Origin: Thiobacillus denitrificans DSM 12475
GTDB taxonomy: Bacteria; Pseudomonadota; Gammaproteobacteria; Burkholderiales; Thiobacillaceae
Direction: 5' to 3'
DNA length: 64,000 nt
Assembly: GCF_000376425.1 (NCBI RefSeq)
Contig: NZ_AQWL01000002.1
Coordinates: 391,805 to 455,804 of the forward strand
Shown here: positions 1 through 64,000 of the stretch, piece by piece
Numbering within the stretch: position 1 is the stretch's first letter
Layout: every line of letters starts with the position of its first letter
Position numbers and translations under genes: made by a program
The notes under the pieces: generated by a model
Database searches by the model: none
Seen by the model: only the letters and a program-made list of their open reading frames with translations
Told to the model about the DNA's origin: nothing

Positions 1-2
1 CG

Positions 3-32
3 GAGGTGGCCGCCCGGATGGGATATCGATGA
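3..32 (+). CDS. C-terminal end of an upstream gene (partial)
   Basis: The first bases read in frame as EVAARMGYR followed by TGA at 30-32. That stop overlaps the ATG at 29 of the next gene (ATGA), the same coupling seen repeatedly in this cluster. Only nine codons are visible, so no function can be given. It is called from the overlap and would probably be another glycan-biosynthesis gene. Confidence 0.35.
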   Translation, partial: EVAARMGYR

Positions 33-1222
33 TGGCGGCGGCGCTCATTTTTGCGGTGCTGCTGCTGGTGTGGACAGGGGTGCTGCTGGTGTTTGCCGCG
101 CCGCTCGCCGCACGCTGGCGCGAGCCGGTGCTGCGCCAGCCGGTGCTCATCATCGAAAGCGATGACTGGGGGGCCGGGCCGCTGGCGCAGGCCGACGCAT
201 TGCGCTGCCTGGCCGCGTCGTTGCAGCGCGTGCGCGATCGCAGCGGGCGGCCGGCCGTGATGACGCTGGGGGTGGTGCTGGAAGTGCCCGACGGCACGCG
301 CATCGCAGCGGCCGGCTGCACGGAATACCACGCACTGACGCTTGCCGATGCCCGCTTCGATGCCGTCCGGGCAGCGATGATGGACGGCATCCGGGCGGGC
401 GTGTTTGCGCCGCAATTGCATGGCCAGTGCCACTATTGGCCGCCGGCGCTGCTGGCCGCCGCACAGGCGGATGCGGACGTACGGGCCTGGCTCACCGCAG
501 CCGAACCCGCTGCAACCGAGGACCTGCCATCGCATTTGCAAAGCCGCTGGATTGATGCTTCCGTCCTGCCGTCGCGCGCGCTGGCGCCGGCGGTGATGCG
601 GCAGGCCGCCGCCGCCGAGGCCGCCGGTTATCGGGCCATTTTCGGCAGCGCGCCGCAGGTGGCAGTCGCCACCACGTTCGTCTGGAACGACGCGATCGAG
701 GCCGCCTGGACGCAGGCAGGAATCGAAGCCGTCATCACGCCGGGCCGCCGCGCCACCTGCCGCAACGCCAAAGGGCAACCGGACTGCGTGGATGCCACGA
801 TGCTGACGGGCGAGCGGGCGTCAACGGGGCCCACCTACCTGGTGCGCGACGTGTATTTCGAGCCGGCGCTTGGGCAGCCGCCGCAGCGTCTGCTGGAAGG
901 CCTGCAGGCGCGCACGCGGCAGGGCCGCGCCTGCCTGGTCGAAACCCATCGCTTCAATTTCCTGCAGGCGCCGGACGCCAGCCTTGCCGCCCTGGAAACG
1001 GGACTGACGGCCGCGCTCGCCGCCAGCCCCGGCCTGCGCTTTCTCTCGCCGCTGGAACTGGCGCGCGCCGTGCGGGAGCGCGACCCGGCCTGGGTCGAGT
1101 CCCGGCTGCGGCCGCGCGTCGCCGCCTGGCGTGCGCGCCTGGACGAGATCCCGCGCTTCCGTCGCCTGGCGCAACTCACTGGCCTGGCGTTGCCGCTGGC
1201 CTGGCTGGAGCGGACGGCGTGA
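29..1222 (+). CDS. NodB-like polysaccharide deacetylase family protein, membrane-anchored, divergent
   Basis: 397 residues. Residues 3-25 form a hydrophobic N-terminal segment that should anchor the protein in the inner membrane or act as an uncleaved signal. The rest looks like a divergent carbohydrate esterase 4 fold: ESDDWG at 43-48 takes the place of the usual TFDDG metal/base motif, and HGQCH at 131-135 supplies the H-x3-H pair. Family knowledge would make it a zinc-dependent deacetylase or an inactive relative acting on a periplasmic glycan; the exact substrate cannot be read. It starts at tandem ATG codons (29 and 32) overlapping the previous stop, and its own stop overlaps the next GTG start. 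Functional call moderate because the motifs are degenerate. Confidence 0.65.
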
Positions 1223-2148
1223 CGCCGCGCTTCTCGGTCGTCATTCCCGCGTTCAACGCCGCCGCCACGCTGGCGCGCGCGATCGAATCGGTGCTGGCGC
1301 AAAGCTGGCCGGCATACGAAATCATCGTGATCGACGACGGCTCGACCGATGCCACCGCCGTGGTCGCGCGCCAGTTCGGCGGCGCCGTGCGCCTGATCCG
1401 GCAAAACAATAGCGGCGTCTCGGCGGCGCGCAACGCCGGTGCGGCGGCTGCCCGCGGCGACTGGCTGGCGTTTCTCGACGCCGACGACTGGTATGCGGAC
1501 GATCGCATCAAGCTGCATGCGGAATGGATCGCCGAAGATGCCACGCTGGATTGCCTGACCGGCGATTACGAATATCGCGATGCGGCAGGCGGCTTGCTCG
1601 GCACCTCGATGGCGCAGCACCCGTCGGGGCGCCTGCTGCTCGCCAAGGCCGCAGGCGCGATGCGGGTGGTGATGGAAACCCCGGCCGAGATGGCCGCCTT
1701 CGCGGCCGATCATTTCGGTGACACCCATACGCTTTCCGTCCCGTGCGCCCGCTTTGTCGAACTGGGCGGCTATCCGATCGGCTTCAAGGTGTGCGAGGAC
1801 GTGCATTTCCTGACCCGGCTGCTGGCAGGCAGTCGCCGCATCGGCGTGATTTGCCAAAGTCTCGGCGTCTATGTGATCCACGGCGGCAGTGCCACTCGCC
1901 GCGACCCGGTGGCGGCGCAGCGGGAGAACGTGCGCACCCTCGCCGATCTGGCGCAGCGGGCGGAAAATTTCCCGGCGCCGGTCAGGCAGGGCGTGGCGGC
2001 GCGGATGCAAAACGCCCGCTACAACCTTGGCTGTGCCTTGAGCAAAAACGGCCAGCGGATTGCGGCCGTCGGCGCCGTATTGCCTTCATTGGCGGCGCGC
2101 CCGGGCTGGCAGAGCCTGCGCAACGTGCTGTCGATGCTGAGGGGGTGA
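1219..2148 (+). CDS. Family 2 glycosyltransferase
   Basis: 309 residues, GT-A fold. The N-terminus has the family opening FSVVIPAFN, then IDDGSTD and the DXD motif FLDADDW (near residues 89-95) that binds the metal-nucleotide-sugar. The C-terminal half has no transmembrane segment, so the enzyme should work at the cytoplasmic face of the membrane, adding one sugar to a lipid-linked oligosaccharide. The GTG start at 1219 overlaps the preceding stop as GTGA, implying translational coupling. Sugar donor and acceptor cannot be inferred. Confidence 0.9.
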
Positions 2149-2152
2149 CCGC

Positions 2153-3307
2153 TTGAACCGCCTGCTGGTGCTGACCGAATTGTTTTTGCCGACCAAGGGC
2201 GGTACCGCCGTATGGGCGGCCGAGGTGTACAAACGCCTCGGCGGCAAGGAAATCCATATCGTCACCGCCGAGGTGCCGGGCGCGGCCACGGTCGATGCGC
2301 GGCACCCCAACACCATTCATCGCCTGAACCTCAAGCGTGTGGCCTGGCTACGCCCCGAGTCGCTGGTGATGTACGCACGCTTTTTCTTCAAGTCGCTGGC
2401 ACTGGCGCTGACCCACCGCTTCGATGCGATCCATGCCTTCCGCGCGCTGCCCGAAGGGCTGGTGGCGTGGGCGGTGGCGCGGCTGACCCGGCGCCCGGTG
2501 GTTGTCTATGCCCACGGCGAGGAGCTCACCAGCTGGGGAAGCGGCGGCAAATACAAGGCCATGCGGTTTGCCCTGCGCCATGCCGACCGGGTCGTCGCCA
2601 ATAGCGAGCATACGCGCGCCACCCTGCTTGCCATGGGGGTCACCGCGACCCGCATTGCCGTCATTTATCCCGGTGTCGATGTGTCGGTGTTCCGGCCAGG
2701 ACTGGGCGTCGAGGATTTGCGTAAAGACCTGGGGATCGGCCGCGACGACAAGCTGGTGTTCTCGGTCGGCCGGCTGTCGCGCCGCAAGGGCTTCGATCAG
2801 GCGATCCGTGCCGTGGCACGGCTGCGCAGCGAAGGCATTGCAGTGCGCTACGTCATCGCGGGAATCGGCGAGGACGCCGATTATCTCGACGGTCTGATTG
2901 CGCAACATCGTCTGCAGGGCATCGCCCACCGCATCGGCGCGGTGGAGGAAGCCGATCTGCCGCGCTGGCTGAATGCCTGCGACGTGTTCGCCATGCCCAA
3001 CCGCGACATCAACGGCGACAATGAGGGCTTCGGTATGGTGTTCATCGAGGCGGCCGCCTGCGGCAAGCCCAGCCTGGCAGGCGAAGCGGGCGGCACCGGT
3101 TCGGCGGTGCTGCACGAGCAGACGGGCCTGCGGGTGGATGGAACCTCGGTCGAGGCGGTGGCGGACGGCCTGCGCAGCCTGCTGACGCAGCCGGCGCAGA
3201 CCTGCGAATGGGGGCAGCGCGCGCTGCAGCGGGTCGAGCGCGAATTTGCCTGGGAACGCGTCGCCGACAAGACCCACAAGCTGAGCCTGAACGCAAACGA
3301 ACCTTGA
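2153..3307 (+). CDS. Family 4 (GT-B) glycosyltransferase
   Basis: 384 residues. The N-terminal Rossmann half carries the acceptor side (PTKGGTAVW near residues 12-20). The C-terminal half has the retaining GT4 signature FSVGRLSRRKGFD and the E-x7-E motif in EGFGMVFIEAAACG, which contacts the nucleotide sugar. The TTG start at 2153 is four bases past the previous stop and is preceded by a GAGGGGG ribosome site at about 2139-2145. It is part of a plus-strand glycan operon with flanking GT2 genes. Confidence 0.88.
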   Translation: MNRLLVLTELFLPTKGGTAVWAAEVYKRLGGKEIHIVTAEVPGAATVDARHPNTIHRLNLKRVAWLRPESLVMYARFFFKSLALALTHRFDAIHAFRALPEGLVAWAVARLTRRPVVVYAHGEELTSWGSGGKYKAMRFALRHADRVVANSEHTRATLLAMGVTATRIAVIYPGVDVSVFRPGLGVEDLRKDLGIGRDDKLVFSVGRLSRRKGFDQAIRAVARLRSEGIAVRYVIAGIGEDADYLDGLIAQHRLQGIAHRIGAVEEADLPRWLNACDVFAMPNRDINGDNEGFGMVFIEAAACGKPSLAGEAGGTGSAVLHEQTGLRVDGTSVEAVADGLRSLLTQPAQTCEWGQRALQRVEREFAWERVADKTHKLSLNANEP

Positions 3308-3315
3308 CTCTGTCT

Positions 3316-4182
3316 ATGACCGACACTACGCAAGCCTGGCCCGTCGCCGTCTTTGCCCACAACGAGGCACGCAACATCATCGCCTGCCTCGACAGCCTGC
3401 GTGCCGCCACCGGCCATCCAGCCGAATGCTACGTACTGGCCAACGCCTGCGCCGACCGTACCGAAGCCCTGGTGCGCGAATACAGCGCCAGCCATCCCGG
3501 CGTGCACCTGGTATCGATCGCGCTGGGCGACAAGGCCAACGCCTGGAATGTGTTCGTGCATGAAGTCGCGCCACGCGGCGCGGCGCACTATTTCTTCATC
3601 GACGGCGACGTGCGCGCCACTCCGGGTTCGCTCGACGCCATGGCGCAGGCATTGATGCTGCATCCGCAGGCCAACGGCGTATCGGCGCTGCCCCGAAGCG
3701 GTCGCGGCGTTGCCGCATTTCAGCGCGACATGCTGAAGGACAACGGCATCGCCGGAAATCTGTATGGGCTGCGCGGCGATTTCGTCGAACGCATCCGCGC
3801 CCGGGCCGTCAAAATGCCCGTCGGCACCATCGGCGAAGATGCCTTGATGGGGGCGATGCTGAAATGGGATTTGCGCGGCGACACGCGCTGGGACGACAGC
3901 CGGGTGACCGTGGCCGAGGCGGCCGGCTTCGAATTCGATTCGGTTTCGCCGTGGCTACCGCGCGAATGGAAGAAATATTTCCGCCGGCGCGTACGCTACA
4001 GTATAAGGGGTTACCAGAACCGCATGCTAGGGCGGGCGATCCAGCCTGGCGGGTTCGAGGCGCTGCCGCAGCACGTGGGCGACTTGTATCTGCGCTATCC
4101 TGAGTTGCTGACATTGGGCTGGCGCGGCGCCGATTCCGTGTTTGACTGGCTGGCCATTCGTGAAATCAAGGCAGCCCGATGA
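3316..4182 (+). CDS. Family 2 glycosyltransferase
   Basis: 288 residues from ATG 3316. A TTG at 3304 overlaps the previous stop (TTGA) and would add four residues; the choice is uncertain because neither has a strong ribosome site. The opening AVFAHNEARNI and the FIDGDVRA segment (a DXD variant) mark a GT2 GT-A enzyme. The frame stays open much further upstream inside the previous gene, but that part is not protein-like. No membrane helices are evident. Probably transfers a sugar onto the same lipid-linked glycan as its neighbours. Confidence 0.85.
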   Translation: MTDTTQAWPVAVFAHNEARNIIACLDSLRAATGHPAECYVLANACADRTEALVREYSASHPGVHLVSIALGDKANAWNVFVHEVAPRGAAHYFFIDGDVRATPGSLDAMAQALMLHPQANGVSALPRSGRGVAAFQRDMLKDNGIAGNLYGLRGDFVERIRARAVKMPVGTIGEDALMGAMLKWDLRGDTRWDDSRVTVAEAAGFEFDSVSPWLPREWKKYFRRRVRYSIRGYQNRMLGRAIQPGGFEALPQHVGDLYLRYPELLTLGWRGADSVFDWLAIREIKAAR

Positions 4183-4218
4183 GCGGAATGCCTGTTTGAA
4201 GCAAGAGGACCCGATGCC

Positions 4219-4989
4219 ATGATCCGTTCCGCCAAAATCCTCCTGGCCCTACTCGCCGGCCTGCCGACGGCGGTCGCGCAGGCCAATTGGCTGCCCAGCC
4301 CGGCCGATATGGCGGCGCTGCCGCCGTATTGCGCAGCGCGGTTCAACGAAGGTTCGGATGCCTTCCGGACCTGGCGTTCGAATATGGGCGGGGATTTTAT
4401 TCACGTCCACCACTACTGTGCCGGACTCAATTTCCTCAACCGCGCGCGCGGCAACTTCACCCCTGGCCGCAACGACGGACTGGTGGCCGCAGTGCGCGAG
4501 TTCGACTACGTGCTGTCGCACGCCAGTCCCGATTTCTACCTGCGGGGGGAAATCTTGATGAACCGCGGCGTTGCGCTGTCCTTGATGAAGCGCGATGGCG
4601 AGGCGGTGAGCAACCTGCTCGAGGCGATCAGGCTGGATGCGCGGCAGTCACGCGCCTATATGACGCTGGCCGACTTGTACGACAAGCAGAAGAACCGAGC
4701 CAAGGCGCTGGAAACCGTGAGTGAGGGCCTGCGCCAAAATCCGGGCACCAGGAGCCTGCAGCGGCGCTATACCGAGCTGGGCGGCAAGCTGCCGTATCCG
4801 GAACCCGCTGTGGCCGCGGCGGCAACGATCGAAGCGGCCAAACCCGCAGCTGAACCGGCTGCGGCGCAACCGGTCGAGCCAGCCCAGGTCGACACCCCGA
4901 CCGCATCCGGTGCGCCAGTTGCCGAACCGAGCGCCCCGCCCAAGATCGGCTCGCCGCAGAATCCCTACTGCCGCTTCTGTCCGGATTGA
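4219..4989 (+). CDS. Periplasmic tetratricopeptide-repeat protein
   Basis: 256 residues. Residues 1-22 look like a Sec signal peptide cut after AQA. The mature part has a cysteine-containing N-terminal segment (LPPYCAARF, HHYCAGLNF), then two to three TPR-like helices around residues 95-185 (RGEILMNRGVALSLMKRDGE and AYMTLADLYDKQKNRAKAL), then an Ala/Pro/Glu-rich linker. It ends in NPYCRFCPD, a paired-cysteine tail. A ribosome site AGAGGA lies at 4203-4208. Such repeats mediate protein contacts, so it may scaffold an envelope polysaccharide complex. That role is inferred from position only. Confidence 0.75.
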   Translation: MIRSAKILLALLAGLPTAVAQANWLPSPADMAALPPYCAARFNEGSDAFRTWRSNMGGDFIHVHHYCAGLNFLNRARGNFTPGRNDGLVAAVREFDYVLSHASPDFYLRGEILMNRGVALSLMKRDGEAVSNLLEAIRLDARQSRAYMTLADLYDKQKNRAKALETVSEGLRQNPGTRSLQRRYTELGGKLPYPEPAVAAAATIEAAKPAAEPAAAQPVEPAQVDTPTASGAPVAEPSAPPKIGSPQNPYCRFCPD

Positions 4990-5020
4990 AGCCGGCGTCC
5001 TGAGCACGGAGCAGGCTGTG

Positions 5021-6037
5021 ATGTTGCCATGGAAAGTGAGGCATGCATCGAGAGTGGCGCAGAACGCGCTCGCCTACTTCAAGAACAGGATGCATGGCGC
5101 GTTCACGGCGAAGCAGGGCGAGAAGACGATAGTCTTTTGCTGCAAATTCCACGGTACCACCGGCGCCACCATCGCCATCGCACGGATCGCGAATTTGTTC
5201 GCGGACAAGTACGCGGTCTGTTTCATCGCGAGCCCGGCCAGCGACTACAACCCCATGCTGGGAAGCAAGGTGCGGATAGCGTCCTGGGGCATGCTGCAGA
5301 AGCGCACGTTCGATTTGTATGTGTGTGACGGGCACATGGATGTCGCCTTTTTCTCCAGAATGGCGGCAGAGGGCAGGCGCTCATTGCTGACAATCCATGG
5401 GGTCTTAGGCAAGGAAAATAAGCTTGAGAAGGTATTTCTAGCGACCAAGTCCCACCTGGTCAGCGAGATCCAGTTCATGCATCACGAGGTCGACCCTTCT
5501 CGCTACTTCGTGATCCCGAATTATTGCGAGAAGGTCGCCAAGACACGGCATGTTGGAAATGTGGGTGTCGTGGGGCGGGTGGCCGACCCGAACAAGAATG
5601 TTCCGGAGGCATTGTCGATCGCAGAGGCGTCCGATGCGCGGATGGTTCATGTGTGGGGCGGGAGCGATTCCGGCAGCGCAGGGGGGCGGGTGCGTTATCA
5701 CGCGTGGACACGCAGAAAGAAAAAAATTTACGATTCCTTCGACGTCCTGGTTTCAATGTCCAGACAGGAATCGATGGGGCTGACGGTGATCGAGGCAATG
5801 TCCTGCGGGATCCCCTGCGTTCTATCCGACATACCCGGATTTCGTATTTACAAGGACTGTCCGGGCATCGCGCTTGTCCCCCTGGGGGACAAGGATGCCG
5901 CTGTTCGCGAGGTCAATCGTTTCCTGAACGCCGACCCCGAACTCGGGCGGCAGATGGAAACCTACTGGAAAGCGCATTATTCCCGGGATGCCGTGGCTCA
6001 AAAATGGTTTAAGGAAGTCCGCGCGCTAGTTTCTTGA
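5021..6037 (+). CDS. Family 4 (GT-B) glycosyltransferase
   Basis: 338 residues from the ATG at 5021, chosen because GGAG lies at about 5008-5011 and family-like sequence begins there; the frame is open 300 bases further upstream but only as a shadow of the TPR gene. The C-terminal half shows NVGVVGRVADPNKN and the E-x7-E motif in ESMGLTVIEAMSCGIP, typical of retaining GT4 enzymes. Base composition is visibly less GC-rich than its neighbours, suggesting separate acquisition. It is the last gene of the plus-strand glycan block and converges on the minus-strand block. Confidence 0.85.
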   Translation: MLPWKVRHASRVAQNALAYFKNRMHGAFTAKQGEKTIVFCCKFHGTTGATIAIARIANLFADKYAVCFIASPASDYNPMLGSKVRIASWGMLQKRTFDLYVCDGHMDVAFFSRMAAEGRRSLLTIHGVLGKENKLEKVFLATKSHLVSEIQFMHHEVDPSRYFVIPNYCEKVAKTRHVGNVGVVGRVADPNKNVPEALSIAEASDARMVHVWGGSDSGSAGGRVRYHAWTRRKKKIYDSFDVLVSMSRQESMGLTVIEAMSCGIPCVLSDIPGFRIYKDCPGIALVPLGDKDAAVREVNRFLNADPELGRQMETYWKAHYSRDAVAQKWFKEVRALVS

Positions 6038-6079
6038 ACACACCGTGCGCATTCCGGCAACACGGCATGCAAGCCCATA

Positions 6080-9000
6080 TCACTCAATGGTGGCCTGTGC
6101 ATCGGTGGCCAGGAAATCCTGCAGCCTTGTCCAGAGTTCGGCACGGATTTCTGGATGCTTGTCCGAAACGTCATATTGGCAAATTGGGTCGTTTTCCAGG
6201 TCGAAGAGCCTTAGCAGATGCCCCGATTCCAGCGGCTGATGAACCAGCTTCCAGCGTCCCCAACGCAACATTCTGTTTTTTGCGCGCAGGATGGTTCCCC
6301 GGAACTGGGGCTTGATCGCAAGTGTTCCGGTACCGCGGTTCGGGACTTCCATCAGTTCCAGTAGCCCCGGGTAGCGCAAATGGCCTTCGGGGAGACCGGG
6401 AATCTCGGTGATCCAGATGCCGGTTTCGTTGAAGGCCGCGAGATGGGGACATTCACCCGTTTCGGCAAGGCAGTTCAGCAGTGAAACACCTTCAACATGC
6501 GCCGGGATAGCCAAACCAACGCGCTCAAGGAGCGTGGGGACGAGATCGATCGAGCGCACCACGCTGTCGATCCTGCCGCGTGGCGGCCTGTGAGGGTCGT
6601 GAATGATCAGCGGGATACGGGGGCTCGCCTCGCCGACTGCCGAATTGCCCTGGCCCCACGTGTCGTGCTCAAAGAATTCCATGCCGTGGTCGGAGTAGAC
6701 GACGACGAGCGTGTTGTCGGCCAGCCCGCAGGCTTCCAGATGCTGCAGCATCATGCCGATCTCGTCGTCGAACTCGGCGACGCAGCCGTCGTACAGGTCG
6801 ATGATCTGGTCGAGGTCGAATTCCGACTTCGGTGCACCCTGGCGGCGGATGATCTCGAACGGGTCGGTTAGCTGCGCCATCGCGAATTTCGATTCGCCGG
6901 TGTAGGCCGGATCGGCGAAGCGCGTGTACCACGGCCACTCCGAGGCGAATGGCGGGTGGGTGGTCGAATAGAAGACGTTGAGGAGGAACGGCTGCGCACT
7001 TTCGGCGAAGCGCGAGACCAGTCGTCGTGCGCGCCTACCCAGCGGCTGCGTCAGCGGTACGCCGCCGAGGTAATACAGTTCCGGCAGCAGCAGGCGGCCC
7101 AGCCGGTTGTGGAGGAAGAGCGAAATATACAGCCGCAAGTCCTTGGGCCCTTGGCGGATCAGGTACTTCAGGTTCCACTGGTCGTGCGGCAGGTCGGTGT
7201 AGTCGAAACCGAAGGAGAACTTGCCCATGTCGGCGCCGCACCAGTCGGAGACCGCGGCGGTGCGATAGCCGGCCTGCTTCAGCAGCGTGGGCAGGGCATC
7301 GACCGTCAGCCGTGTGCTTTCGTCGCTGACGTAGTTGTCACGGATGCCGTGGGTGTGCGGCCAGGTGCCGGTGAACATGGAAATCAGGCTCGGCGCAGTG
7401 CGCGCGCACGGCACGTAACAGTTGGCGAACAGCGCACCGTCAGTTGCCAAGCGATCGAGGTTGGGGCTCAGCTTACGACGGTAGCCGAGCGCGCCGAGGC
7501 GGTCGGCGCGCAGGGTGTCGGAGCCGATCATCAGGATGTTGGGCGGCGCGTTTTCCGCCCGCGCCGGGCGCTTGCGCGGCGGCAGTGCATGCGGCTGCCA
7601 GCCGGCCCAGACGATCGTTCCTGAATAAAACAGGGCTGTGGCCCACAGTGCGATCAAATCGCCGAGGCGGGTATCCTTGGCCAGTTTCCAGGAGGTGGCG
7701 GCCAGCAGCAGGGCTGTGGCAGCGACACCCAGCGCCTGCAGGCGGGCAATACGTGCCGGCGTCATCGCATGCCACAGCCGGTACACCCGGCTCATGCGGT
7801 AATGCATCGACGCCACCAGCAGGCCTGGATTGAAGCGCAGCTTGCGGATGAACTGCAGCATGAAACCGCCCACGATGCCGAGCAGGGCGGCGACAGCGGC
7901 GAGCGGCCCTGACCACCCTGCACCGGATAACGTAGCCAGCATGAAGTAAATCAGCACTCCGGCACCGCCAGTGAACAGCATCACGGCGAATGCCCAGATC
8001 GAGAGCCGGGACAGTGCGAAGAGCGTGTAGCGTCGGTAATGGGTGAGTACTTCCTCGCGCATGCGCGGTCCGGTTTGCGAAAAATCGAGCAGCGATTTGG
8101 CAAGCAGGGCCAGGGTCCCCACACCTGCCACCAGCATCAGCGGAAGCAGGCCCGCCCAGCGTGCATCGCCACTGGCGAACCAGGCGAGTAACCCGCAGGC
8201 TGCAGTGACGACGCCGAGCCCCTTGATCCGCAGCGTACTGCGGTCGGGCGGCAGATCCAGTTGCTTGCGGCGATAGCCAGATTCGCGATGCCCCTGGATT
8301 TCTCCCAGGGCCGCCGCAGTACGGATCAGGTAGAAGCGGCGCTTGGACCATGACAGGCTCAGCAGCCCGTGAAGGAAGTACTCCCCCAGCTTGCGCCACA
8401 TGTAGAGCGGGACGGCGCCGCCACCTTGAATGCGGCTGGTGGAGCGAGTGCGCTGATAGCTTTTCTTCAGCAGGTATGCGAGCCGCAGGCGCTCGGTGTC
8501 GACAAAGTGGTACTGAACAATGGCCGGGGCATACTGGCATTGTTCGCCGCGCGACAGGGCCCGCAAGACGTATTCGCTGTCTTCCCCGCCGCCAAGGTCA
8601 TGGCCATGCGGACCCAGTTCGGTGGAGAACCGGCCCATAGCGTCGAACACCCGACGCCGGACGGTCAGGTTGCCCCCGCCCGGAATAGGGCCGGCAGCCG
8701 CGGTGATCAGGCGAGGCGTGTCGCCCTGATCGTAGCGTGGAACGGGCAGCGGATAAATGCGGTAGGGGCCCTCGTCGTGGACCCAGGCGGGCTCGCTGCC
8801 ATCCCAATCTGGCAGGATGCGTCCGCAATAGAGGCCGGCATCCGGCCACCGATGCACGGCCTGTTCGATGGCGGCCAGGAAGCCCGCATCGACTCGATGG
8901 TCATCATCGACGAACGTGGTGAGCTCTGTTTCGATGCGCCCAATGGCGGCGTTCAGTGCGTGCGACTTTCCGGGGGTGGGGACCTCGATCAGCGACAGAG

Positions 9001-9193
9001 GAAGCAGGCCTTCTGCCTGTTGCCTTGCCTGGTATGCCGTCATGCGTGCGACGGTGTCATCCGTGCAGGCGTTGGCCGCCACCAGTATGCGTACTGGCAT
9101 GGCCGGGCGTTCAGCCCGGTTGAGCGAAGCCAGCACGTTCGCGAGCAGGTTCGCCCGGTTATGCGTGCAGATGAGTATGGTCAGCGCAGTCAC
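6080..9193 (-). CDS. Fusion protein: GT2 glycosyltransferase + membrane domain + sulfatase-fold domain
   Basis: 1037 residues. Residues 1-300 are a GT-A glycosyltransferase (ILICTHNRANL at the start, FVDDDH at 94-99, GGGEDSEY at 201-208). Residues about 325-530 contain several hydrophobic helices. From about 551 a sulfatase/alkaline-phosphatase fold begins with PNILMIGSDTLRADRLG; SDHG at 834-837 supplies metal ligands. The formylglycine consensus C-x-P-x-R is absent: the aligned stretch is T599-A-P-S-L, so Thr is the likely nucleophile, as in lipoteichoic-acid-synthase and phosphoethanolamine-transferase relatives. The GTG start at 9193 overlaps the sulfotransferase stop (GTGA). Family knowledge suggests phospho-group transfer or hydrolysis rather than sulfate-ester cleavage; the topology and the role of the join are inference. 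Confidence 0.85.
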   Translation of the reverse strand: MTALTILICTHNRANLLANVLASLNRAERPAMPVRILVAANACTDDTVARMTAYQARQQAEGLLPLSLIEVPTPGKSHALNAAIGRIETELTTFVDDDHRVDAGFLAAIEQAVHRWPDAGLYCGRILPDWDGSEPAWVHDEGPYRIYPLPVPRYDQGDTPRLITAAAGPIPGGGNLTVRRRVFDAMGRFSTELGPHGHDLGGGEDSEYVLRALSRGEQCQYAPAIVQYHFVDTERLRLAYLLKKSYQRTRSTSRIQGGGAVPLYMWRKLGEYFLHGLLSLSWSKRRFYLIRTAAALGEIQGHRESGYRRKQLDLPPDRSTLRIKGLGVVTAACGLLAWFASGDARWAGLLPLMLVAGVGTLALLAKSLLDFSQTGPRMREEVLTHYRRYTLFALSRLSIWAFAVMLFTGGAGVLIYFMLATLSGAGWSGPLAAVAALLGIVGGFMLQFIRKLRFNPGLLVASMHYRMSRVYRLWHAMTPARIARLQALGVAATALLLAATSWKLAKDTRLGDLIALWATALFYSGTIVWAGWQPHALPPRKRPARAENAPPNILMIGSDTLRADRLGALGYRRKLSPNLDRLATDGALFANCYVPCARTAPSLISMFTGTWPHTHGIRDNYVSDESTRLTVDALPTLLKQAGYRTAAVSDWCGADMGKFSFGFDYTDLPHDQWNLKYLIRQGPKDLRLYISLFLHNRLGRLLLPELYYLGGVPLTQPLGRRARRLVSRFAESAQPFLLNVFYSTTHPPFASEWPWYTRFADPAYTGESKFAMAQLTDPFEIIRRQGAPKSEFDLDQIIDLYDGCVAEFDDEIGMMLQHLEACGLADNTLVVVYSDHGMEFFEHDTWGQGNSAVGEASPRIPLIIHDPHRPPRGRIDSVVRSIDLVPTLLERVGLAIPAHVEGVSLLNCLAETGECPHLAAFNETGIWITEIPGLPEGHLRYPGLLELMEVPNRGTGTLAIKPQFRGTILRAKNRMLRWGRWKLVHQPLESGHLLRLFDLENDPICQYDVSDKHPEIRAELWTRLQDFLATDAQATIE

Positions 9194-10161
9194 ACAGATT
9201 TCGCCTTGGAACGTTGCCAGTAGGCGGTCAACAGATTGTTGTGCAACCGGTAAGCGGCCTTGACTGCGAGCCGCGGCGGCTGCGCCGAGGTCGTCAATTC
9301 ATAGCCCAGTTCGCGCAAGGTGTTGCCTGCGACGCTCTCGAACGCGCGGATCTGCGCGGCAGACATCCGGGTGCGCCACTTGCCGGCGTTGTCCACCTTC
9401 AGGGGCTCGTGCACCAGCGGCGTCTTGCCCGGGTCATCAACGGGTGAAACTGCGAACATCCCGGCCGAGTAGGGTTCGCCGAGAAATTCACAGAGGGCCT
9501 GCATGGTGTCTTCAGGCTGTGCGAGCAGGTCCTCGTAGCGCAACTCGAGGTACTGGCCTGGCGGAAGCTGGCGACCCTGTTCACGTCCCTTCTCGATATA
9601 GCTTTCCCAATACTCCGCTGCGAAATAGGCGTTGTAGACATAGAAGTCATTGCGCCGACCGAACAAGGACAAGGCGACGTCGCGTCCGTCGCGAATCAGA
9701 TGGACGAATTGGGCCTTGGGAAACCATTCCAGCAGCCGCGTCATGTGCATGACGTAATACGGCGTCTTGTCGCCCCAGCGAGCCTTGCCCTCCCCCTGGG
9801 CATTCTTCTCGAACAGGCCGCTGATGATGGCCGGCAGCGTATGGCGCCCGGTGACGTGCAGCTCGGCCGCAAGCGCATCGCGGTCGAAACGCATGCCGTG
9901 CAGGTCCGTCTCCAGAAATTCGCGACTCTGGTCGTACATCGCCTGCAACACCGCCCGGATGTTCTCCAGTTGGCTGAGGTCGCCGAACACTTCCCGGTTG
10001 CGGTACAGCGGCATGAAGAAATGCGACTCGCCCGTCGGCAGCGAGATGCTGGGCAGATTGCGCAGGCGATATTGCAGCATCGTCGTGCCGGAACGGGGGG
10101 CGCCGACGATGAAGACAGGCGAGTCACTGCGTGGTGGCGGCGTCATGGGAACGGTATTCAT
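9190..10161 (-). CDS. PAPS-dependent sulfotransferase family protein
   Basis: 323 residues. The 5'-phosphosulfate loop GAPRSGTT is at residues 20-27 and the 3'-phosphate-binding segment RDGRDVALS at 157-165, the two signatures of sulfotransferases using 3'-phosphoadenylyl sulfate. Length is usual for the cytosolic bacterial family. It lies between glycosyltransferase genes, so a sugar of the exported glycan is the likely acceptor, though lipid or peptide acceptors occur in the family. It overlaps the downstream GT2-sulfatase fusion by four bases, indicating co-expression. Confidence 0.85.
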   Translation of the reverse strand: MNTVPMTPPPRSDSPVFIVGAPRSGTTMLQYRLRNLPSISLPTGESHFFMPLYRNREVFGDLSQLENIRAVLQAMYDQSREFLETDLHGMRFDRDALAAELHVTGRHTLPAIISGLFEKNAQGEGKARWGDKTPYYVMHMTRLLEWFPKAQFVHLIRDGRDVALSLFGRRNDFYVYNAYFAAEYWESYIEKGREQGRQLPPGQYLELRYEDLLAQPEDTMQALCEFLGEPYSAGMFAVSPVDDPGKTPLVHEPLKVDNAGKWRTRMSAAQIRAFESVAGNTLRELGYELTTSAQPPRLAVKAAYRLHNNLLTAYWQRSKAKSV

Positions 10162-10167
10162 TGGAGG

Positions 10168-11094
10168 TCAGGTCTGCGAACGGCGCTGGTAGCCGACGAT
10201 CAGGCCCAGCGCGTGGGTGGTATTCATGCCCTGGCGCAACAGGCGCGATTTGCTAGAGAGCAGCAGCTTCAGTGTCGTCAGGCAATGACGAAGAAACTGT
10301 CTCAGCAGGAACGGCGGGATGCCAAATACGGTGTGCGGGAACGCCGGCAGGCGAAACTGGCCATGGCGTAGGCCGGCGCGGTAATGCAACTGCAGGAAAT
10401 AGCGTGGCGTGAGCTTCCAGGGGTCGACACCGTGCCATACCGCCATGTCTGGCCGGTAGCGGATGCGTGCGCCGAGATCGAGCAGAGCGCGCAGCATCAT
10501 GGCATCCTCGCCGCCGCCAACGCCTTCGCCCGTGCGGTTGAAGCGTGCATCGAAGCGCAGTTCCGGATGGTCGCGGAAGAACGGCATCGCGTAGGCGGTG
10601 TTGCCGCTCCACACCGGCGTGGTGTCGTCGGCAATCCAGAAGGGCTTGGCGCCGTGGTCGAGCCGGCCGAGAAAACCCGCGACCTCGTCATCCAGCCAGC
10701 CAGGGCGGCGGCAGGGGCTGAAGTCGATCTCGATGCGGCCGCCGGCACAGTGCGTACCTTCGTTTGCGATCGCGTCGTACGCCGCGGCCAGGAAGCCGGC
10801 CTGCGGCAGTTCGTCGTCGTCGATGAACACCAGGATGTCGCGGCCGAGCGTTTCAGCCAGTGCGCGGTTGCGCGCGGGTACGATGCCGGGCGCGGTCTCG
10901 GTGACGATGCGCAACGGCGCCCCCGGTTCGCGCTGCAGCCGCGCCAGCACCTCGAGCGTGTCGTCCGGACTGTCGTTGTTGACGGCGAGGATATCGAACG
11001 GCGCTGGGCACGACTGCGCACGCAACGCGCCGACCAGCTTGTCCAGCCGGTCGGCACGCTTGAAGGTACAGAAGGCGACGGTGAGCGTGGGCAT
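10168..11094 (-). CDS. Family 2 glycosyltransferase
   Basis: 308 residues. It opens TLTVAFCTFKRADRL, has the DXD region FIDDDELP around residues 90-97, and GGGEDAMML further on for the acceptor/base region. The C-terminal 60 residues are basic and hydrophobic and may lie on the membrane. It resembles the N-terminal domain of the fusion protein two genes downstream, so the two may be paralogues. It is six bases from the sulfotransferase gene and four bases after the previous GT2 gene, in one transcription unit. Confidence 0.88.
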   Translation of the reverse strand: MPTLTVAFCTFKRADRLDKLVGALRAQSCPAPFDILAVNNDSPDDTLEVLARLQREPGAPLRIVTETAPGIVPARNRALAETLGRDILVFIDDDELPQAGFLAAAYDAIANEGTHCAGGRIEIDFSPCRRPGWLDDEVAGFLGRLDHGAKPFWIADDTTPVWSGNTAYAMPFFRDHPELRFDARFNRTGEGVGGGEDAMMLRALLDLGARIRYRPDMAVWHGVDPWKLTPRYFLQLHYRAGLRHGQFRLPAFPHTVFGIPPFLLRQFLRHCLTTLKLLLSSKSRLLRQGMNTTHALGLIVGYQRRSQT

Positions 11095-11098
11095 GCGA

Positions 11099-12082
11099 TC
11101 AGGGCAGGGTGCGTGCGCTGCGACGCGCGTCGATGAGGCGGATCAGGGCGTCAAAGGCTGGTGCCGGTAGAAAGCTGGCCAGGATGTACTTGGCGTCGCG
11201 TGCATTCCAGTCGGCGCGGCGGAAGGCGTGCCGGAACAGCCGTCGCGCCGAATCGGTGTCGCGGCGCCAGTGGCAGCGATAGGCCTCGGGCAGCAGCGAA
11301 CCGTAGACCCGGGCGTCGCGCTCGTTGCGACCGAGATGGGCGACCTGTTCGGGATGATGTCGCACGAAATCCTCGCGCACGGCGATTGCGTCGAATACCT
11401 GGCGCCAGCGCGGAATGTGGGCGTCGCCGCGCGGGTAGCGGCGGTAGTAGGCAAGTACTTCGGGCACGCGGACCACGGTGGGCTGCTGGACGAGCATGCG
11501 CAGCCAGAGGTCGTAGTCCATGGCAGTCGGCCGACGCTCCGAGAATCCGCGCAGGGTGTCGACCAGCTGGCGTCGCAGCAGCACGCCATTGATGGGCCAG
11601 GGGCAGGCTTGCAGGAATAGCGCGGCCGCATCGGTCTCGGCGTAGTTGGGCGGGACGTAGGGTTGGGTATTGGCCGCCGCTTCGCCTACGTTCTGCCAGC
11701 CGCAGTAGGCTACGTCCGCCAGGGTGTCGGTCAGCGCTGCATGCAGTTGCTTCAGCGCGTCGGGGTGCCAGGTGTCGTCGGCATCGAGGAAGGCGACGAA
11801 GTTGCCGCGCGCGTGCGCCAGCCCCTGGTTGCGCGCGGCATAGGGCCCGCTGTTGGTCTGGTGCTGCACGGTGACGCGGCCGGGATGGGCGATGGCCAGA
11901 CGCTCGACGATGTCGGCCGAGCCATCCGTCGAGCCGTCGTCGACGACGACGAGTTCGACCTGCGGATAAGTCTGCTGCAATACGCTCGCGATCGCCTCTT
12001 CCACGTAGGGAGCGGCGTTGTGGCAGGGCATGACGACGGAAATCAGCGCGGGGTCAAAGTTGTCCATCGGGCGTCGGGGCAT
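11099..12082 (-). CDS. Family 2 glycosyltransferase
   Basis: 327 residues. Motifs in order: ISVVMPCHNAAPYVEEAI, VVDDGSTDGS, and FLDADDTW as the DXD site. The start at 12082 overlaps the previous gene by 29 bases; an ATG at 12067 (five codons in) would cut this to 14. Neither has a strong ribosome site, and the longer form is kept because of a weak GCGAG upstream. Very similar in layout to the neighbouring gene 12054-13004, so the two are probably tandem duplicates that diverged in sugar specificity. Confidence 0.87.
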   Translation of the reverse strand: MPRRPMDNFDPALISVVMPCHNAAPYVEEAIASVLQQTYPQVELVVVDDGSTDGSADIVERLAIAHPGRVTVQHQTNSGPYAARNQGLAHARGNFVAFLDADDTWHPDALKQLHAALTDTLADVAYCGWQNVGEAAANTQPYVPPNYAETDAAALFLQACPWPINGVLLRRQLVDTLRGFSERRPTAMDYDLWLRMLVQQPTVVRVPEVLAYYRRYPRGDAHIPRWRQVFDAIAVREDFVRHHPEQVAHLGRNERDARVYGSLLPEAYRCHWRRDTDSARRLFRHAFRRADWNARDAKYILASFLPAPAFDALIRLIDARRSARTLP

Positions 12083-13004
12083 TGCGATCTCGCAGGTTGA
12101 TCAGCCAGCGGTGCCAGGCTGCAGGTAGCCAGGCGGGTAGCATGTGTTTCCAGTCCGAGAGTGTGCCATAGCCTTGTTTCATGACAGTGCGGAAGATGGC
12201 GCGGGCGGCCGGCAGGTCGCGCTGCCAGTAGCAGGCATAGCCGCGCTTCAGCAGCTCGCCGCTGGTGAGCGCGCGAATGCGCGCTCGGCCGAGCGTGGCG
12301 GCGAAGTCCGGGTGGGCGGCCAGGAAATCGCGCTGCGCCTGCCAGTGTTGCAGGGCGGCACGCGCACGGTCACCCGAGGCTTGGCTGCTGCCGTGAAAAT
12401 GGTAGTAGGCCAGCACCTCGGGCACCCGCACGATGGGCGCGGTCGTCGCCACCCGCAGCCACAGGGCATAGTCCTCGGCGTTCTTCAGCGCCGGATCGAA
12501 ACCGTTCGCCGCCAGCACGGCCGCGTGCTTGACCAGCGCGGCGTGGATCGGCCAGCGGCAGCCGGCAAACAGGGTTTCGGCCTTGTCGGCATTCTCGTAA
12601 TCCGGCGGCACGAAGGGCGCACCGCGCCCGCCCGGCAGCCCCAGATTCTGCCAGCCGCAATACGCCAGCACGGCATCGGAACGTGATTCCAGGGCGGTCA
12701 GCATGTGTTCCAGAAATTGCGGAGACCAGGTGTCGTCCGCATCGAGGAAGGCCACGTGGCGACCCTGTGCCACTGCCAGGCCGGCGTTGCGCGCGGCGCT
12801 GACGCCGCGATTTGGCTGGCTCAGCATGCGGATGCGGCGGTCGGTCTGCGCCTTGAGCCAGGCCGGTGTAGCGTCGGTCGAGCCGTCGTCCACGGCGATC
12901 AGTTCCCAGTCGGCGCAGGTCTGTGCCAGCACGCTGCCGACGCTGACTGGCAGGTGCGCGGCGGCGTTGTGGCAAGGCATGACGATGGAGACGGTGGGCG
13001 GCAT
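12054..13004 (-). CDS. Family 2 glycosyltransferase
   Basis: 316 residues with VSIVMPCHNAAAHL at the start, [11 protein letters not shown], and FLDADDTWSP as the metal-sugar-nucleotide site. The PCHNAA, DGSTD and LDADDTW blocks and the C-terminal layout are shared with the gene at 11099-12082. Starts at ATG 13004, nine bases after the deacetylase stop. Cytoplasmic enzyme; donor sugar unknown. Confidence 0.88.
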   Translation of the reverse strand: MPPTVSIVMPCHNAAAHLPVSVGSVLAQTCADWELIAVDDGSTDATPAWLKAQTDRRIRMLSQPNRGVSAARNAGLAVAQGRHVAFLDADDTWSPQFLEHMLTALESRSDAVLAYCGWQNLGLPGGRGAPFVPPDYENADKAETLFAGCRWPIHAALVKHAAVLAANGFDPALKNAEDYALWLRVATTAPIVRVPEVLAYYHFHGSSQASGDRARAALQHWQAQRDFLAAHPDFAATLGRARIRALTSGELLKRGYACYWQRDLPAARAIFRTVMKQGYGTLSDWKHMLPAWLPAAWHRWLINLRDRNAPTPDGQL

Positions 13005-13013
13005 CGGCCGGGC

Positions 13014-13814
13014 TCAGGTGCGTTTCAGGCGCCGGAACGCGTAGGCCGCGATGTCGCGCCAGCGCACGTCATGGCTGCCGAAATAAAGCTTGCGTGCGAA
13101 GCTGCCGAGGGTGTCGCTGTTGAACACGGTCAGCCGCCGCAGTTGATACGGATTCCCGTCGCGCAGGACCCAGCCGGTGCGGGTGGTGCAGGCAGCCGCG
13201 TAGCCGGCGTGTTGCGCGGCTTCGGCACAGCGCACGTCCCAGGCGCCGTAGGGATAGGCGAAGCTGCCAATCGGCTGTCCGAGCAGGGTTTCCAGCGTCG
13301 TCTTCGATTCGACGAGTTCGCGCATCATGGCAGCGTCGTCGAGTTCAGTAAGGCGAGCGTGGCTGACGGTATGCGAGCCGATCTCCATGCCGCCGGCCTG
13401 CATCTCGCGCAGTTCGTTGGCATTCAGCAGACGTCCCACAGGCCGGCCATCGGCCGGCCAGGCGGGCTCGCGTCCGATCGAGCCGCTGACGATGAACCAG
13501 GTGGCGCGCATGCCGCGCTTCTGCAGCTCCTCGCAGGCGGCGAGATTGTCGACGTAGCCGTCGTCGAACGTGATGACGGCGGTGCGCCCCCCCCATGCCT
13601 TGGCCGGCCTGGCCGCGAGCGTGCCCATGGTCGGGGTGGCATAGCCCTCGGCAGCGAGAAAGTCGAGCTGTTCGCGGAAGCGCTGCATCGACACCGCCCA
13701 CGGCCAGGACGGTGTGCCTGCACCAGGCGTGACGGCGTGATACATGAGCATGGCCGGACCATGCTGGCCAGCCTGGTTGTGCATTGCGCGCGAGAGGGGA
13801 TCGAGCCAGGTCAT
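13014..13814 (-). CDS. Polysaccharide deacetylase (NodB / CE4 family)
   Basis: 266 residues. The canonical NodB motifs are intact: TFDDG at 82-86 (catalytic base and metal Asp), SHTVSH at 147-152 (metal His pair), and FAYPYGAW further on for the substrate groove. No clear signal peptide is seen, so it may act on a lipid-linked precursor in the cytoplasm or be exported by another route. Unlike the divergent relative at the left end of the window, this one has every expected catalytic residue. Its start overlaps the flippase stop by four bases (ATGA). Confidence 0.9.
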   Translation of the reverse strand: MTWLDPLSRAMHNQAGQHGPAMLMYHAVTPGAGTPSWPWAVSMQRFREQLDFLAAEGYATPTMGTLAARPAKAWGGRTAVITFDDGYVDNLAACEELQKRGMRATWFIVSGSIGREPAWPADGRPVGRLLNANELREMQAGGMEIGSHTVSHARLTELDDAAMMRELVESKTTLETLLGQPIGSFAYPYGAWDVRCAEAAQHAGYAAACTTRTGWVLRDGNPYQLRRLTVFNSDTLGSFARKLYFGSHDVRWRDIAAYAFRRLKRT

Positions 13815-15280
13815 AGGGGGGTAGGCTTGGCGAGTTTAAGCTTGATTTTCCAGCGGTTCGTCTCTGCGGCGAGTGCAGGGATCGGCAAGTACAGGAAAGC
13901 GAGGGCGTAAACCAGTGCACCCGTGCTCGACATGAGCAGTACGTAGAGCGCGTCGATTGCCTGCACGGAGGGCGGAATGAGCTGGTCGAGGAGCCACAGG
14001 GCCGCCGCCAGGATGACATTCAGCAACAGGGCCGGCATGAAGGCGTGTGCCAGGTCGGCCCAGCGCGCCTGGAGCGACTGCTGCGCCAGCCAGAACATGT
14101 GGGTGCTCATGTAGAGCAGTGCGATCGCCAGGCCGGCTGCCACGCCCTGCATGCCGTAGGGCAGACCGATGATGATCGCCGCACCCGCGATGAAAATCAT
14201 GATCACCTGGGCGACGAGTTCCTTGCCGAGGCCGTTGCGCGCGGCGAGCACCGCGCCGGACAGGTTCTCGATCATCATCAGCGGCGCGGCCAGGCTGAGG
14301 ATCGTCAGGGGGGCTGCGGAGTCAGCCCAGCGGTGGCCGAACAGGGTGACGACCAGCGGCTCGGCGAGCCACAGGAAGCCGAGGTAGAACGGCAGCCCAT
14401 ACACCGCGACCAGGGTCAGGCTGCGAAAGAACAGGTAACGCGACTTGTCGAGGTTGTCCTGCTCCTTGGCGAGCGCGCGGAACAGCACCTCGTACACCGA
14501 GCCGGTGATGACGCTGTGCGGGCGCGTCGCCAGACTCTCAGCCTTGTTGAACAGGCCGACGCCGGCCGGGCCGATGCTGCGCGACAGCAGGAAAGTCGGC
14601 AACTGGCTGCGCACGTAGTAGACGATGTTGTTGCTGGAGGCGAGCAGACCGTAACGCATCAGCTCGCCGGCGCGCGCGAAATCGAAGCACAGGCCCGGGC
14701 GCCAGCGGGCATACCACGCGAACTGCAGCGCGCCGGCGACAGAGCTGAACAAACCCGCCAGAATCAGGCTCCAGGGGCCGTGCCCGAGCCAGGCCAGACT
14801 CAGCGCGACAGCGTTGTATACGACGAGGTTGCTCAGTTGGACGGCGGTCTTGGCCTTGAAGCGCATGTCGCGGTGCAGCATGTTGCTGGGCACGTTGAAG
14901 AAGGGTCGGACCATGAAGGACAGTGCCGCCACCCGCAATAGGTCGGCGTACAGCGGGTTCTCGTACCAGCGACCGAACCAGGGGGCGATGGTGAAGAAGA
15001 AGCCGACGATCGCCAGGCCGATCAGCGTCTGCAGGGTGAACAGCAGGTCAAAGTCGCGCTTCGACGCCTCCTTTGCGCGCACGATCGCCTGCCCCATGCC
15101 GCCGCCGGCGACGAAGCCGGCCAGGCTGGTGAAGATCAGGATGGTCGCCACCATGCCGAATTCGGCCGGCATCAGCAGGCGTGCGAGGACCAGCCCGAGG
15201 GCGAAGTTGATGATCTGGCTACCGGTGTTGCCGATGAACACCCATTTGGCGCCGTGGCGGATGGAATGGCCAAGGCTCAT
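13811..15280 (-). CDS. Lipid-linked oligosaccharide flippase (Wzx-like, MOP superfamily)
   Basis: 489 residues, almost entirely hydrophobic helices (about 12-14), opening GAKWVFIGNTGSQIINFALG and continuing ARLLMPAEFGMVAT, which fits the polysaccharide-exporter (RfbX/Wzx, PST) family. It would flip undecaprenyl-linked repeat units across the inner membrane for assembly in the periplasm. The surrounding glycosyltransferases fit that job. No Wzy polymerase, Wzc or Wza is visible in the window; they may lie to the left. Length is usual. Confidence 0.88.
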   Translation of the reverse strand: MSLGHSIRHGAKWVFIGNTGSQIINFALGLVLARLLMPAEFGMVATILIFTSLAGFVAGGGMGQAIVRAKEASKRDFDLLFTLQTLIGLAIVGFFFTIAPWFGRWYENPLYADLLRVAALSFMVRPFFNVPSNMLHRDMRFKAKTAVQLSNLVVYNAVALSLAWLGHGPWSLILAGLFSSVAGALQFAWYARWRPGLCFDFARAGELMRYGLLASSNNIVYYVRSQLPTFLLSRSIGPAGVGLFNKAESLATRPHSVITGSVYEVLFRALAKEQDNLDKSRYLFFRSLTLVAVYGLPFYLGFLWLAEPLVVTLFGHRWADSAAPLTILSLAAPLMMIENLSGAVLAARNGLGKELVAQVIMIFIAGAAIIIGLPYGMQGVAAGLAIALLYMSTHMFWLAQQSLQARWADLAHAFMPALLLNVILAAALWLLDQLIPPSVQAIDALYVLLMSSTGALVYALAFLYLPIPALAAETNRWKIKLKLAKPTPL

Positions 15281-15336
15281 TTTTTTCTGAGCGGCGTCGG
15301 AAGCGAGGAAGTCATGGGCGAATTAGTGAGCAAATT

Positions 15337-16197
15337 CTATGCCCGTGTACGGTTCGTTTGGTTGCGTATTATGGCCTGATCGCGGCCGCGTCTGGAGCCC
15401 AGTCGCCAGGCGGCTAGCAATGCGAGGGGGATGACCAGCAATTTGTGACTGGCGAGCAGGAGCTTCCATCGTGGCAGGCGTTTTCTCGAGAACACGTGCA
15501 GCCGTCCCAGCGGGTAGTACGTCATGCCCAGCCGCTCTGCCAGGCGGGCCAGCCCCAGGCGGGAAAAGAAAGCGATGTGCTGGCCAGTGCCGAATGCGTA
15601 ATAACTCCAGTGTTCTGGTAAAGGCGGGGCGTTGTCCGCAAAAACCTCGGTCGTAAAAATCAAGGTGTCGGACTGATGGTCAGCAAGGGTACGTTGTATG
15701 AAATCGAGCGGATCGAGTGTGTGTTCCAGTATCTCTACGGCGCTGACAGACAGACAGGCGCCTTGCGTGGCGTCATACTCGAAGCCGCGCGCAAAGAGGT
15801 TGGCGGCATAACGGTCGGACCAGAAATAATTGAATCCCAAATCACGCATCAACCGGGTCAGCAGACCATATCCGCCCGCTACATCCACGTATTTTTCCTT
15901 CCCGCGGTCACCCAGGACAAAGTAGTTGATTGCCGCGAGCCGCAGGGCAGTAAAAATATTGCGGGAGGCAACGTCCGTGTCTTCCTGGGCGATGGCTTCG
16001 GAGTAGGCTTCTTCCAGCCATGTGGGTTCACTGACGAACAGGTGATCGCATTCTGCGCAGTAGCGATAGTTGGCCTCATGTTTGTTGAGAACTGCTGCAG
16101 TGAATAGGGTTCTGGTTTCTGCGCTGCAAATATGGCACTTCAATCTGAGATTACTTGGGTTCTTGCCTGAATAAGCTGTCATTGTGTTTGTGTTCAT
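15337..16197 (-). CDS. SAM-dependent methyltransferase with N-terminal zinc ribbon
   Basis: 286 residues. Residues about 21-52 hold two CxxC-type pairs (CHIC and CAEC), a zinc ribbon as in sugar C-methyltransferase relatives. YVDVAGGYGLLTRLM around residue 103 is a degenerate class I SAM-binding motif, and SAVEILEHTLDP is the post-motif acidic stretch. The C-terminal region is hydrophobic (KLLVIPLALLAAW), perhaps a membrane anchor. AT-richer than most of the window. Likely methylates a sugar or nucleotide-sugar for the glycan; substrate not determinable. Confidence 0.78.
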   Translation of the reverse strand: MNTNTMTAYSGKNPSNLRLKCHICSAETRTLFTAAVLNKHEANYRYCAECDHLFVSEPTWLEEAYSEAIAQEDTDVASRNIFTALRLAAINYFVLGDRGKEKYVDVAGGYGLLTRLMRDLGFNYFWSDRYAANLFARGFEYDATQGACLSVSAVEILEHTLDPLDFIQRTLADHQSDTLIFTTEVFADNAPPLPEHWSYYAFGTGQHIAFFSRLGLARLAERLGMTYYPLGRLHVFSRKRLPRWKLLLASHKLLVIPLALLAAWRLGSRRGRDQAIIRNQTNRTRA

Positions 16198-16225
16198 GAC
16201 TCATATGTTCTTGTGCGGGCTTGCG

Positions 16226-17170
16226 TTAGTTTCTGCTCAGAAGTTTCTTGGCAAATGGACGTAAACGATTGAGTTTGAGTGCCTGTTCGGTTTGAAACAG
16301 CCACATTTTCGCTTGATGATCGCTGTCAGGTCCTTCTGCCCCAATGCATCGAGAGGGGATAGCCGTTCGAGATAAAGCTCCAGTTCGGAAGGCATTCTGA
16401 TAGGCGTCGCTCATCATTGACGTTCACTTTTGGCAGATGACTGAGTATACGTGCGTGATTGTCATGCCTACGTATGAATGCGTCGTTGATTTTCCTCCGG
16501 AATTCATCATCGACATCGTATGGGTGTAGTGATGTGTTGGAGCGACAGACCAAAGTGCTGTAAAGGCATTCGAACTTGTCCTGGTAGGTAATCGACAATG
16601 TAGGGGTGCCGTTTTCCAGTGAGGCAATAAGCAAATGCATGCACCCGGTGATAACAAGGTCGAGCAGCCCGTAAGCCGCTTGATCTTGTCAGGCTGGCCG
16701 ATCGATGTATAGCGTACATGTACGAATTCCCTGTGTTGCAGTGCCCGATCGAATGCCTGCAGCATATACGTCCACCCATGACGAACAAGGCATGATGTTG
16801 ACGTATTAATTCATCGAACGCGCGCGTTCCCGCTGCCCCGTGCCAGGCCTGCACGAAGGGTGTGTGCCCGACGCTCGGCACCACAATTGAACGGCGTTGT
16901 CCGCCGATGATGGTAAAGCTGGAGGCTGGGTTTTGTGTGCGGAGCGACTGCATCAAGGCACTGAACATGGCCAGGTTGTCCAGGGACCTGGAGGGGTCGC
17001 AGACATCTCCAGCATTAATGGCGAAACGTATGGCTACTTCGGGCATGACAAGCTGGGGTGTCAAAATACGTAAGCGACGCAAGGGTAGAACGCCCCGCAG
17101 GGCATTACGAGCAATGATGGCCTAATTGATCAAATATTGTCTGCGCATCGTCAATATCCAGGCTCGTCAC
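16226..17170 (-). pseudogene. Decayed polysaccharide pyruvyl transferase gene (several frameshifts, probable deletion)
   Basis: No single frame spans this stretch, but consecutive minus-strand pieces in different frames look like one PF04230-type protein. A GTG at 17170 overlaps the upstream stop (GTGA) and opens about 18 codons ending at a stop. A shifted piece from about 17124 includes INAGD, MFSALMQSLR and ALFVMGG. Another frame holds QHREFVHVRYTS. A third holds DLVITGCMHLLIASL then GTPTLSITYQDKFECLY, close to the family C-terminal V-x-T-G-R-M-H / GTP / YQDKFEGL blocks. At least three frame changes are needed, and about 100 residues expected between VMGG and the C-terminal part are missing. 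It would have added pyruvate ketals to the glycan. Sequencing error could explain some shifts but not the missing block. Confidence 0.7.
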
Positions 17171-18273
17171 AGGAGTGGGGCGCAAAGCTGCGTGACTCGC
17201 TCGACAAACAGGGCGCGCGTATAGTGTGTCGCGATCCTGGAACTCCCTTTCTCTGCATTACGTTCCCGGACATCGCGATCTCCCAGCCAGGCTATGCATT
17301 GTTCGGCAAAATGTGCGTCATCACCCGCGATTCCCAGGCCGGCATTTTCCAAGTCCGCCCTGAAGGCGTCGGCGCTGTAAGGTGTTGTTATGCATGCCCT
17401 GCCATAAGCGAGCGATTCCAGAATCTTGATGTTGGTGCCGCCACCGGAATAGATCGGTGCAATGGTGAATGCAGCTTCGCGATACGCCTCTTCCAGGTTG
17501 TCAACAAAACCAGGGGCTGAAACGTCGAGGTGTTGTTCCCATGCGTGTCGCAGGGCGGAAGACGCGGCGCCTGCCAACAGCAATCTGGCTTTTGGGCAGG
17601 CTGCCTTGATGACCGGCCAGCAGCGGAAAAGAAAGCGGTCGATCCCATCGCGATTGGGTGCATGCCAAAGCGAGCCGACGAAAAGCAGGGTGGAGCTGTC
17701 TACTTGCGGAAATGGTTGGGCCGGCGGGTTGTAGGGAATGTTGGGCAGGAGTGCCGATTTGAGTTCGCGATACCGTGCCTGGTCCCGCTGGCTGACGAAA
17801 AAATAGGCGTCAAAACGCCTGAGCTGTCGTTGTGCCAGCCAGGCCGCATACTTCGACTTGAGCTGCGTGGCCAACGCCAGTCCACCCGGTGTGTAGTGGT
17901 AACCCCAGTCGTCCAGATCGACCACGCTATGCAGGCCGGGCGGGATGAGCAGTTTGGTCAGAGGGTTGAGGTAACGGCTGACGATCAGCCGGTAGTGCCT
18001 GAGGTCAACCCCTTCTGCCTTGAGTGCCTGGTTTAGGGCGTTGTCCGGTTTAAATTTTCCGATGCCGAGCGGACGTTGGTGCCAAAGTCCATGTGCAAGG
18101 ACCCCGGGTTTGGGAGATTCCAGTCGGCTGGGGCCGGCAGTAGGTTCCATCAGCAATACATCGACGTCAGCCAGTGTGCGTAGCGCTTCATGCAATAAAG
18201 CGGTGCGCTGCTGCGCGCCCGACTGGGGATTGAAAGGCGAAGCGGGTGAAACCAGTAAAATGCGATCAGGCAT
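17167..18273 (-). CDS. Family 4 (GT-B) glycosyltransferase
   Basis: 368 residues. It opens RILLVSPASPFNPQSGAQQR, a GT-B acceptor loop with the Gly-Ala pair, and has LLFVGSLWHAPNRDGI at the start of the second Rossmann domain and YSGGGTNIKILESLAYG as the nucleotide-sugar site with its conserved Glu. It is the first gene of the minus-strand glycan block and diverges from aroB across a 268-base gap. Its stop overlaps the first codon of the decayed pyruvyl transferase gene. Confidence 0.87.
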   Translation of the reverse strand: MPDRILLVSPASPFNPQSGAQQRTALLHEALRTLADVDVLLMEPTAGPSRLESPKPGVLAHGLWHQRPLGIGKFKPDNALNQALKAEGVDLRHYRLIVSRYLNPLTKLLIPPGLHSVVDLDDWGYHYTPGGLALATQLKSKYAAWLAQRQLRRFDAYFFVSQRDQARYRELKSALLPNIPYNPPAQPFPQVDSSTLLFVGSLWHAPNRDGIDRFLFRCWPVIKAACPKARLLLAGAASSALRHAWEQHLDVSAPGFVDNLEEAYREAAFTIAPIYSGGGTNIKILESLAYGRACITTPYSADAFRADLENAGLGIAGDDAHFAEQCIAWLGDRDVRERNAEKGSSRIATHYTRALFVERVTQLCAPLL

Positions 18274-18507
18274 GGCAGGTCGATCCGGTCATGGAGTGTG
18301 CATACGGGATTTCATCAAGGCTGGCGGCACGGCAACACATAAGAGACTGCTATAGGCGCGTGCATTCGCATCAGCTCCGGAAACTTGCTGGCGAGAATCC
18401 GCCGATTGATGAATGTGTATTCATGTCGTTATTGCAAAACTTACTGGCTCGCGTGCCGGTAAGCAGTGTGCCATACGTGCCGGTTCAGGGAATATGGTGG
18501 CATTGGT

Positions 18508-18513
18508 TACAAT
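18508..18513 (+). promoter_or_regulatory. Possible -10 box (TACAAT) upstream of aroB
   Basis: TACAAT lies 28 bases before the aroB ATG. The matching -35 (TTCAGG near 18484-18489) is poor. The 268-base gap between the divergent glycosyltransferase and aroB must hold promoters for both; this is the only recognisable candidate and I saw no other structure in the gap. Confidence 0.25.
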
Positions 18514-18541
18514 CGGACAACTCGTTTCATTTTTTGGCTTC

Positions 18542-19621
18542 ATGCAAACCCTTCATGTCCCTCTAGGCGACCGTTCCTACCCCATCCACATTGGCGGTGG
18601 CCTGTTGAGCCGGCCCGAACTGATCCTGCCGCACCTTGCGCAAAAGCGGGTAATGATCGTGACTAACACCACGGTGGCGCCACTGTACCTGGCACCGCTG
18701 AAGGCGATGCTGGAAGCCGCAGGCGTGACAGTGGCGCAGGTGATATTGCCGGACGGCGAGGTCCACAAGAACTGGGAGACGCTGAACTTGGTTTTCGATG
18801 CGCTGCTGACCCAGCGGGCCGAACGCAAGACCACGCTGATCGCGCTGGGCGGCGGGGTGGTCGGCGACATGACGGGGTTCGCGGCGGCAAGCTACCAGCG
18901 CGGCGTGCCTTTCATCCAGATTCCCACCACGCTGCTGTCGCAGGTCGATTCCTCGGTGGGCGGCAAGACCGGGATCAACCATCCGCTCGGCAAGAACATG
19001 ATCGGCGCGTTCTACCAGCCCAAGGCGGTGCTGGCCGACACCGCCACGCTGAAGACGCTGCCTGCACGAGAACTGTCGGCGGGACTGGCCGAGGTGATCA
19101 AGTACGGCCTGATCCGGGATGCCGAATTCCTCGCCTGGCTGGAAGCGAACATGGACAGGCTGCGCGCGCTCGACTCGGCGGCGATCGCCCATGCGATCTA
19201 CCGTTCGTGCGAAATCAAGGCGCAGGTGGTGGGACAGGACGAGCGCGAAGGCGGCATCCGTGCGATTCTCAATCTGGGCCATACCTTCGGTCATGCGATC
19301 GAAACCGGCATGGGTTACGGTAACTGGCTGCACGGCGAGGCGGTGGCGGCGGGCATGGTGATGGCGGTGCAGACCTCACAGCGCATGGGCTGGATTGCGG
19401 AGGGTGACGTCGCGCGCACCCGCGCGCTGATCCGCGCCGCCGGGCTGCCCGACGTCGCGCCCGATCTCGGTGTCGATCGTTATCTCGAATACATGGGCCA
19501 CGACAAGAAGGTCGAGGGCGGCAGGATGCGCTTCGTGCTGCTGAAGCGGCTGGGCGAGGCGGCGATCACCGCCGAGGTGCCGCCCGAGGTATTGAACGCA
19601 GTGCTGAGCGCGCCCCGATAA
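18542..19621 (+). CDS. aroB: 3-dehydroquinate synthase
   Basis: 359 residues, the usual AroB length. Converts DAHP to 3-dehydroquinate in the shikimate pathway, using NAD and a divalent metal in the cytoplasm. Seen: the NAD-binding stretch [34 protein letters not shown], and metal-ligand regions including [12 protein letters not shown] and HGEAVAAGM. The frame is open 43 codons further left, but [15 protein letters not shown] at 18542 matches the family start. In many betaproteobacteria aroK sits just upstream; here the glycan cluster does instead. dgt follows 15 bases downstream. Confidence 0.97.
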
Positions 19622-19636
19622 CCCCAAGGAGACCTG

Positions 19637-20767
19637 ATGGAACCGTCGTTCGCTTCCTACGCAGCGCATTCCAGTCAGTCCCGCGGGCGCCTGCACGCCG
19701 AAGGCCCCGCCGCGCCGCGCTCGGAATTCCAGCGCGACCGCGATCGCATCATCCATTCCACCGCGTTCCGCCGGCTGGAATACAAGACCCAGGTGTTCGT
19801 CAACCACGAGGGCGATTTGTTTCGCACCCGTCTCACCCATAGCCTGGAGGTGGCGCAGATCGGCCGCACCATCGCGCGCCTGCTGAACCTCAACGAGGAT
19901 CTGGTGGAGGCGGTGGCGCTGGCGCACGATCTCGGCCACACGCCGTTCGGCCACGCCGGGCAGGATGCTTTGAATGCCTGCATGCGCGAACACGGCGGCT
20001 TCGAGCACAACCTGCAGTCGCTGCGCGTGGTCGATCTGCTGGAAGAACGCTATGCCGGGTTCGATGGACTGAACCTCACCTTCGAGGCACGCGAGGGCAT
20101 CCTCAAGCATTGCTCGCTGGGCAATGCAGAAAAACTCGGCGATGTCGGGCGCCGCTTTCTCGACAAGCGGCAACCCTCGCTCGAAGCGCAGATTGCCAAC
20201 CTGGCTGACGAGATCGCCTACAACAATCACGACGTCGACGACGGCCTGCGTTCCGGCCTGATCACCGAGGAGCAATTGGCGGAAGTGCAGTTGTTCGCGC
20301 GCCACCAGAGCGAGGTACGCAGCCTGTATCCGGCGCTGGGCGGGCGCCGCGTGGTGACCGAAACCGTGCGCCGCATGATCAATACGCTGATCCTCGACCT
20401 GGTCAACACCACCCGCATCAATATCGAAAACAGCGGCGTGCAGACGCTGGACGAGGTGCGCGCGGCGCCGCCGCTGGCGGCATTCAGCCCGGCACTGCTC
20501 GACGAGCACCGCGAACTCAAGCGTTTCCTGCTGCGCCATCTGTACCGCCATTACAAGGTGGCGCGGATGAGCGCCAAGGCCAACCGCATCATTACCGACC
20601 TCTATACCGCGTTTACCGGCGATGCCCGCCTGCTGCCGCCCGAGCACCAGGCGCGCGAGTCGCTGGAAGGCGCGCGTGCCGTGGCGGATTACATCGCCGG
20701 CATGACCGATCGCTATGCCATGCGCGAGCACCGGCGGATTTTTGCGGTGGAAGAAATCTACGGGTGA
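19637..20767 (+). CDS. dgt: Deoxyguanosinetriphosphate triphosphohydrolase-like protein
   Basis: 376 residues. HD-superfamily phosphohydrolase that splits dGTP (or dNTPs) to deoxynucleoside and triphosphate. Visible motifs: [15 protein letters not shown] with the first metal His, [12 protein letters not shown] (HD pair plus catalytic His), and [14 protein letters not shown] with the last metal Asp. The N-terminal [15 protein letters not shown] is typical of the shorter dgt type-2 proteins. AAGGAGA at about 19625-19631 sets the start. Probably co-transcribed with aroB. Confidence 0.94.
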
Positions 20768-21009
20768 GGTGCGCGACGCCTAGCTGAAGCGGGCAGGGTG
20801 CGGTGCAAGATTCCGTGAGTATTTCGTACTGTTTTCCGCGCATTTTCTTTCCCTGAAACCCCGTAAGTTTTATTTATAAACTCCAGGCCTGTCGATAGGC
20901 TGCATGTATGGACGTGGGTGCACTCAACCCGCATCGGCCTGCACGCACCTTGTCGCGATCCAGCTTGCCGCCAGGCAGGCTTCTTTGCACTACAGACCAG
21001 GAGAATTGA

Positions 21010-21861
21010 ATGAGTGTACTGATTGAACCCGACGACCTGCAGGCTGCGATGGCGAACGAGCCCACGGTTGTCATCGATACCCGCGATCCCGCCGCCTATG
21101 CCAGGGGCCATCTGCCCGGTGCCGTGAATCTGCGCGAGATTTTTACCCATCTGGCGACTTCCGATCCGCAGGGGCTCGAAGTCCTCAAGGGAAAGTTTGC
21201 CGAGATGTTCGGCGCGGCGGGGCTGTCGGGCAAGGAAACCGCCGTGCTGTACGAAGACGCCATGGACTCGGGCTTCGGCCAGTCGTGCCGGGGCTATTTC
21301 ATTCTCAACTATCTTGGTTATCCCAAGATCAAGGTGCTGCATGGCGGTTACCAGGCCTGGCAGGCAGCCGGCCTGCCGACCAGTACCGAAACGGTGGCAC
21401 CGACGCCGGCAACGTTCCCGCTGGGCGGGCCGGCCGACGTGATGGTTGACGCCGATGAAGTGCTGGCGGCGATGGACGCCGGCGGGGTGACATTGCTCGA
21501 CGTGCGCGATGTCGACGAATGGATCGGTGCGAGTTCGTCGCCGTATGGCCGCGATTTCAGCCCCAGGAAAGGCCGCATTCCCGGCGCGCGCTGGATCGAG
21601 TGGTATCGCATGATGAAGCCCGGCGCCGCCGGCCCGGTATTCAAGGCCAAGGACGAGGTGCTGGCCGAGTGCCTCACCGCCGGCATCACACCGGAAACAC
21701 CGGTGATCCTGTATTGCTTCAAGGGTGCGCGCGCGTCCAACACCTTCCTCATCTTCAAGGAGGCCGGGGTCAAGAACGTGAAGATCTACTTCGGTTCGTG
21801 GAACGAATGGTCGCAGGATCCGGAGCTGCCGATCGAGGAGGGATTTCCCCGGGCTTGTTGA
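21010..21861 (+). CDS. Thiosulfate sulfurtransferase (tandem rhodanese)
   Basis: 283 residues with two rhodanese domains. The N-terminal domain (about 5-125) has VVIDTRDPAAYARGHLPGAV but no catalytic loop. The C-terminal domain (about 145-278) has LLDVRDVDEW and the active-site loop CFKGAR with Cys236. It would move sulfane sulfur from thiosulfate or persulfide to a thiophilic acceptor. The loop differs from the CRKGVT of mammalian and E. coli SseA-type enzymes, so the donor may differ. CAGGAGA near 20998 is the ribosome site. It stands alone between dgt and convergent comF. Confidence 0.9.
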   Translation: MSVLIEPDDLQAAMANEPTVVIDTRDPAAYARGHLPGAVNLREIFTHLATSDPQGLEVLKGKFAEMFGAAGLSGKETAVLYEDAMDSGFGQSCRGYFILNYLGYPKIKVLHGGYQAWQAAGLPTSTETVAPTPATFPLGGPADVMVDADEVLAAMDAGGVTLLDVRDVDEWIGASSSPYGRDFSPRKGRIPGARWIEWYRMMKPGAAGPVFKAKDEVLAECLTAGITPETPVILYCFKGARASNTFLIFKEAGVKNVKIYFGSWNEWSQDPELPIEEGFPRAC

Positions 21862-21887
21862 GGCCGCTGCGCCTCAGCGCCTATCCG

Positions 21888-21910
21888 CGCCCCCGTGCGG
21901 GGGCGTTCCT
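21888..21910 (+). terminator. Rho-independent terminator between rhodanese gene and comF
   Basis: Seven-base-pair GC stem CGCCCCC (21888-21894) with GGGGGCG (21899-21905) and a four-base loop, followed by a short TTCCT run. It lies 27 bases past the rhodanese stop, overlapping the end of convergent comF. The T-run is weak. Confidence 0.5.
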
Positions 21911-22596
21911 CATGGTGGCGGCAGCGCGCGTGCCGCCACCCAGCAGCTCACCTCGCGCGCACCTGCGCGCTTCAGCGTCGCGGCCAGTTCGTCGAAACTG
22001 GTCCCGGTCGTCATCACGTCGTCGATCAATGCGATATGCAGTCCTCGAACGCCCTCCGAACATGCGAATGCGCCGCGCACATTACGCTGCCGCGCTGCGT
22101 GCTTCAGCCCCATTTGCGGCGGCGTGTCGCGGATGCGTCGGCAACTGGCGACATCGAGCGGAAGCCGGAGCCGCTTTGCCGTCTCGCGTGCGATTTCGGT
22201 GGCGTGGTTGAAACCGCGCTCGCGGATACGCTGCGTGTGCAGCGGCATGGCGATCAGCCGGTCGGGGCGAGGGGCGGATGCCACGGCGCGGGCCAGGCAC
22301 TCGCCCAGTACGGGCGCAACGGCAAGCCGGCCGTGGTATTTCAGATGCGGGATCAGGCGATCGAGCGGAAAGGCATAAACCAGCGCTGCCAAGGTGCGAT
22401 CGAATGCGGGGGGGTGTTTGAGGCAGGCGCCGCACAGCTGGCCGTCGGGGGTTGGGGTGGCGCATTGCGGGCAGTGCGGCTGGCGGTGCCAGGGCAGATC
22501 GGCGTGGCATTCGGGGCATAGCGCACGCGTTGAGTGGCCGCTGCACAGCAGGCAGGCGGGCGGGAATAATCGATTAAAAAATAATCGAATGTTCAA
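21910..22596 (-). CDS. comF: ComF family phosphoribosyltransferase-like protein
   Basis: 228 residues. The N-terminal zinc ribbon has CLLC, CPEC, CPQC and CGAC pairs (residues about 15-58), followed by a type I phosphoribosyltransferase domain ending in LIDDVMTTGTSFDEL, the PRPP loop. ComF proteins take part in DNA uptake and transformation and are near-universal; biochemical activity is not settled. In gammaproteobacteria (gntX/yhgH) and betaproteobacteria it commonly neighbours the biotin genes, as here. Monocistronic on the minus strand. Confidence 0.93.
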   Translation of the reverse strand: MNIRLFFNRLFPPACLLCSGHSTRALCPECHADLPWHRQPHCPQCATPTPDGQLCGACLKHPPAFDRTLAALVYAFPLDRLIPHLKYHGRLAVAPVLGECLARAVASAPRPDRLIAMPLHTQRIRERGFNHATEIARETAKRLRLPLDVASCRRIRDTPPQMGLKHAARQRNVRGAFACSEGVRGLHIALIDDVMTTGTSFDELAATLKRAGAREVSCWVAARALPPP

Positions 22597-22650
22597 TTCT
22601 GCCGTGCTCCGAATTTGACAGTGGGGCCGGCGCCCCCGAAAATCCCCGCC

Positions 22651-23109
22651 ATGAAAGCCAAACGCCTCATTTCTGCCTCGTCTTCCCGCTTTGCCGCCCA
22701 GCTTTTCAACATCCTGACCGTGGTGGCGTTGACGTTATCGATCACCGCGCTGCTGCTGGGCCGGTTGCTGGCCAGCCACAAGATCGGCTTCCTGCCTTTC
22801 GTGCTGTCGCTGCCGCCGGTGATGATCTGGCTGGGTGCATCGATTTTCGTCTATGCCAGCATCGCCCACCACCCCAATTCGCGCGCCGCGCATTACAACA
22901 AGTGGGCAGGCTACCGCTTTTACGGCGTGATGGGCAGCCTGATGGTGATCGGCCCGGCGATCTACGGCCTGCTCGATGGCTGGCGGGGATTGATGCTGGT
23001 GCTGGGGCTGGCAGTATTGATCATCGTGCCGTGGGCGCTGTTTGATATTTACAAGGCCGCGCGCGAGCCGTGGCAGGACATGACCATCGAGGTAGCAATT
23101 AATGAATGA
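22651..23109 (+). CDS. Small membrane protein of unknown function, upstream of bioB
   Basis: 152 residues from ATG 22651 (a TTG at 22615 would add 12 unlikely residues). Four hydrophobic helices at about 17-38, 48-70, 90-107 and 112-132, with a basic N-terminus and an acidic tail. No motif was recognised. Its stop overlaps the bioB start by eight bases (ATGAATGA), so it is the first gene of the biotin operon. Transport or scaffold roles would be guesses. Confidence 0.75.
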
Positions 23110-24055
23110 TTTGACCCACCCGCCTGTGCGACGCTCGGTGGCCGAGATCGACGCGCTGTTCGCGTTGCCTTTTGCCGATCTGATGTTCCAGGCGCAGACC
23201 ACGCATCGTGCGTATTTTGATCCCAACAAGGTCCAGCTTTCGACCCTGCTGTCGATCAAGACCGGCGGCTGTTCCGAGGATTGCGGCTATTGCCCGCAGT
23301 CGGTCCATTACGACGCCGGAGTGGAAAAGCAGGGCCTGCTCGACCTGGACGACGTACTCAAGGCCGCGCAGGCCGCCAAGGATGCCGGTGCCTCGCGTTT
23401 CTGCATGGGCGCGGCGTGGCGCGGGCCGAAGCAGCGCGATCTCGATCCGGTGCTCGACATGGTGCGCGAGGTGAAAGCGCTGGGCCTGGAGACCTGTGCC
23501 ACCCTGGGCATGCTGAAGGACGGCCAGGCCGAACAGTTGAAGGAAGCCGGGCTCGACTACTACAACCACAACCTCGACACCGCGCCCGAGTTCTACGGCG
23601 AGATCATCACCACCCGCGACTACCAGGACCGCCTCGACACGCTGGAGCGCGTGCGCCAGGCCGACCTTCACGTCTGCTGCGGCGGCATCGTCGGCATGGG
23701 CGAATCGCGCACCCAGCGCGCCGGGCTGATCGCGCAGCTGGCGGCGCTCGACCCGCAGCCGGAATCGGTGCCGATCAACCTGCTGGTGCAGGTCGAGGGC
23801 ACGCCGCTCGCCGGCACCGAGGCACTCGAACCACTGGAATTCGTGCGCACCATCGCGGTCGCACGCATCTGCATGCCGCAGAGCTTCGTGCGCCTGTCGG
23901 CTGGCCGCCAGCAGATGAGCGACGCGGTGCAGGCCCTGTGCTTCCTCGCCGGCGCCAACTCGATCTTCTACGGCGAAAAACTGCTCACCACAGGCAATCC
24001 GGAGTGGGAGCGCGACCAGCGCCTGTTCGACTCGCTGGGCCTGATGCCATTGTGA
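23102..24055 (+). CDS. bioB: Biotin synthase
   Basis: 317 residues. Radical-SAM enzyme inserting sulfur into dethiobiotin. The [4Fe-4S] motif CSEDCGYC gives Cys57, Cys61 and Cys64; [12 protein letters not shown] and the late IRLSAGR-like RLSAGRQQM block (with the Arg ligand of the [2Fe-2S] cluster) are present. Length is near the usual 320-350. It overlaps the previous gene by eight bases and bioF by four, so biotin genes are translated as a coupled set. Confidence 0.97.
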
Positions 24056-25212
24056 CGCACGCCGCGCTGACCCGCCTGCAGGGCGGGCTGGCGGCGTTGC
24101 AGGCCGATCATCGGGAACGCCGGCGCCGTGTGCTCGACGGCACACAGGGCGCTCACGTCACGATCGACGGCCAGCGCGTCGTCTCGTTCTGCAGCAACGA
24201 CTATCTCGGCCTCGCCGCCGATCCGGCGCTGGTGCAGGCCGCGCATGCGGCACTGGATGAATGCGGCGTCGGTGCCGGGGCGGCGCATCTCATCACCGGC
24301 CATCATCGTTTCCATGAGGACTTCGAAGCCGCCTTCGCGCGCTTCGTCGGCAAGCCGGCAGCGCTGCTGTTTTCCACCGGCTATATGGCAAACCTCGGCG
24401 TCGTGACGGCCTTGCTCGGGCGCCATGGCGAAGTGTTCGGCGACAAGCTCAACCATGCCTCGCTGGTCGATGCCGCACAACTGTCCGGAGCGACGTTTAC
24501 CCGCTATCGCCACAACGACCTGGCCCAGCTCGAAGGGCAGCTGGCGGCAAGCAAGGCGCAGGACAAGCTGATCGTTGCCGATCTGGTGTTCAGCATGGAC
24601 GGCGACACCGTGCCGGTCGACGCCCTGCTCGACCTTGCCGAACGCTACGATGCCTGGCTCTATCTCGACGACGCGCACGGCTTTGGCGTGCTCAATGACG
24701 GCCGTGGCGGGCTGACCGAGCGTGCCCGCGCCAGCGACCGCGTGGTCTATCTCGCCACGCTCGGCAAGGCGGCCGGAGTCGCGGGCGCCGCCGTGGCGGC
24801 GCATCAAGATGTGATCGACTGGCTGATCCAGAAAGCGCGCTCCTATATGTACACCACCGCCTCGCCGCCACTGCTGGCGGCAAGCCTGCTCGAAAGCCTG
24901 CGCCAGATCGCGGCAGGCGAAGCGCGGCGCGCGCACCTGCGCAGCCTCGTCGTGCAACTGCGCGAAGGCCTGGCGGGCCTGAAATACGGCGCACTGATGT
25001 CGTCCGGCACGCCGATCCAGCCGCTGCTGATCGGCAACAATGCCGCTGCGGTGCGGCTGTCGCAAAGCTTGTTGCAGCGTGGCCTGCTGGTGCCTGCCAT
25101 CCGCACCCCGACGGTGCCGGCGGGCACGGCGCGGCTGCGCATCACCCTGTCGGCCGCACACAGTGCAGACGATGTCGCCCGGCTGGTCACGGCGCTGCAT
25201 GCAGGCGGCTAA
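24052..25212 (+). CDS. bioF: 8-amino-7-oxononanoate synthase
   Basis: 386 residues from the GTG at 24052, which overlaps the bioB stop as GTGA. The frame is open much further left inside bioB but that is a shadow. PLP-dependent condensation of pimeloyl-ACP/CoA with alanine. Seen: [32 protein letters not shown] (Asp206, His209 hold PLP), and [13 protein letters not shown] with the Schiff-base Lys239. The C-terminal end overlaps bioH by 14 bases. Confidence 0.96.
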
Positions 25213-25945
25213 ACCTGTCCTCGCTTTGGTGCACGGCTGGGGCATGAATGCCCACGTGTTCGACGCGCTGGGCCGCCTGCTGGAGACCGGTTTTGAGGTG
25301 CGCGCGCTCAATCTGCCGGGGCACGGCGGACGTGCTGCTGTGGCCGACAACGCCCTGCAGGGCTGGGCCGACGACCTGGCACAACAGTTGCCGGAAGGCG
25401 CGACGCTGCTCGGCTGGTCGCTCGGCGGGCAGGTGGCGATGCGCGCGGCGCTCGATCACCCGCACAAAATCGCACGCCTGATCCTGCTGGCGTCCACGCC
25501 CCGCTTCGTTGCGACGGCGGACTGGGAGTGCGGCATGGCGCTGGCCGACCTGCAGGATTTCGGCGCCGCGTTGCTGACTGATCCGCAGGCCACGCTGCTG
25601 CGCTTTCTCAGTCTGCAGACGCGTGGCATGCCGGGGCAGAAGACGCTACTGCAGAGGTTGCGGCAGACGCTGCTGGCAGCGCCCGTGGCCAGCAGCGAGG
25701 CTCTGGCGAGCGGGCTGGCGATGCTGCGCGACACCGATCTGCGGGCGGAATTGCCGCGGCTGGCGCAGCCGACCCTGGTGCTGCATGGCGCGCTCGACAC
25801 CCTCACGCCGCCGGCGGCCGGTGCCTGGCTTGCGGAGGCCCTGCCGTGCGTACGGCATGTCGAGTTTTCCGGTGCCGCGCACGCGCCGCACCTGTCTCAC
25901 GCGGAAGAGGTGGCCGCTGCAATCGGACGGTTTGCGCATGACTGA
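25199..25945 (+). CDS. bioH: Pimeloyl-[acyl-carrier protein] methyl ester esterase
   Basis: 248 residues. Alpha/beta hydrolase that removes the methyl cap from pimeloyl-ACP methyl ester. Catalytic triad visible: Ser74 in GWSLGG, Asp200 in HGALDTLTPP, His228 in GAAHAPHLSH. The oxyanion region LVHGWGMNAHVF is characteristic of BioH. The ATG at 25199 lies inside the bioF 3' end. Having bioH next to bioC fits their successive steps. Confidence 0.94.
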   Translation: MQAAKPVLALVHGWGMNAHVFDALGRLLETGFEVRALNLPGHGGRAAVADNALQGWADDLAQQLPEGATLLGWSLGGQVAMRAALDHPHKIARLILLASTPRFVATADWECGMALADLQDFGAALLTDPQATLLRFLSLQTRGMPGQKTLLQRLRQTLLAAPVASSEALASGLAMLRDTDLRAELPRLAQPTLVLHGALDTLTPPAAGAWLAEALPCVRHVEFSGAAHAPHLSHAEEVAAAIGRFAHD

Positions 25946-26858
25946 ACCCGAACTCGATTTTGCCGAAGTGCGGCGGGCGTTCGACCATGCAGCCGCCAGC
26001 TACGACGCGCATGCAGTACTGCAACGCGAAGTGTGCGACCGCCTGCTGGAACGCCTCGACTTCATGAAGCTGCAGCCGGGCCGGGTACTCGATGTCGGCA
26101 GCGGCACCGGCTACGGCCTGGCGCATCTGCATGCGCGCTACCCGGCGGCCGGACTTTGCGCGCTCGACATTGCCCCGGCCATGCTGTCGGCCGCGCGCGC
26201 GCGGCTGCCGCAGCCGACGCGGGCGCAACGCGCGCTGTCGCATCTGCTTACGCGCAACGCGCCGCAGCACTACGCGGTGTGTGCGGACATGGGCCGTCTG
26301 CCGCTGGCGGCCAACAGCATGAATCTGGTCTGGTCGAGCCTGGCGCTGCAGTGGGCGCATGATCTTGAAGCCACGTTGAAGGATTTGCATCGGGTGTTGG
26401 CGCCCGGAGGCCTGCTCATGTTCGCCACCTTCGGTCCCGATACGCTGAAGGAATTGCGCGCGACGTTCGCCGCCATCGACGACGCACCGCACGTCAATCG
26501 CTTCATCGACCTGCACGACATCGGCGACATGCTGATGCATGCCGGTTTCGTCAATCCGGTGATGGAGATGGAAATGCTGACGCTGACTTACGCCGATCTC
26601 AAAACCCTGATGCGCGATCTCAAGGGCATCGGTGCGCACAACGCGGCAACGGCGCGGCGACGCGGGCTGCTCGGCAAGTCGGCCTGGATGCGGCTGGAAC
26701 AGGCGTATGAATTGCACCGGCGCGAAGGCCGCCTGCCGGCTACCTTCGAGGTGATTTACGGCCATGCGTGGGCAGGCGACAAGACGCAGCGCGAGGACGG
26801 CCGCCAGGTGATCCAGTTCAAGATCGGCGAGCGCCGCCGCACGCTGGGACTGCCATGA
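25938..26858 (+). CDS. bioC: Malonyl-[acyl-carrier protein] O-methyltransferase
   Basis: 306 residues from ATG 25938, which overlaps the bioH stop by eight bases. It methylates malonyl-ACP to start pimelate synthesis. The SAM-binding motif I is VLDVGSGTG at 50-58; LVWSSLALQWAHDL and the later PGGLLMFATFGPDTLKEL are BioC landmarks. The N-terminal FDHAAASYDAHAVLQREV is also typical. Longer than E. coli BioC (251) mainly at the C-terminus, usual for betaproteobacteria. Confidence 0.94.
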   Translation: MTEPELDFAEVRRAFDHAAASYDAHAVLQREVCDRLLERLDFMKLQPGRVLDVGSGTGYGLAHLHARYPAAGLCALDIAPAMLSAARARLPQPTRAQRALSHLLTRNAPQHYAVCADMGRLPLAANSMNLVWSSLALQWAHDLEATLKDLHRVLAPGGLLMFATFGPDTLKELRATFAAIDDAPHVNRFIDLHDIGDMLMHAGFVNPVMEMEMLTLTYADLKTLMRDLKGIGAHNAATARRRGLLGKSAWMRLEQAYELHRREGRLPATFEVIYGHAWAGDKTQREDGRQVIQFKIGERRRTLGLP

Positions 26859-27523
26859 CGGCCCGCGGGCTGTTCGTCACCGGCACCGACACCGGCGTCG
26901 GCAAGACGCGGGTGGCGGTAGCGCTGATCCACGCCCTGCGCGCGGAGGGACTGCGGGTGGCGGCGATGAAGCCGGTATCGGCAGGCAGCCCGCCAGGCGG
27001 GCTGAATGAGGATGTGGCGGCACTGCTGAAGGCGGCCAACGTGGCGGCCGACGTGCGCGATGTGAACCCCTATGCCTTCGAGTCGGCCATCGCACCGCAT
27101 CTCGCCGCGGCACAGGCCGGTGTGCGGATCGAGCTGGCCGTCATCGCTGCGGCATACGCCCGGCTGGCCGCCAGGGCCGATGCGGTGGTGGTCGAAGGGG
27201 CGGGCGGCTGGCGGGTGCCCTTGAACGAGCGCGAGGACATGGCCGACCTGGCGCAGCAGCTGGCGCTGCCCGTTGTGCTGGTGGTGGGCCTGCGCCTGGG
27301 ATGCCTCAATCATGCAGTGCTGACAGTCGAATCGATAGCCCGCCGGCAGGTGCCGTGGGCAGGCTGGGTGGGCAACCACATCGACCCGGCGATGGCGCAA
27401 CCGGCGACCAACCTGGAGGCCCTGCGTGCCCGCCTGCCGGGACCCTGCCTGGGCGTGCAGGCGTTTAGTAGCGATCCGGCTTTTTCAGCCGACGCGTCAT
27501 CCTGGCTGACGCTGCCGCGATAA
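26855..27523 (+). CDS. bioD: Dethiobiotin synthetase
   Basis: 222 residues from the ATG at 26855, overlapping the bioC stop (ATGA). ATP-dependent closure of the ureido ring of dethiobiotin. The P-loop GTDTGVGKT is at 10-18; AMKPVSAG, VNPYAFESAIAPHLAA and VVEGAGGWRVPL follow in family order. It is the last gene of the coupled set bioB-F-H-C-D, which covers the pathway from malonyl-ACP to biotin except bioA, which is not seen here. Confidence 0.96.
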   Translation: MTARGLFVTGTDTGVGKTRVAVALIHALRAEGLRVAAMKPVSAGSPPGGLNEDVAALLKAANVAADVRDVNPYAFESAIAPHLAAAQAGVRIELAVIAAAYARLAARADAVVVEGAGGWRVPLNEREDMADLAQQLALPVVLVVGLRLGCLNHAVLTVESIARRQVPWAGWVGNHIDPAMAQPATNLEALRARLPGPCLGVQAFSSDPAFSADASSWLTLPR

Positions 27524-27558
27524 TTAGCATCTTAGAATAGTCGTTAATAATAATATTC

Positions 27559-27572
27559 TTTATGTAAATCAA
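27559..27572. promoter_or_regulatory. FNR/Anr-like box upstream of the respiratory locus
   Basis: TTTAT-GTAA-ATCAA matches the FNR consensus TTGAT-N4-ATCAA at nine of ten positions. It lies in the 141-base AT-rich gap between bioD and the DUF2244 gene heading the cytochrome oxidase genes. A hairpin CGCCCG / CGGGCG at 27587-27605 follows. No good -10 is found at the expected distance, so the call is tentative. Confidence 0.3.
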
Positions 27573-27664
27573 GGCTTTAACCTTGTCGCCCGGCTTGTTC
27601 GGGCGGCGGACGCCGTGTTACTGTCTGCGACATATTGCCGCATACGGTTTCCCGGGTTTCCGAC

Positions 27665-28150
27665 ATGGAACAGGTGGGTACGGAAGACGGCGCAGGCGGC
27701 TCGGCCGAGGCGTTTGTATTCCGCTCCGGCCCCCGCTGTTCGCTGACGCGCACTCAGGAACGGCTCGCCTTCTGGAGCCTGGCGGTGTCGTGTTTTGCAA
27801 CGGCAACCGGTTTTGCGCTTCTGGGTTACTGGCTGATCCTGCCGTTTGCCGGGCTGGGAATCGGTTTGCTGGCATGGGCATTCCAGGCCTTGCGCCGCCG
27901 CGAAGGCGACTACGAAACCCTTCTGATCGAAGGTGAGTTGATCGTGCTGGAGTGGCATGCCGGCACCCGTGGCGAGCGCCGTGAAATGAATCGCCCGTGG
28001 GTGCGCGTGCTATGCGATTGCAGTGCGCCCGGCCGAAATTGCCGCCTCCGCCTGAGTTCGCATGGCCGCGAAACGGAGGTCGGACAGTACCTGAGTGACG
28101 AGGCGCGGCTGCAACTGGCTGCCACGCTGCGCAACAAGTTGCAGGCATGA
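27665..28150 (+). CDS. DUF2244 domain membrane protein
   Basis: 161 residues from ATG 27665 (an earlier in-frame start at 27635 is possible). Residues about 40-80 hold two hydrophobic helices (LAFWSLAVSCFATATGFALL, then an LPFAGLGIGLLAW stretch), flanked by a soluble C-terminal domain with LLIEGELIVLEWHAG and NRPWVRVL, matching DUF2244 proteins that commonly sit next to cytochrome c oxidase genes. Function unknown; position suggests an oxidase-associated role. No clear ribosome site. Confidence 0.75.
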   Translation: MEQVGTEDGAGGSAEAFVFRSGPRCSLTRTQERLAFWSLAVSCFATATGFALLGYWLILPFAGLGIGLLAWAFQALRRREGDYETLLIEGELIVLEWHAGTRGERREMNRPWVRVLCDCSAPGRNCRLRLSSHGRETEVGQYLSDEARLQLAATLRNKLQA

Positions 28151-28211
28151 ATGTGCAAAAACGCGCCGCAGCGACTATCAATAACTAGAGTCGACAGGAT
28201 AGGGGAAGGCG

Positions 28212-29363
28212 ATGAACAGCAAGTGGCAACGATCGGGAATGAGGTGGGCGGCGCTGGCGGTGAGCCCGCCGGTGCTGGCCGATTACGGATACAACCTGCA
28301 AGTGCCGGCGAGCTCGGTGGCACACGACGTATTCCAGCTGCACAACCTCATCATGCTGGTGTGCCTGGTCATTTTCATCGCGGTGTTCAGCGTCATGTTC
28401 TATTCGCTGCTGAAACACCGCAAATCGCTCGGCCACCAGGCAGCCCACTTCCATGAAAACACCACGGTCGAGGTCATCTGGACGGTAATTCCGTTCATCA
28501 TTCTGATGGGGATGGCCTATCCTGCCGCCAAGGTGGTGATCGACATGAAGGACACCTCCAATCCGGACATGACCATCAAGATCACCGGCTACCAGTGGAA
28601 ATGGAGCTACGACTACCTCAACGACGGGATCCGCTACTACAGCAACCTCGCCACTCCGCACGAGCAGATCGACGGCACCGTCGCCAAGGGGGAACACTAT
28701 CTGCTGGAAGTCGACGAACCGATGGTGGTGCCGGTCGGCAAACGCGTGCGCGTGCTGATCACCGCCAATGACGTGATCCATTCCTGGTGGGTGCCTGCGC
28801 TTGGCGTCAAGCAGGACGGGATCCCCGGCTTCATCCGCGACAGCTGGTTCAAGGCCGACACGATCGGCACCTACCGCGGCCAGTGCGCCGAACTGTGCGG
28901 CAAGGAGCATGGTTTCATGCCCATCGTCGTTGAAGTGGTGTCGGAGGACGACTACAAGTCATGGGTGGCGAAGAAACAAGGTACCGCACATGCTGCCGCG
29001 GCCGACAATGACAAAACCTTTGCCGTCGCCGAACTGGTGGCGCGCGGCGAGAAGGTCTATCAGGCCAACTGCGCAGTCTGTCACCAGGCCAACGGGATGG
29101 GGATTCCGGGTGCATTCCTGCCGATCAACGGTTCCAAAGTCGCCACCGGGCCGATTGCGGATCATATCCGGGTGGTGTTGAACGGCCGGCCGGGCACTGC
29201 GATGGCGGCATTCGCCAGCCAGTTGTCGGATGCGGACATTGCCGCTGTCGTGACCTACCAGCGCAATGCGTGGGACAACAAGATGGGCGACGCGGCGCAA
29301 CCTGCCGCCATCGCCGCCGCCCGCGGCGGGGCCGCCGAAGCCGCCGCCCCTGCCGCGCAGTGA
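28212..29363 (+). CDS. coxB: Cytochrome c oxidase subunit II with fused cytochrome c (caa3 type)
   Basis: 383 residues. A signal peptide is followed by two helices (about 43-66 and 86-106), then the cupredoxin domain with the CuA site: His190, Cys225, Glu227, Cys229, His233 and Met236 in CAELCGKEHGFM. A C-terminal cytochrome c domain with CAVCH (Cys287, Cys290, His291) makes this a caa3 oxidase, which takes electrons through its own heme c. The Ala-rich tail is unstructured. GGGGAAGG at 28201-28208 is the ribosome site. First structural gene of the oxidase operon. Confidence 0.96.
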   Translation: MNSKWQRSGMRWAALAVSPPVLADYGYNLQVPASSVAHDVFQLHNLIMLVCLVIFIAVFSVMFYSLLKHRKSLGHQAAHFHENTTVEVIWTVIPFIILMGMAYPAAKVVIDMKDTSNPDMTIKITGYQWKWSYDYLNDGIRYYSNLATPHEQIDGTVAKGEHYLLEVDEPMVVPVGKRVRVLITANDVIHSWWVPALGVKQDGIPGFIRDSWFKADTIGTYRGQCAELCGKEHGFMPIVVEVVSEDDYKSWVAKKQGTAHAAAADNDKTFAVAELVARGEKVYQANCAVCHQANGMGIPGAFLPINGSKVATGPIADHIRVVLNGRPGTAMAAFASQLSDADIAAVVTYQRNAWDNKMGDAAQPAAIAAARGGAAEAAAPAAQ

Positions 29364-29386
29364 ACAATCGAGAGGAGAGCCCAGCC

Positions 29387-30967
29387 ATGTCTGACGCAGC
29401 ACACGCCCACGATGACCACGGACACCACGCGCGCCCCAGCGGCGTCATGCGCTGGCTGACCACCACCAACCACAAGGACATCGGTTCTCTCTACCTGTGG
29501 TTTTCGTTCATCATGCTGTTTGCCGCCGGGTCGATGGCATTGCTGATCCGCGCCGAACTCTTCCAGCCCGGCATGCAGCTCGTGCAGCCGGACTTTTTCA
29601 ATCAGCTCACCACGATGCACGGCCTGATCATGATTTTCGGCGTCATCATGCCGGCCTTTACCGGGTTTGCGAACTGGCAGGTACCGCTGATGCTGGGTGC
29701 GCCGGACATGGCATTCCCGCGCATGAACAACTGGAGTTTCTGGCTGCTGCCAGTAGCAGGCATCCTGCTGATGTCCTCGTTCCTGCTGCCGGGCGGTGCA
29801 TCCGCGGGGGGCTGGACGATGTACCCGCCGCTGTTCATCCAGGGCGGAATTTCGTATGACCTCACGATCCTCGCGGTGCACATCATGGGCCTGTCGTCGA
29901 TCATGGGTTCGATCAACATCATCACCACCATCCTCAACATGCGCGCGCCCGGGATCACGCTGATGAAGATGCCGATGTTCGTGTGGACCTGGCTAATCAC
30001 CGCCTATCTGCTGATCGCCACCATGCCGGTGCTGGCGGGCGCGGTGACCATGCTGCTCACCGACCGTAACTTCGGCACCCACTTTTTCAACGCGGCGGGC
30101 GGTGGCGATCCGGTGATGTTCCAGCATATTTTCTGGTTCTTCGGGCACCCCGAGGTGTACATCCTGATCCTGCCGGCTTTCGGCATCGTTTCGCAGATCA
30201 TCCCCACCTTCTCCCGCAAGCCATTGTTCGGCTATGCCTCGATGGTCTACGCCACCGCGTCGATCGCGATCCTGTCGTTCACCGTCTGGGCGCACCACAT
30301 GTTCGCCGTCGGCATGCCGGTAGCGGCGCAGCTGTTCTTCATGCTGACGACCATGCTGATCGCGGTTCCCACCGGGGTGAAAGTGTTCAACTGGGTGGCC
30401 ACGATGTGGAAGGGCTCGCTGACCTTCGAAACACCGATGCTGTTCTCCATCGCCTTCGTCTGTCTGTTCACCATCGGCGGGTTCTCCGGACTGGTGCTGG
30501 CGATTGCCCCGGTCGACATCCAGCTGCAGGACACCTATTACGTCGTCGCGCACTTCCACTACGTGCTGGTGTCGGGGGCGCTGTTCTCGATTTTTGCCGG
30601 AATCTATTTCTGGCTGCCGAAGTGGACCGGCCACATGTACGACGAAACCCTGGGCAAATGGCACTTCTGGCTGTCGGTCATCGGCATGAACACCGTGTTC
30701 TTTCCGATGCACTTTCTAGGGCTGGCCGGAATGCCGCGCCGGATTCCGGACTACGCACTGCAGTTCACCGATTTCAACCAGATCGCAACGCTGGGCGCCT
30801 TCATTTTCGGGTTCAGCCAACTGATTTTTCTGGCGGTGATCCTGAAGTCGATCAAGGGTGGGGCCAGGGCGCCTGACCGGGTGTGGGAGGGCGCCGAAGG
30901 CCTGGAGTGGACGGTGCCGTCACCCGCCCCCTATCACACCTTTGAAACCGCGCCGGTGGTGAAGTGA
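29387..30967 (+). CDS. coxA: Cytochrome c oxidase subunit I
   Basis: 526 residues from ATG 29387, preceded by AGAGGAGA. Heme-copper oxidase core with 12 helices carrying low-spin heme a and the heme a3-CuB centre. Seen: TTMHGLIMIFGVIMP with the heme a His, WFFGHPEVYILILPAFG with the CuB His and the His-Tyr region, VWAHHMFAVGM with the CuB His pair, and VVAHFHYVLVSGA with the heme a3 and heme a His. The E in GHPEV marks a family A1 D/K-channel enzyme. Its stop overlaps a GTG that may start the next small gene. Confidence 0.97.
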   Translation: MSDAAHAHDDHGHHARPSGVMRWLTTTNHKDIGSLYLWFSFIMLFAAGSMALLIRAELFQPGMQLVQPDFFNQLTTMHGLIMIFGVIMPAFTGFANWQVPLMLGAPDMAFPRMNNWSFWLLPVAGILLMSSFLLPGGASAGGWTMYPPLFIQGGISYDLTILAVHIMGLSSIMGSINIITTILNMRAPGITLMKMPMFVWTWLITAYLLIATMPVLAGAVTMLLTDRNFGTHFFNAAGGGDPVMFQHIFWFFGHPEVYILILPAFGIVSQIIPTFSRKPLFGYASMVYATASIAILSFTVWAHHMFAVGMPVAAQLFFMLTTMLIAVPTGVKVFNWVATMWKGSLTFETPMLFSIAFVCLFTIGGFSGLVLAIAPVDIQLQDTYYVVAHFHYVLVSGALFSIFAGIYFWLPKWTGHMYDETLGKWHFWLSVIGMNTVFFPMHFLGLAGMPRRIPDYALQFTDFNQIATLGAFIFGFSQLIFLAVILKSIKGGARAPDRVWEGAEGLEWTVPSPAPYHTFETAPVVK

Positions 30968-30984
30968 GCGGGGGCACGGCAGGC

Positions 30985-31086
30985 ATGACGATGGACAAGC
31001 GCAACGGCAAATACCGTACGGCCGCCATTCTGGCGGCGTTTGCCCTCGGTCTGTTTTTGTTCACCTTGTACAGTGGTCTGAAATAG
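30985..31086 (+). CDS. Cytochrome oxidase small assembly protein
   Basis: 33 residues from ATG 30985. In-frame alternatives are GTG 30964, overlapping the coxA stop as GTGA, and ATG 30991. A basic N-terminus (MDKRNGKYRT) precedes a single helix (AAILAAFALGLFLFTLYSG). Betaproteobacterial oxidase operons carry such a short single-helix protein between coxA and ctaG, annotated as a small assembly protein. Its role in heme or copper delivery is assumed from position. Confidence 0.7.
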   Translation: MTMDKRNGKYRTAAILAAFALGLFLFTLYSGLK

Positions 31087-31089
31087 GTC

Positions 31090-31644
31090 ATGGCCATGGG
31101 CAATGCCAGAACCCTGACCAAGCTCGTGGTGGCGACGCTGGGCATGTTCGGGTTCGGCTTTGCCCTGGTGCCGTTCTATTACAAGATTTGCGAGGTTACC
31201 GGCATCAATTCGGGGGACGAGCAGAGCCTGGTGAGGAATACTCAGGTCGATACCAGCCGTTGGGTGACGCTGGAATTCGACGCCAATACCAATACCGCTT
31301 TGCCGTGGCAGTTCAAACCCATGCAGCGTAGCCTCAGAGTGCACCCGGGCCAGCTGGTGCAGGTGGAATACGAAGTGACCAACAGCAGCAATCAGGCGAT
31401 CGTGGGGCAGGCCGTTCCAAGCTACGGCCCGGCGCGGGCGGCCGCATTCTTCAAGAAAATCGAGTGCTTCTGTTTCACTCCGCAAACCCTGGCGGCAGGC
31501 GAGCGCCGCAGGATGCCGGTGCTGTTCGTGCTGGACCCGGCGATGGACAGGGAAGTGCATACCGTGACGCTGTCGTATACCTTCTTCGACACCGGAGCAA
31601 AGGCGCAGGCGGCGGATCGGCGGGAAGCGGCAGCGCGTGGCTGA
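31090..31644 (+). CDS. ctaG: Cytochrome c oxidase copper-assembly protein (Cox11 family)
   Basis: 184 residues. One N-terminal helix (about 12-30) and a periplasmic immunoglobulin-like domain. The copper-binding motif is KKIECFCFTPQ, whose CFCF pair delivers Cu to the CuB site of subunit I. VPFYYKICEVTGI after the helix is also a family mark. Three bases after the small assembly gene stop; it overlaps the DUF2970 start by eight bases. Confidence 0.95.
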   Translation: MAMGNARTLTKLVVATLGMFGFGFALVPFYYKICEVTGINSGDEQSLVRNTQVDTSRWVTLEFDANTNTALPWQFKPMQRSLRVHPGQLVQVEYEVTNSSNQAIVGQAVPSYGPARAAAFFKKIECFCFTPQTLAAGERRRMPVLFVLDPAMDREVHTVTLSYTFFDTGAKAQAADRREAAARG

Positions 31645-31834
31645 CAGGGGACATCTCAAGGCCGCGCTCGCCGTGTTCTGGAGTTTCTTCGGCGTACGCA
31701 AGCGGCGCGATTACGATGCCGATGCGCAAAGCCTGAGCCCGGCGCAGATCATCGTCGCAGGACTGGCCGGCGGTATCGTGTTCGTGTTGATGGTGTTGCT
31801 GGTAGTTTATCTGATAGTGCAGTTCGTGAAATGA
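31637..31834 (+). CDS. DUF2970 single-helix protein
   Basis: 65 residues from the GTG at 31637. A soluble N-terminal half (FFGVRKRRDYDADAQSLSP) is followed by a hydrophobic helix (IIVAGLAGGIVFVLMVLL and beyond). DUF2970 proteins sit between ctaG and coxC in betaproteobacterial oxidase operons. Function unknown; probably oxidase assembly or stability. Confidence 0.8.
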   Translation: MADRGHLKAALAVFWSFFGVRKRRDYDADAQSLSPAQIIVAGLAGGIVFVLMVLLVVYLIVQFVK

Positions 31835-31864
31835 ACGATCAACAGACAAGGAAGAGGGGACGAC

Positions 31865-32731
31865 ATGGGCCTGGCACAAACCGATAAATATTATCTGCCG
31901 CAACCTTCGCTGTGGCCGATCATCGGCTCGGTCGCGCTACTGTTGATGGCCGTAGGCGGCGTCATGACCATGCGCGAGATCGACCATGGCGGCTGGGTGC
32001 TGCTGGCCGGTACGGCGATCCTGCTGTTCATGATGTTCGGCTGGTTCGGCGAAGTCATACGCGACAGCGAGGCGGGCCGCTACAACAAGCAGGTCGACTC
32101 CTCGTACCGCTGGTCGATGAGCTGGTTCATCTTTTCCGAGGTGATGTTCTTCGCTGCTTTTTTTGGCGCCTTGTTCTACACCCGCGTACTGTCGGTGCCC
32201 TGGCTCGGCGAGGGCGACACCATGCAGCAATTGTGGCCGGCATTCCAGTCCACGTGGCCTACCGCAGGGCCGGGGCTGACGGCGGACGGGTTCAGGTTCA
32301 CCCCGATGGGTGCCTGGGGTATTCCGGCCATCAATACCCTGTTGCTGCTGAGTTCCGGCGTGACCGTGACCTGGGCTCACTGGGGACTTAAAAAAAACAA
32401 TCGCATGCAGCTGATTTCAGGCCTGGCGATGACGGTGGCTCTGGGGGCAACCTTCCTGGGCTTGCAGGTCTACGAATATCACCATGCCTATACCGAATTG
32501 GGCTTGACCCTCGGCGCCGGCGTATACGGCGCCACCTTCTTCATGCTGACCGGCTTCCATGGCTTTCACGTTCTGGTGGGAACGACAATGCTGCTTGTCA
32601 TGCTGCTGCGTTCGATCGCCGGCCATTTCACGCCGGGCCACCACTTCGCGTTCGAGGCGGTATCGTGGTACTGGCACTTTGTCGATGTGGTGTGGGTGCT
32701 GCTGTTCATCCTGGTTTACTGGATGATCTGA
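31865..32731 (+). CDS. coxC: Cytochrome c oxidase subunit III
   Basis: 288 residues with seven hydrophobic helices. YYLPQPSLWPIIGSVALL opens the protein, WSMSWFIFSEVMFFAAFFGA contains the conserved Glu of helix III, and VSWYWHFVDVVWVLLF closes it, all typical of CoxC. Subunit III stabilises the catalytic core and supports proton uptake. GAAGAGGGG precedes the ATG. Last gene of the coxB-coxC unit, which ends at the strong hairpin at 32783. Confidence 0.95.
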   Translation: MGLAQTDKYYLPQPSLWPIIGSVALLLMAVGGVMTMREIDHGGWVLLAGTAILLFMMFGWFGEVIRDSEAGRYNKQVDSSYRWSMSWFIFSEVMFFAAFFGALFYTRVLSVPWLGEGDTMQQLWPAFQSTWPTAGPGLTADGFRFTPMGAWGIPAINTLLLLSSGVTVTWAHWGLKKNNRMQLISGLAMTVALGATFLGLQVYEYHHAYTELGLTLGAGVYGATFFMLTGFHGFHVLVGTTMLLVMLLRSIAGHFTPGHHFAFEAVSWYWHFVDVVWVLLFILVYWMI

Positions 32732-32782
32732 ATCGTCCGGCAAGCAAACCAGCAAGCCGTCCTGGTCGCGGCGCTCGAATCG

Positions 32783-32815
32783 AATAAAAAGCCGCCTGAC
32801 ATGCGGCTTTTTATT
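32783..32815. terminator. Bidirectional terminator between coxC and the DUF2909 gene
   Basis: Perfect 13-base-pair stem AATAAAAAGCCGC (32783-32795) with GCGGCTTTTTATT (32803-32815) and a seven-base loop. T-runs appear on both strands, so it can end coxC transcription rightward and the convergent DUF2909 gene leftward. Confidence 0.92.
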
Positions 32816-32823
32816 GCATCGAA

Positions 32824-33024
32824 TCAGCGCAGCCCGCTTTGCGGGATGACGCCGAAGTAATATCCGCCCATCAGCAAGAGGAACAGGATGAGCGAGAGTG
32901 CAACGCGTACAGTGAGCATTTTGACGGTGCGATCGGTCTGCCCTTTGTCCTTGATGAGATAGTAGAGCGCGCTGGCAAGACTGGCCAGGATGAAGACAAT
33001 GAAAAGCAGGGCAATGATGCGCAT
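32824..33024 (-). CDS. Twin-transmembrane protein (DUF2909)
   Basis: 66 residues from the ATG at 33024, with two helices (IIALLFIVFILASLASALYY and VRVALSLILFLLLMGGYYFG) joined by a charged loop with KDKGQTDRTVK. This matches the small DUF2909 family found on the opposite strand between coxC and SURF1 in betaproteobacteria. The frame is open far upstream but that is a shadow of the SURF1 gene. Function unknown. Confidence 0.82.
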   Translation of the reverse strand: MRIIALLFIVFILASLASALYYLIKDKGQTDRTVKMLTVRVALSLILFLLLMGGYYFGVIPQSGLR

Positions 33025-33072
33025 GGAAAAGGCGGCTCGGCAAAATCCCAGTCTAACTGCATTGCTCCGCCC

Positions 33073-33837
33073 ATGCACTTGCTGAAACTGCGTGTCGGAT
33101 CGTGGCGGTTTGCCCCGACCTTGTGGCCCACGCTGGCCGCGCTGTTTTTCTTTGCATTGACGCTGGCGCTCGGCAACTGGCAAAGCGGGCGCGCCGAAAC
33201 CAAACGCGCTCTGCAGGCGCGTTACGATGCGGCGCTGCGCGATCCCCCCATCCACGTCGGCGCCGCGCTGCTCGACCGCGACAGCGTGTTGTACCGCAAG
33301 CTGGAAGTACAGGGCATATTCGACGATGCGCACACTATCTTGCTCGACAACCGGGTGAAGAACGGCATCGCGGGTTACCACGTGCTGACGCCGCTCAGAA
33401 TAGACGGCAGCGCAACCGCCATTCTGGTCAATCGCGGCTGGGTGGCGGCGGGACGCGCCCGGGAGCAGATTCCGGCGCCGCCGGTGCCCGCGGGCCAGGT
33501 GAAGCTGGAAGGCATGGCGGTCGACCCGCATACTCGCTATGTCGAACTGGCGCATACCATGCCACAAGGGCGGGTCTGGCAGAACCTCGACTTTGCACGC
33601 TATGCGATGAGCGCCACCGGACTGACACTGCAACCAGTCCTGCTGTTGCAGACTAGTGCGCAGCATGACGGCTTGCAGCGTAGCTGGCCACGCCCCGATA
33701 CCGGGGTCGCCATGCATGTTGGCTATGCCTTCCAGTGGTACAGTCTGGCAACGACACTGGCGGTATTGTGGCTGGTGATGAATGTGAAACGTCAGCATGA
33801 CGGCGACGTGGATTCCATGTCCCGAAAGACAAGTTAG
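33073..33837 (+). CDS. SURF1 family cytochrome oxidase biogenesis protein
   Basis: 254 residues with helices at both ends (about 12-33 and 225-245) and a periplasmic domain between. Seen: LGNWQSGRAETKRAL, LLDNRVKNGIAGYHVLTPL, LVNRGWVAAGR and HVGYAFQWYSLA, the standard SURF1 blocks. SURF1 aids insertion of heme a into subunit I. Start taken at ATG 33073; the long open frame before it covers the opposite-strand DUF2909 gene. Confidence 0.93.
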   Translation: MHLLKLRVGSWRFAPTLWPTLAALFFFALTLALGNWQSGRAETKRALQARYDAALRDPPIHVGAALLDRDSVLYRKLEVQGIFDDAHTILLDNRVKNGIAGYHVLTPLRIDGSATAILVNRGWVAAGRAREQIPAPPVPAGQVKLEGMAVDPHTRYVELAHTMPQGRVWQNLDFARYAMSATGLTLQPVLLLQTSAQHDGLQRSWPRPDTGVAMHVGYAFQWYSLATTLAVLWLVMNVKRQHDGDVDSMSRKTS

Positions 33838-33844
33838 CCAGCCC

Positions 33845-34408
33845 ATGCAATTGACCCAGCGCAGTAAACTCCTGTTGTTGATCGGTGTATTCGTGATACC
33901 GGTGGCCGTCGCCTATCTGGCCTACTTCGGCTGGCGCCCGGCGGGCCACACCAATTACGGGGACCTGCTTGAGGTCACGCCCCTGCAGCAGACGGCGGGG
34001 ACGGCACTCGATGGCAGGTCCTTCGACCTGGATACGCTGCGCGGCAAATGGGTGATGGTGCATGTGGGCGTGTCGGACTGCGACGCAGCGTGTGCAGCGC
34101 AGTTGTATCTCATGCGGCAGACGCGGATCGCGCAGGGCAAGGAGCAGACCCGGCTGGAGCGGCTGTGGGTGCTGACCGGAACCGGGGTGCCCGAAGCGAC
34201 GCTGTTGCAGGAGCACCCCGGTCTGCATGTGTGGCGGCCGGAAAACGTGGCCTTTGTTGCCCAGTTTCCTGCCGTGCGGGATCGGACTGAGCATATCTAT
34301 CTGGTCGATCCGCTGGGCAATCTGATGTTGCGCTTCCCTGCCCGGGTCGATGCCAAACGCATGATGAAGGATCTCAAGCTCCTGCTCAAGGCTTCCCAGA
34401 TAGGTTGA
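33845..34408 (+). CDS. SCO/thioredoxin-like membrane-anchored protein
   Basis: 187 residues from ATG 33845. One N-terminal helix (about 8-28) then a thioredoxin-fold domain: LRGKWVMVHVGVSDCDAAC with Cys79 and Cys83 spaced CxxxC as in SCO copper chaperones, and HIYLVDPLGNLMLRFP later. The SCO copper His in the DHS motif is not at its usual place, so it may act as a thiol reductase for CuA cysteines rather than as a copper carrier. Proteins of this type are regular members of betaproteobacterial oxidase loci. Confidence 0.75.
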   Translation: MQLTQRSKLLLLIGVFVIPVAVAYLAYFGWRPAGHTNYGDLLEVTPLQQTAGTALDGRSFDLDTLRGKWVMVHVGVSDCDAACAAQLYLMRQTRIAQGKEQTRLERLWVLTGTGVPEATLLQEHPGLHVWRPENVAFVAQFPAVRDRTEHIYLVDPLGNLMLRFPARVDAKRMMKDLKLLLKASQIG

Positions 34409-34423
34409 TTCAGGCAACTGACC

Positions 34424-35407
34424 ATGGCGATATACCGCAATTTCATTCTGGCCGCGTTGATCCTCGCGTTCGGGGTCGTGAGCCTGGGGGCCTACGTGCG
34501 CCTTTCCGATGCCGGCCTGGGCTGCCCCGACTGGCCCGGCTGCTATGGCAAGCTGACGCCGCATCATGCGGTTGATGCGATCAACGCCGAACTCGCCGTG
34601 CGCCCCGATGGCCCGGTCTCGCACACCAAGGCGTGGAAGGAAATGGCGCATCGCTACCTTGCCGGCACGCTGGGGCTGCTGGTGCTGGCCATTGCGGTGC
34701 TGGCCTGGCGCGGGCGGCGCGATACGAACGGCAGCCCTGCCCTGCCTGCGGCACTGCTGGGGCTGATCGTGTTTCAGGCGTTGCTGGGGATGTGGACGGT
34801 CACCCTGTTGCTCAAGCCCTTGATCGTCAGCGCGCACCTGCTGGGGGGCATGGCCACGCTGTCGCTGCTGGTATGGTTGTGGCTGCGCGAGCGCGGCCGC
34901 TTCAGCCATGCCTATTTTGCACGGGTCGACCATTTGCGTGGCAGCGCAGCGTTCGGGCTGGCCCTGGTGGTGATGCAGATAGCGCTGGGCGGCTGGGTGA
35001 GCACCAACTATGCAGCGCTGGCGTGTACCGATTATCCGCTGTGCCAGGGAGTGTGGATGCCGCCGATGGACTTCGAGCATGCGTTCACGCTGCACCGCGA
35101 ACTGGGCGAAACCGCTTCCGGTGAACTGCTGCCGCTGACGGCGCTGACGGCCATCCACTGGACGCACCGGACCATGGCCTTGATCGTGGTACTGTATCTG
35201 GGCTGGCTGGTGCTGCGCCTGCTGCGCACCCCGGGTTACGCCGGCATGGGGGTGGCCGTGGGGGGGGTGCTGGCGCTGCAGGTTGCGCTGGGCATCGCCA
35301 ATGTCCTGCTCGGTCTGCCGCTGGCGGTAGCGGTTTCCCATAATGCCGGTGCAGCGTTGTTGCTTGTCAGCCTGGTGGCACTGAACTATCGGGTGCGCAG
35401 GAGATGA
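34424..35407 (+). CDS. ctaA: Heme A synthase (COX15/CtaA)
   Basis: 327 residues, eight hydrophobic helices in two four-helix halves. It oxidises the heme O methyl to formyl. [21 protein letters not shown] is in the first half; the second has [21 protein letters not shown]. The heme-binding His residues appear in [26 protein letters not shown] and SHNAGA. An eight-G run in the gene does not break the frame. Overlaps ctaB by four bases. Confidence 0.95.
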
Positions 35408-36306
35408 ATATGGAATCCTTGATGATCCAGGGCACGGCCTGCCGCTGCCAGCAGTTTCTGGCGCTATGCAAGCTGCGGGTGGTCAGCCTGATCGTGTTCA
35501 CGGCGGTGATCGGCATGTTTCTCGCCGTGCCGGGCTGGCCGGGCTGGAATACGCTGTGGGCGGGAACGCTGGGAATCGCGCTGGTGGCCGGCGCGGCAGC
35601 GGCGTTCAATTGCCTGATCGAGCAGAAAATCGATGCTGTCATGGCGCGCACACGCGCCCGCCCGCTGCCCCGCGGCGAGCTCACCCGGACGCAGACACTG
35701 GTGTTTGCCGGTACGGTGGGAGGCGCCGGACTCTACCTGCTGAACGTTTTTGTCAATCCGCTCACCATGTGGCTCACGCTGGCCACCTTTGTCGGCTATG
35801 CGGTCATTTATACCGTGGTTCTGAAGCCGGCTACACCGCAGAACATCGTGATCGGCGGGGCTTCCGGCGCCATGCCGCCCGTGCTTGGATGGGCGGCGGC
35901 CACCGGCGAGATCCATCATGACGCCTTACTGCTGTTTCTGATCATTTTTGCCTGGACGCCGCCGCACTTCTGGGCGCTGGCGCTCTACCGGCGCGAGGAG
36001 TACGCCAAGGCCGGACTGCCGATGCTGCCGGTGACGCATGGCGAAGCCTATACCCGCCTGCATGTGCTGCTTTACACCCTGCTGCTGTTTGCTGTCACCA
36101 TGCTGCCGGTCGGGACCGGCATGGGCGGCTGGATTTATCTGCTCGGTGCGGTGTTGCTGGGAGGCCGCTTCATTCAGTACGGCTGGCGGCTCTACCGCCA
36201 ATACAGTGACGCCTTGGCGAAAGAAACTTTCCGCTATTCCATCTGGTATCTGAGCGCGTTATTCGCGGTCATGCTGGCCGACCACTACTTTCAAATACCC
36301 ATTTGA
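35404..36306 (+). CDS. ctaB: Protoheme IX farnesyltransferase (heme O synthase)
   Basis: 300 residues, UbiA-family enzyme with about nine helices. The farnesyl-diphosphate/Mg motif reads N-x3-E-x3-D in [20 protein letters not shown], the betaproteobacterial form, followed by [19 protein letters not shown] and [13 protein letters not shown]. It converts heme B to heme O for CtaA. Starts at ATG 35404 overlapping the ctaA stop. With the upstream genes it completes heme A supply for the caa3 oxidase. Confidence 0.96.
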
Positions 36307-36389
36307 TTTATATGGAGTAATTAAGCCCGTATCTGGATATTAGGACAGGATTGTTTTATATTGTGCCAATTCACTCACAGGGGCACGAG

Positions 36390-36854
36390 ATGATCCTCTC
36401 CCGAACCAGTCAATATGCCGTGCAGGCGCTGATTTACATGGCTACCCAGCCAGGCGCCACGCCCGTGCTGAACAAGGATATCGCCGCGGAACTTGGCGTA
36501 CCTGCGCCCTATCTGGCAAAAATTCTGCAGAGCCTGGCCAAGGGCAGCCTGCTGTTTTCCTTTCGCGGCCGCTTGGGCGGTTTCTGTCTGCGCGAAGACG
36601 GCGACAAAATCACCCTGATGCAGATCCTGCTGCTGACCGAAGGGCCGGCGTTTACCCAGAGCTGCCTGCTGGGGCTGAAGAAATGCAGCGACGAAACCGC
36701 CTGTCCGCTGCATTTTCGCTGGGTTCCGGTAAAGAAAAAAATCATCGACCTGCTGCAGGAGACGACATTGGAAAAACTGGCGAAAGCCGTTGAATCCGGT
36801 AAATACCGGCTGGCCGACGTTCCGGGGCAGCTGTTCGAGCAGATCAAGGTGTGA
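36390..36854 (+). CDS. Rrf2 family transcriptional regulator with three-cysteine cluster motif
   Basis: 154 residues from ATG 36390 (MILSRTSQYAVQAL, the Rrf2 start; an upstream in-frame ATG at 36351 adds 13 unlikely residues). A winged helix is followed by Cys92, Cys99 and Cys105, spaced C-x6-C-x5-C, close to IscR and NsrR iron-sulfur ligands. Family knowledge would make it a [2Fe-2S] or [4Fe-4S] sensor of NO, oxygen or iron-sulfur status. It is co-directional with the SCO gene, overlapping it by four bases, and sits between the caa3 and cbb3 operons, so it may switch between oxidases. Target unknown. Confidence 0.85.
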   Translation: MILSRTSQYAVQALIYMATQPGATPVLNKDIAAELGVPAPYLAKILQSLAKGSLLFSFRGRLGGFCLREDGDKITLMQILLLTEGPAFTQSCLLGLKKCSDETACPLHFRWVPVKKKIIDLLQETTLEKLAKAVESGKYRLADVPGQLFEQIKV

Positions 36855-37444
36855 CCGGCTGGCTCGCCGCAGCCGGCGTCATGGCTGCACTCGCATTGGC
36901 GGGTTGTCAGCCCGTCCCGCAACCCCCGGTATTCCAGGCGACCGATATCACCGGTGCCGCCTTCGCACGCGATTTCAGACTGACCGACCACAATGGCCAA
37001 GTGCGCACGCTGGCAGACTTCAAGGGCAAGGCCGTCGCCGTTTTCTTTGGCTATATCCACTGTCCGGATGTCTGCCCTACTACGCTGTCGGATTTTGCAG
37101 CGGCATTGCAGCTGCTGGGGCAGCAGGCGGGGCAGGTGCAGGTGATTTTCGTGACGGTGGATCCGCAGCGCGATACCCCGGACCTGCTGAAGCAGTTTGT
37201 GCCGGCCTTCAACCCGAGCTTTCTGGGAATGTCCGCCGATGCGGACACGCTGAGGCGGCTGGCGAAGGAATACAAGGTGGTCTATCAAAAAACCGCGGTC
37301 AAAGCGGCGGACGACTATTTGATCGACCATAGTGCCGGGACCTATGTCTATGATCTTAAGGGGCGTTTGAGGCTGCTCATGCCTTACGGAAGTAGCCCGG
37401 ATGCGATCGCGCAAGATTTGAAAGTCTTATTGGCAGCACCCTGA
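36851..37444 (+). CDS. SCO1/SenC family copper chaperone lipoprotein
   Basis: 197 residues from GTG 36851. The lipobox LALAGC puts the lipid on Cys19. The thioredoxin-like domain has CPDVC (Cys71, Cys75) and the copper His160 in LIDHSAGTY, the complete SCO triad. It would load copper on oxidases in the periplasm, probably the cbb3 enzyme downstream or CuA of the caa3 enzyme. Coupled to the Rrf2 regulator by a four-base overlap (GTGA). Confidence 0.93.
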   Translation: MTGWLAAAGVMAALALAGCQPVPQPPVFQATDITGAAFARDFRLTDHNGQVRTLADFKGKAVAVFFGYIHCPDVCPTTLSDFAAALQLLGQQAGQVQVIFVTVDPQRDTPDLLKQFVPAFNPSFLGMSADADTLRRLAKEYKVVYQKTAVKAADDYLIDHSAGTYVYDLKGRLRLLMPYGSSPDAIAQDLKVLLAAP

Positions 37445-37459
37445 ACAGGGCCTTCCAGC

Positions 37460-37489
37460 TTGCGGGCTACCTGCCCTGCATCATATAAT
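37460..37489 (+). promoter_or_regulatory. Probable sigma-70 promoter for ccoNOQP
   Basis: TTGCGG (37460-37465), an 18-base spacer and a consensus TATAAT (37484-37489), 78 bases before the ccoN ATG. Just downstream, AAGCA-TATGC-TGCTT at 37507-37521 is an inverted repeat that could bind a regulator, such as the Rrf2 protein encoded 1.1 kb upstream. No FNR consensus box was found here. Confidence 0.5.
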
Positions 37490-37566
37490 CTTGCAGTTTT
37501 TAATATAAGCATATGCTGCTTTAGGCGCGGCGGTACGCGCCATTTCGGGTACAACAGGAGCGGTCG

Positions 37567-39021
37567 ATGGCGGTAACCACATATTCCGGTGCGGAGCAGT
37601 ACAACTTTGATATCGTAAAGAAATTTGCCGTCATGTCGCTGGTCTGGGCAGTGATCGGCATGCTCGTGGGGGTGTATATCGCCTCCGAGCTGGCCTGGCC
37701 ATTTTTGAATTTCGATAGTCCGTATTTCTCGTTCGGGCGCTTCCGACCGGTTCACACTACCTCGGTGATTTTCGGTTTTGGCGGATCGGCGCTGTTTGCC
37801 ACCTCCTATTATGTCGTCCAGCGTACCTGCCAGACCCGGTTGATTTCGGACGGCATGGCCAGTTTCACCTTCTGGGGCTGGATGGCGGCCATCGTGCTGG
37901 CCGATTTCAGCTATGTGCTGGGTTACACCCAGTCGCGCGAGTACGCCGAGATGGAGTGGCCGATCGACATCCTGATCGAGCTCGTGTGGGTCACCTATCT
38001 GATCGTGTTCGTCGGCACCATCATGCGCCGCAAGCAGCCACATATCTATGTCGCCAACTGGTTCTACCTGTCCTTCATTCTGGCGACCGCGCTGTTGCAT
38101 ACCTTCAATAACCTGGCCATGCCCATCGATCTGTTTTCGATGAAATCCTACAGCCTGTTCTCCGGCACCCAGGATGCGATGACCCAGTGGTGGTACGGCC
38201 ATAACGCCGTGGGCTTCTTCCTCACCGCCGCCTTCCTCGGCATGATGTACTACTTCGTGCCGAAGCAGGCCGGCCGCCCGATCTACTCCTATCGCCTGTC
38301 GATCGTCCACTTCTGGGCGCTCTCGTTCATGTACATGTGGGTGGGGGGCCACCACCTGCACTGGACCGCGCTGCCCGACTGGACATCGTCGCTGGCCGCC
38401 GCTTTCTCCATCCTGCTGCTGATGCCCTCATGGGGCGGCATGATCAACGGCATCATGACGCTGTCCGGTGCCTGGGACAAAATGCGCACCGACCCGGTGA
38501 TGCGTTTCATGATCGTCGCCCTGTCGTTCTACGGCATGTCGACCTTCGAAGGTCCGATGATGTCGCTGAAAGAGGTCAACGCGCTGTCGCACTACACCGA
38601 CTGGACCGTGGGCCACGTGCACTCCGGCGCGCTGGGCTGGGTGGCGATGATTTCCTTCGGCTCGTTGTATCACATGATGCCCAAGCTGTGGGACACCAGG
38701 ATCTACAGTCGCCGGCTGGTCGAGTGGCACTTCTGGCTGGCCACCATCGGCATCGTGCTGTACATCGTCGCGATGTGGATTTCGGGCATCACCCAGGGCC
38801 TGATGTGGCGTGCATTCGACGAGTTCGGCAACCTGCAGTATTCGTTCGCCGAATCCGTCGCGGCCATGATGCCCTTCTACGCGATGCGCGCCATCGGCGG
38901 CATGTTCTTCCTCACCGGTACCGTGCTGATGGCGTTCAACATGTTCATGACCATTCGCCAGGGCAAGCGCGAAAGCGCCGCACTGGACGCCAAGCTGGCT
39001 GCCAAGATGGCGCATGCATGA
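37567..39021 (+). CDS. ccoN: Cytochrome cbb3 oxidase subunit I
   Basis: 484 residues with 12 or more helices. High-affinity heme-copper oxidase core (C family). Seen: [17 protein letters not shown] (heme b His), [27 protein letters not shown] (CuB His with the crosslinked Tyr region), [14 protein letters not shown] (CuB His pair) and [11 protein letters not shown] (heme b3 and b His). CAGGAGCGG precedes the start. First gene of the ccoNOQP operon, used at low oxygen. Confidence 0.97.
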
Positions 39022-39038
39022 ATCAGGGAAGATAAAAC

Positions 39039-39785
39039 ATGAACTTCAACTTCAAACACGAATGGATTGAAACCAACATCGGCCTGATGGCCGTGTTGAC
39101 CATGCTGGCGATCAGCGTCGGCGGCCTAGTGGAAATCGCGCCGCTGTTCTTCATCGACAAGACCATCGAAAAGGTCGAGGGCGTGCGTCCCTACACCCCG
39201 CTGGAACAGCGCGGCCGCGATATCTATCAGCGCGAGGGCTGCTACACCTGCCATTCCCAGATGATTCGCCCGTTCCGCGACGAAAAGCTGCGTTACGGAC
39301 ATTACTCGCTGGCGGCGGAATCGCAATACGACCATCCCTTCCAGTGGGGCTCCAAGCGCACCGGTCCGGACCTGGCGCGGGTGGGGGGCAAGTATTCCAA
39401 CGAGTGGCACGTACAGCATCTGGTCGCGCCGCGCTCGATGGTGCCCGAGTCGGTGATGCCGAATTACCCCTGGCTGCTGGCGACCAAGCTGGATATTTCC
39501 GACACGGCGGCCCGCATGAAGGCGCTGCGCAAGGTCGGCGTGCCGTATTCGCTGTCGCAGGCCGAGTACGACGCCAACGTGGCCAAGTTCGGCGAAACCG
39601 TCGCCAGGCAGCTGCATATTCCCGATGCGCAGAAAAACCTGGTCGAGCAGGCCAACTTCGGCAACTACGACGGTGATCGTTCCGGCGTTTCCGAGATGGA
39701 CGCCCTGGTGGCCTATCTGCAAGTGCTGGGCACCATGGTCGATTTCAGCAAATACAGCGACGACGCATTCGTCGATGTCCGCTGA
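39039..39785 (+). CDS. ccoO: Cytochrome cbb3 oxidase subunit II (monoheme cytochrome c)
   Basis: 248 residues. One N-terminal helix (about 12-34), then a periplasmic cytochrome c with CYTCH (Cys68, Cys71, His72). [20 protein letters not shown] and [20 protein letters not shown] are CcoO marks, and a Met ligand lies in [10 protein letters not shown]. It passes electrons to subunit I. The C-terminal [13 protein letters not shown] is also usual. Confidence 0.96.
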
Positions 39786-39809
39786 TCGAACGCAGCCGGG
39801 GATTTTAAG

Positions 39810-39995
39810 ATGGAATGGCTGATGTGGTTTTCCAGGCCCGAAAACACCAAGCCTTTGGCCCTGATTATTTTTTTCGTTACCTTTATCGGCATCGTGGTCT
39901 ACGTCTACGGTAGCAAAAAGCGGAGCAAGCGACTCGAGTCGTACCGCGACATACCGTTTCTGGACGATCAGGAAGGCACGAAGGACAAGCAATGA
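39810..39995 (+). CDS. ccoQ: Cytochrome cbb3 oxidase subunit IV (CcoQ)
   Basis: 61 residues, one helix (LALIIFFVTFIGIVVYVY) with a basic stop-transfer KKRSKR and an acidic tail (DIPFLDDQEG). CcoQ stabilises the complex. The length and the PFLDD tail are usual. Overlaps ccoP by four bases. Confidence 0.92.
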   Translation: MEWLMWFSRPENTKPLALIIFFVTFIGIVVYVYGSKKRSKRLESYRDIPFLDDQEGTKDKQ

Positions 39996-40912
39996 GCGAG
40001 CAAAAACTACAATCTCAAACTGTGCAAACCACCGGTCACGCCTGGGACGGCGACCTGCAGGAGTACAACAACCCGCTGCCGGTGTGGTGGGTCTACACTT
40101 TCTACGCCACGGTGATCTTTTCCATCATCTACTGGGTCATCTATCCGTCGTGGCCGATCGGCAAGGACTGGATCGGCGGACTCTCGAAAATCACCTATGT
40201 GAACAGCGCAGGCGAAACCAGGACGCACAGCTGGAACACCCGCGCGCTGCTGCTGAAAGACCTGAACCAGGCGGCGGCCGAGCAGAAGCCCTATTTCGAC
40301 AAGGTGTCGTCGATGTCTTACGAGCAGATCGCCAAGGACCCGGAAATGAACGGCTTCATTCTGTCCGCGGGCAAGGCGCTGTTTGCCGACAACTGCGCAC
40401 CCTGCCACCAGGCCGGTGGCCAGGGCGTGGTCGCTTTCTTTCCCAACCTGACCGACGATGACTGGCTGTACGGCGGCTCGTTCGACAAGATTCATGAAAC
40501 GCTGATGGGTGGCCGCCGTGGCTACATGCCGGCCTTCAGTGACGTGCTCGCCGGCGAACAGATCGACCAGCTGGCAAACTATGTCGCCAAGCTGTCCGGC
40601 ATCGGGCACGACGCCACCAAGGCGGCTGCCGGCGACGTGCTGTTCCACAGCGAGACTGCCGCCTGCTATTACTGCCACAGCAGCGATGCCAGGGGCCGCA
40701 AGGACATCGGCGCGCCCAACCTGACCGACAACATCTGGCTGTGGGCCAACGTGCCGGCAACCGACGCTGCCGAGGGCAAGGTCGCGGCCATTCGCAGCGT
40801 CATCGCCAATGGCCTGAACAAAGGCGTGATGCCCGCCTGGGCCGGCCGCCTTTCGCCTGAACAAATCAAGGTTCTGACAGTCTATGTTCATGAACTGGGC
40901 GGCGGGCAGTAA
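39992..40912 (+). CDS. ccoP: Cytochrome cbb3 oxidase subunit III (diheme cytochrome c)
   Basis: 306 residues. The N-terminus has TTGHAWDGDLQEYNNPLPVWW, the CcoP signature, and a helix at about 32-52. Two heme c sites follow: CAPCH (Cys135, Cys138, His139) and CYYCH (Cys225, Cys228, His229). It accepts electrons from soluble cytochromes. Only one membrane helix is evident, the shorter CcoP form. Followed by a strong terminator. Confidence 0.97.
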   Translation: MSEQKLQSQTVQTTGHAWDGDLQEYNNPLPVWWVYTFYATVIFSIIYWVIYPSWPIGKDWIGGLSKITYVNSAGETRTHSWNTRALLLKDLNQAAAEQKPYFDKVSSMSYEQIAKDPEMNGFILSAGKALFADNCAPCHQAGGQGVVAFFPNLTDDDWLYGGSFDKIHETLMGGRRGYMPAFSDVLAGEQIDQLANYVAKLSGIGHDATKAAAGDVLFHSETAACYYCHSSDARGRKDIGAPNLTDNIWLWANVPATDAAEGKVAAIRSVIANGLNKGVMPAWAGRLSPEQIKVLTVYVHELGGGQ

Positions 40913-40935
40913 GGCCGTCGACTGAGGAAATAAGC

Positions 40936-40964
40936 AAAGCCCCCGTTCACGGGGGCTTTTGTTT
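40936..40964 (+). terminator. Rho-independent terminator after ccoP
   Basis: Perfect nine-base-pair stem AAAGCCCCC (40936-40944) with GGGGGCTTT (40951-40959), a six-base loop, then T-rich sequence. It ends ccoNOQP; some read-through to ccoG is possible because no clear promoter is seen in the 84-base gap. Confidence 0.88.
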
Positions 40965-40996
40965 CCCGTATATCCCCGCATATCCACTTATCGCAC

Positions 40997-42433
40997 ATGC
41001 AGACAGGCTTAGAAGACCAGCTCGGGCTCTATCAGAAGCGCATCCCCATCTTCACCCGCTCGGTGAAGGGGCGTTTCCGACGTTTCAAGACGTCGGTGCT
41101 GGTGCTCGCCTATGCGATCTATTTCCTGTTGCCGTGGCTGCCGTGGTCGCGGCTGGATGCGCCTGCGCAGGCGGTATTGTTCGACCTGCCCGGACGCCGG
41201 TTTCTGATCTTCGGACTGACGGTTTATCCGCAGGACGTCATCTGGCTGGCACTGCTGCTGTTCATCGCCGCCATCCTGCTGTTCTTCGTCACCGGCCTGG
41301 TCGGGCGCGCGTTTTGCGGCTACTTCTGTTTCCAGACCCTATGGACCGATTTCTTCATCTGGATCGAGCATGCGATCCAGGGCGAGCGGCCAGCGCGGGT
41401 GCGCCTCTATCGCCAGCCGTGGAATCGCGAAAAAGTACTCAAGATCGGTAGCACCCATGCCTTGTGGCTGCTGGCGTCGTTCTGGACCGGCCTGACTTTT
41501 GTCGCCTATTTTGCCTATGCGCCGCAGCTGGTGGTGGCCTTCTTCACTGGCCAGGCCGCCGCTGCCGCCTACATCACGGTCAGCATTCTCACCTTGTCCA
41601 CATACGCTGCCGCCGGCCTGATGCGCGAGCAGATCTGCACCTATGTCTGCCCGTATGGTCGTTTTCAGAGCGTGATGTACGAAGCGGAAACGCTGGCCGT
41701 TCATTACGACGCCAGACGGGGTGAAGCGGCGCATGGACGGGCGGCCGCGCGCGCCGGCCAGCGCACCCTGGCCGAACGGCGCGACAAGGGGCTGGGCGAC
41801 TGCGTCGATTGCGGTCTGTGCGTCCAGGTCTGCCCGGTCGGCATCGATATTCGCGATGGCCTGCAATACAAATGCATCTCGTGCGGTCTGTGCATCGACG
41901 CCTGCAATACCATCATGGATTCGTTCAGTTTTCCGCGCGGCCTCATCCGCTACGATTCGGAAAAGAATCTGGCCGCGGCAACGCCTGCTGCGCCCAGGGT
42001 GCAATGGAAGCGCCTGAAAACCGTTGGCTACGGCGTAGCGCTGATTCTGATGACGTCGTACCTCGCCTACAGCATCGGCACACGCGGCAGCTTCGACCGT
42101 GCGGTCAACCAGATCCGCCAGCCACTTTATGTGGTGCTATCGAACGGCGACATCCGCAACCGCTACCAGATTCGCATCACCAACAAGGCGGGGCAGGACC
42201 AGACCTACGTGATCAGCGCACGCGGCATTCCTGCGAACGCACTCGATCTCGGTAATTTCCGTGAAATCACCGTCAAGCCCGGCCATAGCGGACTGGTGCA
42301 GGCCAGCGTGCGACTGGCCCCTGCGCTGGCGGCACAGACGCAAGGCTTCGAATTGATCATCACGCCGTCGGGCAAGGGCGCTGAAGCGCGCAGCGAATCC
42401 GTCCGTTTCGACAGTCCCGGGAAGCGTCCATGA
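40997..42433 (+). CDS. ccoG: Cytochrome oxidase accessory protein CcoG (polyferredoxin)
   Basis: 478 residues. Several N-terminal helices (about 35-55, 85-110, 160-215) contain FCGYFCFQTLWTDFFIWIEH; then CTYVCPYGRFQ and two [4Fe-4S] motifs: CVDCGLCVQVCP and CISCGLCIDAC. The C-terminal part is a periplasmic immunoglobulin-like domain. CcoG (RdxA/FixG) takes part in reducing copper for cbb3 assembly. It opens the ccoG-fixH-ccoS maturation unit. Confidence 0.95.
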   Translation: MQTGLEDQLGLYQKRIPIFTRSVKGRFRRFKTSVLVLAYAIYFLLPWLPWSRLDAPAQAVLFDLPGRRFLIFGLTVYPQDVIWLALLLFIAAILLFFVTGLVGRAFCGYFCFQTLWTDFFIWIEHAIQGERPARVRLYRQPWNREKVLKIGSTHALWLLASFWTGLTFVAYFAYAPQLVVAFFTGQAAAAAYITVSILTLSTYAAAGLMREQICTYVCPYGRFQSVMYEAETLAVHYDARRGEAAHGRAAARAGQRTLAERRDKGLGDCVDCGLCVQVCPVGIDIRDGLQYKCISCGLCIDACNTIMDSFSFPRGLIRYDSEKNLAAATPAAPRVQWKRLKTVGYGVALILMTSYLAYSIGTRGSFDRAVNQIRQPLYVVLSNGDIRNRYQIRITNKAGQDQTYVISARGIPANALDLGNFREITVKPGHSGLVQASVRLAPALAAQTQGFELIITPSGKGAEARSESVRFDSPGKRP

Positions 42434-43206
42434 ACACAATGACCACACTATTTGGCGGACTGGTGGCGGTGTTCGCCCTGTACGCCGCCGGGGGCGTGGT
42501 TCGCGGCCTGTCGCCGATGCTGCGCGCTGCGCTGGCAGGGGTCATTCCGCTGGTCACGTATTTCGCGCTTATCGTGGGCCACTGGCCGGGACTGGATGTG
42601 GTGGCCATACACATCTCGGTTTTCCTCGCCGCGGCGCTGGTTCTGTTCGCCCTGACCCAGTTCCGGCGGCGCGACGCCGGGCGCATGCACTGGGCGCCCA
42701 AATTGCTGACCGCTTTTTTCATCGGTCTGGTGCTGATCAATGCCTCCCTGCTTTACATCGCAAACAAGGGCCTGCCCGAGCCCATCGCACGCTGGTGGCT
42801 GGGGGGCGACGGCAATGCGGTCTACAGCGGCTTTTCCGGCGTGGTCGCACATGGTCAGGGCGCGGCCAAGGCGGTGTCGTCGGCGCTGAGCGAAGCGCAC
42901 CGCGAGTCGCAGCTCGGCTGGCAAGTCGAGATGAGCGGACTGGACGACCCCGGCAACACGCGTCCGCTACAGGTCCGGGTGCGGGACCGCACCGGGCTGC
43001 CGGTCGATCGCGTGGAGGCCGAATTACGCTTGTCGCGGCCGGGCGCTGCAGCGCCCGCGCTGATCCTGCCCATGAGCAGCGTCGAGGCGGGGGTGTATGT
43101 CGGGGCGCTGAAGGTGCCCGCCGCAGGCCGCTGGCTGGTTGAGTTGCGGCTGTTGCGGGATGGCGAGGTGCATTACCACGGCACCCAGGAGCTGGTCGTG
43201 CCATGA
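42430..43206 (+). CDS. FixH-like protein with extended N-terminal membrane region
   Basis: 258 residues, starting at ATG 42430 and overlapping ccoG by four bases. Residues 1-75 have two or three helices (LFGGLVAVFALYAAGGVV and beyond). Around 90-115 a further helix (LLTAFFIGLVLINASLLYIA) precedes a periplasmic domain with VRVRDRTGLPVDRVEAELRL and AGVYVGALKVPAAGRWLVEL, a FixH-type beta-sandwich. Ordinary FixH is about 160-170 residues with one helix, so the front is an addition. FixH assists cbb3 assembly with CcoI copper ATPase, which is not seen here. Confidence 0.8.
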   Translation: MNTMTTLFGGLVAVFALYAAGGVVRGLSPMLRAALAGVIPLVTYFALIVGHWPGLDVVAIHISVFLAAALVLFALTQFRRRDAGRMHWAPKLLTAFFIGLVLINASLLYIANKGLPEPIARWWLGGDGNAVYSGFSGVVAHGQGAAKAVSSALSEAHRESQLGWQVEMSGLDDPGNTRPLQVRVRDRTGLPVDRVEAELRLSRPGAAAPALILPMSSVEAGVYVGALKVPAAGRWLVELRLLRDGEVHYHGTQELVVP

Positions 43207-43427
43207 GTGGCATCCTGGGGTTTCTGTTTCTGCTGTCGGGGGTGTTCGTGCTGCTGATCATCGTGGGGGTGTTCTGGTCGATCAAAAGCGGCCAGTTCGA
43301 CGATCTGGAAGGGCCGGCCGAACGCATCCTGATGGACGACGACGACCCTTTGCTGCCGACCCGCCGCCTGGGCGGCAAGGACGACGATCCAAGCGGGCAC
43401 CAGCAGTACCCAAACGGGCACAAGTAA
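43203..43427 (+). CDS. ccoS: cbb3 oxidase maturation protein CcoS
   Basis: 74 residues, one N-terminal helix (ILGFLFLLSGVFVLLIIVGV) then WSIKSGQFDDLEGPAERIL, the hallmark of CcoS. CcoS is needed for cofactor insertion into CcoN. It overlaps the FixH-like gene by four bases. The acidic and His-rich tail (DDDDP, GHQQ) is typical. Confidence 0.92.
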   Translation: MSGILGFLFLLSGVFVLLIIVGVFWSIKSGQFDDLEGPAERILMDDDDPLLPTRRLGGKDDDPSGHQQYPNGHK

Positions 43428-43462
43428 ATTAAAATCGATCAACTTTGAATGGAGTACGCACA

Positions 43463-43570
43463 ATGAAACAGCTTCTGACTTTTCAGGGTTTTCCCATGGT
43501 GGTGGTGGTGGCACTGATCGTTTGGTCATGGATCAGCATTCTTTCCGTGGTGATCGGTTCGCTGTTCTGA
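43463..43570 (+). CDS. 35-residue single-helix membrane protein ending the cbb3 locus
   Basis: 35 residues, from ATG 43463 preceded by GGAG at about 43450. The sequence is nearly all one helix (GFPMVVVVALIVWSWISILS and beyond) with a short MKQLLTF lead. It lies 35 bases past ccoS and immediately before a strong terminator, so it is in the cbb3 maturation unit. Short single-helix subunits exist in cbb3 oxidases (CcoM in Pseudomonas stutzeri is of similar size), which makes a structural subunit plausible, but I see no clear sequence match. Confidence 0.6.
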   Translation: MKQLLTFQGFPMVVVVALIVWSWISILSVVIGSLF

Positions 43571-43578
43571 ATTGAGCC

Positions 43579-43620
43579 GCAAAACAAAAAGCCCCGCTGT
43601 TGCGGGGCTTTTTGTTTTGC
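43579..43620. terminator. Bidirectional terminator ending the cbb3 locus
   Basis: Perfect 19-base-pair stem (43579-43597 with 43602-43620) around a TGTT loop, with a GCCCCGC core flanked by A-rich and T-rich arms. T-runs on both strands let it stop the rightward cco transcript and the leftward DUF3943 gene. Confidence 0.93.
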
Positions 43621-43684
43621 GGGGTGCGATGCGGGTTTCCGCAGAGGCTCCGGTCCAACCGGAACCCGCAGCTCCCCAGTCCAG

Positions 43685-44605
43685 CTACCAGTCGGCGCTG
43701 AATTGCAGGCCCCATGCAGGCGCAGCACTGCGTGAATAGGCTCGCGTATCCAAGGGTTCGCCGCCGGCTCCGGTAGCCAGTGTGGGCATGCGCTGGCCGA
43801 TGGGCTGCAGGCGCAGTGTCGTTTCTACTCCCAGTAAACGGTCGGTTTCCGCACTCAGCACGCCCAGCGGATCGGTGATGAACAGAGTGGCCTTGTCCGC
43901 CCAGTCAAGTTTCCCTGGTTTGGCACGGATACGCTTGCGCAGCGGCGAAAAAATGTACTCGCCGACGAGTGCGCCGACCACGGGCGTCACCACCAGATCC
44001 TGGATGGATACGGGTTCGGCCAGCGCTTCGGCACCATATTCCCAGAGTGTCGATAGCAGCGCGGAATACAGGAAAGCCTGGGTCCGCTCCAGGCCGCGTT
44101 CGCGCGCCCGTACGTAATAAGCACCACCCCAGTAAGGATGCAGGACGTAATTGATCCACCAGCGGTCGGTGTCCCACACCGGCTCGCTGACGTTGTTGCG
44201 CCATTTACTGAAACTGTAGTCCTGTTTCGCTTCGCGATCCCAGCCTGAAACGCTTTCCGGGGCCAGGTACAGCACGGCCACGCCGGCAAATTGGTAACCG
44301 AGGAAATAGGCGGTATCGCGGCCGACGCCTCGCCAGTCAGGCCGGGTGTCCAGCGACCCCTGCCAGCGGTATCCGTAGGGCTGGGCTGTCGCGTCTTGCT
44401 GTTGTGCTGCAGGGTCAGGGCTGCTGGCGGGTGTGTCCAGAGACGCCGCCAGCAATGCGGGGCGCGGCCCCCACGTCATAGCGGCAAATTCGGCGGCCAT
44501 CGAGCCGCCCGCTGCGGGCAGGCTGACAGCGAAGCCGAGGCAAGCGCAAACCCAACGCCGTATACCCGCCAGTCCGGTCCCGCTTCGAGGAATAAACGGG
44601 CACAC
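43685..44605 (-). CDS. DUF3943 family envelope protein
   Basis: 306 residues from a GTG at 44605. A hydrophobic leader (about 15-37) looks like a signal peptide. The body has GVGRDTAYFLGYQFAGVAVLY, VWDTDRWWINYVLHPYWGGAYYV, and LWEYGAEALAEPVSIQDLVVTP, the DUF3943 core with its conserved His, Glu and Asp. The ending in LQFSADW with an aromatic terminus suggests an outer-membrane or periplasmic protein. Function unknown. Confidence 0.75.
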   Translation of the reverse strand: MCPFIPRSGTGLAGIRRWVCACLGFAVSLPAAGGSMAAEFAAMTWGPRPALLAASLDTPASSPDPAAQQQDATAQPYGYRWQGSLDTRPDWRGVGRDTAYFLGYQFAGVAVLYLAPESVSGWDREAKQDYSFSKWRNNVSEPVWDTDRWWINYVLHPYWGGAYYVRARERGLERTQAFLYSALLSTLWEYGAEALAEPVSIQDLVVTPVVGALVGEYIFSPLRKRIRAKPGKLDWADKATLFITDPLGVLSAETDRLLGVETTLRLQPIGQRMPTLATGAGGEPLDTRAYSRSAAPAWGLQFSADW

Positions 44606-44665
44606 TGCGAATATTCTGGCGTGGGAGCCTGGATGGCCGAAACCGGAGGGCGCCGGAAAATCGGA

Positions 44666-45511
44666 TCAGGCGGGGATCGCGGCGCGCATTTTTTGCAGCG
44701 CGCGGGCTTCGATCTGGCGTATGCGCTCGGCCGACACGCCATATTCAGCAGCGAGTTCGTGCAGGGTCGCCGTTGCGCCCTCGCTCAGCCAGCGCGCTTC
44801 GATGATGCGGCGGCTGCGCTCGTCCAGGTTCTCCAGCGCGGTGGCCAGACCGCTATGGCGCAGGCGTTCGGTCTGCTTGCGCTCCAGCAACTGCGCCGGG
44901 TTTTCGTCCGGACTTGCCAGATGCGCCAGCGGGTTGTAGCCCTCTTCGCCGTCGTCCACCATCGGATCGATCGACACATCGTGTCCCGACAGGCGGGTTT
45001 CCATCTCCAGCACGTCCTTGCGGCTGACGTTGAGTTCGCGCGCCATGGCGTCGGCTTCCTGCGTCGTCAGGGCTTTCAGCGAGTGTTTCAGGCTGCGCAG
45101 GTTGAAAAACAGTTTGCGCTGTGGTTTGGTGGTTGCCACCTTGACCAGACGCCAGTTTTTCAGCACGTATTCGTGGATTTCAGCGCGGATCCAGTGCAAT
45201 GCAAACGACACCAGGCGCACGCCGCGATTGGGATCGAAGCGCTTCACCGCCTTCATCAGGCCGACATTGCCTTCCTGGATGAGGTCGGCATGCGGCAGGC
45301 CATAGCCCAGATAATGCCGCGCCACGCTGACCACCACGCGCAGGTGGGAGACCACCAGCTGGCGTGCTGCCTCGACGTCCTGCTTGTCGTGCCAGGCACG
45401 CGCCAGGCGTTGCTCGTCCTCCAGGCTGAGCATGGGATAGCGGTTGACTGTCTGGATATAGCTATCCAGGCTGTAGGCTGCGGGTATGGGTAAAGCGATC
45501 GTTTGGCTCAT
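44666..45511 (-). CDS. rpoH: RNA polymerase heat-shock sigma factor (sigma-32)
   Basis: 281 residues from ATG 45511, the usual length. Region 2 has YPMLSLEDEQRLARAW, VSVARHYLGYGLPHADLIQEGNVGLMKAVKRFDP, and the RpoH box QRKLFFNLR follows, which distinguishes sigma-32 from housekeeping sigma factors. Region 4 ends with TLHELAAEYGVSAERIRQIEARALQKMR. It directs transcription of chaperones and proteases. A CIRCE operator lies 29 bases upstream of the start. It is downstream of, and probably separate from, ftsY-ftsE-ftsX. Confidence 0.96.
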   Translation of the reverse strand: MSQTIALPIPAAYSLDSYIQTVNRYPMLSLEDEQRLARAWHDKQDVEAARQLVVSHLRVVVSVARHYLGYGLPHADLIQEGNVGLMKAVKRFDPNRGVRLVSFALHWIRAEIHEYVLKNWRLVKVATTKPQRKLFFNLRSLKHSLKALTTQEADAMARELNVSRKDVLEMETRLSGHDVSIDPMVDDGEEGYNPLAHLASPDENPAQLLERKQTERLRHSGLATALENLDERSRRIIEARWLSEGATATLHELAAEYGVSAERIRQIEARALQKMRAAIPA

Positions 45512-45539
45512 GGTTACGAATACTCCCTTGCGTGTGATT

Positions 45540-45566
45540 CTAGCACTCACGGCATAAGAGTGCTAA
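45540..45566 (-). promoter_or_regulatory. CIRCE operator (HrcA binding site) upstream of rpoH
   Basis: On the plus strand CTAGCACTC, nine bases, GAGTGCTAA matches the CIRCE consensus TTAGCACTC-N9-GAGTGCTAA at 17 of 18 arm positions. It is 29 bases before the rpoH ATG, in the leader or promoter. HrcA-CIRCE control of rpoH is described in betaproteobacteria; here it is read directly from the sequence. No hrcA gene is in the window. Confidence 0.9.
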
Positions 45567-45597
45567 GGAGGCGGAGGGTTCCGCAAATGGCAATGGA

Positions 45598-46502
45598 TCA
45601 ACGTGCCAGCATGACCTGGCGGAGCGTGCGCGTCACCGTGAGCCAGGCGCCAAGCCAGCCAGACAGAGTGGTCAATCCCAGCACAATGGCCATTTCGGCC
45701 GCCGTCGGCGGCAGCAGATGAAAAGTCGAGCCGTACAAGCCCGCCAGCTGCTCGACGGGCGCGCGCAGTACCCAAGCCGCCAGCGCCAGCACGCCGCCCG
45801 CCGCCAGGCCGCCCAGCAGGCCTTGTAGTGCCCCGAGATAAAGGAACGGACGGCGAATATGGCGGTCGGTTGCGCCGATCAGGCGGCTGACCTGGATTTC
45901 GTCGCGGCGGGCCAGAACCAGGGCGCGGATGGCGTTGCCCGAGATGGCGATGAGCGCAATGGCAAACAGTCCGGCCAGCAGCCACACGACGCTGCGTCCG
46001 ATGACGAGTGCGGCCTGCAGGCGCTCGGCCCACTGGCTGTCGAGATGGGCTTCAGCCACGCCAGGAAGCCTACCCAGATCGGCCGCGACTCGTGCCCGTT
46101 CCTCGCGTGAGCTTGCCCGGGAATGCACCACCCAGGCGTCCGGCAGCGGGTTCTGCGTCAGGCCGGCGGTGATGTCGGTCAGGTCCTGCGCTGCACTGAG
46201 CGCGGCCAGCGCGTCCTCCTTGGGCACATAACGGGCCTGCGCGATATCCGGCTGCTGCAGCCGCGCGGCGATAGCCTGCTTGTGTGCGGCCGACGCCTCG
46301 GCGTCGAGGAACACGCTGATTTCCGGCTGCGCCGGCAGGTCGCCCGCCAGCCTGCCGAGATTGCCGAGCGCCAGATACAGTCCGCTGGGCAGGCTGATCG
46401 CCACGCCCATCGCCAGTGCGGTGAGCAGGGTGGCGACCGGCTGGACGCGCAGGCGGTGCAAGGCGGCGGCCAGCGCGTGCTTTTGATGGCGCAGCCAGCC
46501 GA

Positions 46503-46506
<4 letters not shown>
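45598..46506 (-). CDS. ftsX: Cell division ABC transporter permease-like protein FtsX
   Basis: 302 residues from ATG 46506, overlapping the ftsE stop by four bases. Four helices (one near residue 25-48, three near 170-300) and a periplasmic loop between the first two (ISVFLDAEASAAHKQAIAARL and LPDAWVVHS). With FtsE it forms an ABC-type complex that regulates septal peptidoglycan hydrolases. The frame continues 74 codons further upstream inside ftsE but that is a shadow. Confidence 0.95.
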
Positions 46507-47161
<655 letters not shown>

Positions 47162-47165
<4 letters not shown>

Positions 47166-48184
47166 GCAGCGAACACCGCCTCGACGAACTCGCGCGCGTT
47201 GAATGGTCGCAGGTCGTCCACGCTTTCGCCTACGCCGATATAGCGCACCGGGATCGGCTGTGCCGGGCCTGACCGGGCCTGGGCGATGGCGGCGATAGCG
47301 CCGCCTTTGGCGGTGCCGTCGAGCTTGGTGAGGACGAGGCCGGTGACGCCGAGCGCATCGTCGAATGCCTTGACCTGCGTCACCGCGTTCTGCCCGGTGT
47401 TGGCGTCGAGCACCAGCAGCACTTCGTGCGGTGCGCCGGGAGCGGCTTTTTCGATCACCCGCTTGACCTTCCTGATCTCTTCCATCAGGTGCAGCTGGGT
47501 CGGCAGGCGGCCGGCGGTGTCGGCCAGCACCACGTCGATGCTGCGTGCCCGCGCGGCCTGGATGGCGTCGAAGATCACCGCGGCGGAATCGCCCTTTTCC
47601 TGGCTCACCACGGTGACGTTGTTGCGCTCACCCCAGACCTGCAGCTGCTCGCGCGCCGCGGCGCGGAAGGTGTCGCCCGCCGCCAGCAGTACCGACAGGC
47701 CCTGCGACTGATACAGCTTGGCGAGCTTGCCGATAGTGGTGGTCTTGCCGGCGCCGTTGACGCCCGCCAGCATGAGAATGAAGGGCTTGTGCGGGGTGAC
47801 GTCGAGCGGCGCCTGCAGCGGGGCCAGCAGGTCGACCAGTGCCTGCTGCAGCGCGGCCTGCAGGTCGGAGGCTTCGGTCAGCCCCTCGCGTCGCACCTTC
47901 TTCTGCAGGGTGTCGAGCAGCGCCTGGGTCGCATCGACGCCGACATCGGCGGTGATGAGGATGGTTTCGAGTTCCTCGAACAGTTCGGCGTCGATCTTGC
48001 GCCCGACACCGAACAGGCCGGAAAGCTGGCCGCCCAGCCGGTCGCGGGTTTTGGCAAGCCCCTGCTTCAGTCGCTGCGCCCAGCCCGGGCGCGGCTCGGC
48101 CGGCTGCGGGGCGGTGGCTTCGGCCGGCGCGTCAGGGACAGCCGGTTCGGCGGCAGGGGGTTTGGACTTGAAGAAACTAAACAC
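47162..48184 (-). CDS. ftsY: Signal recognition particle receptor FtsY
   Basis: 340 residues. A short A/P/E-rich acidic N-terminal part (1-30) is followed by the NG domain: GVNGAGKTTTIGKLA (G1), DTFRAAAREQL, DTAGRLPTQLHLMEEI (G3) and TKLDGTAKGG (G4). It docks ribosome-SRP complexes at the membrane. The acidic A domain is shorter than in E. coli, as usual in betaproteobacteria. Divergent from the M16 peptidase gene across 129 bases. Confidence 0.97.
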
Positions 48185-48313
48185 GGATAAAGGCGGTCAG
48201 CACAGCTGTTTGACGGACGCGGTATCTTATCATTCAGGCAGTCGACTCCACACGGGCTTCGGCCAGCAGTGGGTCGGCATCCTTGGGGATGCATTCAATC
48301 AGAGGTGAACGAC

Positions 48314-49672
48314 ATGGTCGGCATGCGGGGAATGTTGCTGGCGCTGCTGGTAGGCAGCGCACAGGCGGCGGTGACGGATGTCACGCTGGACAATGGGTTG
48401 CGGGTGATCGTGCAGGAAGACCACCGCGCACCGGTGATGGTGTCGCAGGTGTGGTACCGCGCGGGATCGATGGACGAATTCAACGGCACCACCGGCGTGG
48501 CGCACGTGCTCGAACACATGATGTTCAAGGGCACGCAGACAGTGCCGCCGGGCGAGTTCTCCAGGCGCATCGCTGCCGCCGGCGGCCGTGAGAACGCCTT
48601 TACCAGCCGCGATCACACGGCGTATTTCCAGCAGATGCAGAAAGACCGGCTGGCGCTGTCGATGCAGTTGGAGGCCGACCGCATGGCCAACCTCGTCATC
48701 AGCGACGCGCTGTTCGCCAAGGAAATCCAGGTGGTGATGGAGGAACGCCGGCTGCGCACCGACGACCAGCCGCAATCGGTGGTGTACGAGCGCCTGATGG
48801 CGACGGCCTACCAGGCGCATCCCTACCGCCGCCCCATCATCGGCTGGATGGACGATCTATCGAACATGACCGGACAGGACGCGCGCGACTGGTATGCGCG
48901 CTGGTATGCGCCCAACAACGCCACGCTGGTGGTGGCGGGCGACGTCAAGGCCGACGAGGTGATCGCACTGGCCAAGCGTCATTTCGGTGCGCTGCCGGCG
49001 CGCGCGCTGCCGCCGCGCAAGCCGCAGGACGAGCCTGCGCAGCTTGGCGAGAAGCGCATCGTGGTCAAGGCGCCGGCGCAGCTGTCCTATCTGCTGATGG
49101 CCTGGCATGTGCCCACGCTCAAGGATTGGGAGCAGGACACCGCGCCGTACGCGCTGCAGATTCTCGCGGGCGTCCTCTCTGGCAACGATTCGGCGCGGCT
49201 GCAAAAATCGCTGGTCAAGACCCGACAGATCGCGGTGAACGCGAGCGCGGGTTACGACGCCGTTGCACGCGGGCCGGGCATGTTCATGATCGACGCGACA
49301 CCGGCGCCGGGCAAATCGGCAGCGGCGCTGGAAAAAACCATCCGCGAGGAGGTGCGGCGCATCCAGCGCGACGGCATCAACCAGGCGGAACTCGCGCGGG
49401 TCAAGGCGCAGGTCATCGCGGCTGACGTCTATCAGCGCGATTCGCTGTTTTATCAGGCCATGCAGCTGGGCGAGTACGTGACCGCCGGCCTGCCGCCCGA
49501 GGCGCTGGCGCGGCGGGCCGACAAGTTGCGCGCGGTGACCGCCCAGGAGGTACAGGCCGCCGCTCGGCAGTGGCTGCAGGACGACCGGTTGAGCGTAGCC
49601 GAGCTCGACCCGCAGCCTCTCCAGGCCAAGGCGCAGCGCGCCGCCATGCCGGGAGTGCGCCATGTCAATTAA
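48314..49672 (+). CDS. M16 family zinc metallopeptidase (catalytic member)
   Basis: 452 residues from ATG 48314, with AGAGGTG just upstream; a hydrophobic leader (about 5-18) suggests export. The inverted zinc motif HxxEH is intact: His64, Glu67, His68 in HVLEHMMFKG, followed by ENAFTSRDHTAYFQ. The layout is the pitrilysin/processing-peptidase type. It overlaps a second M16 gene by 11 bases, the usual pair of catalytic and non-catalytic subunits. Likely degrades periplasmic peptides; the substrate is not known. Confidence 0.92.
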   Translation: MVGMRGMLLALLVGSAQAAVTDVTLDNGLRVIVQEDHRAPVMVSQVWYRAGSMDEFNGTTGVAHVLEHMMFKGTQTVPPGEFSRRIAAAGGRENAFTSRDHTAYFQQMQKDRLALSMQLEADRMANLVISDALFAKEIQVVMEERRLRTDDQPQSVVYERLMATAYQAHPYRRPIIGWMDDLSNMTGQDARDWYARWYAPNNATLVVAGDVKADEVIALAKRHFGALPARALPPRKPQDEPAQLGEKRIVVKAPAQLSYLLMAWHVPTLKDWEQDTAPYALQILAGVLSGNDSARLQKSLVKTRQIAVNASAGYDAVARGPGMFMIDATPAPGKSAAALEKTIREEVRRIQRDGINQAELARVKAQVIAADVYQRDSLFYQAMQLGEYVTAGLPPEALARRADKLRAVTAQEVQAAARQWLQDDRLSVAELDPQPLQAKAQRAAMPGVRHVN

Positions 49673-50987
49673 GGCCATCTCGATGCAACGCTTCTTTTTC
49701 GTCCTGCTGCTGAGCCTGCCGCTGTCGGCGCAGGCTGCGCTGGCCATCCAGCACTGGCAAACGCCGCAGGGCGCGCGGGTGGTCTTCGTCGAAAGCCACG
49801 AGCTGCCGATGCTCGATATCTCGGTGGATTTCCCCGCCGGCAGTGCGCGCGATCCCGCCGGCAAGGCAGGGCTTGCCCATCTGACGCACGGCCTGCTCGA
49901 TCAGGGCGCGGGCGGCCTTTCCGATACCGCCATCGCCCATCGCCTGGCCGATGTGGGGGCCGTGTTGTCGGGGAGTCTCGACCGTGACCGTGCCGGCGTC
50001 ACGCTCCGCACCCTGTCGTCCGCCGCCGAAAAGACGGCCGCGCTCGAGATGCTGGCGCGCGTGCTGCAACGGCCCGATTTTCCGCAGGCGGTGATCAAGC
50101 GCGAGAAACAGCGCCTGATTGCCGCCATCCGCGAAGCCGAGGCCGATCCCGGCACGGTTGCCGGCAAGGCGTTTTATCGCGCGCTCTACGGCACGCACCC
50201 TTATGCGCACGACGAGGCGGGCGACCCTGACGCCATTGCACGGCTGACGCGGGGCGATCTGCAGGCGTTTTATCGCGCGCATTACAGCGCGTCCAACGCC
50301 GTGATTTCGCTGGTCGGCGACATTCCCCGCGCCGAGGCCGAGGCCATCGCCGCGCGCCTGGCGGCCGGTTTGCCCAGGGGCGCGGCGGTGCCGCCGCTGC
50401 CCGGCCCTGCGCCTGCCGCAGCATCGGCCACGCGCATTGCCCATCCTTCCACGCAAAGCCATGTGCTGGTAGGGGCGGTGGGCGTGGCGCGCAGCGATCC
50501 CGATTACTTCCCGCTGTATGTCGGCAACTATGTGCTGGGCGGCGGCGGCTTCGATTCGCGGCTGATGCGCGAGGTGCGCGACAAGCGCGGTTACGCCTAC
50601 AGCGCCTACAGCTATTTCATGCCGATGGTTGAGGCCGGACCGTTCCAGCTCGGCCTGCAGACCAAGCTGGAGCAGACCGACGACGCGCTCAAGGTGGCGC
50701 AGGCGACGCTGCGGCAGTTCATCGCCGACGGCCCCAGCGAGGCTGAACTCGACCAGGCCAAATCCAACCTCACCGGCGGATTTCCGCTGCGCATCGACAG
50801 CAACAGGAAAATCCTCGATTACCTGGCGGTGATCGGCTTTTACCGGCTGCCGCTGGATTATCTGGATACCTGGGTCGCCAAAGTCGAGGCAGTCGACGTG
50901 GCAGCGGTGAAACAGGCGTTTGCCCGCCGCATCGATCCCGACAAACTGGTGACCGTGGTGGTGGGGGCGGCGGGCAATGCTCGCTAA
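49662..50987 (+). CDS. M16 family protein lacking the zinc motif (partner subunit)
   Basis: 441 residues with a signal peptide (ISMQRFFFVLLLSLPLSAQA). The site of HxxEH reads HLTHGLL, so the Glu and second His positions are lost, and it should not be catalytic. The C-terminal half keeps GYAYSAYSYF, the R/Y pair that closes on substrate in the partner. Such members pair with an active M16 subunit as in mitochondrial processing peptidases. Overlaps rsmD by 11 bases. Confidence 0.9.
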   Translation: MSIKAISMQRFFFVLLLSLPLSAQAALAIQHWQTPQGARVVFVESHELPMLDISVDFPAGSARDPAGKAGLAHLTHGLLDQGAGGLSDTAIAHRLADVGAVLSGSLDRDRAGVTLRTLSSAAEKTAALEMLARVLQRPDFPQAVIKREKQRLIAAIREAEADPGTVAGKAFYRALYGTHPYAHDEAGDPDAIARLTRGDLQAFYRAHYSASNAVISLVGDIPRAEAEAIAARLAAGLPRGAAVPPLPGPAPAAASATRIAHPSTQSHVLVGAVGVARSDPDYFPLYVGNYVLGGGGFDSRLMREVRDKRGYAYSAYSYFMPMVEAGPFQLGLQTKLEQTDDALKVAQATLRQFIADGPSEAELDQAKSNLTGGFPLRIDSNRKILDYLAVIGFYRLPLDYLDTWVAKVEAVDVAAVKQAFARRIDPDKLVTVVVGAAGNAR

Positions 50988-51552
50988 ACGCGCGCCGCCG
51001 CAGCGGGCGCACGGCGCGCCCAACCGCGTGCGCATCATCGGCGGGCAATACCGCCGGCGGCTGCTGGATTTTCCCGACAGCACCGGTTTGCGTCCGACCC
51101 CCGACCGCGTGCGCGAGACGCTGTTCAACTGGCTGGGGCAGGATCTGCCCGGCTGGATTTGCCTGGACCTGTTTGCCGGCAGCGGTGCGCTGGGTTTCGA
51201 AGCGGTGTCGCGCGGGGCGGAGCGCGTCGTCATGATCGAGCGCGATTCCAGGGCGATCGGTGCGCTGGAAAAAAACCGTGCCACGCTCGGCGCCAGCCAG
51301 GTCGACATCCTGCGGGCCGATGCACTGGCTTGGCTGGCGAACAGCCGCGAAACCTTCGATCTGATTTTCGTCGACCCGCCGTTCGACAGCGGACTGGCCG
51401 GAGCGGCACTCGCCGAACTGGCGCGCCATCTCAAACCCGGTGGCCAGGCGTATATCGAGCAGGCGGACCCGGTGGTCGCGCCACCGGGGCTGATCGTCCA
51501 CCGCAGCGGGCGCGCGGGGCGCTCGCATTTTGCGCTCCTCGTTAAGGAATAA
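50977..51552 (+). CDS. rsmD: 16S rRNA (guanine966-N2)-methyltransferase
   Basis: 191 residues. RIIGGQYRRRLLDFPD opens the family core, TGLRPTPDRVRETLFNWL is its signature, CLDLFAGSGALGFEA is the SAM motif and FDLIFVDPPFDSGL is the catalytic DPPF motif. It methylates G966 of 16S rRNA. Starts inside the M16 gene's end; coaD follows by three bases, the common rsmD-coaD pair. Confidence 0.95.
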   Translation: MLAKRAPPQRAHGAPNRVRIIGGQYRRRLLDFPDSTGLRPTPDRVRETLFNWLGQDLPGWICLDLFAGSGALGFEAVSRGAERVVMIERDSRAIGALEKNRATLGASQVDILRADALAWLANSRETFDLIFVDPPFDSGLAGAALAELARHLKPGGQAYIEQADPVVAPPGLIVHRSGRAGRSHFALLVKE

Positions 51553-52308
<756 letters not shown>

Positions 52309-52312
52309 ACGC

Positions 52313-54277
52313 TCAGGCCATTCTGGCCAGCTGCGCCGCGTCCAGCTCGCCGGTCAGGGCATCGGCGACGCGCATGTTGATGCGCGCCAGATGCTCCAGT
52401 TGATCACTTACGGTACCGCTTGACGCGTCCAGTTCAGCGATGCGCTCGTCCAGCGTTTCGGTCGCGGCGTGAATGCGGCTGACGCTATCCAGCCGGCGCT
52501 TCAACTGGCTCTTGTGTTCCCGCACCTGGGTTTCCATCGGTGCGATCAGCGCCTTCAGCCAGGCTTCGGTCTCGCTGTTGGCCAGTTCGAATACCTGCAC
52601 CACCTTGCTGGCGAGCGTTTCGAAAAAGCGCGTGGTCAACTGGCTCTGGCCCACGGTCAGCATCTTGAACACGGTGTTGAAACGTTCGTCGAAGATACGT
52701 TCCAGCCGCGCCATTTCCTTGCGGTATTTGCGCAGGCTGTGGTCGGGCGGGTTGACCGCCGCCAGCCCGTGTTCGTCGCTGAATTTCTGGTACATCGCCG
52801 TCATCATGGCGCGGATTTCCTGAATGAGCGCGGCAGCGGCATCCAGATTGCCATCCAGCTGGTGGAAGAAACGCCCCATCGCATCGAGCAGGCCGGTGCT
52901 GAAGCGGCTTTCCTCCATCGCCTGCCGGGCGAGGCGCACCTCGCTGCCCAGTGTCCGCATGCCCAACCGCTGGCGTAGCGCATCGACCTGCGAAGCGTAC
53001 ACATTGCGTAGCGCGTTGAACTGCTGCAGGCCATGCTCGAACTGCTGCTTGTCCTCGTTGGCCTTGACCATCATGTGCTGGATGACGTCGCGGTTCTTGC
53101 CGCGCAGCCCCTGCAGTTCCTCGATCTGATCCTGGATGCCGGCGAGCCGTGTTTCCAGGAGCTCGGTGGCCCTGATCACAACGTCCTCCACCACCGCCTG
53201 GGCTGACTCGCTGACCAGCGCCTGCTTGCAGGGGAGCAGTTCCTGGGTCAGGGCCGCCTCCAGATCAGGCAGCCGGCTTTTCGCCAGCAGGGCTGCATCG
53301 CCACGCACCTTGGCGACCAGCGCCTTATGCGCCGACACCGGGTAAACCTGGGCGGCCGGCAGGTCGAGCAGCGCAGCGCTGCCGGCGACCTGCCTGGCGA
53401 TTTCGGCGTCGATTTCGGGCGGCGTCTTGAGTTCGTCCCACAGTCCGTCGATCTTGTTCAATACCACCAGCCGGGCCCGGCTGGCGGCCTGTACCGGCGC
53501 GATGTGCTGGCGCCAGATTTCGATGTCCGATTTGGTGACCCCGGTGTCGGCGGCCAGCAGGAACAGGACCGCATGGGCGTTGGGTAGCAGGTTGAGCGTC
53601 AGTTCCGGTTCGGTGCCGATGGCATTGAGTCCCGGCGTGTCGAGAATGACCAGGCCCTGCTTCAGCAGCGGATGCGGAAAATTGATCAGCGCGTGACGCC
53701 AGCGCGGAATCGCAATGCTGCCGTCGCGCGCCAGGTTGCGCGCGGCTTCCTCGTCCAGGGGGTTGAGCAGGCCGTAGGCCTCGGCGGTGGCCGCGTCGAC
53801 GTCGACCGTGTCGGCCAGTTGCATCAGCGTCGCACTCATGTCGTCGGCGGAATCGAGATTGAGCGGAAATTCGGTCCAGGCGGCAGGGTCGTGCTTGAAG
53901 TCGCCGATGCTGCCTGCGCGGGTCTTGGTGTCGATCGGCAACAGCCGCAGTGACGGCCGCAGGGTGGGGGTGTAATACAGCTCGGTGGGGCACATGGTGG
54001 TGCGCCCGGCGGACGACGGCAGCACGCGCTGGCGGTAATCCGAAAAGAAAATCGCGTTGATCAGTTCGGACTTGCCGCGCGAAAACTCGGCGACGAAGGC
54101 CACGTTGAGCGTGTCTTCCTGCAGGCGGCCCAGCAGCTGGCCAAGCCGCATCCCGGATTCGGCGTCGCCCAGTTGCTGCGTGTCGAGCCAGTCGCGCAGC
54201 GCTTCGATGCGCACGTACACGGCGTCGCGCCAGGCGCTGTAACGCTCGAATTCGTCAACCAGGGTGGTCGGTTTCAT
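52313..54277 (-). CDS. Dynamin-like GTPase family protein
   Basis: 654 residues from ATG 54277 (a GTG at 54301 would add eight residues). The G domain has EFSRGKSE (G1, about 64-71), LDTPGLNAIG (G3) and LNKIDG (G4). The C-terminal 350 residues are helical, with coiled-coil-like stretches (LETRLAGIQDQIEELQGL and beyond). Bacterial dynamins remodel or repair membranes; no membrane paddle could be recognised. It is downstream of mutM on the same strand. Confidence 0.83.
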   Translation of the reverse strand: MKPTTLVDEFERYSAWRDAVYVRIEALRDWLDTQQLGDAESGMRLGQLLGRLQEDTLNVAFVAEFSRGKSELINAIFFSDYRQRVLPSSAGRTTMCPTELYYTPTLRPSLRLLPIDTKTRAGSIGDFKHDPAAWTEFPLNLDSADDMSATLMQLADTVDVDAATAEAYGLLNPLDEEAARNLARDGSIAIPRWRHALINFPHPLLKQGLVILDTPGLNAIGTEPELTLNLLPNAHAVLFLLAADTGVTKSDIEIWRQHIAPVQAASRARLVVLNKIDGLWDELKTPPEIDAEIARQVAGSAALLDLPAAQVYPVSAHKALVAKVRGDAALLAKSRLPDLEAALTQELLPCKQALVSESAQAVVEDVVIRATELLETRLAGIQDQIEELQGLRGKNRDVIQHMMVKANEDKQQFEHGLQQFNALRNVYASQVDALRQRLGMRTLGSEVRLARQAMEESRFSTGLLDAMGRFFHQLDGNLDAAAALIQEIRAMMTAMYQKFSDEHGLAAVNPPDHSLRKYRKEMARLERIFDERFNTVFKMLTVGQSQLTTRFFETLASKVVQVFELANSETEAWLKALIAPMETQVREHKSQLKRRLDSVSRIHAATETLDERIAELDASSGTVSDQLEHLARINMRVADALTGELDAAQLARMA

Positions 54278-54351
54278 GCGGGGGATCACCGGGTAAGTCA
54301 CGGTCAGTTAGCGACATGTTAATGACAAACTTGATCGATGCGGCAGGTGGC

Positions 54352-55164
54352 TCAATGCTGGCAGCAGGGACAGTAGAAGCTCGCACGCTGGCCCTGCACG
54401 ATGCGGCGTATCGGGGTGGCGCAGACCCTGCACGGCTGGCCCGCGCGGTCGTAGACCCGTGTTTGCAGCTGGAAATAGCCGAGTTCGCCGCTGCTGTGGA
54501 CGTAATCGCGCAGCGAACTGCCGCCCGCGGCGATGGCCGCTGTCAGCACCTGCTTGATCGCCGCCGCCAGCCGTGCGCAGGCGGGGCGGCTGAGGCGGCG
54601 CGCGGCGGTGGCGGGACGGATGCCGGCGTGAAACAGCGACTCGGATGCGTAGATATTGCCGACGCCGACCACGACCCCGGCATCCATGATGACCTGTTTG
54701 ATGGCGGTACTACGGCGTCGACACTGCGCGTGCAGGTAGGCCGCGTCGAACGCCGAAGTGAGCGGTTCCGGCCCGAGATGGGCCAGCAGCGGATGCCGTG
54801 CCGCGTCGTGGGTCCACAACACCGCGCCGAAGCGGCGCGGGTCGCGCAGCCGCAGCGTGGTGCCGTCGTCGAACACCCAGTCGATATGGTCGTGCAGGGC
54901 GGCGGGCTCGCCGGGCTCTGCAAAGCGCAGGCTGCCCGACATGCCCAGATGCACGATCTGGGTCGCCGCGCCAAAGTCGAACAGCAGGTATTTGCCGCGC
55001 CGGCAGATATCCCTGAGCATCAACCCCGCCAGCAGCGTTTCCAGATCGTCCGGTACCGGCCAGCGCAGACGTGGGTTGCGTATCGCAATGCGCGCGAGCG
55101 TACGACCTTGCAGACGCGGCAACAGCCCCAGGCGGGTGGTTTCGACTTCGGGTAATTCAGGCAT
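54352..55164 (-). CDS. mutM: Formamidopyrimidine-DNA glycosylase
   Basis: 270 residues from the ATG of MPELPEVE at 55164. Pro2 is the nucleophile after Met removal and Glu3 the acid; Lys is in GKYLLFDF. The helix-2-turn-helix region has [19 protein letters not shown], and a four-Cys zinc finger (CRVC and CPCC) ends the protein. It excises 8-oxoguanine. The frame stays open 20 codons upstream but is not family-like. Confidence 0.96.
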
Positions 55165-55509
55165 GGCGCGATCGGGATCGAGTATGGCGTGGCAGTAAAC
55201 AGGGCGTCGATGCAAGGCCGGCATCGTTCACGAAGTGGGCCCGCAAGCCGGAGCTGGACCGAACTTCATATTCTAGGGCCTATTAACGCTCGTTTCACCC
55301 CTGCGCCGGGGCGGTTTCCGGCGTGCCCGGATATTGAACAGGCGCATTCTCTCTTGCCGTTGTGCCCGACGGCGTCGGCAGGCCATTCACGGTGCCAGGC
55401 AGTGCAAAGCTGGAGCGGGCTTCATCGACGCAGATTTCGAGTGAACCTTGCTTGCGGGCAGGCCTCGAAAGCTTAGAATCGTGACAGCAACTCCACCAAG
55501 GCGACCTAC
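55165..55509. other. 345-base intergenic region between mutM and the TPR lipoprotein gene
   Basis: No gene was recognised on either strand; the 95-codon plus-strand open frame at 55189-55476 has no protein-like features. It must hold the divergent promoters. A possible sigma-70 promoter for the plus strand is given separately. No strong hairpin, tRNA or repeat was found. Confidence 0.5.
55452..55479 (+). promoter_or_regulatory. Possible sigma-70 promoter for the TPR-lolB-ispE operon
   Basis: TTGCGG (55452-55457), 16 bases, TAGAAT (55474-55479), then 30 bases to the ATG at 55510. Spacing is one short of ideal and the -35 box matches four of six. Confidence 0.4.
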
Positions 55510-57309
55510 ATGACCCACCTCAACGTTCTCCCACTCTGTGCAGCGCTGGCGCTCGCGACCGCGTGCAGCCAGCCTGGCGTCAAAGCGTCGCAGCCGATGG
55601 TGGCGGAAACCCAGGCAGCGCCGGCTGTCGTCGCGGAAACGCAGGCGCCGCAATCTGCCGTGGTAGCGGGCGAAGCAGTCGCCGATCCTGTTGCAGAAGC
55701 GGCTGCCAAGGCACAGGCTGCGCTGCCCAGGCAGCCGCTCACTCCAGAAATCCTGTTCAAGTTTCTGGTGGCAGAGGTGGCGGGACAGCGGGGTGCGATC
55801 GGTGTTGCCAACTCGACCTATCTCGATCTGGCGCGGCAGACGCGTGATCCGCGCGTCGCCCGTCGAGCGGTAGAGGTCGCGATGTTTGCGCGCGACCAGG
55901 CAGGGGCGCTGGAGGCCACCCGGCTGTGGGCGGCGACGGAGCAGGACTCGGAACGCGCACAGCAGACCCTGGCGGCCTTGTTGCTGGGCGAGGGCCGGTT
56001 CGACGAGGCTGAACCCCTGCTGAAAACCCTGTTGAAACAGGATGCGGCCAACGGCTTTCTGCATCTGTCGGCGCTGACGGGCAAGCTGCGCGACACCCAG
56101 ACTGTCCTGGAGCTGGTCGAACGCCTGGCAGCGGATTATCCGGAATTGCCGGAAGCGCGCTTTGCCGTCGCGCAGGCCGCAGCCAGTGCCGGCCGCTTCG
56201 ATGCGGCAGTCGCGGCCTTGCAGCAGGCCGACAGCCTGCGTCCCGGCTGGGAGCCTGCGGCGTTGCTGCGTGTGCAGATACTGGGCAGGACTTCGCGCGC
56301 CGATGCGCTGGCCTTCATGCGCAGCTTCCTGGCGACCCACGCGGATGCACGCGAAGTGCGGCTGACCTATGCACGCACCTTGGTCAATGCCAATCAGTTC
56401 GCCGAAGCGCGCGTCGAATTCACCCGTCTGATGGGCGATTTTCCGCGCAATGCCGAAGTAAGTCTGGCCGCGGGTTTGCTCTCCATGCAAATGGGTGATT
56501 TCGACGCAGCCCGCGATTTGCTGGCCCGGACCCTGGAATACAACCCGCGCGACCCGGATACCGTGCGGTACTACCAGGGGCAGCTGGCCGAACAGATGAA
56601 ACAGCCCGAGACGGCGGCCGCTTTCTACGCCGAAGTCAAGGCGGGCAATTATATGGTTCCCGCGCGTGCGCGCCAGGCCGCGCTGCTGGCGCAGGCAGGC
56701 AGGCATGATGACGCGCGTGCGCTGCTGGCTGCCACACAGGGTGAAAACGACGGGCAAAATGTGCGGTTGATTCAGGCGCAGGCTGAACTGATGCGCGACA
56801 GCAAGGCGCATGCGGCAGGTTTCGACATACTGTCGAATGGACTCAAGCGTTATCCCGATTCGGCGGATTTGCTGTACGACCGTGCCATGGCCGCGGAAAA
56901 ACTCGGCAAGCTGGACGTGCTGGAAGCGGATCTGCGTCGCGTGATCACGCTGCGTCCCGGCGATGCCCAGGCCTACAACGCGCTGGGCTACACGCTGGCC
57001 GACCGCACCGACCGCCTTGCCGAAGCGATCGCCCTGCTGGACAAGGCGCTGGCGCTGGCTCCGGAAGACCCCTTCATCCTGGATAGCGTGGGTTGGGCGC
57101 AATACCGTTCGGGCGATCTGACGCGTGCGCAGGAATATCTGGAACGCGCCTACAAGGCGCGCCCCGATCCCGAAATCGCCGCCCATCTGGGCGAGGTGCT
57201 ATGGGCGCGCGGACAGCGCGACGAGGCAGGCAAGCTGTGGCAGACCAGCCTGCAAACCCATCCGCAGAACGAGGTGCTGCTGGAAACCCTGCGCCGGTTG
57301 AAGCCCTGA
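55510..57309 (+). CDS. Tetratricopeptide-repeat lipoprotein
   Basis: 599 residues. A short leader ends in ALATACSQ, a plausible though imperfect lipobox giving Cys19 as the lipid anchor. After a low-complexity V/A/E/Q-rich spacer (25-75), many TPR-type helix pairs fill residues about 80-595 (AEVSLAAGLLSMQMGDFDAA, VLEADLRRVITLRPGDAQAY, AYNALGYTLADRTD). Such TPR lipoproteins adjoin lolB in many betaproteobacteria. Probably an outer-membrane scaffold; partners unknown. Its stop overlaps the lolB start by one base. Confidence 0.88.
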   Translation: MTHLNVLPLCAALALATACSQPGVKASQPMVAETQAAPAVVAETQAPQSAVVAGEAVADPVAEAAAKAQAALPRQPLTPEILFKFLVAEVAGQRGAIGVANSTYLDLARQTRDPRVARRAVEVAMFARDQAGALEATRLWAATEQDSERAQQTLAALLLGEGRFDEAEPLLKTLLKQDAANGFLHLSALTGKLRDTQTVLELVERLAADYPELPEARFAVAQAAASAGRFDAAVAALQQADSLRPGWEPAALLRVQILGRTSRADALAFMRSFLATHADAREVRLTYARTLVNANQFAEARVEFTRLMGDFPRNAEVSLAAGLLSMQMGDFDAARDLLARTLEYNPRDPDTVRYYQGQLAEQMKQPETAAAFYAEVKAGNYMVPARARQAALLAQAGRHDDARALLAATQGENDGQNVRLIQAQAELMRDSKAHAAGFDILSNGLKRYPDSADLLYDRAMAAEKLGKLDVLEADLRRVITLRPGDAQAYNALGYTLADRTDRLAEAIALLDKALALAPEDPFILDSVGWAQYRSGDLTRAQEYLERAYKARPDPEIAAHLGEVLWARGQRDEAGKLWQTSLQTHPQNEVLLETLRRLKP

Positions 57310-57857
57310 TGAGACGTCTGCTGGCGGCATTGCTGCTGACGCTGGCGGCCGGCTGCGCGTCCGTGTCGCCCACCGTTCCCACTGTTGCGTTGCCCCATGC
57401 CAACTGGACGCTGCAGGGGCGCATCGGCGTCCAGGCGGGCGAACAGAGCCTGTCGGGGAATATCCGCTGGCAGCATCGCGTGGAAGCGGATGAGGTATTG
57501 CTGATTTCGCCGCTGGGGCAGGGCGTGGCGCGCATCGTGCGTAACGCCGATGGGGTGACGCTTGAAGCGCCGAATCAGTCGCCACGCCACGCACCCGATG
57601 CCGAGTCCCTGACGCGCGAGGCTCTCGGTTATGCGCTGCCGGTGGCGGGCCTGGCATGGTGGGTACAGGCGCGTCCCGACCCCGGGCGCAGCTTCGAGGC
57701 CACGCACGACGGCAGCGGACGCATCGTGCAACTCAAGCAGGATGGCTGGGTGATCGATTATCTGCAATACGCCGCCGATGCGCGTCCGCGCAAGCTGGTG
57801 GTGGCGCGCGAGGGGCTGGAAATCCGTCTGGTGGCGGACAGCTGGCAAGCCGAATGA
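57309..57857 (+). CDS. lolB: Outer-membrane lipoprotein receptor LolB
   Basis: 182 residues. Lipobox LAAGC with Cys16. The mature part follows LolB: WTLQGRIGVQAGEQSLSGNIRWQH, LLISPLGQGVARIVRN, and WVIDYLQYAADARPRKLVVAREGLEIRLVAD. It takes lipoproteins from LolA and inserts them in the outer membrane. Starts overlapping the TPR gene stop (TGATG) and overlaps ispE by four bases. Confidence 0.93.
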   Translation: MRRLLAALLLTLAAGCASVSPTVPTVALPHANWTLQGRIGVQAGEQSLSGNIRWQHRVEADEVLLISPLGQGVARIVRNADGVTLEAPNQSPRHAPDAESLTREALGYALPVAGLAWWVQARPDPGRSFEATHDGSGRIVQLKQDGWVIDYLQYAADARPRKLVVAREGLEIRLVADSWQAE

Positions 57858-58744
57858 GCCACGCCTATCCCGCCCCCGCCAAGCTCAACCTGTTCCTGCA
57901 TGTTATCGGCCGGCGCACCGATGGCTACCACCTGCTGCAAAGCGTGTTTCGCCTGATTGACCGTGCCGACACCGTGCATCTTGAATTGCGCGGCGACGGT
58001 CGCGTGGTGCGCGAAGACGACCTGCCCGGGGTGCCCGAAGACCGCGATCTGAGCGTGCGCGCGGCGCGCCTGCTGCAGGCGCATGCACCTGCAGGCGCCG
58101 GAGTGAGCATTCGTCTCGACAAGGCGCTGCCGATGGGGGGCGGACTCGGTGGCGGCAGCTCCGATGCGGCCACCGTGCTGCTCGCCCTGAACCGCCTGTG
58201 GCAGGTCAACCTGCCGCGTGAAACCCTGCAAAAGCTGGCGCTGCAACTGGGTGCCGACGTACCGGTGTTCGTGTTCGGCCAGACCGCGTTTGCCGAGGGC
58301 GTGGGCGAAATCCTGCGTCCGGCGAGTGCGCCGCCGGCATGGTATGTGGTACTAACGCCACCCGTGCAGGTGCCGACCGCTGCAATTTTTGCAGCGCCGG
58401 AATTGACACGTAACACGCCAGCCCTCAAAATGGCGCCCTTTTCCGCAGGCATGGGTCATACGACCTTACACGGGCTTCGGTCCGTAGAAAGTCGAAGTCC
58501 CCTCGCGGGGCATAACGACCTGCAGCCCGTGGTCGTCAGCCGCTATCCTGAAGTTGCCCGTCATCTCGAATGGCTGGCGCAGTTCGGCGAGGCGCGTATG
58601 ACCGGATCGGGTGCCTGCGTGTTTGCAGCGTTTGGAACGGAAGAGGCGGCACAAGGCGTGCTGCGTCAACTGCCCGAGACGATGCAGGGTTTTGTGGCGC
58701 AGGGTCTCGACAGGCATCCCCTGTACGATTTTTGCGCCGGGTAG
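57854..58744 (+). CDS. ispE: 4-diphosphocytidyl-2-C-methyl-D-erythritol kinase
   Basis: 296 residues from ATG 57854. GHMP kinase of the MEP isoprenoid pathway. The N-terminal PAPAKLNLFLHVIGRRTDGYH has the catalytic Lys, and PMGGGLGGGSSDAA is the ATP loop. C-terminal GSGACVFAAF is the third GHMP motif. Between RNTP and HNDLQPVV there are about 31 residues where E. coli has about 13; the extra segment includes HTTLHGLRSVESRSPLAG and its DNA is palindromic. The frame is intact so the enzyme is probably active. tRNA-Gln follows. Confidence 0.95.
   Translation: MSHAYPAPAKLNLFLHVIGRRTDGYHLLQSVFRLIDRADTVHLELRGDGRVVREDDLPGVPEDRDLSVRAARLLQAHAPAGAGVSIRLDKALPMGGGLGGGSSDAATVLLALNRLWQVNLPRETLQKLALQLGADVPVFVFGQTAFAEGVGEILRPASAPPAWYVVLTPPVQVPTAAIFAAPELTRNTPALKMAPFSAGMGHTTLHGLRSVESRSPLAGHNDLQPVVVSRYPEVARHLEWLAQFGEARMTGSGACVFAAFGTEEAAQGVLRQLPETMQGFVAQGLDRHPLYDFCAG
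58472..58501. repeat. Palindromic insertion inside ispE
   Basis: GGGCTTCG (58472-58479) pairs with CGAAGTCCC (58493-58501) with one bulged base and a 13-base loop. It lies in the stretch coding for the extra residues of IspE. It looks like a small mobile hairpin element fixed in frame, but I found no second clear copy in this window. Confidence 0.45.
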
Positions 58745-58751
58745 TGCCCAT

Positions 58752-58826
58752 TGGGGAGTCGCCAAGTGGTAAGGCATCGGATTTTGATTCCGACATTCGC
58801 AGGTTCGATCCCTGCCTCCCCAGCCA
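58752..58826 (+). tRNA. tRNA-Gln (anticodon TTG)
   Basis: 75 bases including the encoded CCA. Acceptor stem TGGGGAG with CTCCCCA, G discriminator, T-arm AGGTTCGATCCCT, and anticodon stem TCGGA / TCCGA around loop TTTTGAT (anticodon TTG). It sits between ispE and prs, a conserved betaproteobacterial order. Confidence 0.96.
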
Positions 58827-58836
58827 GTTAAGCGAG

Positions 58837-58861
58837 CAGCCGCCAGTGGCGGCTGTTTTTG
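58837..58861 (+). terminator. Rho-independent terminator after tRNA-Gln
   Basis: Perfect eight-base-pair stem CAGCCGCC (58837-58844) with GGCGGCTG (58848-58855), a three-base loop, then TTTTT. It lies 36 bases before the prs start, so prs depends on read-through or a promoter overlapping this site. Confidence 0.85.
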
Positions 58862-58897
58862 TTGTAGTGCGGACCAGCCAAAACGCCGGAGACTCGC

Positions 58898-59848
58898 GTG
58901 TCCATAGACAATCTGATGGTGTTCAGCGGGAATGCCAACCCGCGTTTAGCCAGTGATGTGGTGCGTCATCTCAATATCCATCTCGGGCGTGCCACGGTGT
59001 CGCGTTTCTCCGATGGCGAGGTGATGGTCGAAATCCTCGAGAACGTGCGCGGCAAGGACGTGTTCGTGCTGCAGTCGACCTGCCAGCCGACCAACGACAC
59101 CCTGATGGAAGTGATGGTGATGGTCGATGCACTGAAGCGCGCCTCGGCTGCGCGCATCACGGCGGCGATCCCGTATTACGGCTACGCGCGGCAGGATCGG
59201 CGCACCCGCTCGGCGCGGGTGGCGATCACCGCCAAGGTGGTGGCCAACATGCTGCAGGGCGTGGGCGTAGACCGCCTGCTGACGATGGACCTGCATTCGG
59301 ACCAGATCCAGGGATTCTTCGACATCCCGGTCGACAACATTTATTCCAGCCCGATCCTGCTGGGTGACATCTGGAAGCGCGACCATCCGAACCTGATGGT
59401 GGTGTCGCCGGATGTGGGCGGGGTGGTGCGGGCGCGGGCAATCGCCAAGCGGCTGGAGTGCGATCTGGCGATCATCGACAAGCGCCGCCCCAAGCCCAAC
59501 GTGGCGAAGGTGATGCACATCATCGGCGACGTCAAGGACCGCACCTGCATCATCATGGATGACATGGTCGACACCGCCAACACGCTGTGCGAGGCGGCCA
59601 CCGCGCTGAAGGGGCACGGTGCGAAAAAGGTCATGGCGTATTGCACCCATGCCGTGCTGTCCGGCAGCGCCGCTGAGCGCGTGACGAATTCCGCGCTCGA
59701 CGAGCTGGTGGTGACCGACACCATTCCGCTGCGCGACGACGCGCGCGCATGCAAGAAAATCCGGCAATTGTCGGTGGCTGAATTGCTGGCGGAGACCATC
59801 CGCCGCATCAGCAACGAGGATTCCGTCAGTTCGCTTTTCATCGAGTAG
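58898..59848 (+). CDS. prs: Ribose-phosphate pyrophosphokinase
   Basis: 316 residues from GTG 58898 with CGGAG at about 58887-58891 (an ATG at 58916 is the alternative start). It makes PRPP from ribose 5-phosphate and ATP. Seen: [49 protein letters not shown], and the PRPP loop [14 protein letters not shown]. Length matches the family. Confidence 0.97.
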
Positions 59849-59860
59849 GGCTGGCTGAAT

Positions 59861-59884
59861 GCCCCTGGTCGCGGGGGCTTTTTG
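59861..59884 (+). terminator. Rho-independent terminator after prs
   Basis: Stem GCCCC (59861-59865) with GGGGC (59874-59878), an eight-base loop, then TTTTT. Lies 12 bases after the prs stop. Confidence 0.75.
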
Positions 59885-59887
59885 GGC

Positions 59888-59914
59888 ATGCATTGACCAT
59901 TTTCGGCAATGCAT
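59888..59914. repeat. Perfect 8-bp inverted repeat in the rplY leader
   Basis: ATGCATTG (59888-59895), 11 bases, CAATGCAT (59907-59914), 28 bases before the rplY ATG. It may form a leader hairpin for L25 autoregulation or bind a dimeric repressor. It is distinct from the prs terminator just before it. Confidence 0.55.
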
Positions 59915-59941
59915 CATCAAGCAGTTAATTGGAGAGAACCT

Positions 59942-60550
59942 ATGAATATCGAAGTCATCGCTGCCAAGCGTGAGCTGCAAGGTACGGGTGCGAGCCGCCG
60001 TCTGCGTCACGCGGGCAAGGTCCCCGGCATCGTCTACGGCGGTACGGCCGCCCCGGTGCAGATCGAGCTGGATCACAACGCGCTGTACCACGCACTGCGC
60101 AAGGAAGCTTTCCACGCCTCCGTGCTGACGCTGAACCTCGACGGCGCCAAGGAATCGGTGCTGCTGCGCGATACGCAATGGCATCCCTACAAGCAGCAGG
60201 TGTTGCACGTCGACTTCCAGCGCGTCGACAAGGATCACAAGATCCACGTCAAGGTGCCGCTGCACTTCCTCAATGCCGATGTGGCGCCGGGCGTCAAGAC
60301 CGGCGGCGGCAAACCGCACCACATCGTGACCGAGCTCGACGTGCAGTGCCTGCCCGGCAGCCTGCCTGAGTTCATCGGGGTCGACATGGGCCAGCTCGAA
60401 GTCGGTCATTCGATCCATGCGAACGATCTGAAATTGCCCGCAGGGGTTGAACTGGTTGCGCACGTCAAGCAGGAAAACCCTGCGGTGGCGTCAATCAACG
60501 CGCCCAAGGGTGGTGGCACTGAAGAGGCGCCCGCGGCGCCTGCGGCGTAA
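59942..60550 (+). CDS. rplY: 50S ribosomal protein L25/general stress protein Ctc
   Basis: 202 residues from ATG 59942, preceded by GGAGAG. The N-terminal 5S rRNA-binding L25 domain ([27 protein letters not shown]) is joined to the C-terminal TL5/Ctc domain ([21 protein letters not shown] and beyond). It stabilises 5S rRNA in the ribosome. The long two-domain form is typical of betaproteobacteria. An Ala/Pro tail ends it. Confidence 0.96.
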
Positions 60551-60566
60551 CCAGGCTGCGCAATTT

Positions 60567-60585
60567 CCGGGAGTTTTCATCCCGG
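60567..60585. other. Hairpin between rplY and pth
   Basis: CCGGGA (60567-60572) pairs with TCCCGG (60580-60585) around a seven-base loop. There is no following T-run, so it is not a standard terminator; it may be a processing or pausing site. Confidence 0.4.
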
Positions 60586-60606
60586 TGATTGTGTGCCATG
60601 TGCGGC

Positions 60607-61203
60607 ATGACAGCGCCTCGCCTGATTGTCGGCCTCGGTAACCCAGGGCGCGACTACGAAGAAACCCGGCACAATGCCGGGTTTTGGTTTTGCGCGTCTC
60701 TCGCGCAGGCGTGGGGCATTCCGCTGGCGCATGAATCGCGCTTTCATGGCATTGTCGGGTGCCGTCCCGGAAACGTCTGGATGCTGCTGCCGCAGACCTT
60801 CATGAATCGCTCCGGCCAGGCGGTCGGGGCGCTCGCGCGCTTTCATCGCATCGCCCCGGCCGAAATTCTGGTGGTGCACGACGAGCTCGACATCCCGCCC
60901 GGCCAGTTACGCCTCAAGTTCGGCGGAGGCATGGGCGGGCACAACGGCTTGAAAGACATCACCTCGCATCTGGGGACGCAGGACTACTGGCGGCTGCGCA
61001 TCGGCATCGGCCATCCCGGCGACCGCAATGAGGTCGTGAATTACGTCCTGAAGCCACCGCGCCGCGAGGAGCAGCGCGAGATCGATGCAGCGATCGAACG
61101 TGCGGTCGGCCTCATGCCGCTGATCGAGCAGGGCGAGTGGAACGCGGCGACCCAGCGCGCCAATACCAACCCCTCAGCCAAACCCAAACAGGAAATCCCA
61201 TGA
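60607..61203 (+). CDS. pth: Peptidyl-tRNA hydrolase
   Basis: 198 residues from ATG 60607 ([14 protein letters not shown]); in-frame ATG 60598 and TTG 60589 are alternatives. It recycles tRNA from peptidyl-tRNA. Catalytic His is in [40 protein letters not shown] and GHNGLKDI follow in family order. Overlaps ychF by four bases. Confidence 0.96.
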
Positions 61204-62291
61204 GTCTCAAATGCGCCATCGTCGGATTGCCCAATGTCGGCAAATCCACGCTTTTCAATGCGTTGACCCAGGCAGGCATCGCAGCGGAAAACTATCCTTT
61301 CTGCACCATTGAGCCGAATACCGGCGTGGTCGAAGTACCCGATCCACGTCTGGCGGCGCTGGCGCAGATCATTAATCCACAAAAAATTGTCCCGGCCATT
61401 GTCGAGTTCGTGGATATTGCGGGCCTGGTCGCGGGGGCGTCCAAAGGCGAGGGGCTGGGCAACCAGTTTCTTGCCAATATTCGTGAAACGGACGCGATCT
61501 GCCACGTGGTTCGCTGCTTTCACGATGAAAACGTGATCCATGTCGCCGGCAAGGTCGACCCGCTGTCCGATGTGGAAACCATCGCCACCGAGCTGGCATT
61601 GGCCGATCTGGCAAGTGCCGAAAAAGCACTGGCGCGCTATGAGAAACCCGCCCGGGCTGGCGACAAGGATGCGCAGAAAATGGTTGCGGCCCTGAAGCCC
61701 GTGGTCGCCACCCTGAACGAAGGCCGCCCCGCTCGCGCCGCCGGACTGGATGCGGAGGGGCTGGCCGCGATCAAATCCCTGTGCCTGATGACGGTAAAAC
61801 CCACGCTCTATGTCGCCAATGTGGCCGAGGATGGCTTCCACGATAACCCCATGCTCGATGCCCTGTGCGCGTTTGCCGAAAAAGAGGGCGCACCGGTAGT
61901 GCCGGTTTGCGCGGCGCTGGAGGCCGAGCTGCAGGAATTGTCGCCGCAGGAACGTGTGGAATACCTGAAAGAGCTCGGCTGGGATGAACCGGGGTTGAAT
62001 CGCCTGATTCGCGCCGCCTACGATCTGCTCGGCCTGCAGACCTACTTCACCGCCGGCGTGAAGGAAGTACGCGCCTGGACTATCCGTAAGGGCGACACCG
62101 CACCGCAGGCGGCGGGGGTCATCCACACCGACTTCGAGCGTGGCTTCATTCGCGCGCAGACCATCTCGTTCGAGGATTTCGTCGCCTGCAAGGGCGAGCA
62201 GGGCGCCAAGGAAGCCGGTAGGATGCGTGCCGAGGGCAAGGAATATATCGTCAAGGACGGCGATGTCCTGAATTTCCTGTTCAACGTGTGA
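61200..62291 (+). CDS. ychF: Ribosome-binding ATPase YchF (OBG family)
   Basis: 363 residues, the usual length. [15 protein letters not shown] is the P-loop; [24 protein letters not shown] has G3; the C-terminal TGS-like domain has [15 protein letters not shown] and [16 protein letters not shown]. YchF prefers ATP and associates with ribosomes. pth-ychF is a conserved pair. Confidence 0.97.
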
Positions 62292-62330
62292 GATTCGGTA
62301 TGGGGAACGGGGAGTTTTCATGCGGGGTGT

Positions 62331-62360
62331 TTGACAGGGGCTTCTGAAAGACCCTATAAT
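62331..62360 (+). promoter_or_regulatory. Strong sigma-70 promoter of the tRNA-Tyr/Gly/Thr-tuf operon
   Basis: Both hexamers are consensus: TTGACA at 62331-62336 and TATAAT at 62355-62360, with an 18-base spacer. GC-rich sequence (TTCGCGC) follows the -10, a possible discriminator for stringent control. It starts 16 bases before tRNA-Tyr. Confidence 0.93.
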
Positions 62361-62375
62361 TTCGCGCTTCGTTTG

Positions 62376-62460
62376 GGTGGGGTTCCCGAGCGGTCAAAGG
62401 GATCAGACTGTAAATCTGACGGCTCTGCCTTCGAAGGTTCGAATCCTTCCCCCACCACCA
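62376..62460 (+). tRNA. tRNA-Tyr (anticodon GTA)
   Basis: 85 bases, class II tRNA with long variable arm. Acceptor GGTGGGG with CCCCACC, A discriminator and encoded CCA. Anticodon loop CTGTAAA gives GTA. First gene of the tRNA-tuf operon. Confidence 0.97.
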
Positions 62461-62488
62461 GTTTTTTGCAGTTCGAGCGGGGCTAAGC

Positions 62489-62540
62489 GGGTGGAGCGTG
62501 GTTGTTGACGCTTTAGCGGCTTTACAACCACGATCTACCC
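62489..62540. repeat. Long hairpin between tRNA-Tyr and tRNA-Gly
   Basis: CGTGGTTGT (62497-62505) pairs perfectly with ACAACCACG (62524-62532); GGGTGGA before it pairs with most of TCTACCC after it with a wobble, so the stem is about 16 base pairs. It ends three bases before tRNA-Gly. Probably an RNA processing structure in the operon transcript; not followed by a T-run. Confidence 0.6.
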
Positions 62541-62543
62541 CTT

Positions 62544-62617
62544 GCGGGTGTAGCTCAATGGTAGAGCTGAAGCCTTCCAAGCTTAAGACGAGGGTTCGAT
62601 TCCCTTCACCCGCTCCA
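62544..62617 (+). tRNA. tRNA-Gly (anticodon TCC)
   Basis: 74 bases with the acceptor GCGGGTG and CACCCGC, T discriminator and encoded CCA. Anticodon loop CTTCCAA gives TCC. Second tRNA in the operon. Confidence 0.96.
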
Positions 62618-62651
62618 GTTTTGTGTGGGCTTATTTGGTAGTAAGTCCGAA

Positions 62652-62726
62652 GCCCATGTAGCTCAGTGGCAGAGCACTCCCTTGGTAAGGGAGAGGTCGG
62701 CAGTTCAATCCTGCCCATGGGCACCA
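62652..62726 (+). tRNA. tRNA-Thr (anticodon GGT)
   Basis: 75 bases with acceptor GCCCATG and CATGGGC, A discriminator and encoded CCA. Anticodon stem CTCCC / GGGAG with loop TTGGTAA gives GGT. Third tRNA in the operon, directly before tuf as in the E. coli tufB operon. Confidence 0.97.
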
Positions 62727-62806
62727 TGTTTTGCGTATCGGCCAGGATGGCGGGCGGTGCGCCGGTTTGAAAAGCGGTTCTTGTGCAAATTTGAGGGGTA
62801 CTTGAA

Positions 62807-63997
<1,191 letters not shown>

Positions 63998-64000
63998 GGC

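Follow-up and report, generated by a model that had tools for sequence, protein, structure and literature searches.

Membrane enzymes of the alkaline phosphatase superfamily such as LtaS, EptA/EptC, OpgB and YejM/LapC have five helices and hold their catalytic domain in the periplasm or outside the cell. Phosphonate monoester hydrolase and the promiscuous SpAS1 and SpAS2, like choline sulfatase, are soluble cytosolic enzymes; the first three are FGly-dependent. LtaS, EptA and YejM have a catalytic Thr, and YejM has five helices and a periplasmic catalytic domain, according to the part of the source drawn on here (PMC7576196). Genes annotated "sulfatase (wbbL)" appear in the available parts of two reports on exopolysaccharide (EPS) clusters: Tmz1t_3253 of Thauera MZ1T and RGS1_10427 of Rubrivivax gelatinosus psc1, the latter with no transposon mark in the published table (PMC4784049, PMC3684757). 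Those parts contain no analysis of domains, active site or topology. As far as those parts go, this double sulfatase/WbbL label fits a fusion of a GT2 glycosyltransferase to a sulfatase. Our literature searches recognized no functional study of such a fusion, only these two annotated EPS clusters. Here we analyze a gene of this kind in a 64,000-nt stretch of the Thiobacillus denitrificans DSM 12475 genome (hereafter, the window).

A GT2–membrane–sulfatase-fold fusion found in many assemblies

The gene is an ORF on the minus strand, which the original prediction left unspecified; it runs from position 9193 to 6080, starts with GTG and encodes 1037 residues, and the plus-strand frame across 6080–9193 is broken by stops (features below lie on the minus strand unless stated otherwise). 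Pfam matches place Glycos_transf_2 at residues 5–145 (E = 7e-11), Glyco_tranf_2_3 at residues 4–230 (E = 1e-11), and Sulfatase PF00884 at residues 551–893 (E = 2.4e-45), with six hydrophobic helices between the GT2 and sulfatase-fold domains. The ORF, the Pfam matches and the helices bear out the original prediction of a GT2 domain, a membrane region and a sulfatase-fold domain in one protein. Many independent assemblies carry the fusion in a single frame, including those of isolates (among them Thiobacillus thioparus DSM 505, T. denitrificans RG, Sulfuricella sp. T08, and Aromatoleum anaerobium), which rules out two genes joined by an assembly error.

The membrane plus sulfatase-fold module was found in 32 of 37 genomes of the genus Thiobacillus (G000–G036), mostly fused. 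Of these 32, 23 carry an A/A2-type head (the G008 copy is apparently frameshifted) and four another head (type B); the module is apparently broken at contig ends in three (G022, G025, G031) and stands alone in two (G001, G028). The single stop counted within the G019 and G017 matches is the protein end, the ORFs being 1032 and 1036 aa long, respectively. A phylum survey with even sampling returned one of 398 genomes at E ≤ 1e-60, namely the window's own, and a class survey returned family matches in 21/369 at E ≤ 1e-40; Thauera relatives of the window gene are L104, L118, and L123. The alignment used for folding, topology and tree comprises 53 of the 79 clustered family members, leaving out overlong ORF calls, fragments, some near-duplicates, and L015 and L016.

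A Thr in place of the sulfatase nucleophile

The sulfatase fold spans the whole C-terminal domain (residues 549–1037; positions 6083–7549). The nearest solved folds include 4uph, 4upl, 2w8s, and 2vqr; phosphonate monoester hydrolase and SpAS1/SpAS2 are among them and, unlike our protein, have no GT2 head. As modeled, the domain is a complete S1-sulfatase/phosphonate-monoester-hydrolase fold with a predicted metal site formed by D559 (7517–7519), T599 (7397–7399), and D835-H836 (6686–6691, in an SDHG motif). D559 aligns with a sulfatase Asp, and the active-site His H746 (6956–6958) aligns with a His of the solved sulfatase 6hhm. All five residues are invariant in the 53 aligned relatives, which come from Beta- and Gammaproteobacteria.

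Our protein thus shares with S1 sulfatases (PF00884) the entire catalytic fold as well as the motifs D559, H746, and D835-H836, but it is membrane-embedded and GT2-fused and differs from them at the nucleophile and in the pocket. The T599-A-P-S-L motif is exactly as predicted, its L being L603: in the alignment with 6hhm, T599 falls on the Cys of C-x-P-S-R and L603 on its Arg, and position 603 is L in 52 of the 53 relatives and M in one. D650 and Q848, both invariant in the relatives, align with two Lys of 6hhm and 7oz8 that we take to be the sulfate-pocket Lys of sulfatases. H746 is the sole basic residue of the pocket observed to be retained, the His that follows the first Lys falling in an alignment gap where it could not be placed. 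FGly-dependent S1 sulfatases have the Cys or Ser of C/S-x-P-x-R at the nucleophile position and two Lys in the sulfate pocket; the residues found here in their place rule out that identity. Sulfatase activity is unlikely, judging from the alignment, because the basic residues with which true sulfatases grip sulfate are replaced.

At the residue level the site is of the Thr type, a Thr with the one-metal ligands D/E, T, D, and H, the metal being predicted. The original prediction of a covalent Thr nucleophile as in LtaS and EptA remains plausible, and the likeness may extend to YejM: T599 replaces the FGly residue, and the metal ligands are conserved throughout. The part of PMC7576196 used here gives LtaS, EptA/EptC, OpgB, and YejM/LapC an active-site Thr, a one-metal site and a multi-helix membrane domain ahead of the catalytic domain, as in our protein, but these enzymes lack a GT2 head. 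LtaS, EptA, and YejM were absent among the matches listed in our sequence and fold searches, an absence compatible with kinship.

An XrtA-associated EPS locus

Above-cut-off matches on the same contig (C2) include an exosortase-A-associated O-glycosylation ligase (TIGR03097, ∼9 kb from the gene), an XrtA amidotransferase (TIGR03108, ∼15 kb), and exosortase A (TIGR03109, ∼19 kb). Judged by its gene content, the gene sits in an XrtA/PEP-CTERM EPS locus. A polysaccharide deacetylase-like protein and a Wzx-type flippase belong to the same cluster (13014–15280), and a TPR protein (4219–4989, plus strand) represents a family whose members often lie past the 3′ end of the gene, encoded on the other strand. 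The Thauera and Rubrivivax clusters are of the same EPS kind, with a deacetylase, GT2s, asparagine synthase, and Wzx, in the portions of the reports available (PMC4784049, PMC3684757). Going by cluster and label in those portions, Tmz1t_3253 and RGS1_10427 are probable relatives of the window gene.

The gene was said to follow a sulfotransferase directly, and it does: the upstream gene (9190–10161; PF13469, E = 1e-38) overlaps it by 4 bases at GTGTGA, and a GT2 gene is next upstream (10168–11094). Among the 74 of 79 family members with at least 900 bases upstream, this sulfotransferase family lies directly upstream of 15/46 head-A, 3/12 head-A2, and 0/5 head-B genes. Such uneven occurrence rules it out as a fixed partner; it is possibly part of an exchangeable cassette. 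Sulfotransferases occur in at least 36 of 54 loci (at least 6 kb on each side), a lower bound since greedy ORF calling misses true genes beneath spurious ORFs.

These counts, the sulfatase fold and the PF03781 (FGE-type) matches present in the genome would suit a sulfatase or sulfo-group transferase that works with the neighboring sulfotransferase on sulfated EPS. We regard this reading as highly improbable, however, as there is no Cys or Ser convertible to FGly, the pocket Arg, Lys, and Lys are L603, D650, and Q848, and no sulfotransferase was found in 18 of the 54 loci by simple gene calling, under which presence is a lower bound.

Both catalytic domains are probably cytoplasmic

The AF2 model (pLDDT 83.9) has long helices at residues 318–340, 344–369, 387–423, 429–454, 479–506, and 510–531, and the membrane domain modeled alone has the same six (pLDDT 88.5); a fold search with this domain, which holds conserved residues, gave no match above noise. 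TM2–TM6 (residues 344–531; 7601–8164) make up a five-helix core common to fused and stand-alone forms, whose long loops on the catalytic side are rich in Arg and Lys. The fused forms begin with an additional helix, TM1 (residues 318–340; 8174–8242), which the five-helix stand-alone relatives lack.

On the aligned loops, positive charge is richer on the catalytic side (means 13.7 vs. 1.2), with agreement in 53/53 rows; six helices together with more Lys/Arg on that side were obtained in 41 of the 42 fused rows. By the same method, Escherichia coli LapC (5 vs. 12) and EptC (4 vs. 9) have the opposite bias and OpgB a weakly opposite one (4 vs. 6), although OpgB, with four helices called, is a poor topology control. 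Stand-alone rows have five helices in 6/11 (threshold 0.9), the number that an N-terminus on the outside would require. Whole-protein hydropathy calling found the catalytic side richer in 34 of 53 rows, the other side in 18, and a tie in one; it called soluble-domain segments (e.g., 892–910) as helices and produced mixed parities, and we therefore relied on the aligned loops, the AF2 helices and a recount within the membrane region with controls by the same method.

Because the fused forms have six helices with their positively charged loops toward the catalytic side, both catalytic domains are predicted to share one side, and because of the GT2 domain that side is probably the cytoplasm, a placement with good support. 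The original prediction had a sugar added on one membrane face and editing on the other, and the fused rows lend it no support. A two-sided glycan editor, with GT2 inside and a periplasmic transferase or hydrolase as in LtaS, EptA, or OpgB, would nonetheless match the known Thr-type membrane enzymes of the superfamily, which act outside (for YejM, see the part of PMC7576196 used here), and their architecture is similar to the five-helix core and following catalytic domain seen here. With six helices, however, the fused protein has both ends on one side, and the charge bias runs opposite to that of EptC and LapC, so that helix count and predicted charge bias do not place the catalytic domain outside the cytoplasm as in the LtaS/EptA/OpgB class. 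We consider this arrangement improbable.

GT2 heads are exchanged at a fixed joint

The type A head (residues 1–305; 8279–9193) matches PF00535 and PF13641. Its acidic D96, in the motif D96-D97-D98-H99 (8897–8908), and E204-D205 (8579–8584) are present in 42/42 fused rows, and D97 and D98 in 37/42. The head matches NCBIfam models for GT2s of the HpsE/EpsD kind below cut-off, with D96 and E204-D205 intact; unlike those enzymes, it is joined to a membrane module of the alkaline phosphatase superfamily and is swapped from locus to locus.

The same module occurs with head A, A2 or B or without a head. When genes that differ in their heads are compared, DNA homology begins at residues ∼310–315, in a junction box (residues 310–318; 8240–8266) that contains L-P-P-D-R. 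The module tree has 14 changes among the three head types and no head (minimum three), and its starred branches alone force six changes for A2 and four for B. By these comparisons, the membrane and C-terminal module stays constant while GT2 heads are exchanged at a fixed joint. In 11/12 cases an upstream gene particular to head A2 precedes it, and by gene order a head tends to move together with the upstream gene that belongs to it. In 8/13 stand-alone loci a discrete GT2, 53%–56% identical to head A, lies ∼2 kb upstream; the two parts thus also exist as separate genes of one cluster. Repeated head exchange was absent from the original prediction.

A module that occurs alone and with different heads could also be catalytically dead and serve the GT2 head as a scaffold or membrane anchor. 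Yet its nucleophile and predicted metal residues are invariant across two classes of Proteobacteria, and stand-alone modules have no head to anchor; the chance that this reading is right seems very slim.

A candidate phospho-group transferase

The reading that we favor is a cytoplasm-facing Thr-nucleophile enzyme that transfers or hydrolyzes phospho groups on lipid-linked EPS units and is coupled to GT2 heads that differ from strain to strain. We tentatively propose, with somewhat less than even confidence, that it is a transferase. The protein would be a two-enzyme membrane unit in an XrtA-associated EPS assembly line. Thr599 might attack a phosphodiester, probably of an inner-leaflet phospholipid, take up its phospho-alcohol group and pass it on to the undecaprenyl-linked repeat unit newly extended by the head; we are less sure of these steps. 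The head would set the strain-specific sugar. Since one and the same module serves heads that are unrelated, the acceptor is probably some portion of the lipid-linked unit that all strains share. It is possible, though we would not lean on it, that the protein modifies lipid-linked units before flipping, as a constant docking module whose heads are often recombined with the upstream gene at a fixed in-frame joint.

A rather doubtful alternative is a cytoplasm-facing phosphodiesterase or phosphatase beside the GT2 head, which would trim or release stalled lipid-linked intermediates or hydrolyze a small phosphodiester or nucleotide by-product. In its favor, the folds nearest to the domain belong to hydrolases, phosphonate monoester hydrolase and choline sulfatase among them, and a module that stays constant while its heads vary would suit a substrate shared by all strains. 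Phosphatase activity is also described for YejM, a membrane relative of the Thr type, in the part of the source used (PMC7576196). The six-helix membrane domain and its conserved residues, however, exceed what a soluble hydrolase of by-products would need.

The transferase proposal offers a testable function for a gene otherwise labeled only as a sulfatase in the papers found, as far as their available parts go. If the predicted topology and chemistry are right, EPS could be decorated with phospho groups inside the cell, on the lipid-linked precursor, and the decorating enzyme would be tied to the sugar-adding enzyme. Such a module, if real, would be a modular way to diversify EPS. In-frame head exchange would give an easy genetic entry to the question of how floc- and biofilm-formers such as Thauera, Thiobacillus, Nitrotoga, and probably Rubrivivax could alter the sugars of their matrix, with relevance to wastewater flocs.

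A single conserved fusion protein

The gene at window 9193..6080 (minus strand) encodes a single protein of 1037 residues; the plus-strand frame of this interval is broken by stops. It starts with GTG, in a four-base overlap with the stop of an upstream sulfotransferase gene. Pfam searches placed GT2 models within residues 4–230 and Sulfatase (PF00884) at residues 551–893, and an NCBIfam search returned matches below cut-off only. With six helices between these domains, the GT2-membrane-sulfatase fusion of the original prediction holds. The genome has two PF00884 proteins including this one; the other, separate protein (738 aa; locus L033, contig 5, 5620–7836, plus strand) shows a weak, sub-threshold likeness to phosphoglycerol transferase I.

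The protein was matched (E ≤ 0.001) in 49 out of 61 genomes of its own strain, genus, and order. Matches outside the genus were mostly to general sulfatases or GT2 enzymes, with one clear exception (genome G050, 72% across the entire protein). The module, namely the membrane and sulfatase-fold domains without the GT2 head, was found in 32 of the 37 Thiobacillus genomes searched and was absent from five (G003, G009, G012, G020, and G029). Among named genomes, 156 relatives could be confirmed, and the best 80 of these, which were retained, included, besides Thiobacillus, members from Nitrotoga, Sulfuricella, Sulfuriferula, Thauera, Aromatoleum, and Marichromatium. The module is thinly spread: a class-wide survey matched 21 of 369 genomes (E ≤ 1e-40), and in a phylum survey of 398 genomes (E ≤ 1e-60) the sole match was the genome that contains the window. 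Its recurrence within the genus and in further genera rules out an assembly artefact; the protein is real and conserved.

A predicted threonine-type active site

In an alignment of 53 relatives (out of 79 clustered), 12 residues were invariant: D559, T599, A600, P601, S602, D650, W651, H746, D835, H836, Q848, and N850. Position 603 was Leu in 52 relatives and Met in one. Alignments to solved sulfatases placed D559 and H746 opposite Asp and His, T599 opposite Cys, L603 opposite Arg, and both D650 and Q848 opposite Lys. The Arg and Lys at these positions of solved sulfatases hold sulfate. We rejected a formylglycine-dependent sulfatase on the basis of these residues, and the "sulfatase" label is probably wrong.

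The Thr-type branch (LtaS, EptA, and YejM) has a D, T, D, H metal set with Thr as the nucleophile (PMC7576196), and the window protein has the same residues (D559, T599, D835, and H836). The predicted covalent Thr intermediate is therefore plausible, although by sequence and fold the domain groups with S1 sulfatases and PMH. The protein may resemble Thr-type transferases in how its active site works but did not show their topology in an indirect test (next section), so we do not class it among them.

Membrane topology

Six helices were obtained from family-averaged hydropathy and from AF2 models of the whole protein (pLDDT 83.9, pTM 0.76) and of the membrane domain alone (pLDDT 88.5, pTM 0.81). 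GT2 enzymes draw on cytoplasmic sugar nucleotides, which, with an even number of helices, puts the sulfatase-fold domain in the cytoplasm as well. Loops on the catalytic side held a mean of 13.7 Lys/Arg versus 1.2 on the other side, in the same direction in 53/53 relatives, with most of the signal carried by loops of 29 and 38 residues. We recounted helices and charges with a single method on the membrane region of all relatives and of three Escherichia coli controls. Six helices and a catalytic-side excess were seen in 41 of 42 fused proteins (the remaining one had seven helices called and a reversed bias), whereas the controls were biased the opposite way (LapC 5 v 12, EptC 4 v 9), though OpgB only weakly (4 v 6). 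An earlier whole-protein helix call was noisier, with 34/53 in agreement.

Of 11 aligned stand-alone modules, which have no fused head, six had five helices under a laxer threshold, three had six, one had four, and one had seven. Their catalytic side was richer in Lys/Arg in 10/11 (9/11 under a stricter threshold). Four stand-alone modules that start close to a helix (L117, L121, L122, and L015) have a charge-poor N terminus, as expected of an outside end; L016 has several Arg ahead of its first helix, and the true start is uncertain in L108, L111, L116, L120, L124, and L125. Charges beside the catalytic domain are by themselves poor proof of side, since an Arg-rich linker precedes the periplasmic domain of YejM (PMC7576196). 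Overall, placement of both domains on the cytoplasmic face is well supported, contradicting the proposed editor acting on two membrane faces.

Exchange of GT2 heads

The module carries exchangeable heads. Fused genes had head A (the window type) in 28 of 53 aligned relatives, A2 (42%–46% identical to A) in nine, and B (matched by a B query only) in five. With A, A2, B, and stand-alone treated as four states, the module tree requires 14 changes compared with a minimum of three; shuffled states averaged 22.9, and none of 200 shuffles was as low as 14. Well-supported branches alone require at least six changes for A2 and at least four for B, with some long branches making single placements uncertain. 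Near relatives with unlike heads begin to share detectable DNA homology at residue ∼314 (L053/L063), ∼310–311 (L057/L075), ∼315 (L068/L058), and ∼314 (L066/L082), and from there match through the module at 75%–92%. The joint is less sharp in L055/L076 (first match at residue 346). Same-head pairs (L047/L052, L049/L064, and L072/L074) are similar through the head too.

In eight of 13 stand-alone loci, the module match is preceded by a discrete GT2 that is 53%–56% identical to the window head and ends ∼2 kb before the match. None was found in the upstream DNA of L113 and L118, and L016, L111, and L125 have little such DNA to search.

Heads tend to move together with their own upstream gene. One uncharacterized family lies directly upstream of 11/12 A2 heads versus 0/62 other genes; an example (L102, 2540–3469, plus strand) encodes 309 residues and has no Pfam match. 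A DUF6492 gene precedes three of five B heads and no other gene (e.g., L077, 7914–8873, plus strand), and its product is possibly a glycosyltransferase working with head B. The window's sulfotransferase family lies upstream of 15/46 A and 3/12 A2 genes, and another sulfotransferase family upstream of 10/11 stand-alone and 6/46 A genes.

Genomic context and putative function

On the same contig lie an exosortase-A-associated O-glycosylation ligase (9 kb away), an XrtA-type GT4 (14 kb), an XrtA amidotransferase (15 kb), and exosortase A (∼19 kb); the window also holds Wzx, a deacetylase, and many glycosyltransferases. Among 54 loci flanked on both sides by 6 kb or more, neighbors included, as lower bounds, a TPR protein (44), GT4 (40), sulfotransferase (36), asparagine synthase (32), and deacetylase (28). 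The TPR family (window 4219–4989, plus strand) occurs in 58/81 loci, usually past the 3′ end of the fused gene; the two copies inspected (window and L097) end in Asn-Pro-Tyr-Cys-Arg-Phe-Cys-Pro. A family with a Ser-Asp-Asp-Trp-Gly motif (window 29–1222, plus strand) occurs in 36/81 loci; the window copy has no Pfam match, and one relative (L084) has a weak GH57 match. A short ORF inside the EPS cluster (window 16507–17082, minus strand) is possibly a gene remnant.

Two published reports link a like cluster, with a "sulfatase (wbbL)" gene, to the flocculation of Thauera MZ1T and to Rubrivivax biofilm (PMC4784049, PMC3684757). Beyond the established architecture, residues, head exchange, and locus, we infer that the window protein may transfer or hydrolyze phospho groups on lipid-linked repeat units. 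The introduction of the Thauera paper mentions non-sugar substituents possibly esterified to EPS, which would fit such an enzyme without proving one. The two-face model is better abandoned, and the more interesting claim is a constant module on which heads are swapped at the cytoplasmic face.
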